A stretch of DNA of 64,000 bases from Siphlonurus alternatus (Eukaryota; Arthropoda; Insecta; Ephemeroptera; Siphlonuridae): positions 32,000,359 to 32,064,358 of the forward strand of contig OX463779.1 in NCBI GenBank assembly GCA_949825025.1. Direction: 5' to 3'. A program made the position numbers and the translations under genes. Position 1 is the stretch's first letter, and every line of letters begins with the position of its first letter. Below are positions 1-64,000 of this stretch, piece after piece. Below the pieces are notes generated by a model. It saw nothing but the letters and a program-made list of their open reading frames with translations, had not been told where the DNA came from and did not search any database.

Positions 1-1776
1 TCCACCCTCAGGGGTGCGTCGGGGAGAAAATCTAAAATTATTTCCAAATTTTTAGGAGGGTCGATTACACCTTGAAAATTAATTTCATAATTTTATCCCA
101 ATCAGTATGAAAAATTAACAATAATTTAATATCATATGGATCGACATATACATTTTATGCATATATACCACGCGCCGCGCGCAAGACTCTATTTAAAGCA
201 AATGACACGGTGTATGGTCACATTTATCTGTTATTTTATTTATTAAGACTAATATTTAACTTTATTATGATAATAAAAAATTTGCAAGTGGATAATATTA
301 TATAATCACGTAAATTAACTCAGGAATGGTATGTTGTTCCTATACTGTTATGAACAGCTAGCCGCATTCTAGTAGTTCACACTTTTGGCCGCTAGAGGGC
401 TGAATTTGGTTGCGTTCGCGAATAGGAAAAGTGAAGAACTCATTCAGTTTGCCTTGATGAAATGACGCAAAGGCAGTACAAGCTATCGTCATATTGAAGG
501 AAAGGGTTAAAGGGTTGCCGCTATACTACTAACATAGTGATGCTATACGAACTCCAGCAAATAGGGTGGTAAAATGGGATGAGCTTCTCTCTCATTTCAT
601 CCCCTGAGAGCTCACCAAATCCCCATTCCCCTCACCATATTCCGAGCACTAACATGATCCTATACCCTTTCCCAGATCCGTGGTCGCAACTGTTATGTCA
701 CGTGTGTTTATATATATAAAAAAATCATTGCGTCACTTTTCATTTGTCGAAACAATATCACAAATGTCAAATCACAATTTTACATTCCCATATTTTGTCA
801 TTACTGACTACAAGAGTAAATGTGTCTAGTAGTCTCATGATTTTATACATTCATATCACAAAGGAATATCAAAATATATAGATATGGAGTTACATACACC
901 TCCAGAAAATAAGAAAGTTACTTTTGCTCTGTTAGTGGGTATTGTCACCTTGTTAATAGAAATTTATTGAACAAGAATAGTTTTGAGGATGTCTAGAATA
1001 TTACCTCCTCCTAAATTGCAAAACTACATTGTCTCTTAAAGCTGCAGGACCAGGAATGAAATTTATGCCACGGTAACAATTGTGCTGACCTGAAGTGTAC
1101 ATGATGACAAAAAGCTTGTGGTAGAGAAAATCTCTTTGTAATATCGAAATTCTCAGAATTTTTTGTACAAAGAAAATTGACGGATTTTATATTATTTAAT
1201 ACTACCTTGTGTAGTAAACAAAGCAAAATTTATATTTTACTCTCGCATTAATTTTAATAATTTAAAAAACGTAAAAAAAGACACTGAATTCTTAATTTAT
1301 GTGATGAAGAACAAAATAAAATAATACGTTTGGTTACAAATAATTGAGTATATTTTAAATACATAAAGCATATATAGACTCTATTAAGCAATACTTTATC
1401 CTATATTTATATCTTTATGTCGAATATGTCAGCCTTCTAATCTTCGGGCGCGATTTTGCCACTCTTCCGTTTATTCGTAAATACCAAGATAATACTAAAA
1501 AATCAAGACAGAAACGAATTATTAATTTGAAGCATATCGGAGTGATGATAACTTATTAAGTAAATATTACTAATTACTCTTTTAAGTTACAAAAAAGCAA
1601 CAAATCTCATCCGGCCGTGCAACAAGTAAGATTGAGCTTACATAACAATTATTTGTGTATAAGTGGCTACAGTAAATGTAAAAACTATTCTGATTATGTC
1701 AGCCCTCTCACTACTTTTCTTGTTCTCATATAATTAAAAATTTAATTGATTATACCAGCATAAATTATCGATCATT
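1..1776. other. AT-rich flank without a recognised gene
   Basis: No ORF here has protein-like composition. A GC-richer patch at about 340-660 contains a CTCF-like word (389-400) but no clear exon. The 5' UTR or promoter of the downstream LINE could extend into the last few hundred bases, but nothing marks its boundary. Confidence 0.5.
389..400 (+). promoter_or_regulatory. CTCF-like motif
   Basis: The word CCGCTAGAGGGC differs at one position from the bilaterian CTCF core CCASYAGRKGGC. Single motif matches occur by chance, so this is a candidate only. Confidence 0.25.
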
Positions 1777-1796
1777 AAAAAAAAAAAAAAAAAAAA

Positions 1797-3263
1797 ATGG
1801 CATTGTCAACCTTAAATCCATATTACCACATTTCTCACCCACCAGCTCAACCAAACCCAAGTCCACTTCTGGACGTGAACTACCTCTATTTTGCCCTAAC
1901 ATCCTGTCTGCAACAAATTCATCTGCTTAGATGTCAGTTCGCCACACTGACACCGAATCAGTCACCCCACCCAGCACACCCCAACCCTCCCCCACCTCCC
2001 CAAGCAACAAAACAAGTATCATCAACCACACCTATCCTATCTCGTATGCGTACGAAAAGTCCCTTAGACCGTATGCAGACTCAGAATCTTCAGCCCAACT
2101 CAGATCACGTGAGATACCCAGAGCTCAAAGAATATCTAGAATTCCTTGCTGGCATCATTCCTCCCCCCAACATTCCCGAGTCAGACATCACTTGCCAAAT
2201 CATAGAAAAAACAGGAAATATTTTCGACGTTCCCAGTTCCGTCGTAAAAGCTCATGCAGTCGCTGCTGACATCAAGATGAATGCAGGCATAGCCAAGAAA
2301 TTTAAAAATATATACGGCAACTTGGAACACCTCAGAAACAAACAAAGATTCCCTGGTGATATCGCTACACTGCAAGTAGATGGTGAAACCATTCTGTACA
2401 TAATCACCAAGTTTAAGTCCAACCATAAGTATTCCCAAAACCAAAATCAATTTTTGAAGAATTTCCTTAAAGGCCTGAATGGCCTTAAAAATCACTGCGT
2501 CAAAAATCAAATTAAAAGAATCGCAATCCCTCGTATCGGCTCAGGACTAGATGGACTCAATTGGAATTATGTCAAGAGCAAAATCGAAGCTATCTTCATC
2601 AACGTGGACATCCTTATTGAGGTCTACTCTCTGAAGCAGAGGAGAAGTCCTCGCCATATGGCGTCTTCAACAACATCCCAAGGTGACAACCAAACCCACC
2701 CCAAAACTTTCCTATCTGATCAACACACCTCCTTATCATCAAACGATGGTCTCATGCACCCTCCTCAAATCTCCCCTCCAAATTCCCAATTCCCTAAACC
2801 TTCTGCCCCTCCTCCTTCCCCCAAAACTCCACCCACTACTCTCCCCAATCCCTCTGCCCCACCCCCCTCCTTATCCCCCCCCACAATGGCCCACCTCACC
2901 CCCCAAATTGTCCATCAACCCTCATCTCCCCCTAAGTCCCATCCTCCCGTGCTCACCCGTCTCTGCACTTCGCAGACAACCACCCCCATTCGCCCCTCAT
3001 GTGTCACAAATACAAATAGTCCCCATCCAATGCCATCAGGCCCTCCCCGCCTCATCAAGGCTCCCTACTACTACAGGCTCAACATGCTCTCTGAAAGTTC
3101 CAAGTCCCCCTCCAGCTCTCTTCAGCATTTCCACTACCCCTCTACCCCCCATCTCCCCAAAGTTAACAACCCGCCTCAACATATAATCAGCTCGCCCAAT
3201 CCGAGCCCGCATTTTCGCGCAACCCTCTCTGCTCCACCCCGTCCAAAGTTGACGAGGTGGTAG
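1797..3263 (+). CDS. LINE ORF1: proline-rich protein with a TARG1-like macrodomain
   Basis: This is a 488-codon ORF starting at the ATG that ends the A21 run; an in-frame TAA at 1776-1778 excludes an earlier start. Residues 1-130 are low-complexity and Pro/Ser-rich. Residues about 132-280 form a macrodomain of the TARG1/OARD1 (ALC1-like) class. The signature pieces in order are NIFDVPSSVVKAHAVAADIK, MNAGIAKKF, TILYIITKFKSNHKYS, IAIPRIGSGLDGLNW and IEVYSL. The two residues known to be catalytic in human TARG1 (Lys84 and Asp125) align with K205 of IITK and D252 of GSGLDGL, so de-ADP-ribosylation of glutamate-linked ADP-ribose is possible. Residues about 285-488 are Pro/Ser-rich and probably disordered. 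No RRM, CCHC knuckle or coiled coil typical of LINE ORF1 proteins is visible. The DNA is C-rich and G-poor on the plus strand, unlike ORF2. The macrodomain assignment rests on remembered family motifs; the role in retrotransposition is inference. Confidence 0.85.
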   Translation: MALSTLNPYYHISHPPAQPNPSPLLDVNYLYFALTSCLQQIHLLRCQFATLTPNQSPHPAHPNPPPPPQATKQVSSTTPILSRMRTKSPLDRMQTQNLQPNSDHVRYPELKEYLEFLAGIIPPPNIPESDITCQIIEKTGNIFDVPSSVVKAHAVAADIKMNAGIAKKFKNIYGNLEHLRNKQRFPGDIATLQVDGETILYIITKFKSNHKYSQNQNQFLKNFLKGLNGLKNHCVKNQIKRIAIPRIGSGLDGLNWNYVKSKIEAIFINVDILIEVYSLKQRRSPRHMASSTTSQGDNQTHPKTFLSDQHTSLSSNDGLMHPPQISPPNSQFPKPSAPPPSPKTPPTTLPNPSAPPPSLSPPTMAHLTPQIVHQPSSPPKSHPPVLTRLCTSQTTTPIRPSCVTNTNSPHPMPSGPPRLIKAPYYYRLNMLSESSKSPSSSLQHFHYPSTPHLPKVNNPPQHIISSPNPSPHFRATLSAPPRPKLTRW

Positions 3264-6136
3264 TCTCAAACTCACCACTAAGGCTAAATATTCTCTTATG
3301 GAATGTGGAAGGCCTGAAAAAGCTAATACCTTTAATCTCAGACAATATTCTTGAGAACCGAGATATTATTGTATTCACAGAGACCTTCTTACTTGAATCA
3401 CTTGACATAAATGGCTACTACTCCTTCCACAACCTTGCTTTCAAATGGCAGAGAGGGAGACCGTTTGGAGGCATCTCATGCTTCATAAACCCAAAACATG
3501 GTCCAATTTTAAATTTCTTAAAACTTAAAGATTTTATCATCATCAAAACTAAATTTTTTACAGTCATTGCCATGTACCTTAATCCATATTTTACAGTTCT
3601 CGAACTAATGGAGGTAGTACTATATGCAATAAGCCTCACAGAAAATGATGCTAATGTAATTTTCACGGGCGATTTTAACTGTAGAATTGACCTTTCAAAT
3701 GTCCCGAAACATCTACGAAACAAGACAGATATTCTATTAGACATTTTAAATTCAAATGGCTACTTACTCTCTAATAGCCCCCTAGAAAAAACTTTTGTAA
3801 ACGCAAATGGTTCAAGTACAATCGACCTGCTTTTTTATAAACCTAAAAATTTTATATTAATAAAACATGTCATTATTTCTGAGACAAACTCGTCACTGTT
3901 AAAGAGTCATCTACCCGGTGAAATTATTTTAAAATTTACCCCTAGCAATCCTCCCAATAAAAAACTTTTTTACAGATCAAATTATTCAAACAAAATTGAT
4001 ATTAGAAATTATAATGACCAAATTTATACTTATGGTGATACCATAATTACTCATATCAATAATAAAGATGTAAATAGTCTAAATACTTTAATTACTAATG
4101 TCATTCTACATTCTACTATTGCAAAGAAAAATAATAAAAGAGTATCTAAACCCTGGTTTAATAGCGAATGTTATCTATCAAGGCAAGATCTTCTATCAAA
4201 ATTTCATGCCAGCAAATTATATTTATTCAAAAACCCAAATTTGCATGAGCAATTTATTCAGGCAAGAAGCTGTTATAAGGCTTTATTGAAGCAGAAAGAA
4301 TTAGAATTTAAAATTAAATCGGAAGATAAAATGATTAAAGACGCAGAGCTAGAACCATACACATATCTTAGGAAAGATAGACCACCAACTAAGTCATGCC
4401 CAATTAACATAGACAAATGGGAAAACCATTTTACAAATATCTTAAATACAAATAAATTACAATCCGACCAAACTCTCAATCTTTTATCATTAACAAGAGA
4501 CTATAATTGTAACTTAAATTATATTCCTCTTAATGAATTTGAAGTCTATAATTGTATGCAAAGCCTAAAAAACAATAAAGCTTCGGGCCCAGATTTTATT
4601 ACGAATGAACATTTGAAGCTAGTAAGCAAGTCGTTAACCCCAACAATCACCAATATGTTTAACCTCTGTATTGAAACGGCTACAATTCCGGAATTGTGGC
4701 GGATCGCCTACCTAATGGTATTATACAAAGGGAAGGGTAACATTATGTCACCCGACTCATACAGAGGTATTATCCATGGTGATACCATGTACAAACTCTT
4801 CTCGAGATTAATTGCAAACAGGCTTTTTGATTCCACCCACTATCTTATTCCAAAAGAGCAATACGGCTTTATGCCAGGACGTTCCACAATACAAGCTGTA
4901 TCCACAGTATATAATCAAATTAAACTAGCATTGGAGAAGCCAAAGGGTCATTTATATATTGCTTTTGTAGACTTCAGAAAAGCTTTTGATTCGGTCAATA
5001 GGAATTTGCTCATTGAAAAGCTGAAGTCATTTAAAGTAATTCCTTCTGAAATTTTGAATATCTTAGCTGTTATTCTAAATATCAATTATGTATGTGTTCA
5101 AGATCGCTTATCATGTTCTAGTAATATTATTCAATCTAACGGAGTTTTGCAAGGAGACCCGAGCAGCTCTCTTCTTTTCAATCTTTTTACTGCAGATATA
5201 ACTGAGATTACAAAAGATATAAACTGTGAAAATGAAAATGATCAAGTCGTACTAAATTTATATGCAGATGATCTTGCTATTATTTCAAAGAGCAAAGTCA
5301 AGCTACAAAAAGCGCTAAATAATCTATCCATCTGGGCCAAAACAAATGGTCTAGAAATTAACACAGAGAAAACCAAGTTTGTTAAGTTTAGAAGAGGCGG
5401 ACCGTTATGCAAAAACGATGAAATTTATTGTGACGGTCAAAAGATTGAATTTCTAAATTCATTTAAATATCTTGGCATAATACTTCAAATGACAGGGCTT
5501 TCTTTTTCTAAACATATAACAGAAAGATGTAAGAACGCTATCACTGTTATGTACACTATCTCAGGGCTGTCTGGTCTATCCGTCAAAACAGGGCTCAAAC
5601 TATTCAATTTAAAAGTCGCCCCTGTGGCTACTTATGGTATTGAAATTGTATGGCCTCATTTATCTGTATCCGATTTTGATAAATTAGAATCAGTAAAAGC
5701 TATGTTTGTTAAAAGATTACTGTGTCTGTCAAAATTTACCGAAACTAGACTGGCCTATAAACTGATAGATTCCAATTATTTTATTACAGAAATCAAAGAA
5801 ATGTTTAAACTTCCAACGACAGATCAATATTCCAATTTTATAGCTGTCAGGAATCAAAAAGCTCAGGATATTAATCCTGAGTTTTACAGCACTGATGCTA
5901 TGACATGTAAATATTGGTGTCTGCCCCAATTGGATAGATCCAATGTTAGAAATGTTTTAACTCGCCAGGCTGTTCACGGCTTCCACTATCTAATTTGTAA
6001 ATCTTCTGGTTATCATAAAGCTGAACAATCTTGTGTATGTAAATTATGTAATGAATATTGTAGCCAATATCATTTAAATATCTGTAAATCTAGAATTAAG
6101 TCTATTAGCGATTATGCCAGGGGAGATTTCATATAG
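3257..6136 (+). CDS. LINE ORF2: APE endonuclease and reverse transcriptase
   Basis: This is an uninterrupted frame of about 959 codons. Residues 10-230 are an AP-endonuclease-like domain: LLWNVEGL near 13-20, TETF at 41-44, GDFNCR at 138-143, STIDLLF at 187-193 and SHLP at 217-220 (the catalytic SDH variant). The reverse transcriptase follows, with SLKNNKASGPD near 436-446, LYKGKG at 489-494, YGFMPGRST at 536-544, FVDFRKAFD at 570-578 (catalytic D572), GVLQGDP at 629-635 and YADD at 669-672. A C-terminal knuckle CX2CX7HX3C spans C928-C943. There is no RNase H or restriction-like nuclease motif. The frame is open upstream of the first listed codon (a GTG), and the first in-frame Met (about residue 106) lies inside the endonuclease. 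Translation therefore probably depends on ORF1 by -1 frameshifting or stop-restart. The protein would nick target DNA and prime cDNA synthesis from the element RNA. Confidence 0.95.
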   Translation: MVVSNSPLRLNILLWNVEGLKKLIPLISDNILENRDIIVFTETFLLESLDINGYYSFHNLAFKWQRGRPFGGISCFINPKHGPILNFLKLKDFIIIKTKFFTVIAMYLNPYFTVLELMEVVLYAISLTENDANVIFTGDFNCRIDLSNVPKHLRNKTDILLDILNSNGYLLSNSPLEKTFVNANGSSTIDLLFYKPKNFILIKHVIISETNSSLLKSHLPGEIILKFTPSNPPNKKLFYRSNYSNKIDIRNYNDQIYTYGDTIITHINNKDVNSLNTLITNVILHSTIAKKNNKRVSKPWFNSECYLSRQDLLSKFHASKLYLFKNPNLHEQFIQARSCYKALLKQKELEFKIKSEDKMIKDAELEPYTYLRKDRPPTKSCPINIDKWENHFTNILNTNKLQSDQTLNLLSLTRDYNCNLNYIPLNEFEVYNCMQSLKNNKASGPDFITNEHLKLVSKSLTPTITNMFNLCIETATIPELWRIAYLMVLYKGKGNIMSPDSYRGIIHGDTMYKLFSRLIANRLFDSTHYLIPKEQYGFMPGRSTIQAVSTVYNQIKLALEKPKGHLYIAFVDFRKAFDSVNRNLLIEKLKSFKVIPSEILNILAVILNINYVCVQDRLSCSSNIIQSNGVLQGDPSSSLLFNLFTADITEITKDINCENENDQVVLNLYADDLAIISKSKVKLQKALNNLSIWAKTNGLEINTEKTKFVKFRRGGPLCKNDEIYCDGQKIEFLNSFKYLGIILQMTGLSFSKHITERCKNAITVMYTISGLSGLSVKTGLKLFNLKVAPVATYGIEIVWPHLSVSDFDKLESVKAMFVKRLLCLSKFTETRLAYKLIDSNYFITEIKEMFKLPTTDQYSNFIAVRNQKAQDINPEFYSTDAMTCKYWCLPQLDRSNVRNVLTRQAVHGFHYLICKSSGYHKAEQSCVCKLCNEYCSQYHLNICKSRIKSISDYARGDFI

Positions 6137-6470
6137 TCTATAGATTTTGAATAGCAATGAAGCAATAAGTTTTTTTTTTTTATTCTATCTATTTTCTATG
6201 TCATATTTTGTCTTATATATATGTGATTATATATATGATATATTATTATTATGATGTAACAGGCTGTTAGTATCATCTGTTATTTTATTTTATATTGTTT
6301 TATTATCATTTTCTATTGTTCTATTATTCTGTAACTATTATATATGTTTTGTATGTATGTTTTATGTGTTCTATTGTAATGTTTTTCTATAATGTATGTT
6401 TCTAGTGCTGTTAATATGTACACTTTCTGTGTTTAATAAAAGACTAATAATTAAGCAATACAATTTTGCA
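6137..6470 (+). other. LINE 3' UTR with polyadenylation signal
   Basis: AT-rich tract with TATTAT/TATATG words directly after the ORF2 stop. AATAAA at 6435-6440 is the only canonical polyadenylation signal close downstream. The end of the element is not sharply defined. Confidence 0.55.
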
Positions 6471-6647
6471 TAAAATTTTTAATTACAGAAACATGAAAAC
6501 AAATGGATTTGAAGTAAAAAAAAAGCTGCTATATTTAAAAAAAAAACAGTATCTTTTAATACCGGCATTAAATTGATATAATTTGGAAGTACCTAGTAAA
6601 GTGCTAAGGGCACGATAAGTCAGTAGTGTCAGTACTCACAGTTTCTG

Positions 6648-6680
<33 letters not shown>

Positions 6681-7857
6681 CCTAAAATATTTTCCACTTG
6701 ATAAAATAGGCAGGGTACTTTTCTTTGTCGTTAAATTAGGTTAATGAGCTTTTTTTAAGCAGGTATACATATTAAAATAATATACATTATAATACATAAA
6801 ATATTCTAATTATAATATAAATTTTACCAGTGCTTTTGTTCTTGCATTATTATTATTATTTACAATGAGCTCAAGAGATGATGAGAAGAGATGAGTAAGC
6901 AAATATAAAAGATACGAATGAAATAAAGTAAACAAAATAACAAAAAAGTCTCTGTATACTTTATGCAATGTTGAACTTTTATTATTATCATTATTATGAA
7001 AATGCGAGACCAAAATAATATTTATTTGTATTTTAATAATAATAAGTATAATAACTACAATAACATATGAGGAAAGAGAGAAAGAGAGAAAAGATGAGAG
7101 AGAGAGAGAGAAAGAGAGAGAAAGAGATCGAGAGAGAGAGACAAAAAAAGAAGAGGGAAGAGGAGAGGAAGTGAAATAAGTTTGACAACAACCTTTCTTA
7201 TTTAACTTAAAAAAAATATATTAACTGTTTTAATACAATTGTTGCTATAGACTTCACGGGTCCTTCATTTTCTTCTCAGCTGTGTGCTCTGTTAAAACAT
7301 CAGATCTGCTCCTCGAGTTTAAAACGATTGCAGTCATTGGTTGGAAATCTGCAACGTCTTTCATCATTGGTCAACACACGAGCAAAACACTTCACGGAAA
7401 CAGCCGATGAAGCCTCGGTAAAAGCGAGCAGCTCCCATACAAGTGCGGTTTGCTGTGGAACTCAACAATGCTCGAACTTTCAAGTCGCGCTCACCAGACT
7501 GGATGAAATCTAGGACGAAGTGTCGTCAACTGAAACGAAAAACGAACACGGTGATAGTAAAAACCTTGACAGTTAATGAAGGTTTCTAGCTCTTTAATTT
7601 TTTGTTGTGTTTGTCAAGTATGTCAAATAATATCAATTTTATTTCAATTATTTTTATAAAACTTATCGTTAAATTTTGTGTTCTTGATGGAATTTTATTA
7701 TAATATAATAATATAATGCTACTATGCAATAAAGTGTTCTATTTCTATGATTATACCGTTGTAACGTAATATGTTAGATTCGTTAACTGCAATATTTTTA
7801 AACAATAATCATATTTATAAACTAATTATTTTCAATATATATTATATTTCTTTTAGC
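6471..7857. other. AT-rich spacer with poly-T and purine-rich tracts
   Basis: Contains a T tract near 6645-6673 and a long GA/GAAA purine tract near 7070-7175. A somewhat GC-richer island at about 7240-7560 contains two ATTGGTT/ATTGGTC (CCAAT-box-like) words and a 61-codon ORF. That ORF has no recognisable motif and is not called as a gene. Confidence 0.4.
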
Positions 7858-8252
7858 AATGGGAAGCTGTGACCTGCCGATTTGGTCGCCATATTCTAAC
7901 TGGAGGATATTCGTATGTTGAAGATCAGCGGATTTTGACACTATTGCGCAACGTTTCTGCGCAGTTTTCCCGCTCCAAAATCAGAATACAAGTACCGCGA
8001 AATTTTTTAGAGTCTCTTTACTTAAACCGAGCTGATGGGGTTGCAAATAATATTTTAATAGTGACAAATGTAAAAGGTTAGTGACAATATGTGATTTTAA
8101 ATTCGGAAACAGAACTTACATGTGTTTTAAGAATTAACAATTTGCGATCGAAAAATTGCTCCGTATAGGATCTTACGAGCACCCAGTCTTTTCTTGTAAG
8201 TAAATGGTAGCCTGACAAAGGTTGCATGACGTCATCATCACAGCTTCCCATT
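7858..8252. mobile_element. Possible 395-bp element bounded by 15-bp inverted repeats
   Basis: AATGGGAAGCTGTGA at 7858-7872 is exactly inverted as TCACAGCTTCCCATT at 8238-8252. The interior holds a 70-codon ORF of no recognised family. The motif TTAGC occurs just outside both ends, but the flanks do not make a clean target duplication. It may be a MITE or a chance inverted repeat. Confidence 0.35.
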
Positions 8253-8601
8253 AAAATTAGCAAAAAAAGTGCAATTATATTATATATCGTATAAGGTGCA
8301 AAATTATTAAAATTTCCAATACATTTAAAAATCAATAGTAGGTAATGTTGTTTTTATTTGTAAATATTGATGATTGATTGAATTCTTTAGCTACGGCTGT
8401 ATTTAACGTCTATAAAATATGACACAATATTTGGCTAACTCAGACAAAACATTAGCAACGGAAATCGATGCTGCATGAGATCCATTACGTAGTTCAGACT
8501 TATATTTTATCTAATTTAGAATAGCTTTTAAAACTAAAGAAACTAAAAGCATGCAATATTTACTTCTTTTTTTTTAAATTTTTAAATAAAAAATGTATTG
8601 A

Positions 8602-8604
<3 letters not shown>

Positions 8605-8685
<81 letters not shown>
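8605..8685. repeat. (GA)n microsatellite
   Basis: An uninterrupted dinucleotide run of about 80 bases immediately left of the fold-back element. Confidence 0.97.
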
Positions 8686-8688
<3 letters not shown>

Positions 8689-8941
8689 CGTTATTCGTAG
8701 ATAACACGTACTCTCTTGTTTTCTCCCACGGCAGTTGTCGGGACTCTCAGTTTTGTCGGGATATCCCGACAGCGTTTTCGCTTATTTCTGATTCTCCGTA
8801 TGGAGAAGTACATAAAAAACATTATTTTAGTCAATTAAAATTTTTCCCAGTAATATACGATTAAAGTCGTTGAGAAAACGCTAATTTCGAAATCCAGGTG
8901 GCAGCACAGTCTCTCCCTCTCCCTCGTGTTTGTTTTTTTTC

Positions 8942-8957
8942 CCCGCAGGGGGCGCTG
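8942..8957 (+). promoter_or_regulatory. CTCF-like motif in outer left arm
   Basis: CCCGCAGGGGGCGCTG matches the classic CTCF core around CAGGGGGCGCTG closely. It lies in otherwise AT-rich DNA at the outer side of the fold-back structure. Function is inference. Confidence 0.35.
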
Positions 8958-8971
8958 TGTTCGAACTTTTG

Positions 8972-9369
8972 TCGGGATACTCTCTCTCGCTATGACGTCA
9001 TTAATATATACCCTGCTGACATTAGATGTATTAAGCATATTGACGGGACTTCTCGGACTTAGAGTGAAAATATTGAAAGGGAGAGCATATATTCCATAAA
9101 GTTACTGCCAGGACTTTAACCCTTCTGAAATTAATTCGTGGTAGAGTTCTTAATGGGATGCGAACTTATATCGGGATACTCTCTCTCGCTATGACGTAAT
9201 TAATATATACCTTTATGACAAAATATATTGTAAGCCTATTGAGAGGACTTCTTGGACTTAGAGTGTAAATATTGAAAGGGAGAGCATATACTCCTTACAG
9301 TTATTAACGGGCATTTTACCCTTTAGAAAATAATTCTTGATAAATTTCTTTACGGGATGTTTCCAATAA
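8972..9369. repeat. About 199-bp tandem duplication in left arm
   Basis: TCGGGATACTCTCTCTCGCT occurs at 8972 and again at 9171. The following text (ATGACGT-ATTAATATATACC, then GGACTT-TTGGACTTAGAGTG, then AAATATTGAAAGGGAGAGCA) repeats with the same 199-bp offset. The right arm carries only one obvious counterpart, near 18180-18250. Confidence 0.85.
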
Positions 9370-10822
9370 AATAAAAACGGGATACCTTTTTTGTTTAATT
9401 ACGTCATAATTGCTCACTCAACTGAAAAATATAGGGAGCAGTTTCACAGAACTTCCCCGGAATGTATGATCTCTCATACATGTAAACGGGATACTTTATA
9501 AAATCTGTCCAAAGAGAAAGGTGGCAAGCATCAGCGTCAAAACTTACGGTTTACGAGCTTCCTTGTGCTCAATTCCTCACACGATCTTCAATAACAAGTA
9601 CACTCTGAGTTCATGAATTGATTTTATAATAACATACTTAGTTTTTAGTAGGAAAATATTGTAGATTTTGAAATATATTGAAGCTCTGACACAAAACGTA
9701 ACACAATGTGGCGTCACCATTTTCTTTACCAGCATTTTCCCACAATGCATTGAGGCAACGTCGGGGAGGTAAACCTGATTATCGGTAAAGGTTTCACGCA
9801 AGCATTGCCCGGCTGAATGAATTTGAGGGTTCGCAAGGCGTACTAAATGGCAAGGAGGTTGACCGGATTTAAGGTCCGCATAATCTGAAAATGACGTCAC
9901 AAACTGCTTCGCAGCGTTAAAGGCGGGATGAGAAAAAAATACTTCACCCTCGAATAATTTCTGTGAGCAGATACACGGGATGCAGACTTCAAATATTTTA
10001 AGTTCTTCATTGGAGACCGACCTTCTGTTGATGCCGGCGATCACACGTGGATCTCCCTATGTCTTCAATTTTTCACCGCACTCCGCAACTTTTTTAAAGT
10101 TCCCTTTTGGAGTCCGACCATCTGTTCACACCGGCGATTGCCTTGGCTCCTTCCGGTACATGATTTTTATTTTCAATCCGTCTTCTCTGTGCGATGTACG
10201 ACTGCTTGTCGATACCGGCAATCGCACTGGCATCTCCCGGTGTCAGCATCCTTAATCGCATTACATCAGCCGCTCACACGAAAGGGTGAGCAGGAATAGT
10301 GATATTCAATCTGCACACATTGTCGGGATCTAAGACTTTGAAGAAATTTCGACGAAAATAAATTCAGCGTTTAAAAAATCCCGCCACTTGTGAAATGTTT
10401 GCCGAAGGGTAAAAGAGGGATGTGAGCGTGAGATAACCCTCAAGAATTCTCCCAGAAGGGAAATTCATGCACGAAGCATTGTAGGGATAGAGACTTTGAA
10501 GAAAAATAGAAAAGGTGTCTCGCAGTTATTGACCGGCTGAGAAAATTCGGGGGTTACGCAGGGTATACTACCTGACGATTAGTTTGACAGGATTGTCAAA
10601 AAAACTTTTGTGTTACGTTTCAATGTCCACGTACGGTTATAGTCAGTTGACCTCGACTTTTTCTCAAAGTAAAATAATGCCAGTTCGAACGACTCCAGGC
10701 ACTGCATATGACGTCACAAACTGCTTCGCAGCACTATAGGTGGGATATGAGAAAAAATTAGTTCGCCCTCGAATAAATTCTCTGAGCAGATACACGGGAT
10801 TCGGACTTCAAATATTTTAAGT
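9028..10822. repeat. Left inverted arm of the fold-back structure
   Basis: Reverse complement of about 16622-18250. Paired landmarks are GAACTTCCCCGGAATG against GAGGGGAATGCAATGG, GAGCTTCCTTGTGCTCAATT against AATTGAGCACAAGGAAGCTC, and AACGACTCCAGGCA against TGCCTGGAGTCGTT. A 155-codon minus-strand ORF (9577-10044) and a 91-codon plus ORF (9980-10255) have no recognised motif. A block near 9885-10060 recurs at about 10705-10875 within this same arm. Confidence 0.85.
10010..10250. repeat. Three degenerate ~90-bp subrepeats inside the arm
   Basis: The phrase GACC-CT-CTGTTGATGCCGGCGAT recurs in diverged form as CTGTTCACACCGGCGATTG and CTTGTCGATACCGGCAATCG at intervals near 90 bases. The same triplet is present inverted in the right arm (17190-17440). 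Confidence 0.6.
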
Positions 10823-10875
10823 GCTTCTTTGGAGACCGACTGTCTGTCGATGCGGGCGATCACACGTGGACACAT

Positions 10876-11204
10876 CGCATTTAAAGAAGCACTATTATCT
10901 AGATATTATCTTAAAAATATCTCTAACGTGCTGTATGGGAGATGTATACAGTTCAATAATCGTTGCATTTAGTTAATATATGACATCGGTTTACGTATGC
11001 ATACAAAAGGCAAAAACTTTCGTTGCAGCCTACCCATTGGAAAATTTGACGTCCCACTCACAGTCCCAGAGACGTCATTATTATTCAAGTATACTATTTA
11101 GTACAAGACTTTAACTTAAATTACCAAAATATTGTACAGTATCAATAAAATACGAAAACACCACAAAAAGCTATTATATATATATAAAAAAAAAAAATAT
11201 TTTA
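10876..11204. other. Arm-array junction without right-side partner
   Basis: About 330 bases of AT-rich unique-looking sequence between the left arm and the minisatellite. No equivalent exists on the right, where the array abuts the arm at 16622. Nothing coding is seen. Confidence 0.5.
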
Positions 11205-14200
11205 TACCATGTTTTTTCATATCCGGGCACTAATCTTTTCATAACGTTTATCTTTTTCACTCTCTCATCTAAAAAATATGGCTGGACCCTGAGGAGAGAG
11301 AAGATTTGAGGTCCCGAATATAGACACAAACAACTTAAGTGTTCGCTCTTTTCCATATCCCGACACTAATCTTTTCATTATTTTTTTTTTATTCTCTCTC
11401 ATGTAAAAAATATGGCTGGACCCTGAGGAGAGAGAAGATTTGGGGTCCCGAAAATAGACACAAACAACTTAAGTGTTCGCTCTTTTCCATATCCCGACAC
11501 TAATCTTTTCATTATTTTTTTTTTATGCTCTCTCATGTAATAAATATGGCTGGACCCTGAGGAGAGAGAAGATTTGAGGTCCCGAAAATAGACACAAACA
11601 ACTTAAGTGTTCGCTTTTTTCCGTATCCTGACACTAATCTTTTCATTATTTTTTCTTTATTCTCTCTCATGTAAAAAATATGGCTGGACTCTGAGGAGAG
11701 GGAAGATTTGGGATCCCGAAAATAGACACAAACAACTTATATGTGTTCGCTCTTTTCCATATCCCGACCCTAATCTTTCATAACCTTTATCTTTTTTTTT
11801 ATTCTCTCTCATGTAAAAAATATGGTTGGACCCTGAGGAGAGAGAAGATTTGAGGTCCCGAAAATAGACACAAGTAACTTAAGTGTTCGCTCTTTTCCAT
11901 ATCCCGACACTAATCTTTTCATAACCTTTACCTTTTTTTTTATTCTCTCTCATGTAAAAAATATGGCTGGACGTTGAGGAGAGAGAAGATTTGGGGTCCC
12001 GAAAATAGACACAAACAACTTATATGTGTTCGCTCTTTTTCATATCCCGACACTAATCTTTTCATAACCTTTATCTTTTTTTTTTATTCTCTTTCATGTA
12101 AAAAATTTGGCTGGACCCTGAGGAGAGAGAAGATTTGAGGTCCCGAATATAGACACAAACAACTTAAGTGTTCGCTCTTTTCCATATCCCGACACTATTC
12201 TTTTCATTATTTTTTTTTTATTCTCTCTCATGTAAAAAATATGGCTGGACCCTGAGGAGAGAGAAGATTTGGGGTCCCGAAAATAGACACAAACAACTTA
12301 AGTGTTCGCTCTTTTCCATATCCCGACACTAATCTTTTCATTATTTTTTTTTTATGCTCTCTCATGTAATAAATATGGCTGGACCCTGAGGAGAGAGAAG
12401 ATTTGAGGTCCCGAAAATAGACACAAACAACTTAAGTGTTCGCTCTTTTCCATATCCCGACCCTAATCTTTCATAACCTTTATCTTTTTTTTTATTCTCT
12501 CTCATGTAAAAAATATGGCTGGACCCTGAGGAGAGAGAAGATTTGAGGTCCCGAAAATAGACACAAACAACTTATATGTGTTCGCTCTTTTCCATATCCC
12601 GACACTAATCTTTTCATAACCTTTATCTTTTTTTTTATTCTCTCATGTAAAAAATATGGCTGGACCCTGAGGAGAGAGACGATTTGAGGTCCCGAAAATA
12701 GACACAAATAACTTATATGTGTTCGCTCTTTTCCATATCCCGACCCTAATCTTTCATAACCTTTATCTTTTTTTTTATTCTCTCTCATGTAAAAAATATG
12801 GTTGGACCCTGAGGAGAGAGAAGATTTGAGGTCCCGAAAATAGACACAAGTAACTTAAGTGTTCGCTCTTTTCCATATCCCGACACTAATCTTTTCATAA
12901 CCTTTACCTTTTTTTTTATTCTCTCTCATGTAAAAAATATGGCTGGACGTTGAGGAGAGGGAAGATTTGGGGTCCCGAAAATAGACACAAATAACTTATG
13001 TGTTCGCTCTTTTCCATATCCCGACACTAATCTTTTCATTATCTTTATCTTTTTTTTTATTCTCTCTCATGTAAAAAATATGACTGGTCCCTGGGGAGAG
13101 AGAAGATTTGAGGTCCCGAAAATAGACACAAACAACTTAAGTGTTCGCTCTTTTCCATATCCTGACACTAATCTTTTCATTATTATTTTTTATTCTATCT
13201 CATGTAAAAAATATGGCTGGACGTTGAGGAGAGAGAAGATTTGGGGTCCCGAAAATAGACACAAACAACTTATATGTGTTCGCTCTTTTCCATATCCCGA
13301 CACTAATCTTTTCATAACCTTTATCTTTTTTACTATTCTCTCTCATGTAAAAAATATGGCTGGTCCCTGAGGAGAGAGAAGATTTGAGGTCCCGAAAATA
13401 GACACAAACAACTTATGTGTTCGCTCTTTTCCATATCCCGACACTAATCTTTTCATTATCATTATCTTTTTTTTTATTCTCTCTCATGTAAAAAATATGG
13501 CTGGTCCCTGAGGAGAGAGAAGATTTGAGGTCCCGAAAATAGACACAAACAACTTAAGTGTTCGCTCTTTTCCATATCCTGACACTAATCTTTTCATTAT
13601 TTTTTTTTATTGTATCTCATGTAAAAAATATGGCTGGACGTTGAGGAGAGAGAAGATTTGGGGTCCCGAAAATAGACACAAACAACTTATATGTGTTCGC
13701 TCTTTTCCATATCCCGACACTAATCTTTTCATAACCTTTATCTTTTTTTTTATTCTCTCTCATGTAAAAAATTTGGCTGGACCCTGAGGAGAGAGAAGAT
13801 TTGAGGTCCCGAAAATAGACACAAACAACTTAAGTGTTCGCTCTTTTCCATATCCTGACACTAATCTTTTCATTATTTTTTTTTATTGTATCTCATGTAA
13901 AAAATATGGCTGGACGTTGAGGAGAGAGAAGATTTGGGGTCCCGAAAATAGACACAAACAACTTATATGTGTTCGCTCTTTTCCATATCCCGACACTAAT
14001 CTTTTCATAACCTTTATCTTTTTTTTTATTCTCTCTCATGTAAAAAATTTGGCTGGACCCTGAGGAGAGAGAAGATTTGAGGTCCCGAAAATAGACACAA
14101 ACAACTTAAGTGTTCGCTCTTTTCCGTATCCTGACAATAATCTTTTCATTATTTTTTCTTTATTCTCTCTCATGTAAAAAATATGGCTGGACTCTGAGGA

Positions 14201-16623
14201 GAGGGAAGATTTGGGATCCCGAAAATAGACACAAACAACTTATATGTGTTCGCTCTTTTCCATATCCCGACCCTTATCTTTCATAACCTTTATCTTTTTT
14301 TTTATTCTCTCTCATGTAAAAAATATGGTTGGACCCTGAGGAGAGAGAAGATTTGAGGTCCCGAAAATAGACACAAGTAACTTAAGTGTTCGCTCTTTTC
14401 CATATCCCGACACTAATCTTTTCATAACCTTTATCTTTTTTTTTTATTCTCTCTCATGTAAAAAATATGGCTGGACGTTGAGGAGAGAGAAGATTTGGGG
14501 TCCCGAAAATAGACACAAACAACTTATATGTGTTCGCTCTTTTTCATATCCCGACACTAATCTTTTCATAACCTTTATCTTTTTTTTTTATTCTCTTTCA
14601 TGTAAAAAATTTGGCTGGACCCTGAGGAGAGAGAAGATTTGAGGTCCCGAATATAGACACAAACAACTTAAGTGTTCGCTCTTTTCCATATCCCGACACT
14701 AATCTTTTCATTATTTTTTTTTTATTCTCTCTCATGTAAAAAATATGGCTGGACCCTGAGAAGAGAGAAGATTTGGGGTCCCGAAAATAGACACAAACAA
14801 CTTAAGTGTTCGCTCTTTTCCATATCCCGACACTAATCTTTTCATTATTTTTTTTTTATGCTCTCTCATGTAATAAATATGGCTGGACCCTGAGGAGAGA
14901 GAAGATTTGAGGTCCCGAAAATAGACACAAACAACTTAAGTGTTCGCTCTTTTCCATATCCCGACCCTAATCTTTCATAACCTTTATCTTTTTTTTTATT
15001 CTCTCTCATGTAAAAAATATGGCTGGACCCTGAGGAGAGAGAAGATTTGAGGTCCCGAAAATAGACACAAACAACTTATATGTGTTCGCTCTTTTCCATA
15101 TCCCGACACTAATCTTTTCATAACCTTTATCTTTTTTTTTATTCTCTCATGTAAAAAATATGGCTGGACCCTGAGGAGAGAGACGATTTGAGGTCCCGAA
15201 AATAGACACAAATAACTTATATGTGTTTGCTCTTTTCCATATCCCGACCCTAATCTTTCATAACCTTTATCTTTTTTTTTATTCTCTCTCATGTAAAAAA
15301 TATGGCTGGACGTTGAGGAGAGAGAAGATTTGGGGTCCCGAAAATAGACACAAACAACTTATATGTGTTCGCTCTTTTTCATATCCCGACACTAATCTTT
15401 TCATAACCTTTATCTTTTTTTTTTATTCTCTTTCATGTAAAAAATTTGGCTGGACCCTGAGGAGAGAGAAGATTTGAGGTCCCGAAAATAGACAGAAACA
15501 ACTTTAGTGTTCGCTCTTTTCCATATCCTGACACTAATCTTTTCATTATTTTTTTTTTATTCTCTCTCATGTAAAAAATATGGCTGGACTCTGAGGAGAG
15601 GGAAGATTTGGGGTCCCGAAAATAGACACAAATAACTTATGTGTTCGCTCTTTTCCATATCCCGACACTAATCTTTTCATTATCTTTATCTTTTTTTTTT
15701 ATTCTCTCTCATGTAAAAAATATGACTGGTCCCTGAGGAGAGAGAAGATTTGAGGTCCCGAAAATAGACACAAACAACTTAAGTGTTCGCTCTTTTCCAT
15801 ATCCTGACACTAATCTTTTCATTATTATTTTTTATTCTATCTCATGTAAAAAATATGGCTGGACGTTGAGGAGAGAGAAGATTTGGGGTCCCGAAAATAG
15901 ACACAAACAACTTATATGTGTTCGCTCTTTTCCATATCCCGACACTAATCTTTTCATAACCTTTATCTTTTTTACTATTCTCTCTCATGTAAAAAATATG
16001 GCTGGTCCCTGAGGAGAGAGAAGATTTGAGGTCCCGAAAATAGACACAAACAACTTATGTGTTCGCTCTTTTCCATATCCCGACACTAATCTTTTCATTA
16101 TCATTATCTTTTTTGTTATTCTCTCTCATGTAAAAAATATGGCTGGTCCCTGAGGAGAGAGAAGATTTGAGGTCCCGAAAATAGACACAAACAACTTAAG
16201 TGTTCGCTCTTTTCCATATCCTGACACTAATCTTTTCATTATTTTTTTTTATTGTATCTCATGTAAAAAATATGGCTGGACGTTGAGGAGAGAGAAGATT
16301 TGGGGTCCCGAAAATAGACACAAACAACTTATATGTGTTCGCTCTTTTCCATATCCCGACACTAATCTTTTCATAACCTTTATCTTTTTTTTTATTCTCT
16401 GTCATGTAAAAAATTTGGCTGGACCCTGAGGAGAGAGAAGATTTGAGGTCCCGAAAATAGACACAAACAATTTAAGTGTTCGCTCTTTTCCATATCCTGA
16501 CACTAACCTTTTCATTATATTTTTTTTTTAATTCTCTCTCATGTAAAAAATATGGCTGGACCCTGAGGAGAGGGAAGATTTGGGGTCCCGAAAATAGACA
16601 CAAGCATTTTAAGTGTTCGCTCA
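11205..16623. repeat. Minisatellite array, about 39 copies of a 134-144 bp unit
   Basis: Each unit contains in order TATGGCTGGACCCTGAGGAG, GAAGATTTGAGGTCCCGAAA, ATAGACACAAACAACTTA, GTGTTCGCTCTTTTCCATAT, CCCGACACTAATCTTTTCAT, a T-rich tract, and TTCTCTCTCATGTAAAAAA. Measured spacing of the GCTGGA landmark is 134, 134, 134, 142, 141, 144, 134, 134, 140, 141 and 142 over the first copies. The short units have CATTATTTTTT and the long units have CATAACCTTTATCTTTTTT between the shared blocks. All copies face the same way. Minus-strand ORFs crossing units (for example 12492-12788 and 14996-15292) arise because the unit has few stops on that strand. Confidence 0.97.
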
Positions 16624-18250
16624 CTTAAAATATTTGAAGCCCGCATCCCGTGTATTTACTCTCAGAAATTATTCGAGGGTGAATCATTTTTTTCTCATCC
16701 CGCCTATAGTGCTGCGAAGCAGTTTGTGACGTCATTTGAGGTGCCTGGAGTCGTTCGAGCTGGCATTATTTTACTTTGAGAAAAAATCCAGGTCCACTGA
16801 CTGTAACCGTACGTAGACATTGAAATCGAACATAGAATAGTTCTTTTGACAATCCTGTCAAACTATTCGTCAGATAATATACCCTGCGTAACCCTGAATT
16901 TTCTCAGCCGGGCAACAACTGCGAGAAACCTTTTCTATTTTTCTTTAGAGTCTTTATCCCTACAATGCTTCGTGCATGAATTTCTCTTCTGGGAGAATTC
17001 TTGAGGGTTATCTCACGCTCACATCCCTATTTTACATTTCGGCAAACATTTCACAAGTGGCGGGATTTTTTAAACGCTGAATTTATTTTCGTCGAAATTT
17101 CTTCAAAGTCTTAGATCCCGACAATGTGTGCAGATTGAATATCACTATTCATGCTCACCCTTTCGTGTGAGTGGCTGATGTAATGCGATTAAGGATGCTG
17201 ACACCGGGAGATGCCAGTGCGACTGCCGGTATCGACAAGCAGTCGTACATCGCACAGAGAAGACGGATTGAAAATAAAAATCATGTACCGGAAGGAGCCA
17301 AGACAATTGCCGGTGTGAACAGATGGTCGGACTCCAAAATGGAACTTTAAAAAAGTTGCGGAGGGCAGTGAAAAATTGAAGACATAGGGAGATCCACGTG
17401 TGATCGCCGGCATCAACAGAGGATCGGTCTCCAATGCAGAACTTAAAATATTTGAAGTCTGCATCCCGTGTATCTGCTCACAGAAATTATTCGAGGGTGA
17501 AGTATTTTTTTCTCATCCCGCCTTTAACGCTGCGAATCAGTTTGTGACGTCATTTTCAGAGTATGTGGACCTTAAATTCCGGTCAAGCTCCTTGCCATTT
17601 AGTACGCCTTGCGAACCCTTAAATTCTTTCAGCCGAGCAATGCTTGCGTGAAACCTTTACCGATAATCAGGTTTACCTCCCCGACGTTGCCTCAATGCAT
17701 TGTGGGAATATGCTGGTAAAGAAAATGGTGACACCACATTGTATTACGTTTTGTGTCAGAGCTTCAATATATTTGAAAATCTACAATATTTTCCTACTAA
17801 AAACTAAGTGTGTTATTATAAAATCAATTCATGGACTCACAGTGTACTTGTTATTGAAGATTGTGTGAGGAATTGAGCACAAGGAAGCTCGTAAACCGTG
17901 AGTTTTAAAGCTGTTTGCCACCTTTTTCTTTGGACAGATGTTATAACCTATCCCGTTTATATGTATGTGAGATCATAGTTTCGAGGGGAATGCAATGGAA
18001 GCAAGTACTGTGAAACTGCTCCCTTCGTTTTTTCAGTAGGGTGAGCAATTATGATGTCAATAAACAAAAAAGGGAATCCCGTGTTTATTCTTTTGGAATC
18101 ATCCTGTAAAGAAATCTATGACAAAATAGTTTCTGAAGTGTACAAGTCCTGGCAATAATTATGCGTAATAATTGCTCTACCTTTCAATGTTTTCATTCTA
18201 AGTGGAAAAATTCCCTCCAATATGCTTAATAAATCTTATCTTATGAGGGC
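16622..18250. repeat. Right inverted arm of the fold-back structure
   Basis: Reverse complement of the left arm, starting with CACTTAAAATATTTGAAG directly at the end of the array. ORFs at 17189-17464 (-) and 17400-17868 (+) mirror those of the left arm. The 91-codon pair has the same length but about six amino-acid differences. These are not convincing genes. Confidence 0.85.
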
Positions 18251-18837
18251 TAGCCTGAAATAACAGGAATCTGTAAGGACCCTATATATGCCCATTGCTT
18301 AATTTTGACTAGAAGTAACTATCTCGGACGTCAGTGAGTAGTTATATCTTGACAATATGCTCAGTAATTGAAGAGTTAAGATGTCGGACTTAATAAAAAC
18401 GAAATTTCTTTTAAATCCCGCTTATATGCACGTGAAATGTTATATTGAAGAGGAAACTATCTGTGACGTCATTACTGACAGCTTCATTAAGTCACACAAA
18501 GGTCCCGACAATGATGAGGGTAACGTCAGTGTGACCACGTGACATATCACGTGATATCCCGATAATCCCCATTTTTGGAAGGGTTAAAGTGTCAGTTGTG
18601 ACGTCACTTCCCCCTTCCCGACAACATCAAATCCCGTCAGTATGCTTCCCACAAACAAAACTTTGACCTCCAATATCTCGGAAACTACAGGTACGAAAAT
18701 TACAAATAATTTTGTGGGTTCGTTTGCCCCCCTAATGAAGCAATTAAGCTCAATTAGATTCAATTTGGACATGGTCAATTTTATTGACTGACAATAATAC
18801 TCTCATCCTGCGCCTGGTTATCTACGAAAACGGGTAC

Positions 18838-18838
<1 letters not shown>
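18251..18838. other. Outer right flank of the fold-back structure
   Basis: Contains TCCCGACAA and TCCCGTCAG near 18610-18640 and TGACGTCA at 18464 and 18599. These are words shared with the outer left arm (GTCGGGA near 8737 and 8755), but alignment is weak. No gene is seen; the 64-codon ORF at 18584-18778 (-) has no family signature. Confidence 0.4.

Positions 18839-18910
<72 letters not shown>
18839..18910. repeat. (AG)n microsatellite
   Basis: A 72-base dinucleotide run just outside the right end of the fold-back structure. It is in the same orientation as the GA run at 8605, so it is not part of the inverted arms. Confidence 0.97.
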
Positions 18911-22690
<3,780 letters not shown>

Positions 22691-22878
22691 GGACGCAGGT
22701 CTGCTTGCATTTTGCTTTTGAGAAGATAGCTGATTTAGACCCCAGGGAATTGACTAACATTTATTGCAAACATCTTGGTGTTTACACGCGCATGCTTGGG
22801 ATGGAAGTTCCTTATAAGTATGCAACCCGTCGTCCTGCAATGAAAATAAAGTTGCATAAAATACTGGCGCTCTCGTAA
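22691..22878 (+). CDS. Possible terminal exon or gene remnant, unknown product
   Basis: After a T-rich stretch ending TATATATAG, an open frame of about 62 codons begins (first full codon ACG at about 22692) and runs to TAA at 22876-22878. It is followed by AATAAA near 22923. The segment is visibly richer in GC than the flanks. Its translation reads as ordinary protein (for example FEKIADLDPRELTNIYCK and MEVPYKYATRRPAM). No family is recognised. The ORF can be extended upstream to an ATG at 22576 only through AT-rich low-complexity sequence, so that start is unlikely. It may be a last exon, a pseudogene fragment or chance. Confidence 0.3.
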
Positions 22879-22949
22879 TTTAATTTTGAGAAACTTTCTG
22901 ATGCAACTTTTATAATCAAAATAATAAATACATTTTATTTTCATTAAAA

Positions 22950-25439
22950 TTTAATCACAGAACATGTGTTTCTTATTGAAGAATTATATTTAGAATAAAA
23001 TGAATATACTATTACTATGGAAAAATAAACGTAAATAAGATAACTTCAATAATTGATTTAAAATGTGATTTGTTTTTATATAATATTATGGTTTTGAATA
23101 TAAAGTGTAATTTTTTTTTTTTGCTTCGTTCATATTTCCTTTAGATATTGCAATGAGAAACTTCTATAATGAAAACAGCCTTCTTTGTAAGAAAAAAACA
23201 AACAAACAAAAAGTCAATGCTCTACTAAAGAATAATGTAAAAATATTTTTTATTATTTCAATCTTGAAAGTGTAAAAAATATTTTTATTATCACCACCAA
23301 ATAATCATTTAAATATAAAGTAACATTTTTTAATTAAGCATGAAAAGAAAACAAAATATGTGTGTGATGCAAAAAGCTTTTTTCACTATTTCAAACAATG
23401 TCAAACATATATATAAATTATAAAAGTATCAGGTTTTATGAAAAAAAAAAAAAAAAAAAAAGAATACAATCCTGTAACATATTTAACAATCTTGCATACA
23501 TATATATACAAATATCTAAAAACATCATATATATAGTTTTCATTTTTTAGCATTGTGTTTATTTTTTTAAAAACGTGTATCTTCTATATGCCAACAACAG
23601 GCATCTTTCCAAAAATTATTCATTTTTGCAAGTAACGCTGTTACTAATAATATTGCCGATATTTTTTTGTTTTTATTTCAAGAGTTTCATGTAATATTTA
23701 ATATCTCATACTGGGTCACGTGGTTCAACCACATTGGCTACAAGCCAGCAGGTGTCAGATTCTATTAAGTATGAATTTTACCTTACTCAATACAATAACC
23801 TTTGTTCAAAGTTCAATGTGCTATTTATGTACATACGAGCTGATATTTCTGCCTAGTTTTATTATTTAACCCTGAGGTTAGGCAATATGTTCAGCACCAA
23901 ATAGGCAAGCTTACAATTTAGTACATCAGCACGAGGCATTGACTGCCTATTCTATATTTTGGAGACTTGGAGCTAAGCAAGTTGAATAATTTCAAGGTAA
24001 AATGATATAAAAGTAAATTTTATTTCATCTTGTAATTATTATACTAAATTTACAAATTTATATGTAATATGGGTTGTATTTATATTTTTACTCATCAATT
24101 TTTTATATTTTTCTTAACAATATATAGCCTTAAGGATGAATATCAATTAATCAGGGTTCTCGGAAACTACCTCCTTAGTTTTAATGAACCTTATAATGAA
24201 CTTTGAGATGGCTTTATATTTTTGTAGTAGATTTGTCTCATCAGTTTTGTGAAAATTGAGGTGGAAGTTTAAAAATAGAGCATGCAGTGCGGAAACCGGA
24301 AATGGTCGAGCTGTTATGAGAAAATCTCCCCCTTGAAATTGCCTAAACCATAATAAGCGACAAAGCTTAAGAACATTCTCGATTCTTTTTAAATTAAATT
24401 TATATCATTCGATTCCGTGTGACAGAAATTTTGGATATCACTTTATGACTGAATGTAACAGACATTAATTATTAATTAATAATTAATATTACAAAAGTGA
24501 TCTTTAAAAAAGACTAACTCATTTTATCAAAATAGAACATTTTTTTTTATAATGAATCCAAGTTTATCGTTTTATACAATTCTGGCAAATCCCATACACA
24601 AGCGACCACATGTTAATTTTTATGATAAATGAATAGTTAATTTTAGCAGAACAAGATATTATTATCTTTTGGTACTTTTAAAATAATTAAAATTAATAAT
24701 TAAATTAAAAGATATTTTAAATTAAATACTTAAGTACTAAATTTATGTAAAATTAATAATAAATTATTTGTTGTTGCATTATTAAAACATAAAAATATAT
24801 CATATTTTATTTCTCTCTGGAATGAACTTCGTCACATAATTTTATATTTTAGCAGTATTCTTTACTTTATTGGTGTTACAGCATGAAAAAGTGTTGTGTA
24901 TATTTGTATTATATTACGGTTCGCCCACACGCACACATAAAGTATATAAAAGGAAGCTGCTAAATTGTTAAACTTGGTGAATTTATACTGTGAGATTTTC
25001 GCTGCCCTAAAATATTTCTTACATAATAATATAAGCTGCATTGTAAAATAAAGTTAATAATGGATATCAATCAAGTCATTTTACAACTCTAGAATGCATT
25101 TCGGTTTTGAAAATAAAAAAAGAGGGATGAATAACATGATAAAATACTCTATGAATATAAATTATTTAATCTTTTCGAAGAAGCCATGGTAAAACTTTTT
25201 AACATCACTCAATATTGTCCATATAATTTTATGTATTAAATATATTACTATGTTCATGAATGAATGAATAATAATAATAAACGAAAGAACGAACGAACGA
25301 AAGCACATCGCGAAGTAGAAAAAATCTGAATAATTATTTTGATGCTCAAAACCATGTTAAAAATGCTGATCAGTAGACTCCTAGCTGCTTTGTGTCCACC
25401 ATTTTCACATTTTTTTATATCCTCTTCTAATAATTTCAT
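22950..25439. other. AT-rich span, nothing recognised
   Basis: Includes an A tract near 23440-23461, a GC-richer patch at 23710-23970 and another at 24290-24360, and GAAC-type short tandem words near 25285-25305. No gene or RNA feature is supportable. Confidence 0.45.
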
Positions 25440-25701
25440 GTAATACAACAAACCATTTCGCAATGTTTGTAATAAACCATTGTTTTAATGTCTTACCAAT
25501 GAAATCTTTTTCATTGTTAAACGTGAGCCAATTAGTGTTTGACTTCGCCTACTATAAGAGCGCAGAATGTAATGGCAGTGTTGGCGCTAGTTGTCCACAA
25601 TAATTTCATAGTTAATTTTTATTTCCCATAAGGTAAAACAGACAGACTTTTGTAAACCATGGTTTGGTTTGTTACAAACATTGCGAGTAGAAGACTTTGT
25701 T
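25440..25701. mobile_element. Palindromic MITE-like element, copy 1
   Basis: Left-end text CGCAATGTTTGTAATAAACC is the approximate reverse complement of GGTTTGTTACAAACATTGCG near the right end. Its interior (GAATGTAATGGCAGTGTTGGCGC) matches, inverted, the centre of the element at 27144-27428, which identifies a family. No ORF. Confidence 0.6.
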
Positions 25702-27143
25702 CAACATAATGTAATCAGAGTTACAATTTTATCAATATAATGGCACAACAAATAGTGTAAATAAGTGTAATAAAAAAGTAAGTGTTTAGTTAATGAAAGT
25801 AGTAATAATTAATAAAGATTGATTTTTTTCAAAATTTATTTATAAACATATATTATATGTAATATAAACGCATAATGATATGAATGAATTAGTTATCATC
25901 TACCTGATAGCAAACACCAATGTTATTTTGTTTTAAATTTCCAAGTAAATAAAAAAATAATTATATAAAAATTTCATTGTAAAATAAAGTAAATATATAT
26001 AATGGATATATCAATCAAGCCATGTTACAACTCTAAAATTCAATAACTTTTTAATTAATTTTTTATTGAGTACTGTAATAAATCGAAAGTTCTTTTTTAT
26101 TTAATAATTATACTTTTTTATAAAATAAATTAGCTTTTGCTTTATGAAAAAACAAACAATATTATACCAACGATTTAACAATTTGTTTCTATTGCCTTAC
26201 AATTAAAGGCTCATTGATAATTAAATAATTTATTGATTTTTATTTTGTTTAGAAAATTATGATTTAAAAAAAAAACTGTTTTCAGCGTAAAAATAAAAAT
26301 ATTTCACCATGTCACAACAAATTTTATTATTATTAAGTAAACAAAAAACAGTACGTATATGCAGGAGCCAGTATTTTACAAATTTGCAAGTGATGTGAAA
26401 TTTGGAGATGGAACAACTAATTGTATAATAAACATTATATACATATGGAATAACTAATAAAAAAAGTACAATGTAGGATTCCATTACCTGTTCGTGCAAA
26501 ATATAAGCTGATCAACTTGTCACAACTCCAGGTAATTAATAATTAGCGCAAAACAGAAACTTATTCAAGAATATAGCTTAAAACACCCATAACAAAAATT
26601 TTGCAACTGGGGAAAATGCAATGTGCCTTATGACTTTTCTATGATCATTTTGATTTGAAATAAATTTCTATGTTAATGTACTTTTTGCAATGATAAACAA
26701 TATAGTTTAATTATATAGGAGGGTCCAAATCCATGCATTTCCAGAAGATATATTAAGTTCGCAACGAAATAATCATAATATATTTACAATCATTACGTAA
26801 GAACGAACTACTTGTCATTCACATCACAATATATGTTGAACTTACATAACCCATAAAGACAGAAGAAATGTTTGCGCATATCTCATACATGACGAGCGAG
26901 TGTCGCAATATTTGTGGGCGCGGGTTGCGGAGGTGTCAGGAGTAATCCCAACATTTGAAACACAGCTCTACTTCAGCACTCAGTAAAATTTGTGAGCTTA
27001 TATTTAGGTATCTTTACATGAAAACAAAAAGTTTTATCATCAAATAAACATAGTTCATACAAGAAAAAATATTATCCAACATGGTGGACTCAAGAGTTTT
27101 CACCAAAAAAACTTCCGCATGAAAAACTATTTCCATGTTATAA
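25702..27143. other. AT-rich span, nothing recognised
   Basis: No coding or RNA signal. A short GC-richer patch at 26870-26960 is unassigned. Confidence 0.45.
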
Positions 27144-27428
27144 GCAAAGTCTTCTGCTCGTTGTTAGTAAGCAAAGAATTGTTGTGTAATGTCTGTCGCG
27201 TGAAAGGAAAAACATGGGACGGTTGTTGATTTATATGTTAACTTATGGAAAATAGCCGTTAATTATGAAGTTGAAACGGTTGCCTAGCGCCAACAATGCC
27301 ATTACGTTCTCTGCTCTGGTGGCAAAATTAGGCACTACGTCGTCCCATGTTTGGCAATGAAAAAGGCTTCATGCGACAGACATTATAAACAATGGTTTGT
27401 TACAACCATTGCGAGTAGAAGACTTTGG
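27144..27428. mobile_element. Palindromic MITE-like element, copy 2
   Basis: Imperfect palindrome of about 285 bases. CAAAGTCTTCTGCTCG pairs with CGAGTAGAAGACTTTG, AATGTCTGTCGCGTGAA with TTCATGCGACAGACATT, and AAACATGGGACG with CGTCCCATGTTT. It shares ends and centre with the element at 25440-25701. No coding capacity; presumably mobilised in trans if it is a DNA transposon derivative. Confidence 0.75.
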
Positions 27429-28145
27429 TTAAAAGATAGGATCACGTGGAAAAAAAAACTAGGAACCTAGGGACCAATTAGAACGCAGCATTTGGAATTC
27501 TTGAGCGTAGCTTAAGATTTATAGAACGTTGGGGTTATAGTTATTCTCTTTAAAACTATTGCCCTGAAAGTGTCTATGAAGTTTGTTCGTTTTCGTGGTC
27601 CATGTAAACTTTTCTTTGCTTATATTTTATTTCCATGCCAGCATCACAAAATCCTTACGCTAGAAAGCATAAAACTTGTGGCGTTACAGTAAAAAAAAAA
27701 ATTGTTCCTCTCAGCACCATATTACAGTGTGTTTTTTTTATTGAAGATTGAGTGCGACTTTCAACGCTTTGTGTTACTGCAGTAATTTTTATCATTTATT
27801 ATTCTTATGTGTAGAAATATGCTAATAATACTAATTTCTCATAGGAATTTTCAAGCATCAAATGGAAGGGAGAAATTTATTCTTTTTGTGTATGTCAGTA
27901 ATAAAAAAAAAAGAGCAGTGAAAATACTGTCTTCAGTTGGTGGAAAAAAACATAATACAACATAGGGAGATTAATCTTAATGACTCGTAACTTTTGATGT
28001 AGGCATTGGTACTTTTAAATAATAATCATAAAATTCGCAGGGGACTTTGATTTTTTCCTTGTCATTCTTCAATTGGGTACACTACTTGCTAATTAATCAC
28101 TAAGTCTACTAACAAGAACATTTCAAAATCCTAACTTATAGGTGA
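27429..28145. other. AT-rich span, nothing recognised
   Basis: No gene, RNA or repeat structure is seen apart from short A and T tracts. Confidence 0.45.
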
Positions 28146-28477
28146 GGTAACACGCCCAATGTTAAAAATATTTTCACACACGAAAATCATGAAACATACC
28201 TTAAAATGTTCTTCTCTACTTCTCCAGTCCGTAGTTTAAATATCAGATGTATAAATTCGATTTAGTTTTCGAGTCATGAATTTTTAACGTTGACTAATTT
28301 GACATGGAGAAATGGAGCTGCCGTGCCATGTTAAATTAGTCAACTTCAAAAATTCAAAACTCAAAAACTAGATATACCTGATATTTTAGCTACTGATAGG
28401 GTATGTAGAAGAGAACATTTTAAGATATGTTTCATAATTTGTATGTGTGAGAATTTTTTAACATTGAGCGTGTTACC
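28146..28477. mobile_element. 332-bp imperfect palindrome
   Basis: GGTAACACGCCCAATGTT at the left end pairs with AACATTGAGCGTGTTACC at the right. Inner pairs include AAACATACCTTAAAATGTTC with GAACATTTTAAGATATGTTT, and GACTAATTTGACATGG with CCATGTTAAATTAGTC around the centre near 28318. It resembles a MITE or a snap-back duplicate; no family partner was found elsewhere in the window. Confidence 0.7.
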
Positions 28478-28554
28478 TTGTACCCTTAAGCATTTCACCG
28501 GCTCAACTGGAACAGGATGATCATGGCATGTCCTTGCAATAAATCCTTGCATTT

Positions 28555-28700
28555 AACTGTGACTGAGGGAAACGTGAAAACATCAAACAGGATAGACGGT
28601 GCAGCTTTTGTCAATGATTAGCTGGAAGTGCATTAGTCCAAATCCAGAGAAACTACATATTGGAAAAGCGCATGCAATGACTTATTTCTGGGTGGAAGAA
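28555..28700. repeat. Dispersed repeat, copy A
   Basis: CTGTGACTGAGGGAAA and the following diverged text (GAAAGTGCAATGGTCCAAA-like, then GAAA-GCGCATGCAATGA) match 43705-43835 in the same order and orientation. The family is unknown. Confidence 0.55.
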
Positions 28701-28839
28701 GATTGATTTATTAAAGAACCGTTATACACATGTGCCCCTACACACCACGTCTTTGTGTTATTAAGAAGTGACTGCATGGGAAGTTTGAAGTTATATTATG
28801 GAAATCAAATTTAGTTTTAAAAATAATACGAAGAAATAT

Positions 28840-28980
28840 AATTCGTCGCCTCAGAATGCAAATCACGTAACTACAAAAAAATTTGATGCAGTTTTAAACC
28901 TTATTTTACTAGAACATAAGGGTCAAAGTCCCATCAATTTTTTTTGTAGTTACGTGATTTGCATTCTGAGGCGACGAATT
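28840..28980. mobile_element. Near-perfect hairpin with 49-nt arms
   Basis: 28840-28888 and 28932-28980 are reverse complements with about one mismatch, ending in AATTCGTCGCCTCAGAATGC and enclosing a 43-base loop. The arms are far more conserved than other palindromes here, which suggests recent insertion or gene conversion. No ORF of interest. Could be a MITE, or a structured RNA if transcribed. Confidence 0.8.
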
Positions 28981-29940
28981 GTTAATTAGAAATTATTAAT
29001 TACTTGCTTAATTAATTAGGTAATAAGAATTTTTTAAAATATAATTAATGACAACGTTAAAAGTAGCAAAAATATTGAAAGTAAACAAATAAAGAAATAA
29101 CATACAAATTTTAATTAAAAAAAAAGCAAAAATAAATAACTCTTAGAACATAAAATAAATATTGAAAATAATATCTAAAAATAAAACATGAAAAATCAAA
29201 TTGAAATATATTTTGTTTACAAAGCGCTTTATTTTAAATTTTTTAACCAACATGCTGTATTTTAAAGCCACTCACATATTTCATTAATTATTGATAATGA
29301 AATTACAATGATGTGTGCATGGAAGGGGCGGGAGTTGCAACAGATGTGATCTCGCAAACATATGTGCAGTCCTACATCATTCTCGTGTTAACTAACTGAA
29401 AGTAATAACTATGCACCCAACGGATTGTGCTAATGTAACAATCATACAGCATTTTACTGCCGCACTTAACAATCGTATCACAAAATACTTTGCATGCAGT
29501 TTTATTATTTACACTTACTTGTCAGTATTATGACTTTAATAATTGATTATTGTTTAATGAATGTTTTTTATTATATTTTTTTTTTGTGATTATAATGGAA
29601 GCTTTAATATTGCAAATAATATTTTTAATAATGTAAATGTAGGTAAAATTTTATTTAAATTTTTTTCTAATAATATTTTAATTTTCTGTATTTTATTATG
29701 AATTATTAGAAATAAACTCCCAATGCATATTTTATAAATATTGTATTATCAATCCACATTATTACTTTTTCATACATGATTTATCAATTTTGAACCTCAT
29801 GGAAAATTAGAACTTTTTATTGTTATATTTTTATGTAATTTTATATTCATTAAAATTGCTTTAACTGCATATAAGCTTTTTGAAACTTGTTTTATCCAAA
29901 AATCGGTCAATATATTTAATTAGTTTTTTTATCATTATAT
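28981..29940. other. AT-rich span, nothing recognised
   Basis: A slightly GC-richer stretch at 29320-29470 has no ORF or RNA signature. The remainder is AT-rich. Confidence 0.45.
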
Positions 29941-30054
29941 TCACGATGGAGTTATCCAACTTTCTCACTAACAACATTTAGAGTCATTGATTTAAAATGG
30001 CCTAAACGTGGTTAGTGAGAAACCTGGGTAACTGTCTTCGCGTGAAACGCACCC
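29941..30054. mobile_element. GATTCACGAA-family MITE, copy
   Basis: Short palindrome with TTTCTCACTAAC and GTTAGTGAGAAA inverted around ATTGATTTAAAATGG. It ends in CTTCGCGTGAAACGCACCC, the family end. Related copies are at 33810, 41792 and 55785, with a half copy at 35574. Confidence 0.65.
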
Positions 30055-30540
30055 TTAAAATTACGAGCATATAGGAGAGAATGCATTTTATAAGGTAAAT
30101 ATTTAGATAGTTGCGAAGCTACACAGAAAAAGTAAGACTTCGTGTTTTGAGATGATAATGTTTGAATTAATTTTAACACGAATATTTTATTAAAGTTGTT
30201 ATTATTAACGAACTAGTATATGATTAAAATTAACGAATCTTTAAAAAAAAAAATGATTTCTATATTTTTTTTAAAACTGTGACATTTTTATTATATATAG
30301 AGAAGGGAAGAGACAGTACAAGTTACAAGTCAAGGGACTAGATGGATCACTTTTTAACAAAAGAAACAAAGATATCAAGCTGCTGAAACTAAAATCTCGA
30401 CTAACTTTTTCCTACTGACTTGATTTTTGACTTTTATAAATTTAAACCGAGATTTTTAAATAAAACACAATACTTTTTTATTTTAATGTTTTTCTTGTAT
30501 TATAATTAATACATTCTTGTTCATTGCGTAATTTTTTTGT

Positions 30541-30650
30541 GACGTAGCTATTTCTGACATCTTGATATTATTTGTTCACTTTGTGGCATGTATGGGCATC
30601 CATTTTCCTTTTCTAGCTGCCAATTGAGTTATTTTGTTCCCTCCAAAACA
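30541..30650. repeat. Dispersed repeat, copy 1 of GACGTAGCT family
   Basis: GACGTAGCTATTTCTGA, TTGTTCACTTTGTG, and then CAATTGAGTTATTTTG occur in the same order as GACGTAGCTGCTTCTGA, TTGTTCACTTTGTG and CAATTGGCTTATTTTG at 36968-37080. Unknown repeat class. Confidence 0.55.
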
Positions 30651-30779
30651 TGTAATTTTTAACCCAAATAATTTTTTTTTTTTTTTTTTTTAAATCAAAC
30701 TAAATTAAAGAAAAAGTCACGCAGTAACTTTAAGATTAGTTTCACTTCTTACTAAAAGGCAAAAATTTGACCTAAACTG

Positions 30780-30895
30780 TTGGTTTTATCACACCCTTGA
30801 AACCCGATTGAATTGGTACCCAGAATGGCAGATTTAAACGACAATCGTTACTGGTCTAATGCACTTGGGTCTAGTCTTTTAACCACTGCAATGAC
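30780..30895 (-). repeat. Possible tRNA-derived SINE head
   Basis: On the minus strand, GCAGTGGTTAAAAGACTAG (30872-30890) resembles a class II (Ser/Leu) tRNA box A. About 57 bases downstream, GTTTAAATC (30831-30839) is one change from a box B core GTTCAAATC. The spacing suits a Pol III promoter. It does not fold as an intact tRNA by eye; a SINE relic is the best guess. Confidence 0.35.
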
Positions 30896-32046
30896 GTGTA
30901 TTTTATTGCCGAGATAAAATGTGGGTGGACTTATAACTGTTAATTAGATTAATTTAGATGGTAATGAATTTTCATGCTCATTGCGTAGATAACGCCGCAA
31001 GTTACTGAAAATTATAAAACCTTCGTTATGATGTGCTGAGTAGCGAGATTAATATCATCTTGATGAAATTTATTCCTTCGTCCCAAGTTATAAAAATAAA
31101 TTTTATAGCCTGCAATAAAAAATTATAAATAATTTTAATATGCATTTTATTTTTTAATTAAATTTAACTTTAAAAATTTATGTATTTTTCAAATTACATT
31201 TTCCCCTCCCACCCTTAATATTAAATATATATGAATTGTAATTTATTCTTGTTTAATAGTATTGCAAATTGTAAGCGTATCAAAATTATTTTTAATAATT
31301 TTTTTGTGTCATGAAGGAATTCTTTCTTTAAAATGACTTTTGATCTATAATTTATGTGTCATGTGACTTAAAAAAAATCAAACATGTTAATTTTAAAATA
31401 TATTACTCGTAGCTATATCATTTCAATAAAATGATAATATGTAAATTAGAATAATCTTTACAACTTCCTGAATAAATTATCCCTAGTAGGACCAACACGC
31501 GTAAGTTGATATTGTAGATTTAAATTTTCGAAAAAATAAGCATTTTTTTTTATAAAAAACAACAACATAAAAACTTGTAATTTTTTATAACAAAAAAAAT
31601 TGAGATTTTCTTTTTATTATTTCAGATAAAAAAAAAAACTATAAAATATGAGAAGTTTATAAAAAATTCATAAGTTTCATCAAAAGATAAACAATGTACA
31701 AAATGCTTGAAGGCACATTGAAGAACACGGTAGAAAAGGTGAGATATTGAACAAAACAGAGTACTTTTTATGTTTAAAGTTGAATAAATACATAAATTTT
31801 TATATGTTAATAAAGCGTTAAAAAAATTGTTTATAAATTCGTGACAACTTACTTTTCTTTAGAGAATTGCTTTAAAAACCTAGGGGAGTAGCCTCCTGAT
31901 GATTGCCCACAAATTTCAAAGCTGCTGTTAAATGATTGACCCCCAATTCAGTAAGGGGTAATTAAAATTCCGATTGAAGTGTACTTTTTAATTTTATCAT
32001 AATCAATTTTCAGATTCCTTAAAAATTTCATTTTTGATTCATTTGG
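30896..32046. other. AT-rich span, nothing recognised
   Basis: No coding, RNA or repeat structure apart from A/T tracts. Confidence 0.45.
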
Positions 32047-32377
32047 AATGGACAACATACAAGAAAAAAATTATTGCAGAAATGAATAAAGGGTACCAAA
32101 TTATGCTACTCTGATTTTTTTCAGATTTTTTTGAGACCCGGAACTATTTTTAAATAATTGTTGAAAGTTCTGTAATGTAAGTTGGCACCCCTGAATCCTT
32201 AATAAAAAGGATAGTGCCTGGACGCCTATTAACGCCTCCAGGGGGCGTGGTCGCACTCTTTCAATAATTATTTAAAAATAGTTCTGGGTCTCCAAAAAAT
32301 CTGAAAAATTCAGAGTAGCATAATTTCGTACTCTCTATTCATTTCTGTAATAAAAAAAATCATGTATGTTGTCCATT
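32047..32377. mobile_element. AATGGACAAC-ended MITE, copy 1
   Basis: The 331-base palindrome has ends AATGGACAAC / GTTGTCCATT. Inner pairs include TTATTGCAGAAATGAATA with TATTCATTTCTGTAATA, and TTTTTAAATAATTGTTGAAAG with CTTTCAATAATTATTTAAAA. The central GC-rich part contains CCTCCAGGGGGCGTGG at 32235-32250. Second copy at 35270-35573, partial copy near 62360-62448. No ORF. Confidence 0.8.
32235..32250 (+). promoter_or_regulatory. CTCF-like motif inside a MITE
   Basis: CCTCCAGGGGGCGTGG is close to the CTCF core CCASCAGGGGGCGCTG. It is carried in the centre of the palindromic element. Binding is untested. Confidence 0.3.
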
Positions 32378-33809
32378 GTCAACATTCTCAGCATAATAAA
32401 AGGTAACACTCGTCGCCTTAGAATTTTATTATATATAATGAAAATAGTTATAAAAAAGGCTGCAAACATAAATTTTACAAGGAGACGAGTATACCTAGAA
32501 ATGAGAGAAAATACGGTCTTATCAAAAAATTAATTTTAATACTCTGCATGCATTGCTATCTCACTCTTTGAGAGTTTTAACTAAACCAGCCAAGAAAAAG
32601 TATAGGAAAAGTAAATTTTTAATGGTTTTCTTATTAAGAAAGTTGCATTTATCTGAACGTAATTTTCTGTACTTATTGAGTTGAAACATACGTCAAAGGC
32701 AGCTATATTATTATTTAACTACCACACTCGAGAACAGTGTTTAATGTCGACCTATATAGCACCACTACGTCACTACATTGGGGCCAGCCACACTATTTAC
32801 TAGTACAGCAATGAACACAAAAAAAAAAAAAGAAAAAAAAAAAGAAAAAAAAAAAAGAAAAAAAAAAGAAAGAAAGAAACAAAAAACTCTCATCTCCTTT
32901 TGAATTACGATATAGTAAATATGCATATTCGTATATTTTATGAAACATTATCTTGATATTGTATGTAGAAGCATTAGCTCTTTTGTTGTAAAAGTCTTTG
33001 TAAAAACTACATTATCTAAAAAGTTTTTAGAATATATTTATTATATATATACCTCTATGTCTATGCTTTTGTTATAATATATAGAAAGAAAATGTAATAT
33101 AATATAAATACAAAGCATGTAAGGTATAAATTTTTGCATTTTAATGATATTTTTAATGTTTTATATGGAAATTACCAATATTATGTTATTAAATTATACT
33201 AATAAAATATTAATGTTTATAAAAGCTTAGATATTGATAAAAAAAGTATTGTTTTTCACTTAATGATTTACATAAATTATTTATATAAGAACCTGACTCA
33301 CATTACATTTTTATGTTTATATAGTGTAGTAAAAAATATACTAAAATGACAGTCCTATTATATTTTTTTAAATAGAATAAATTTTGAATTTTAATGATGA
33401 TATATTATTTCTACCTTCTAATGTAGTTAAATGATAACATTATCAGAAAGTAACAAAACTGGAATATGTTCCTAGCGTGTTTTATATTATATAGTCGTCT
33501 TAAAATACATTTTATTATTGAGTTATCACCGGATTTTAACGTCCACTAGCTAGCACGTCATGTGTCACTTTGACGTTTCAATGTTGTCCTTTTTTACTGC
33601 AGCAATAACATAAAATTCACTCCAAGCATTTGCTACATTAAAGTTTTACATAATAAAATATTGATCAATATTCATGATTGATAATAAATATTTAAAAAAA
33701 ATCCTGCAAAAAGAATGTGTCAGGTGAATTGTCAATCTAGTAAAAATAATAACAATCTACATGTCACTTTGGTTCAATTAAAAAATTACATTTCTAAAAA
33801 AAATATATA
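32378..33809. other. AT-rich span with A-rich simple repeat
   Basis: Contains an (AAAAAAAG)n-like tract at about 32819-32880. No gene is seen. Confidence 0.5.
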
Positions 33810-33968
33810 ATGGGCGCGATTCACGAAGCAGTTAGCCCCAGGTTTCTAACCACGTTTAGCTTAACTACGTTTAACTAGGTGGTTTAACACGTAAAAAAGG
33901 TATAGTTAAATTTGGTTAAGCTAAACATGGTTAGAAAGCTGGCTAACTGCTTCGTGAATCGCACCCAT
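33810..33968. mobile_element. GATTCACGAA-family MITE, best-preserved copy
   Basis: AATGGGCGCGATTCACGAAG and CTTCGTGAATCGCACCCATT are inverted ends. The inner pair CTAACCACGTTTAGCTTAAC / GTTAAGCTAAACATGGTTAG continues the palindrome, giving about 159 bases. The flanks are TA-rich and may hide a short TA or TTA duplication. Confidence 0.8.
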
Positions 33969-34781
33969 TATTTATTTATACAGATATTAGATATAGTCTA
34001 TAATGTTTATTATATTTTATTAAATATGTTTATTATATTTTTTGGTACAGTTTTAAAATAAAGAAATTTATGCTGATGATAGCCGGAATTGCATTATATA
34101 AGCATATAAAAATCTTTAAAATCTGTGTCTGGAATAATTTAATTGTATGAAAAATATCATAGATTAATATACCCTAGACGCAAATTTAGCAGTTTAAATG
34201 TTGAAAATTGAAAAATAAAAATTGTCATATGGCCTTCTAAGATTTGAATGATTTATAAATAATAACTCACTGTTCTCACTATACTTTTTTATATTTATGA
34301 TTTTCTGTTCATCAAAGACAATTGTAATTTAAAAATAACAAAAAAATCTCATAAAAAGTATATATATATATTTCATAGTATGTGCCATGGGGAGAAAAAA
34401 AAAATCATACAAAATTTATTCCACATATTGAATATTGTGTTTCTTATGTTTGACGTTGCTCTGATATATTGTATCAAGACGAGATCGAATACATCCGAGA
34501 GTAAAAAAAAAAAAAACAAAAAAAAAACAAACAAACAATAAGTTGGTTTGACGTAAACATATTTACGGTACGTTGTGTGGTGGAGTCTTTGTGAAAAACA
34601 CGTCGTGAGTGGTGACGTCCAATTTTGCAGAACGTAATAATATTTACAACGTCCTAGGCTCATGATATATTCTTAGAATATGCAATTTATTTTATCGTTA
34701 ATTAACCTGCATAGCGTACAAGATTAATTTTAAAATTTATTTTAAATGTTACTTTACATATTATGCTAATGGTGTAAGCAT
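33969..34781. other. AT-rich span, nothing recognised
   Basis: Only short A-rich tracts (about 34385-34400 and 34503-34535). ORFs here have no family features. Confidence 0.45.
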
Positions 34782-34977
<196 letters not shown>

Positions 34978-35269
34978 AAAAAAGTATTGCTATATAACAA
35001 ACTCGTACGAATAATGAGCGGTCATGACCTGATTCAAAATTCTCATCATTTGATACATTAGCTATACAGAAAACCATCATGAAAATCTGTAGCAGGAAGC
35101 CCTGCAGACCTTAAAATGTATACCTAATATATACCTACCAAATGTAAGGCACTTTTCCGTGTCTAATCATATATAGACCTGAATTACAACCTGTGACCTT
35201 TTTCATGTGAGGCTGGAGCAAATATCCAACAATGCTCGTTTATTAAAAAAAAATCTGTAAATTCGAAAA

Positions 35270-35573
35270 AATGGACAACCAGCATGACTTTTTTATTGCA
35301 GAAATGAATAGAGTGTGCCAAATTATGATGCTCTGATTTTTTTAAACTATTAAAAAAAAAAATGAAAGGGCGGTCACGCCCATTGGAGGCATAAATAGGC
35401 GCTTAGGCTCTATCCTTTTTATTAAGGATCCAGGGGGGCCAACAGAACTTGCAGAACTTTCAATAATTGTTAAAAAAAAATAGTTCCGGGACTCAAACAA
35501 ATCTGAAAAAATTCATGATATGAATCATAATTTCATGTTTGCAACAAAAAAATTGTTATGCACATTGTCCATT
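35270..35573. mobile_element. AATGGACAAC-ended MITE, copy 2
   Basis: Ends AATGGACAAC (35270) and TTGTCCATT (to 35573). Internal TTATTGCAGAAATGAATAGA, TCCTTTTTATTAAGGATCCA and CTTTCAATAATTGTTAAAAA match copy 1 at 32047-32377, with an opposite central orientation. Diverged and non-coding. Confidence 0.75.
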
Positions 35574-35640
35574 CATGCAATTAAGTATTGTCAGTGAGAA
35601 ACTTAGTTATTTGCCTTCGTGAATCGTGAACAGCGGCAGA
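35574..35640. mobile_element. Half copy of the GATTCACGAA MITE
   Basis: AGTGAGAAACTTAGTTA followed by CTTCGTGAATCGTGAAC matches the right half of the family. The left half is absent, perhaps displaced by the adjoining MITE. Confidence 0.5.
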
Positions 35641-36245
35641 AAGAAGTAAGCAAGAGTCTTCTATTTATTTACAATAATTGCTTAAGAAATTTTAATTAAT
35701 TAACTTGACATATAAAAGGGAGGTTTATATTTATTTGTGCTCAATAAACACCCAGAGTGAAATGATTTTTAATAAATGTTAAGTACGCTCATTTTCCTGG
35801 TTTTATACTTGAATAGTAATATAATCAATAGAAAATGTTATTTGGTTAGTAGAAATAAACTTAAAATTGCTTCATTTTCTATTCCAATTAATTTTTACGT
35901 GATGCAAATTAACTTTAAAAGCAAAAAAAAAAAAAATGTTAAATTTGTATTTTTATTACCTTAAATCGTGATTTCAAGTACCATCTTTTATTTATTATTT
36001 AATTATCAACAATAAAATGTTTACAATGTAGTGACGCAGTGAAAAAATTGAGTTACTTAATAAAACAGAAATATTGAACTTTCAAATCAACATAACGTTT
36101 TTCCATGGTGCAGCAAAATGAGTGTGAATTATTCCATTAACAAGTCAGCAAGTCATTAACAGGGCATTTTATTTTTTCCAGTCGTTTACCTCATTTTCCT
36201 CACCATCCCCACAACTTTTGCCCCTCCACCCTCCCTTACCCGCGG
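35641..36245. other. AT-rich span, nothing recognised
   Basis: A C-rich patch at about 36178-36245 precedes the dispersed repeat. No gene is seen. Confidence 0.45.
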
Positions 36246-36320
36246 CACGAGGGATGGTCTGATTGCAACTCAGGCCGCGCAACACCGAGGCAAACTTGAT
36301 TAACTTCGCCAGAGAGAGAA
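36246..36320. repeat. Dispersed CACGAGGGATGG repeat, unexpanded copy
   Basis: Same block as 34782-34860, in the same orientation and diverged at a few positions, ending in a short GAGAGAGA. Confidence 0.75.
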
Positions 36321-36967
36321 AGCAAAACTCAAGAAACCATAATATATAATAAAAATACGAGAACTAAGACTAAGTAAGTCATAAACACAAGGAAGTGAGA
36401 AAAATTATTTACTTTTCACGACATAAGCGATGATGGTAATAATTTAAAAATGCAATTATAAAACATGATTGTATAATTATTTTGTACTAAATGTGTAGTT
36501 AACTAACTTAAAATGTAATTTATTTGAACATTTTATAATTAAAAGCTTGTACATTATTACATTTTTATAATCAAATTTAAATTGCAATTCTTTATTAACT
36601 CACTTAATAATGAATATCAGTCAACATTAAATAATAACTATAATCAAATAATTATTATAGTAATTGAAATTTGTCTATTGTTAACCTATATTACAGTTGT
36701 ATTTATTTATATTTAAATTACAGAGTTGTTAAATTTAATTTAAATAAAGTTATCAATCACTTATTTCAGTAAAGATAATTCTAATTCTCCGTGGTTTCTT
36801 TCCATACTTGGCTTCATACTTCCCACGTCTCTACAACTCTTTGTCGAATGGTTTAAAATTTCCACTGCCTGCTGATGTTTTTCCTTCGTAAAGTTGTTCT
36901 TTTTAAAATGTTATAGTTACATTTTGCTGTGTATGATTTTATTTTAGTTTATTGTATGATATTTGAC
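36321..36967. other. AT-rich span, nothing recognised
   Basis: No coding or structural signal is seen. Confidence 0.45.
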
Positions 36968-37080
36968 GACGTAGCTGCTTCTGATCAACGTTTGGCGGTT
37001 GTTCACTTTGTGTATGGATATATTTGCCTTTTTCAGCCAACACCAATTGGCTTATTTTGCTTTTTGTTCCTTCCCAAATA
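36968..37080. repeat. Dispersed repeat, copy 2 of GACGTAGCT family
   Basis: Matches 30541-30650 in order and orientation (see that entry for shared words). Indels separate the shared blocks. Confidence 0.55.
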
Positions 37081-38960
<1,880 letters not shown>

Positions 38961-41479
38961 CAGAGACATATATAACGTTAAACAATAAATATTTTGTCAT
39001 TACCCTAATTATTTTTACTGTACTTCTATTTTTACAGTTTAACAAATAGATAAATTTAAATAAACACTGTATTTTTTAAAAGTGTTTATTAGAATATACA
39101 AAAAAATTAAACATTTGATTTGGAGAAATTAATTCTAACTTTAAAAAAACTGAAGGATTTATAACTTTTAATGTGATAAGTTATCACAATATGTCTGTTA
39201 TCAATGATAACAGACTTACTAGTAAATGTACATTTAAGTTTTTTACTCTCTGCATATTACTTAGGTTTTTCTTCATGTTTTAGTGTAATATATTATTATA
39301 TTCCTAACTTATAGGGAAATTTAATGAAATTCAGAAGAATAGCCTCTCTATACATATCCATTCGTTAAAAAATATTTATAATTGTAATTTTATCAAACTT
39401 TAAAGGACTTATAATTACATTGTATATTTATTTTTATAAATATTGATTTTTATCTTTTAGGTACTCATAACATTTGTGTAGTTGTTAGTACTAATTTGAT
39501 AAATTTACAAATATTATAATAATAAATTGATGGCAAAATTTTTGATTAAAAAACAAAACATGTACTTGAATCGCTGTGAGCCAGACAAAAAAAGGCTAAA
39601 AATATTTGTGTATGTAATTCATATTGAAAACAATAAATCAAATTATTAATATTTATAATATACGATAATAAACATATATAAAACTAACATGTAGTATTAT
39701 ATAATAATTTAAAATATTCTTATGTAATTAATGAATCATAAAAAAATGTGAAGTTTATTAAAAAAAAATGTTAAATTAGTTTGACCATTGCATTATAAAG
39801 TTGCAATGTTATAAATAATAAAATATAGCTACACAATTAATTTTCTCATATATAACATTTGTGACCTGACTTTTTTTTAATAATTAACTTTTTATAACAA
39901 GCCATAATTTTGCTCCTCGCGGTTGCACCACTTGCATAAAGTGTCATTCTCACACTGTGAATCATGCATGATAAAGCCCCTACTCGTTATAAAAACAGTT
40001 GCCTCACAACATAGATAGAAATTCTCCACTTTCTTGCGGTGCTGCAGCACTTCACCTACATTTGCTTAAACGACGAGAAATATGGCATTATATTGATGTA
40101 GAAAAATTTGTACTTGTTTCAGCAAAAAAAATAAAAAATAATAGTAATAATAATAATAAAAAAAAGTAGATGTATTATATATGTATTAAGGATAGTAGCC
40201 ATCATGCACTTTTGTGATTTTATATTTTCGTATCCAATGTACTCTTACGTACGCTTTTACAATCTGTTTCTTTTTTTTTTTTCTTTTTTTTTTTTTTGTC
40301 TTTTTGTTTTTTAAGTTTGACACCACGTAAATGGTATAAAATGCTGTATAGTGAATGTTTAATAAATATATAAATAAAAATAGTGCCTTCGCGGTGCTTT
40401 GGTTCTATCCCCACCCAGTTCTATTATATCTTGTATGTACTGCAATGTGGTGAAATAATTAAATAAAATATATTTAATGCAATAATTTAAATCTGTTCCT
40501 CAGCATTTTTTTAAACACTGTATTGAAACAAATAAACAAAATCAACTCAAAATAAAAAAATGCTGGTAGCATTATAAAATATATAATAAATATATATATA
40601 AAGAAAACTTTATTTGTATAATATTGTAACTGCATGTATTTTTCCCATTCCTATCTACATACGAATATCATATTATTATAATTCATAGACACATTTTTGT
40701 ATACATTATATAAATTGAATGTATATAACTAGTCCTATATACAGAATTGTTGTTAAATTTTAAATACACTTGTACATTATCATAATAATATATTTATTGA
40801 AAAATGCAATAGGATCAATAATTTATTTAAATTTAGTATTTATATGCAACATATTTAATGGCTTATAATCAAATTACGATTATTGTTCTGTTCATTCATT
40901 TACTTACATTATATATTATATAATGAACGTAGTAATAAACATATAAGCCATTACCTGTTATACAGTTTCTATAACTTAAATTTAAATTCTCGAGATCTAT
41001 AAATTTATTGCTAGGCTGCTTCTGAATTCTCCCATTTAAAACTCGTGTAACAAGTCTTTGAGACAAATTAAAATAATAAAAACAGTTTCCACGTTCTCTT
41101 TACAGTACTTGTTCAAATTTACATACGACTTCATTTTGTTCAAACAACTGTTATACAGTACTCTACATATTATACATTTTTTGAAGTCTTTTAAAGTCGG
41201 ATCTATAATAATAATTAATACTTCTTGTTAAAGACTATAATTATATTTTAATAACTCGTTAATATGTGGTGGTTGTAAAATATATTAAATGAATGTAGTA
41301 ATTTACAACCTTATATAGTTAAAATGAGACGATGGACAGCTCGTACAACGTTAAAGTTGAATCCAGTTTGCTCTTTGTACCTGCCAGATTTAAATATGAA
41401 CTAGTTTCTGCTGTGCAGCAAAGGTATGCATGTGGCCTAATACTTAAAGTAAAAAAAAAATAAATAAATAAATAAAATA
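38961..41479. other. AT-rich span with paired GATA palindromes
   Basis: Apart from two adjacent palindromes at 39173-39215 and a T/TC tract near 40267-40298, no feature is seen. The 40380-40430 patch (GGTTCTATCCCCACC) hints at a Pol III box B but lacks a partner box A. Confidence 0.4.
39173..39215. promoter_or_regulatory. Two adjacent GATA-containing palindromes
   Basis: GTGATAA-G-TTATCAC (39173-39187) is followed 5 bases later by GTCTGTTATCA (39193-39203), an A, and TGATAACAGAC (39205-39215). Both are perfect inverted repeats, giving four GATAA half-sites. Could bind GATA factors or simply be local snap-back sequence. Confidence 0.35.
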
Positions 41480-41733
41480 CATTACAATACAATACAATAC
41501 AATACAATACAATACAATACAATACAATACAATACAATACAATACAATACAATACAATACAATACAATACAATACAATACAATACAATACAATACAATAC
41601 AATACAATACAATACAATACAATACAATACAATACAATACAATACAATACAATACAATACAATACAATACAATACAATACAATACAATACAATACAATAC
41701 AATACAATACAATACAATACAATACAATACAAT
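41480..41733. repeat. (AATAC)n pentanucleotide satellite
   Basis: About 50 near-perfect copies of a 5-base unit. Long minus-strand ORFs of repeated Tyr-Cys-Ile-Val-Leu come from the absence of stops in all frames and are not genes. Confidence 0.98.
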
Positions 41734-41791
41734 CGTTTCAAATTTAATGAACGCACCATTCACATTCTTTTTATGACAATTCTTAATTTAA

Positions 41792-41930
41792 TAGGCACGA
41801 TTCACCGAGAAGTTATACAGAAAGTTATCCAGCTTTTCACTAAACGTGGTTAGTGTCATTGATTTGAAATGGCACTATATAAACGTAGTTAGTGAGAAAC
41901 CTGAATAATTTCTTTCATGAATGACACCTA
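41792..41930. mobile_element. GATTCACGAA-family MITE, diverged copy
   Basis: TAGGCACGATTCACCGAGAA and TTTCATGAATGACACCTA are the ends. The inner pair ACTAAACGTGGTTAGTG / AACGTAGTTAGTGAGAAACC flanks ATTGATTTGAAATGG. About 139 bases, non-coding. Confidence 0.7.
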
Positions 41931-42025
41931 ATATATTTTTAACATGTGCATAAATAATATGTTCACTCCATTCGAATAAAAATTTCCAATTCGGTCATGT
42001 TAAAATATAGACGGATTTACTTGTA

Positions 42026-42200
42026 CATACTCATGGTCAAAAATATTTGGACACTTCACATGATGGGGTGTTTAATCAGTTTAATAAATTGACTTATCTG
42101 ACCGTGATGTCAGAGTTCAGTTGAGGTGTCTCACAATCAAGTCTACCTGGACACAATAATAGGCAGCATATTTGTTAATCACGGAGACTGAATTATTGAT
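42026..42200. mobile_element. Possible Tc1/mariner end remnant
   Basis: TGGTCAAAAATATTTGGACA resembles the conserved terminal repeats of Tc1-like transposons (GGCCAAAA-T-TTTGGACA type). No second end or transposase remains nearby. Weak. Confidence 0.3.
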
Positions 42201-43704
42201 GGCTACTGTGACTCTCGTACAAATCAAAGTCATTTTTATCTTAATTACAAACAAACGTATTTTAAATTTTCTTCTAACGATATGTCTCAGTCTTATTGAC
42301 TAGAACTGTTTTGTTTTTTCCTATTTCTTCAGAGCACGTACTTCACTAATTCCACGTAAAAATATTTTCCAGACGTAAAAAAAAAAAAAAAAAAAAACAC
42401 TTGTAAGGTTTCATTTTGCTTCAACCATGTAATATCCAGCAACTTCGATGGAAACTGCCCAATAGAAAATGCGATCTCTCTTCTCTTTTCAGACTTCACC
42501 TGAGCTTTAGCAGGAAGGAAGGGAGAGAAACTGAGCGATGCCAGAGCGTTCGTAGAGCCCTTCTTACATGCCACCGTCATTCAGCTTAAATATTTACTCA
42601 CAAAATAAGAACGAACGACTCCTCTCGACATAAAACATTTTTTCTCTTTCATATTAAATCAAATATATGTTTTCTTATATAAACCTTACATTTGTAAGAT
42701 TTATATGTTACATAGTAGCAAATAATAAATTGAAATGAAATAAAAAAAATATCTTGACTTTGTTTTATAAAAATATAAAATAAATCCAGAAATGTTAAAT
42801 AAAAAAATAAGCATTATGAAGTTTCATATAAAATAATACAACAGTAGTGAAGTAAGAATTGAAAAAAATATGAGGTATTTTTTTAAATCACTGATTTTTT
42901 TCAATGCTTACTACAGAATAATTGTAATTGTTGCATTATTTCCGTATTGCAACAAAATAAAAATATTACATTATATTTTATGAATCGGATTTCAATACTC
43001 ATTTTAGTTAATAAATATTTAGAAGCTTGCCTGATAAAACGTCCCCCCTATTTTTCCTGTAATTATCCAAATAAAACCTGCAGTGATTGAAGAATCCCCC
43101 AGCATCTCCATTACATGAAATCTCTCGAATTTCACCCACGTTATATTTCCAATGAGTTTATTAATAGCAAAATTTCATGATGAAATAATTCCCTGAATGT
43201 TTGCTACGCAAATTCAAACAAAGTATAGTTGTATAGAGCATTAAATATAGATACGAACAACAAAGATTTTATCACACTAATTAATAATTATACTTATTGT
43301 AGTAATTGTATTCTGTTACATTAAAGGTCAAAAATTAAAAAAAGATGAAACGTTGGTGGGAAGCAGCCCACACATACACCCTTGTAAGTATATATTACAA
43401 TTTTTTAATCGAAAATTATTGCACTAAGATATATATTTACCTAAGAGTTAAAAAATAAATAAATTGTTAATATTTTATATTTAATAATTTCCCATTTACC
43501 ATAAATTAACCCAATATATATAATTTCAATTATAACATACCATATTGTTTATGTTTCAATTTTTGTTGTTATTATCAAACCATTGTTATGCAATTAGGTA
43601 CTTATATTTACTTATTACGTTCTAAATATAACCGAAACCTTCTAAAACCCTAAACTTCTTCGTTACGTAATGGGCTCATAGGGGACCCTAGCATCTCATC
43701 ATTT
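42201..43704. other. AT-rich span, nothing recognised
   Basis: An A tract at about 42378-42397. A GC-richer patch at 42420-42580 encodes an 83-codon minus ORF without recognisable motifs. Confidence 0.45.
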
Positions 43705-43835
43705 ACCTGTGACTGAGGGAAAATTGGAAACCTCAGTCATGATGAACACTATGAACCGAAAGTGCAATGGTCCAAAGTAAAGGAGACAATATAGTGGAAA
43801 GTGCAATGAGTTACCCAAAAAATAGGAGAAAGCGT
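43705..43835. repeat. Dispersed repeat, copy B
   Basis: Counterpart of 28555-28700, beginning CTGTGACTGAGGGAAA and continuing with AAAGTGCAATGGTCCAAA and GAAAGTGCAATGAGTTA. Confidence 0.55.
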
Positions 43836-46800
43836 ATTTTTGTTGCGTATTATTACTAACTACGCACAGCTTTATGTTTATGTTGTTCTTACCAACTAAA
43901 AAAATTACAAATTTGTGTCACTTTGTCTCTTGGAGTTACAGATTCAGGCAATTTAGCTAGAATAATTAAAGTTCTAGCTTTACTGAAGAAAATTTGCTTC
44001 ATTGGCCAAAAATATGAAAAACTATTATTTGTTTTCGTTGTTAAAACACAACTTCAAAACAAAACTAATATTTTATTTTTAATTTGACCTTTAGAAGAAC
44101 CTTCAAAGTATAAATCCATACAAACATAGTCGTATAATGTTGACTTGGCAACGTAAAATAGCATAAAATATTTCAAGCACCTGTTTACGCTGTGTATATA
44201 CGCTGAGAATAAGCTTGGGGCTTAATACAGAACAGCGGGTCTAGTTTTACTGTGATGTGATAGTCAAAATTTGGCTTATTGTCTTGAATTTATAATAAAA
44301 CAAATGCCTCGAGTCGTTTGCTTGTGATAAAAGTTGAAGATCTTGTCGAGATTCACGGGAACTACGAAAAAAAAATTAATAAGTAAGAAAAATGAAGAAA
44401 GGATATTGCATTTTCAAGGAAAAGCTAATATTTTGACAGCTGTTTAGTGAGAAAAATATTATACTACAGAATAAAACAACACATTTTTGTTTCTTAAAAT
44501 TAAAGAGAGCTCCCAAATTGACAGGAGCTGCATATTTTTTTTTTTTTAGCTTGAAGAACAGCGCGAGCTCAAGAAAATATAGGAGAGACACGCCCACTTT
44601 TCAGATCACCAGAAGCTCTTATAGTTTTCATACCATCTTAATTTTGATAAAAATATCTTAACTTTGTAGTTTTTCAACCAAGAAACTTCATGATTTGCAT
44701 GGTAAATAATTTTAATAATACATTCACAATTAATATTATAGAATAACTTTACTCTCAAACTGTTAACATATATCCTTAAACAAAGTGCAATGACATTCAA
44801 CCCTTGGGATCGAAGTAACAAACTGCATAAGGAAAGAGATGCTTTTGCAACTGTTGCTGAACTTGTGCATATACGAGCGACATGAACTACTCAAGATTCA
44901 AGACAACTTCTTGCTCAATGAAATGTCTTGTAAGTACAATTTATAGTTCTGGCAACAGAAGGAAATATATTACATTATATGACTCAAATATAACGTGATA
45001 TTATTATATTTCATACTAGTAGCATTGCTTTAATAAAACATTAAAAGTGCATTTTTATAATGATTTATATTTTATATCTTCTGCATAATGAGTTTTATCT
45101 TTGTTTCAAGGAAAAATACAGCTTTTGACAACACTGCCATTTCTAGTTAACATATATTTAAACTACTTTTTAACTTATGGTTCAAGTTTTGATATATCAC
45201 GTCTTGTCAGATTAGTTAAGATCAAATTTAAGCTTTAATTCTATATAAGACAAGTGAGTGGGTTTTATTATATACGTCCCAAAGCACTGTTGTGTCCCTT
45301 ACGTGTCAAATAGACCTGAATTTTAGGGTTCACATTATATACTGCAGTAGTGGCCATATTAGAGGGTCCCCAAGGGTAGATGTTAAATAAAGTGGGACGC
45401 AAGAGTCTGACGTAAGAGCTACCTGTCAAAAAATCGTTATTAAAAAAATAGCAACTTTTTCATATTTTTTTAATTAAAAGTTGTCTTCTTTTCACACAGT
45501 AGTTATAATTACTTATAATTAACTCTAGGGGATATCTTGCAACCATCTTTTAAATAAATTGCACAGAAAATTTTTGTTTATAATTATTTTTACATGGATA
45601 TATTTAATGAAAAATATGTAAAAAATTGAAACTTTTTTTAATTACTACAAACTTCTCAAGAGATTGCATGTGATCTGAAATATTTCCTCAGTAATACAAT
45701 AAAATTATTGCCCATGAAAATTTGTGGGATTTGGGCATAATTTACTTCTGCAATTTCTCGCTCCGTTAATTCAATGTATCAGTAATTTTTGATTATATAT
45801 CTAGCACCATGTATAGTACGGTATATATTGAGTTCTAGTGTACACACAATACGTACTGTACATATATATATACATGATAATATATGGTATACTCATATCA
45901 TACACTTCAATTTCGATAGAAGATTTGCGATATGATTAAACTCCCTACTACTGTTGCTTCATGATTGCTAAATTTATCGATACATAAAAATATCGGACAT
46001 ATATAACATGTAACATTAAAAAAATATTTTCTTAAATTACAACTTCAATAAAAAATATACTGCAGATGATGGAAATTACATCTGCAGAATTTAACTGTAC
46101 AATTGCTCTGCTGTACAATATATTCAGTCACGTAAATTCAATTGTTTAAGGGGCGGTGACCTCAGTTTAAAGGTATATAAAATTCTATGGAGCAATATTA
46201 CATTTATAAAGAATATTGATGAATAAATTCACTTGGGTCTTATAAAACATATTTATCTTTTCAAGTTACTACTTCCTATCTTGTAACTGTAATAAAAATT
46301 GCGTCTGTTGAATAAAATAGAGTGAGAAAAAGAAAGCAGAGAGAGGGAGAAAAGATAGGGTAGTATAGAATGTAAATTTCTTGTTTAACAAAAAAATAAC
46401 TTGAAATGAGCAATTCCTGGATTTTAGAAAATTAAAGAGATGTACGAGAATCATTTGTTATCTCCAAGAGAGAGAGAGATAACAAAAAAGGATGAAGAAA
46501 CATTTTTAACTTCTAACAGAAATACAGTTGATATTTAAACAATGTTTAAAGCTCTATTTCTTTGATTACATTAACACTCTTTTTATGTAAAAAGAAAAGC
46601 AAAATTTTAATTTAAAATATGAATAAATTTATAAAAAAAAGCAATAGCTTTTGTTAATGTGTTGATTTTTTTTTTATGAATACTCCATAAATTATTCCTA
46701 TATATTAAATACTGTATTTATGAATAGCACCGTGATTGCACTTATGATTTATAAAGATATATATCATCTCTCTAATTGAGTTTTATATTTTACTTTTTTT

Positions 46801-49800
46801 TTTTTTTTTAGATTCCATGTAAAAAACACATATATATTTCCTTGCCAATTGAAATTTTATTATTTATGTTGTTGATATTTTTTTATCATAGCTGTGAAGT
46901 GAATTTTTTAAAGCCATTTTAATTTTTTTACAATTATGTCAGGGGCAAAAGATATATGGTCTGTTAATTGTAAACAAATTATTTCATTTGTTTACTATTT
47001 TTACTAACAATAAAATTTTAATGGTGAAAACAAACTTTTTTGTAAATAATTATAATATTTTATCTCATGCAAATCTGTATCATTGCAAATTATTTCTGTT
47101 GTGTTTTTTTTTTTTTTTTTTTTTCAACTCTACTGCGTAGTTTTTTCACGTTAATATATTGTATTTATTTTGTTTATATGATTTCAGTACAGACTTCCTA
47201 GTACTAACATATTTGTTTGTTCCATTCAGTGATGATCAATACATTTTTGAGTGTTGATTTCTCTCTGACATTGCTTTATAAATTTTAGGTTCGGAGAATT
47301 AATAAACTTTCAGACATTTTTTTTTTACCCAATTCTAATAACCCTCGATCCAATTCCTACGATGCTGTTTCATATCTATTGAAAAAGGGAAAAGTTTTTA
47401 TTGTTTACTAAATCTCAAAGCAATTTTTTTTAATTATTTTGTATATTTATATTGAGTTTAAAAATAGAAATGCCGAATAGATATTTTTTGAAAAAAGCTG
47501 TAGAAAAATGAGCAGAGAGTTCTTTAACTGTAACTGTTCTTTTAGGCTACAATTTTATCACAATATCTGACTTTGTTATTTAAATAAAGATAAGAATATT
47601 ATAATGTGATTAAAATTATGATGAAATTGCTTTTTTTTTTCTTGAGTAGGAGAGTTTTTAAAATAATTATAGCCCTTTTTTTTCTTTTTTTTTTTTGCTG
47701 TTAAATATTCATCTAAAAAATTGTATTTTATTATAAAGTTTTGAATAAATTGAATATATATTGTATATATAGTGAACAGTGTTTGATACATGAAACATTT
47801 ATTTTCTCCAACATGAAATTGGAGCTAATATAAGAAGAGGGATAAAATTTAACATTCTTTACATGAGGGTGTCTGATTCTCTCCCTTGCAGAGCTGTTCG
47901 CCAATGTTGTTCCCTCTTTTGGGGCACAGCCAAAATATCAAATGAATATAACAAATTTCTACATAATATAGTTATTACAGTAAAATGTGATATTTTAATA
48001 TTGTAAGAGTACTGTGGAGTTTAATAATCTGCTGTGAGTGTAACACAAATAAAATTATTTCTACATTTGTCTAATTACCTACATGTTTATTACCATGTTC
48101 ATTTCTTAATTATATTATGTTACATGTAATAGAAGGTTATAATATTAGTAGAAATTATAAGTGTGTTCGTAATTATAAGTGACTTAATTTCAACTCTCTT
48201 AGCTGCTTGAAAATTTCTTCAAAACCTGCAAACAATATTAATTAATAGTTTTTAACAATAATTTAATTGTAGTTTTTTTTTATGTTTCTGAGAATTTTTG
48301 GATGAGAAAATATTTTTTTGTTTTCAGAGAATATAAATAAAATGTTGAAAGATACATGCTATATATTATATTACATATTTAATTGAACTACTTCAGCAGT
48401 AAATTTAATACTAAATTACAGTACGATTTAAAAAGTATAATTTGATACTATAGAAATAAGCTTTCACAATTATATAGGATAATGTACATTTATTTTTATC
48501 TCTCGGTGACCATTTGAAACAATTTTTAATGATTTCCTTAGCTGCAAATTTATAGTGAATAACGTATATGTTGAACAATACAAGAATGTGTTTATGCTTC
48601 TAGGAACAAAACTCAGTGACGTAAAAATTTTTTTTTTTAATTATATATTTCAAATTATTTACTTTTGTTAAACCATAAAATTACATTTTACCCAATAAAT
48701 AATTTATAAACAAAATTTAATAAAACAGAATGAATTCATATATTAAATAATATTTAATATATATTTGACATGAAACATAAGTAAATTAAAACGTAAAATA
48801 ATGCTATATTTTAATAACACTTGTGTAGTATATACATATATAAAAAAAAGTAGAGTTGATATTAAAATCAATAAAGCTGGTTGCTTATGATAGCGGAAGC
48901 GGTGAACGGTTGTTGGTAACATTGCCGAGAGGGAAAGGGTTACATTGTGTAATCTATTGGGCTCTAGTGTAAAAGGGGGTAGCACAGATTGTGTCACGCG
49001 TACGTTATATACCGCAATACTAGCAAGATAACTAGCCGGCCAACCCAGTCGTCTTTACGTGGTCTTATGTCTCTCAGGAGGCTTTTCTTCTGAGTTACTC
49101 GATGCCACTGCAGCGAAGTTCTCTCTCTTACTCTCACTTTCTCTCTCTATCCTCTTTGCTCCTCTCTGTCTCTCTTTTCGTCTCTATACACTCTTCTATT
49201 CCCCCCTTCCTCCTCCCCTGACACAGTGGAGGCACGGCAGAGAAGCAGCAGTTTTGTTCCACTAACAAAATAGCACTGACGTAAAGCATTATACAACACA
49301 ACCACACAAGTACTTATACTACCTTTTTAATTTAAAATAATAAATTAACCAAAATAGAAATTCTTAGTCTAACAATATATATGTATATTTAACTTCTTCA
49401 CTTTAGGTTGTAATTTCCCCTTGAGAATAAGAAGTTATTTCTATAATAATAAATTAAAGTTAATTACCTTAAAATGTGTATAATAGCTTCAAATTTATTT
49501 TTAAGTAATATATTTTTTTTAAAATGTAATTTATAATTAAATAAATTAAAGAAAAACAACATGTAATACATAAATAATTAGTCTAATTTAAATAATAACT
49601 TTTATTTAATTGTTTCACATTAGTTCTTTAAATTTCACTGTAGATTATACTCACATTCAGATTTTTCTCTTCAAATTAATACCAGTTGGAAGTATTACAT
49701 TCTTTTATTTAAAAACAAAAATGTATCAAAGCTTCTTGTTTTGTTTTAGGAAAAGCAAGGAATAATAATTTGTTTGAACAGCCTGCATGTTATACGAGAA

Positions 49801-50391
49801 ATTACATTCCCTTATTGAGGTAAATTATGTATTTTTGTTTTGTATATTAAATTACGTTGTTTGTTCATCTGCTTCTAGCTATGTGTTTTGATAGCAAAGA
49901 AACATAGACAACCAATTCTCTGTTTTCGTTGCAAGAATAATGTTTCTATGACGCCACTGGCATGAAATATTATTTTATTCTAAAATCTTCTAAAATTTCA
50001 AAATTATATTGCTTGTTTCATTTTATTAACTTTTAGAAATTATATAACGTTCTTCAATTTTTTGTTGTTTCAAATTTTTAAACTCCAATCAAGTACTACT
50101 TGAAATTTTAGCATTTAACAAATTAAACTTCATTAAAAAATAGCCGATTTTGTCTTTGTTTTAAATAATAATGATGCTATAAAATTAATATTAAAAAAAA
50201 TCTTTCTGATACACCTCATTAGGCATTCATTTGTTCAATATTTTGTTTTTTTAAGTGAACTAATTACAGAATGTAAAAAAAAAAATTAAATAGAAAAGTT
50301 CTAATTAAAAGCAAACTTGAAAAAAAATCTCACTCTTTGTTCTTTATAGCTTGTTAATTGCCTCCACTCCAAGGCGTTGAAGTATGCGAAA

Positions 50392-50425
<34 letters not shown>

Positions 50426-50540
50426 TATCAAGTGTTAAATGTCTAAATCTAATTTTGCATTCAATTGTTTTACTACGTCAATTACGAGACTGAAGTGAAC
50501 ATGCGGTGTTATTGAGAACAATATACTCACATTGTTCAAA
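43836..50540. other. Long AT-rich span with few features
   Basis: T tracts occur at about 46797-46812, 47105-47124 and 50393-50424. Islands at 44510-44610, 45290-45430, 47870-47930, 48880-49040 and 49050-49260 are less AT-rich; the last has CT-rich sequence and a 68-codon ORF (49059-49265) without motifs. No gene is claimed. Confidence 0.4.
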
Positions 50541-52504
50541 TACACTCAGAAAATATTTAAAGCAAATATCCTAAAAAGCAACACATTTACTGTGTTGTTT
50601 TTGTACCTCAAAGGAAAAATCCTTAAATCTTACACACACGGGAGTTTAGAGCTCAACACATCAAGATGTTTAAATTTTTACACATTTAGTGTGTTGGATT
50701 CTAAATTTTTGAGCGTAAGATCCAACACCCCTTGAGCGTAAAGTTCTACACAGAGCTGCATAAAATGTTACACACTTGGTGTAAGATTCTACGCCCCAAG
50801 AGTGTAGGCTGCTAAGCTTTTTGTGTGTAGCTTTCTACGCACCTAGTGTTTAGTTTTCTAAGCTTTTGTGCGTAGCTTTCTACGCACCTGCAGTGTAGGG
50901 TTTTATGATTTTATATATTTTAGTATTATACTATAGCTATGTCTCTTAACTTTTCGAAGACTTATAAGTGTATACGATAGCATAATATATTGAATATTAT
51001 AAATTAAAATACATCTTCTAATTTTTAGCTACCTAATTATTATTCGAATTATTATTTATTCCTCTTATATTTATAATTTTCTTCAGTATTTTTTAAAACA
51101 ACTTCTATCCTCCTAAGTATCCTAAAATTAAAAAATAGTTATAATAAATTATACTATGATAATTGTGTATTTGCTTAAAAAAAGGTGGTTTCATGGATAA
51201 AATATAATTAAAATTTACATTTTTTTTTTATAAATGCAATTTTTTTATTACTTAAGAACACAGATATCACATGATTAAAAAAAATGATGATGCAAGTAAC
51301 AAAAAAGTAGATTATATTAAACAAAAACTTTTTGTGCAGTTCTATAGTTCAATAGGGAGACAAATTTCGTACGCACTTTAATAACCATTTGTAGGTGTAC
51401 ATATATATTAATATATTTTAGACAATATTTCTTGAAACACTCATTAATACAACGGCACATAAATTGATGCTGAAAGCATTCTTGCACATATTGCACTAAA
51501 ATACTCGAGTTTTTATTGAGTTTTCAGTGCACACAATGTTATGCCATGGCGACTCCCCGGCTTCTTGCCCGCGCCTAGCTAAACGAACGTTTAATCAAAT
51601 CTACAGTTTCAATACACTGCTACACACTCGCACACTTCACACACTATTGTCGCATTATCTAAAACTCGATTACAACATGCACTTACATTCACAAGTAAAA
51701 TATTAAAAAATTTAAACTATCACGAAACGAAAACCTCATCAAATCCAGATATTGATGAACTAACACACAAGCGAGCAAACACACAGCAAAGAACTTCAGA
51801 TCTAACGGTCGCAAATTCCTGTCTCTGATGACGCTGCGCGCATCCTTTGCGCAGATGTGTAACTGTGTAACTGTGTAGGACTTTAAACTGAAACAAAGTG
51901 TGTAAGATTTTAAGCACTACTGTGTTGATTCTTATACGTTTTATTCTAAAAAACAGCTTAACACATTTCGTGTGTTGCTCCTTAAGTTGCATGTGTAGGA
52001 TTTTAAAAGAAGGTGTGTAAGATTTTAAGCACCAATGTGTTGATTCTAATACGTTTTATTCTTAAGTCCATCTTAACACATTTCGTGTGTTGTTGTTTAA
52101 GATGCATGTGTAGGAAGTTAACTAGCTTGGTGTGTAAAACAACTTTTTAAACAGTTTTGTTGCTTAACTTTTACTCACCAAAGGTGTTGAGTTTTAAGAA
52201 CATAGTTTTACCTCTCTCGTTACACTCTTGTATACTGACTTTTTACACACTTTCATCTTAAAATCTTACACACTTTGGGCGTAGCCATACATCTTACACA
52301 CTTAATGTGTAGACTACTACTCATTGAAATCTTAACTTTTAATACCTTTGTGTTAGCTCTTACACATTTTGAAAACGCAACACACAATGCGTAAATTCTA
52401 ACACTTTTTGCTTAAGATCTAACACTTTTTTCGTTGGATTCTTAAGCAAAAAGTGTATAACCCGTCTTTACACATGTAAGTGTGTTGGGACTTTTCTGCG
52501 TGTA
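50541..52504. mobile_element. 1.96-kb element rich in TGTGTAAGAT subterminal words
   Basis: TACACTCAGAAAA begins the left end and TTTTCTGCGTGTA ends the right, approximately inverted. The outer about 370 bases (left) and 660 bases (right) are filled with degenerate words such as TGTGTAAGATTTTAAGCAC, ACACATTTAGTGTGTTG and TCTTACACACTT in both orientations. The middle (about 50910-51830) is mostly AT-rich, with a GC-richer patch near 51540-51600 and 51770-51870. No transposase ORF; the 90-codon minus ORF at 51720-51992 is unrecognised. Many short subterminal repeats are typical of hAT-like non-autonomous elements, but no target duplication was seen. Confidence 0.55.
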
Positions 52505-52926
52505 CCATAATATGCTGGAATAATTTCATAGTATTGCATTTCATGCCTCGTTTGTTTCATATACAATAAGTTAGCAATAACAATTGTTTTTGTAGTATGT
52601 TATAACAGTTGTGTGTATATATATCTATTATATTTTAATAATAACCTTTCAAATGTTTGTTGCAAATTGTTAAATAATTGGACATAATGAATTTCTTGTT
52701 TTTTTTTGAAAATTATTTGTATCTTTGTGAAGTAAATAAATCCCCATAGATCCATCTCCATGAAAAAAAAAAAAAAATGAATGCATATTACGAATATTTC
52801 AAGCATTAAATTGAGAATTTTACTGTAAAAGAATTTAAAGTTAATTTTAATTTATACAAAGTTAATTAAGATTTTAATAAAATAAAATTTTGATTCATCT
52901 AAATTTATTTCTGTCTAGTTTTTAGT
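52505..52926. other. AT-rich span, nothing recognised
   Basis: Short A/T tracts only. Confidence 0.45.
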
Positions 52927-53150
52927 AAGAAATTCCATCAGAAAGTCCTGAATGATGTCCTCAGTCACACTAAGAGAATTGTTGAAGAATTGCCACTTCG
53001 GTAAAAGAAATGTAGAAACTCAATGAATCTGAAAGTTATAAGTCACCTCCACCCACTGCCGTTTATGAAGCATTTTTTGTTCTTTTGAACAAGTGTTTTG
53101 AACTAGCTGAAAAGAAATTTGAAAAAAAAAGCTATACCTTACTCTTGTAA
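52927..53150 (+). pseudogene. Possible two-frame coding remnant, unknown product
   Basis: 52927-53004 reads 25 codons with protein-like content (KKFHQKVLNDVLSHTKRIVE) to a TAA. In another frame, 53016-53150 reads 44 codons (such as SPPPTAVYEAFFVLLNKCFE and LAEKKFEKKSYTLLL) to a TAA that overlaps an AATAAA (53150-53155 region). Adjacent coding-looking segments in different frames suggest a frameshifted retrocopy or gene relic. No family is recognised. Confidence 0.3.
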
Positions 53151-53515
53151 ATAAACTAAAGCAAAGCAATTAAACTTTGAATATTTTGTTTTGAACTGCA
53201 GGCACAATTTCATTGCATTGTTATTCCATAACTCCAATATATTCTTTTGATTTCATCACAATTTCTATTTTGCTCTTGTATGGAATGTATACTAAACTCA
53301 AACTATTGAAAATAGTCAATAGAATAGGAATATAGTGAAAATATATAATACTTGATAATAGTAAAGCAAAAAAAGTTTAATAACATTTCATAGAATTACA
53401 TTAAATGTTATCACTTGTAGATTGGAAGTTACATAAAGGCGCTGACGTAGAGGATAAGTTATTTGTGGAAGAGGGTATGTAAAGCTATATAATATAATAG
53501 CTTGCACAGGATTAC
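53151..53515. other. AT-rich span, nothing recognised
   Basis: Would be intron if the minus-strand exon at 53516-53647 is real. No other signal is seen. Confidence 0.35.
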
Positions 53516-53647
53516 CAGGGGAGTGCTGCTAAGGGGGGCTGTTGGTGGCAATATTCCTTCATCGATGTCACTATCGCTAACGTAAGGAAAGCAATCTGCA
53601 TGCAGTCCCACTTTCCAGGGAATTAAGTCGCAGTCACTATCAGACAT
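53516..53647 (-). CDS. Possible first coding exon, unknown product
   Basis: On the minus strand an ATG (53647-53645) opens a 44-codon acidic sequence beginning MSDSDCDLIPWK and containing VSDSDIDEGILPP. It ends at CCCCTG followed by GTAATC, a possible splice donor. Upstream of the ATG lie a full CRE (TGACGTCA, 53650-53657) and an octamer ATGCAAAT (53661-53668) next to an AT-rich box. The segment is GC-richer than its surroundings. An upstream in-frame ATG would start within the CRE/octamer region and is less likely. No domain is recognised and no second exon was located. Confidence 0.3.
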
Positions 53648-53649
53648 TG

Positions 53650-53668
53650 TGACGTCACGTATTTGCAT
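53650..53668 (-). promoter_or_regulatory. CRE and octamer motifs upstream of the candidate exon
   Basis: TGACGTCA at 53650-53657 and ATTTGCAT (octamer on the minus strand) at 53661-53668 lie within 25 bases of the candidate ATG. Both are exact consensus words; regulation is inference. Confidence 0.35.
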
Positions 53669-55194
53669 ATTTAAATGAAATCAATTTTTTAAGAAATTGT
53701 GTCATAGTGCGTTCCCAAATAAATTCCGTCAGAAATGAGTATAAAGTTCATCATCACTGATTTTGTTTCTACATAAAAATAGCAGTAAAAATTTATGCAA
53801 AATTACAATCGTTATACTGCACCGATCACTATGTTCCATATTATTTATATTTTTAACTAACTGTACATGAGAAAATCCCAAATAATATATTATATACATG
53901 TATGTAAAATGTACTTTAATTTTAAATTTATTTTGCTTCATTACTTTCACTATAAGATACGTGATAAACATAATGTCAAAATTGGAATAATTTGATATTG
54001 ACTCAATAATTCATATTTTAAATGTAATAATTTTTTCTTACTGTTTGAAATAAAATTCCCCTGAAGATAAAGAAATTAAATAAAATATTAAAATTATATA
54101 GACTTGCAACTAAATTTAATGTAAACAAAATTTAACTAAAAGTTATTACGTTATATTATTTAATTTGTAAGTAAATTATATCCTGAATAAAATGATTAAT
54201 TGAACAATGTTTGCAGGGGTGTGATCATTGCTTTGTATCAACAAGGGTGCAAGAAAATGGTGGGGAGTGTCAACAATTTCATCCCCTAAGTACTCTGGTA
54301 TGTACCCTACGCAGCCAAGTGCACACTCACTCCCAAGTGCTGTATCGATGTTTTCACGCGGCAATAATGCATGCAAAACAAATAGATACGAGTTGTTGAT
54401 GCTCAACTAGTTACATGTTAGAATTGAATGCACGATTTAAATCGTAGGAGAAAATTAGCTTTTTAAACCTGAAGTATAAAAAAATAAAATTTTATAGTCA
54501 CTGAAGAAAATTAAATATTGCAATATTGCAAAAAGGATGTAAATAATGTATGGAAAATTTATATGACCAATTCTAATTAATTTCAACGAATAAGGTCATT
54601 AATTCGTAAAACATTATTAATTATTTTAGTCATTCATGTAATCAAATCTTCCGTAAAGTCCTAAGGTAAATAAAACTAAAAATGTATCCGATCTTAATAT
54701 TATGCATGTACATATACATATCCAGAACGACACAAAACGATGTGATTCTTGGCATTATCAGGTAGTCTGTGGAGATGTGGTGAACTCGAAGTGAAGTTGA
54801 ACTTTTTTTTTACAGTGGTCTTCTTATTTCTTATTATGAATTCTTACAAATTATGTTACAAAGTTACAAATCTTTGAATAATTTGAAATAAGGAAACATG
54901 GGTATAAAGTTTCATGCTGTCAGAGGTGTATAATAATATATTATAATATAAAATTATATTTATAATATTTATTTAAATTGTGTAATAAAAGAGACGTCAT
55001 ATTTAACTTGTTGAATGAAAATATAAGAAATTTTAGATTGGTGTAGGACGATGAGTTTAAAGGGTGGGGTTTTGAGGAGGTGGTTTGCCGCTGTATCAGC
55101 AACTTACTACCTGATTACGTTGCCTTCTGCCTCTCTCGACTGCTCGACAAGTGGGAGTCAAGACGAGTGGGAGGAGGGGGAGAATCCTGCAGGT

Positions 55195-55196
<2 letters not shown>
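53669..55196. other. AT-rich span with two GC-richer islands
   Basis: Islands at 54210-54410 (after a TTTGCAG acceptor-like word) and 55040-55190 contain 60-76 codon ORFs on both strands without motifs. The rest is AT-rich. Confidence 0.4.
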
Positions 55197-55237
<41 letters not shown>

Positions 55238-55322
55238 AGTGCAAGTTGTAGAGAGAGAGAGAGATTTAATCTTTCAGCAGAAGAAGCAACGTCTATATGT
55301 CTTGTAATCTACAACTTGCACT

Positions 55323-55414
<92 letters not shown>
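55197..55414. repeat. Inverted GA/CT microsatellite hairpin
   Basis: (AG)n plus GGGGAGTGCAAGTTGTAG (55234-55251) is the reverse complement of CTACAACTTGCACTCCCC (55309-55326) plus (CT)n up to 55414. This gives a snap-back whose stem includes the microsatellite itself. The loop is about 57 bases. Confidence 0.9.
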
Positions 55415-55417
<3 letters not shown>

Positions 55418-55784
55418 CACATCAAATTGCTGGGGAAATAGATAGATCATATCATCAAGGGAATAGAAAACTCAGACGATGTGCAATTCTACTCAGAATT
55501 GCTCGTATCTAAATCATTAAACAGAAAAAGAAATTGAGTCACGTATAAAAAAAAACTCATAAAGTAAGGTAATGTGCACTATTTTAGTACTTTTGATTAT
55601 CACAGATATTATCACATATATGTGTTTATTTTTCTCTTTAGTATTTTAAAAGTATACATTAATCGTAAAAAACAAAATTAAATTTTATAAATGAAAAATA
55701 AACACGAACGGTTTAATCACTATTATATAATAGCATTTATAAAAATAAATTAATTTAAATATTGCTACGTTTGATAGTAACATT

Positions 55785-55905
55785 GGGGGCGATTTATCAA
55801 AAAAGTTATCCAGAAAGGTTTTTTACTATCCGTGGTTAGTGTAGTTGATTTAGGCTGAATTAAACGTGTTATATAGATATTTGAGTATCTTCGTAATCGA
55901 GTTCA
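55785..55905. mobile_element. GATTCACGAA-family MITE, degraded copy
   Basis: GGGGGCGATTTATCAAAAAAG, GTTATCCAGAAAGG and CGTGGTTAGTGTAGTTGATTT match the family order. The right end (TATCTTCGTAATCGAGTTC) is decayed. Confidence 0.5.
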
Positions 55906-55918
55906 TAATGGATGGGAA

Positions 55919-57933
<2,015 letters not shown>

Positions 57934-58209
57934 ATGCACCTTGATTTTGTTCTGAAGTCGCCATTCCAAATTCTGCTCACTCATTCAATTCTTATAGTTG
58001 TTATAGTAGGCACTGCACACAATGCTAGCTTATACAATATAATGTCTCAAAACCCAACGACTTTTGTACATTCTCTAGAGACTATTGAAGCAGGCACAAT
58101 TTTCGTTCTAAATACACTAAAACAAAATAATGCAGACATGCGTATAACAAATGGACTTTATAGCATTTTTACTTACTATAAAGAAACTACAACTTACTTA
58201 GATACTTAG
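57934..58209 (+). CDS. Possible small secreted protein, unknown
   Basis: A 91-codon ORF of markedly higher GC than its flanks. Residues about 12-32 (ILLTHSILIVVIVGTA) are hydrophobic, with a plausible signal-peptidase site near HNA. The remainder (SLYNIMSQNPTTFVHSLETI, then FVLNTLKQNNADMRITNG) reads as a normal soluble protein. TATATAA lies a few bases upstream of the ATG and an AATAAA lies about 20 bases after the stop, compact enough for a small intron-less gene or a terminal exon. The LYNIMSQNP-TTFVHSLE stretch has faint similarity to fasciclin-type helices, too weak to name. It could be a real gene, a decayed exon or chance. Confidence 0.35.
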   Translation: MHLDFVLKSPFQILLTHSILIVVIVGTAHNASLYNIMSQNPTTFVHSLETIEAGTIFVLNTLKQNNADMRITNGLYSIFTYYKETTTYLDT

Positions 58210-58857
58210 AAGAAAAAAATACTAGAATAAAATATTTTTATTCAATGATTATTTGTCTTTACTTTATATTAAAAGTGAGAAAATTCTTAATGAATTAATT
58301 AAAAAACAAGTTATTCAATAAAATTGATAATGCAAAAAATAAAATATTTCAACTCTATTAACATTTGTATGATTTGTTGATCGGTTGATAGAAAATTTAC
58401 ATCTTGTTGAAATATAATGATATCTAATTAATGTATTTTTTTTTTCATGCTGAAGCAAATTTTATATAAATTTACATTTTGAAAGATATGATGAAATTTT
58501 AGATTAATTTTTACAAGAAGTCACATTAAATTCTGTTTAATACTGCTTGTAAATGTTACAAATTTCATCTTAACTGTCAAATCTTATTAATTTTATTCAT
58601 GCAATATTCTACTTTATATTATATAGAATAAAAGAAATTTAAGTTGAATACGAACAAGAAAAAATATAAAAAAATTATTTTGAGTTATACTGAATCCAAT
58701 TTCTGTGATCCAATAAATTTTTATTTATGTCTTTATATGAGAAAAAATTCTTGACGTTTTATTCTTAAACACAATATATTGTTTTTCGTTCCCTCTCTCT
58801 TTTTCCTTTAAAGTTAACAACAGTTTTATCCAGCCCGTTGGCATTGATTCATTGTGC
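58210..58857. other. AT-rich span, nothing recognised
   Basis: No coding or structural signal beyond the AATAAA just after the preceding ORF. Confidence 0.45.
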
Positions 58858-58962
58858 AAAGTGATTCAGCTCATTTGGTCCACCACTACTGCTTGTGGTA
58901 TTGCGTTCTCCCCTTGTGTGTCTGCAATATTACTGCAACAATACTACAACTTTCTTAGATAG
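58858..58962 (+). pseudogene. Possible CAP/SCP-domain fragment
   Basis: 34 codons to TAG read KVIQLIWSTTTACGIAFSPC and continue to LLQQYYNF. The CAP superfamily (CRISP/antigen 5/PR-1) has a conserved HFTQ-VW-T-CG-A signature followed by a NYYP-like segment. Here the His is replaced (KVIQLIW), yet TQ/LIW, TTTACG and YYNF keep their order and spacing. The block is short, with no upstream CAP exon nearby, so a decayed exon or retrocopy is the likeliest reading. Similarity is by eye only. Confidence 0.3.
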
Positions 58963-60640
58963 ACGAACCGCAATGCCACAAACACACAAAACAACCATAG
59001 AAAAAAAAATGATAAGGTAAGATAACAAATAAAAAAATGAAATTTTGAGCATATAACTTACACAAAAGAATAGAAAATCATATCATAACATTCTATCTAA
59101 CATATCTTTTTAATCTAATAGCCTTGCTTTGAGCTAGAATAACGAAATTCTCTTATGGGAATCGAGGGCTTCTTTTACGCTGTGGTTGCTGCTGCTCCTT
59201 GCAAAGCCTGGTAGCAGCAAGGCTACCAACCAAGTTTTCCCATTTACGTCTAAGCACCAACCTCCATTCACCTCAAGCAGATGGAATATAAGCCCCCCCC
59301 CCCCAGCATCCTCCCCCTACTCGACTCATTCAGCTCTTCGATCTATGTGCAGGAGGGAAATCTTTAATCTCTATTTCCTCTTCACCCCTACCAGCCGCCA
59401 CCACGTTTTTACCTTCCTAATCTAAGACGTTTAGAATATGAATTTACGAGAGGGTTTGAGAAGTTTATTGGCAATTGATTGTGTCAATTTTATATCAATA
59501 AATTTTAATATTTAATAATTTTTGGGTTTTATATGATAATAGTTGTAAACTATAGTTTTGTAATCCTAGAAAGTAACAAAAATAACAAATTCTTTTTTTC
59601 TTTTTCTGAATTTTTTATGTCTTATTAATAACCAACATCACCATGCCATTGACAAATAATATATTTATGAAAGTTTGTAAAAAAAAAATAAAAAAAAAAT
59701 AATAATAATAAAAAATAAAATAAGCACATTTAAGTTAAAGTAAAATGGAAGTTTCGGAGTCTCCAATTTTATCTATGGAGATTTTTATTCCAAGACTTTT
59801 TATTAGTACAGTTACAGTAAAAAAAAAAAAAAAAAAAATCGAATTAACACTTGGCATGTTTGAGAGTAGCCACTAGTTCACTCACCGTACTGAGCGGCAA
59901 CACTGCTTATTATTGTGGCTATAGGTGGACTCGAAGGAGGATCACCTCATCTGATCTCTAACAGTGTTGTCAGATAAGCCAAGCAAGTGAATTGATGCTG
60001 CTTTCTTCTTCATTTACGCATAACAAGTGTCCCAGTCTTATTTTCCTTGACTGTACATACTTGACAGCCAGAATACCTTTGATGTTCTTACAAATGTCTA
60101 CGTGTATATTTAAAGCGCACAAAAATGTAGAATTTTTTATTATAATTTCTTGAATAATTAAAAGTAACAATTTTGTATAATTTAAATGTAATTCACGAAC
60201 AAAAAGCAATTATAATAAAGTCTACAATAATTGTAATATCACATTTACATATTATACAAAATAAGAGATAAGAATAAAATATTGTATTTTAATAAGAAAT
60301 TATTCTCATTGAGATCTTATACTGTGTGTGATACAAAAAATATAAGTATAAAAACGTTTTGTGAATCCCAATTACTTTATTTCTCTCTTTTTTATATAAC
60401 AAGCGAATAATTTCCAATACTGAATATTTGAACTATGTAAAATTAGTCATGCGTACAACAGTGAATATATATTTTTTTGTCACAGATAGACAAAATAAAT
60501 GTAGGCGTATTAATTTGATTATCACTGAAAAAATAACCTGAAGCTCTGTACTTTTGTGTAGCAATTTTGTATTGCAATATTATAATTTTAAATACAGACT
60601 ACATGCGAAAAATGGAGTTATAATTATTATTTCAAACGTT
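58963..60640. other. AT-rich span with one GC-richer island
   Basis: An island at 59150-59430 contains a C tract (59297-59308) and a 79-codon ORF without motifs. An A tract lies at about 59820-59838. A further GC-richer patch at 59860-59990 is unassigned. Confidence 0.4.
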
Positions 60641-60654
60641 ATTTTATACCATAA

Positions 60655-60840
60655 AATTCGCACCTCAAGCGTTAGAAACTCAAAATTTAACAATTCGAGT
60701 GTTATTTTTTAATCCGACACTTATTAATCACTTGAAGTGTTATAAAACTTCCATTAAAAATCTTCACTTAAAGCGTTAGAAATTAATAAATAAGCAATTA
60801 ATACATTTAAGTATTAGAAATTCAGTACTTCAAGTGATTG
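60655..60840. repeat. Cluster of degenerate CACTTGAAGTGTTA words
   Basis: CTCAAGCGTTAGAAACTC, CACTTGAAGTGTTA, CACTTAAAGCGTTAGAAATT, TTTAAGTATTAGAAATTC and ACTTCAAGTG occur within about 180 bases. The internal style is like the word-filled ends of 50541-52504, but with a different sequence. Possibly the subterminal repeats of another transposon. Confidence 0.5.
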
Positions 60841-61024
60841 ATGGAAAAAAATAACTGGTAGTTTTCGCAGTGTTTTTTCTCTTCGGTTTTACCTGTGAGT
60901 ATAGGTTTAACATTTTACTTCTGAATAGTTCCTGTCTCAATGATAAATTATTTGACTGTACACATACAAATGGGTAGAGATGGAGAAGATGAGATGATTA
61001 TCTAGCTCTGTGTGTAAATTAACT

Positions 61025-61032
61025 GTGTAATC
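61025..61032. repeat. Left 8-bp target-site duplication
   Basis: GTGTAATC, repeated directly at 61777-61784 on the other side of the 744-bp element. Confidence 0.6.
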
Positions 61033-61776
61033 GAATCGCGGAAAAAAAACCCTCGGAAAAAAAACCCTTGTATTAAAAAACCCTTGAAAAAAAACCCTAG
61101 GAAAAAAAACCCTCGGGGATAAAAAACCCACGGAAAAAAAAACCCTTCGCTGAAGGAGCAGCCCCAAGGAGCATTCGTGGCGTAGTAGCGCGGTAGCGAG
61201 GTTTCACGGTGTGGGGAGCTCATCAAAATGTAGAAGTCTACGCGGCGATGTTGTGGAAGTTAACTATTATCTGTATATAGTAATTCCAACTGTGTTTTTA
61301 GTTAAAAATTATTTTAAAAACATATTTTTTCTAACTTCGAATATTATATATTGGATATAAAATAATTAAAATAAAAAAGTAATAAAACAAAAAAAGTCGT
61401 CGTCCTACTCGTATTATTATTATATAACATATAGACATAAAATGAACATTTGAAAATTATAATATCTTATAGGTTAAGTGATTCAATAATTATTATTAAC
61501 ATGACTAATGAGACTAATCAGATATATGATATCTTAAGTAATATATATATTATTGGAACATTATAATGATAATCTGTTAAAATAGGAAAAAAAATACAAA
61601 TGTGAAACCTCGCTACCGCGCTACTACGCCACGAATGCTCCTTGGGGCTGCTCCTTCAGCGAAGGGTTTTTTTTCCGCGGGTTTTTTTATCCCCAAGGGT
61701 TTTTTTTCCTAGGGTTTTTTTTCAAGGGTTTTTTAATACAAGGGTTTTTTTTCCGAGGGTTTTTTTTCCGCTTACC
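61033..61776. mobile_element. 744-bp fold-back DNA element with ~170-bp inverted arms
   Basis: The arms 61037-61207 and 61602-61770 are nearly perfect reverse complements. Each begins with eight or so blocks of AAAAAACCC-type sequence (CCCTCGG, CCCTTG, CCCTAGG, CCCACGG separated by A runs), followed by GAAGGAGCAGCCCCAAGGAG, CATTCGTGGCGTAGTAGCGC and GGTAGCGAGGTTTCAC. The 394-base loop is AT-rich and non-coding. Direct GTGTAATC copies flank it, consistent with an 8-bp target duplication as in hAT-type insertions. High arm identity suggests youth. The minus-strand Phe-rich ORFs across the arm are artefacts. Confidence 0.85.
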
Positions 61777-61784
61777 GTGTAATC
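61777..61784. repeat. Right 8-bp target-site duplication
   Basis: GTGTAATC, an identical direct copy of 61025-61032. Confidence 0.6.
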
Positions 61785-62359
61785 ATTCACGAGACAGATG
61801 GCTCACAATTTCAGCAATGTGTCAGCTCTCTCTTACTACATTTAATTTAAAACAGACTCAAAGAAAAAAAAATCTTGTAATCTGGGGCTATATTTTTTTC
61901 TTGTTATTTTATTTCAAATGTGTCAGGCTAATATTTTAATCTAAAAGTTTGAGATCTTGTGAAAAACATGCATATAAATTATTTACATATATTTCTTTCG
62001 TTTTATGTACGGTATTAAAATATAAGATTAAAGCGATTTACCAGATTTTTTATATAACATATTTATATTTGTTCATCTTTGACGATATTTCAACCCTCTT
62101 AAAATCTCCAGGGAATTTAAAAAGTATAATAATACAGTAAAAGAAAAAAATATGTATATATATAAATATTTTCTCCCTTTTTTTGAATTTGGTATATATT
62201 CAAGATCTAATAAGAAAAAGAGCCATCTATAATTTGATTTTAATGTTATACATTATAAATTTATCCATTGCTAATTTTTGGTAAAATTTATAAATGAACC
62301 TTAATTGTAGATTATCAATACAAGTTTATTCAGTATTTTTTATTGAATTGTTCCATAGA
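61785..62359. other. AT-rich span, nothing recognised
   Basis: No coding or structural signal is seen. Confidence 0.45.
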
Positions 62360-62448
62360 TTTAATCATCAACAATGGAAAATGTGCATGAGTTTTTTTTA
62401 TTGCAGAAATTATTAGCAGTGTACCAAATTTTGTTACTCTGAATTTTT
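62360..62448. mobile_element. AATGGACAAC-family MITE, truncated copy
   Basis: TTATTGCAGAAATTATTAG, GTACCAAATTTTGTTACTCT and GAATTTTT follow the order of the left arm of the element at 32047. The rest is missing and the copy runs straight into the 15-bp minisatellite. Confidence 0.6.
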
Positions 62449-62454
62449 GAATCA

Positions 62455-62599
62455 CGGACCAAATACCCCCGGACGAAATACCCCCGGACCAAATATCCCC
62501 GCCCGGACCGGACGAAATACCCCCGGACGAAATACTCCCGGACGAAATATCCCCGGACGAAATACTCCCGGACGAAATACCCCCGGACGAAATACCCCC
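62455..62599. repeat. 15-bp minisatellite, unit GGACGAAATACCCCC
   Basis: About nine to ten copies, with variants GGACCAAATACCCCC and GGACGAAATATCCCC and one irregular GCCCGGACC interruption. Abruptly GC-rich in AT-rich DNA. Confidence 0.95.
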
Positions 62600-62999
62600 T
62601 TGTAAGTGGAGAGGGGCGGGTGACCGACGCGGGAGGGGAAGTTGACTTTATTTATAAAGTCTGTTTTTCTGTCGTTTGTCTGACGTCACGCGTGTCGTAT
62701 TAAAGAAGGAAGTTAGTAACGCCATTTTTCACAACAAATATAATACATATTATGTAATATTCAAAGTATATTTATAGTTAATGCCGTATCAAGATCTCAA
62801 ATTGCGTCTTTAATTTTATTATACCAACACATACTCAAAATTGTGCCGCAAATAAACGATTTTTGTATATGCTATGCTTAATTTGATTGTGCGGCAATTA
62901 TAAATTGTCTCAGCGTTTTGCAGCAAGATTTTGAAGGCTTTTAAACGATTTTAGGTTTTTAAACCTAGGTGTGCCCCTAGCGATTTGAGCAAAGCCCGA
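62600..62999. other. Unassigned span between two minisatellites
   Basis: The first 110 bases are GC-richer and hold a TGACGTCA at 62691-62698. The remainder is AT-rich with no gene. Confidence 0.4.
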
Positions 63000-63004
63000 A
63001 ATTA

Positions 63005-63300
63005 ACAAATATTTCGGGCTTCGCTCATTTAAATTTGAACATTTCTAGAAGAGCTCAAATCGAAAAAAGCAATCCACGACGAGAAGTTTTATATCGGGCT
63101 TTGCTCATTTAAATTTGATCATTTCTAGAAGTGCTAAAATCGGAAAAAGCGAACCCCGACGAGAAGTTTTATTTCGGGGTTTGCTCATTTAAATTTGCTC
63201 ATTTCTAAAAGTGCCCAACTCGAAAAAAGCAACCCCGACGAGAATTTTTATTTCGGGCTTTGCTCACTGTTTTGATCATTTCTAGAAGTGCTCAAAGCAA
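63005..63300. repeat. 80-bp minisatellite, about 3.7 copies
   Basis: TTTCGGGCTTCGCTCATTTA recurs with the TCGGG landmark at 63014, 63094, 63174 and 63253. The unit also contains CATTTCTAGAAGTGCT, TCGAAAAAAGCAA and CCCCGACGAGAAGTTTTAT. Non-coding. Confidence 0.92.
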
Positions 63301-64000
63301 AATGAAAAATAATATTTGGAAATTGTGCCGTATTATATAGCAATAAATAATAAAATAATGTAAATTTAATAATATTTTAATTATATATCACTTTTTTAAT
63401 TTATTAATAAAAATACAAATTTAACATTAATAGCGGGTAAAGTATTTTTTTTTTATTAAAACATTTATTTCTGTATTATTCAAGTCATATTGAAAGAAAT
63501 TAACACGATTTTTTCACACTGAGAGACACTTTTAATTTTTTTTATAATTAAAGGGTATGATTACAATTTATATACTCTAGCAATGAATTCCAGGTAGCAG
63601 ATGAACAATTTCTAAGTTCAGACGACGTACCATGCACTCATGACAAAGAAAAGGGTGTTTCAGATCAGCAGCAGCATTAGCAAATTCAAAGCAAAGTTTT
63701 GTGTTTTGCAACTACAAGAAAGGTTATCAATCTAAAACATATATGTTGTGCAAAGAAAAAATTTAGATGAAATTTAAAATGCCATGATAGAAATCCCTGC
63801 AAAAATAAGTCAAGTTCAGGTAATAATAAGATCAGGTAATATTTATTTATTTATTTATTTTAAATTAGTAGGTTTGGTACTATCTTGAGGAGCTCTTTGC
63901 TCCTTAGCAAGTTCTGTAAATGAAGTTAAAATGATTTTATAATATATCAGCTGTAAAAAAATTATTTAAATTAACTATAACATACAATATTAATATAAAA
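63301..64000. other. AT-rich right edge, nothing recognised
   Basis: Includes a short ATTT run near 63838-63860. No gene is seen up to the window edge. Confidence 0.45.

Follow-up and report, generated by a model that had tools for sequence, protein, structure and literature searches.

Why should a retrotransposon of the mayfly Siphlonurus alternatus carry a domain that handles ADP-ribose, and could that domain be an active enzyme? The question arises from the 64,000-nucleotide stretch of contig OX463779.1 analysed here (the window), in which the first open reading frame (ORF1) of a mobile element had been predicted, from the letters alone, to contain a macrodomain like that of human TARG1 (also OARD1 or C6orf130). 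No part of a LINE is less well understood than its ORF1 protein, and few ORF1 proteins have any known enzyme domain; they generally bind RNA and form ribonucleoprotein particles (RNPs). Our main reading, to which we give a probability of roughly 0.6, is that the window holds one copy of a young, multi-copy LINE whose ORF1 macrodomain is a TARG1-type ADP-ribosylhydrolase capable of catalysis, acting at the site nicked by ORF2.

The element is an insertion of ~5.06 kb on the forward strand (1395–6450; all window features below are on this strand unless noted), delimited by an exact 11-bp target-site duplication, TTAAGCAATAC, at 1384–1394 and 6451–6461, and by genome copies, of which L159 matches the window from 1405 and L158 from 1425 onward. 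An AAT/TAA run forms the 3′ tail and leaves the exact end ambiguous in the last bases; an AATAAA lies close to the 3′ end (6435–6440). ORF1 (1797–3263, 488 aa) has the same frame in copy L152. ORF2 (3257–6136, 959 aa counted from a GTG) is matched by L1 ORF2p and R2 chains, and contains an endonuclease (EN) domain match (PF14529, Exo_endo_phos_2; residues 102–201, 3560–3859; Pfam 3.3e-8) and a reverse transcriptase (RT) domain (PF00078, RVT_1; residues 499–742, 4751–5482; Pfam 3.7e-37). No LTR-like pair was seen in a direct-repeat scan of positions 1–9000 (20 largest of 40 repeat families). An EN–RT ORF2, a target-site duplication, 5′ truncation, absence of LTRs and dispersed, multi-copy occurrence were all found, as in a LINE. 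Elsewhere in the window, low-complexity sequence includes a long GA repeat tract (8600–8690) and, on the reverse strand, an open frame that consists of short tandem repeat units (41319–41759, YCIVL repeats).

Residues ~132–280 of ORF1 (2190–2636) form, as predicted, a TARG1-like macrodomain: TARG1 is the best match over the whole domain both by sequence and by predicted fold, structure prediction returning a macrodomain fold with TARG1 closest, and chance similarity is rejected by these two matches. TARG1, an ALC1-like macrodomain hydrolase, is a small free-standing host protein, whereas the window macrodomain is embedded centrally in a 488-aa LINE ORF1, between low-complexity, proline-rich flanks, the C-terminal of which (2640–3260) has no Pfam match. 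By alignment, K205 (codon 2409–2411) and D252 (codon 2550–2552) are the equivalents of the catalytic Lys84 and Asp125 of TARG1, and G43, A45, F22, W129 and P118 of TARG1 are likewise kept. Pfam searches at E up to 1, the one method applied to the flanks, gave no RRM, CCHC, PHD or esterase match in the window ORF1, in agreement with the original prediction, in which no RRM, CCHC or esterase module was visible. Sequence, predicted fold, copy number, fixed EN–RT linkage and selection make the identification of a LINE ORF1 with a TARG1-like macrodomain virtually certain. Catalysis by this domain, predicted from its residues, is probable; TARG1 is described as using Lys84 together with residue 125 (PMC7050489).

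The ALC1-like class to which the window macrodomain belongs also contains the bacterial antitoxin DarG and TARG1-like proteins of phages. DarG has the Lys without TARG1's Asp, and lies in an operon with the toxin DarT. An antitoxin of the DarG type was rejected for the window, where Lys and Asp are both present and the neighbour is an EN–RT ORF2 (PMC7050489).

To count copies of the family, the genome (455.7 Mb, 102 contigs) was searched with a 161-aa domain query and with the window RT; the resulting counts are lower bounds. The domain matched at all 150 of the places scored (of 317 candidates), with no internal stop at 147, and 25 matches, window included, are identical over the full length. 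These identical copies are spread over eight contigs, by which an assembly oddity was rejected. The RT is present at 86 or more places; of 4659 candidates 86 were scored, none less than 99% identical, and the family is therefore young. A frame of at least 965 aa surrounds the RT at 32 of the 86. When RT places were paired with 36 of the 150 domain places (those of the window family, at least 90% identical, some of them partial domains), a complete or partial macrodomain of the window type lay no more than 8 kb upstream in 19 of these 32, each time at a gap of 1805–1806 bases; only two of the other 54 had an upstream macrodomain, at larger gaps, so that 19 of 21 pairs share the fixed spacing. 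For the other 13 full-frame places none of these 36 lay upstream within that distance; the four of them that were fetched are all 5′-truncated, as expected for LINEs, with starts past the macrodomain in three and inside the final ten macrodomain residues in one (L155).

The macrodomain is not confined to this family. The remaining matches of the domain search are nearly all 36–41% identical to the query and mostly lie in open frames of ~450–790 aa, many of them forming large sets with a shared score and frame length, and a genome search with Pfam Macro returned 25 matches that include further families, the most divergent of them sharing 31.7% identity with the domain of the window. In the 14 macrodomain ORF1s compared, the domain is 31–40% identical to that of the window. 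All 14 have EN or RT sequence downstream, since in eight (window, L132, L134, L139, L144, L145, L147 and L148) the ORF1 is overlapped by an intact ORF2 of 959–1034 aa, five (L130, L135, L137, L138 and L146) have a broken ORF2, and the fetched part of the L151 ORF2 is its endonuclease end. The overlap with the ORF1 stop spans 41–112 nt in the eight families, with a frame shift of 2 in the window, L132, L134 and L139 and of 1 in L144, L145, L147 and L148; in most families ORF2 opens without an early ATG, and in the window its frame begins at ~3167, ahead of the ORF1 stop at 3263. The L151 ORF1 (locus positions 173–1774) consists of a PHD finger (1e-5), the macrodomain and a C-terminal region without a Pfam match, followed by an endonuclease ORF (1778–2701, 2.6e-10). 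One further locus, L153, is broken and sister to the window family; its macrodomain pieces are 57% and 34% identical and its ORF2 pieces 37% and 53%.

In the matched regions, the ORF2 of the window and those of the other families are 24–29% identical (32% over an additional short piece in L138); among the best 120 relatives of the window ORF2, Cryptotermes, Cloeon and Periplaneta are some of the named genera. In an RT tree of 42 rows, a quick one with SH-aLRT support only, some long branches and L135 under the label 'other', the window groups with metagenomic and insect relatives (95), and the macrodomain families L130–L148 form a group of their own (100) apart from it. Macrodomain ORF1s thus occur in many families of two distant RT lineages within one genome. 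An alanine--tRNA ligase entry from Periplaneta (P0118), in which LINE endonuclease and RT are joined to the tRNA ligase, is probably an annotation artefact. A 568-aa frame at L133 (locus positions 1546–3249) contains two tandem macrodomains, the first with K changed to R and D to N and the second keeping both, and ends in SYKQPSQYQSD-type repeats; no ORF2 match was present in the 10 kb fetched, and L133 is possibly a host or domesticated gene.

Across the 14 ORF1s the Lys84 position is K in all 14, a count that rests on the multiple alignment, which puts the Thr/Ser-Lys of families with a gap opposite the lysine in pairwise alignments (L108, L113–L118, L122 and L127) in register, and the Asp125 position is D in 13. 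Left out of these counts are L136, L150 and L152, which nearly duplicate L134, L148 and the window respectively, L133, which has two macrodomains and no ORF2, L153, whose frame is broken, and the host genes L142 and L149. G43, A45, F22, G66, L100, P118, W129 and F140 are kept in all 14, and 13 or more share the same residue in only 20 of the 139 TARG1 columns. The pocket is variable elsewhere: none of the 14 has S at the S35 position, seven have G at that of G41, and two have K and one has C at that of G123.

Selection was compared in nine pairs of sister families with shared members, whose macrodomains are 59–92% identical. The macrodomain dN/dS values (NG86), from the seven pairs that have truly diverged and have a finite dS, were 0.06, 0.07, 0.08, 0.10, 0.11, 0.12 and 0.19, ratios that are approximate as several macrodomain dS values are ~2 or more; those of the ORF1 flanks were 0.29–0.77 (N-terminal) and 0.43–0.75 (C-terminal), and those of ORF2 0.07–0.27. 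Left out of the macrodomain and C-terminal ranges are the L137/L138 macrodomain and the L147/L148 C-terminal part, where dS is saturated, and the near-identical pair L134/L136. Within every ORF1 the macrodomain and the flanks differ strongly in dN/dS, which makes the macrodomain the constrained core of these proteins and the centre of purifying selection.

The one departure at the aspartate informs the main rival to an eraser, in which the macrodomain chiefly binds ADP-ribose, drawing the RNP to PARylated nicks or to a PARP, and catalysis is dispensable. In the L130 family, N replaces D at the Asp125 position in all four places (L109–L112; 98–99% identical over an open 755-aa frame), and T stands at the position of H32. 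This family was amplified with N at that position, and a LINE can therefore amplify without the full dyad. The ALC1-like class holds readers as well as erasers (PMC7050489), and PARP2 has been reported to help human L1 (PMC8535693), both of which accord with a binding role. Against it, 13 of the 14 ORF1s, deeply divergent as they are, have both Lys and Asp, and a pure reader should need neither, so that we regard this explanation as unlikely, if still the strongest competitor of an active hydrolase.

Appreciably less probable is an RNA chaperone, in which the fold would replace RRM or CCHC modules as the core with which ORF1p binds nucleic acid, and the catalytic residues would be kept for reasons of folding. 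Such a role fits the lack of a further nucleic-acid-binding domain in the window ORF1 by Pfam, the presence of a macrodomain–RNA complex (3gpq) in the fold-search list for the window domain, and a net charge of +11 for that domain, with 13 of 14 LINE macrodomains positive. Charge, however, fails to separate the LINE domains, because positive values also occur in human TARG1 (+5) and in five of six phage domains (up to +10), and L151 is negative (–2); nor is there an obvious structural reason for conserving the Lys and Asp. Accidental read-through from a host TARG1 retrocopy, which the host genes L142 and L149 could seed, into an unrelated ORF2 is extremely improbable given the fixed spacing, the same order in many families, the purifying selection and a target duplication that flanks the whole unit, and its variant as one segmental duplication is ruled out by the differing flanks of the window, L152, L158 and L159 copies.

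The 5′ part of these elements has also moved between families. In the L135 family, found at three places (L123, L124 and L122, the last being the L135 locus), the 5′ region through the macrodomain (L135 positions 1666–2868) is 85–98% identical in DNA to the L139 family, and identity falls to 61–71% directly past the macrodomain and 54–60% in ORF2. The L135 ORF2 shares 59% identity with that of L132 over its first part and 65% over the remainder, against 47% and 50% with that of L139, and the endonuclease parts at the other two places are 60–61% identical to L132 and 48–49% to L139. Judged from these comparisons, a 5′ module with its edge at the macrodomain end has been swapped between LINE families; an exchange of ORF1 between CR1 and L2 lineages was proposed earlier (PMC4120745).

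As to the origin of the domain, the genome has at least two host TARG1-like genes, L142 and L149, each found once by the domain search and each with an apparent splice acceptor before the coding exon. In a tree of 25 domains (without L136, L150, L152 and L153), phage domains are split from animal ones (97/89), and in the best free tree both host genes fall among the LINE domains. AU tests did not reject the window and 12 other LINE domains as one clade (p = 0.315); the same clade with the PHD-type L151 gave p = 0.074, and the window grouped with human TARG1 p = 0.083. A single capture and several captures by LINEs are not separated by this tree and these tests.

With the domain within ORF1 as query, a protein-database search returned five near-identical 307-aa proteins with Pfam Macro; the domain alone gave no match at E 0.001. 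TARG1-like matches occur in 54 phage records, 21 of them over at least 80% of the query, and Lys and Asp are retained in all six phage domains aligned, including Bacillus phage G gp437 and those of Lactobacillus phages LP65 and LpeD and Fusobacterium phage Fnu1. In viral contigs neither a window-like macrodomain (single-sequence search) nor relatives of ORF2 were found; with the phage–window alignment as query, 84 relatives were recovered and 80 kept, of which 11 loci were used, L040 and L052 being omitted for a stop inside the stretch. LINE-type ORF2 sequences were also seen on 18 contigs from prokaryote bins (L001–L018), including bins of Alviniconcha and Bathymodiolus symbionts; these are likely contamination from animals or other eukaryotes, and no macrodomain was found on them at E up to 1.

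What might a TARG1-like hydrolase do for a LINE? We hypothesize that ORF1p would bind the LINE RNA and the macrodomain would travel in the RNP to the site nicked by ORF2, where any PARPs of the host that respond to the nick would place ADP-ribose on the RNP, chromatin or nucleic-acid ends. The macrodomain would bind these marks and strip the ester- or phosphate-linked ones by its Lys/Asp mechanism, and their removal could let target-primed reverse transcription finish or the RNP be released. TARG1 has Glu and Asp esters and ADP-ribosylated ends of nucleic acids as substrates and PARP1 as an interaction partner (PMC7050489), and a review places PARP1 and PARP2 at human L1 integration sites (PMC8535693). 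Action of the macrodomain against PARP marks at the nicked target site is nevertheless a tentative proposal, and the roles first put forward for it (countering PARP at nicks, recycling RNPs, binding RNA or ADP-ribose) are likewise ones that we infer. Since loss of PARP1 or PARP2 lowers human L1 retrotransposition (PMC8535693), erasure of ADP-ribose could hurt rather than help, and the direction of any macrodomain effect on retrotransposition is uncertain.

Known LINE ORF1s have been sorted into types I–V (RRM/CCHC, L1 type, PHD, esterase and unclassified), which like the window ORF1 are the first ORF of an EN–RT LINE and are modular and, as has been proposed, exchanged between lineages (PMC4120745), whereas the core domain here is a macrodomain. 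The main text of that survey, which covers 448 Jockey-superfamily elements, is without macro- or ADP-ribos- words (PMC4120745). Precedents for an enzyme domain in ORF1 are the SGNH esterase of ZfL2-1 (PMC3905857) and the virus-type SF1 helicase of insect Jockey elements (PMC5563155), which are other enzymes with other chemistry, whereas an ADP-ribose target ties the window element to PARP signalling. In the ZfL2-1 paper the sole macro- word is apparently 'macromolecular' in a reference title (PMC3905857), and none was found in the Jockey helicase paper (PMC5563155). A macrodomain in a LINE ORF1 was not found in the open-licence literature, as judged by titles and the starts of abstracts of the top-ranked matches.

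RNA viruses deploy macrodomains against antiviral ADP-ribosylation. It is possible, though doubtful at present, that the mayfly elements represent a parallel to these: a new enzymatic class of ORF1, in which an active eraser taken from an animal TARG1 gene overcomes PARP marking and serves as an exchangeable 5′ module across distant LINE lineages. If so, an ADP-ribosylhydrolase under selection in the ORF1s of many families would tie retrotransposition directly to PARP signalling, and K205 and D252 offer a clear two-residue handle on whether a mobile element edits ADP-ribose marks. The findings suggest that a host repair gene became part of mobile elements and was traded between element families, and that mobile DNA may interfere with the DNA-damage signalling of the cell.
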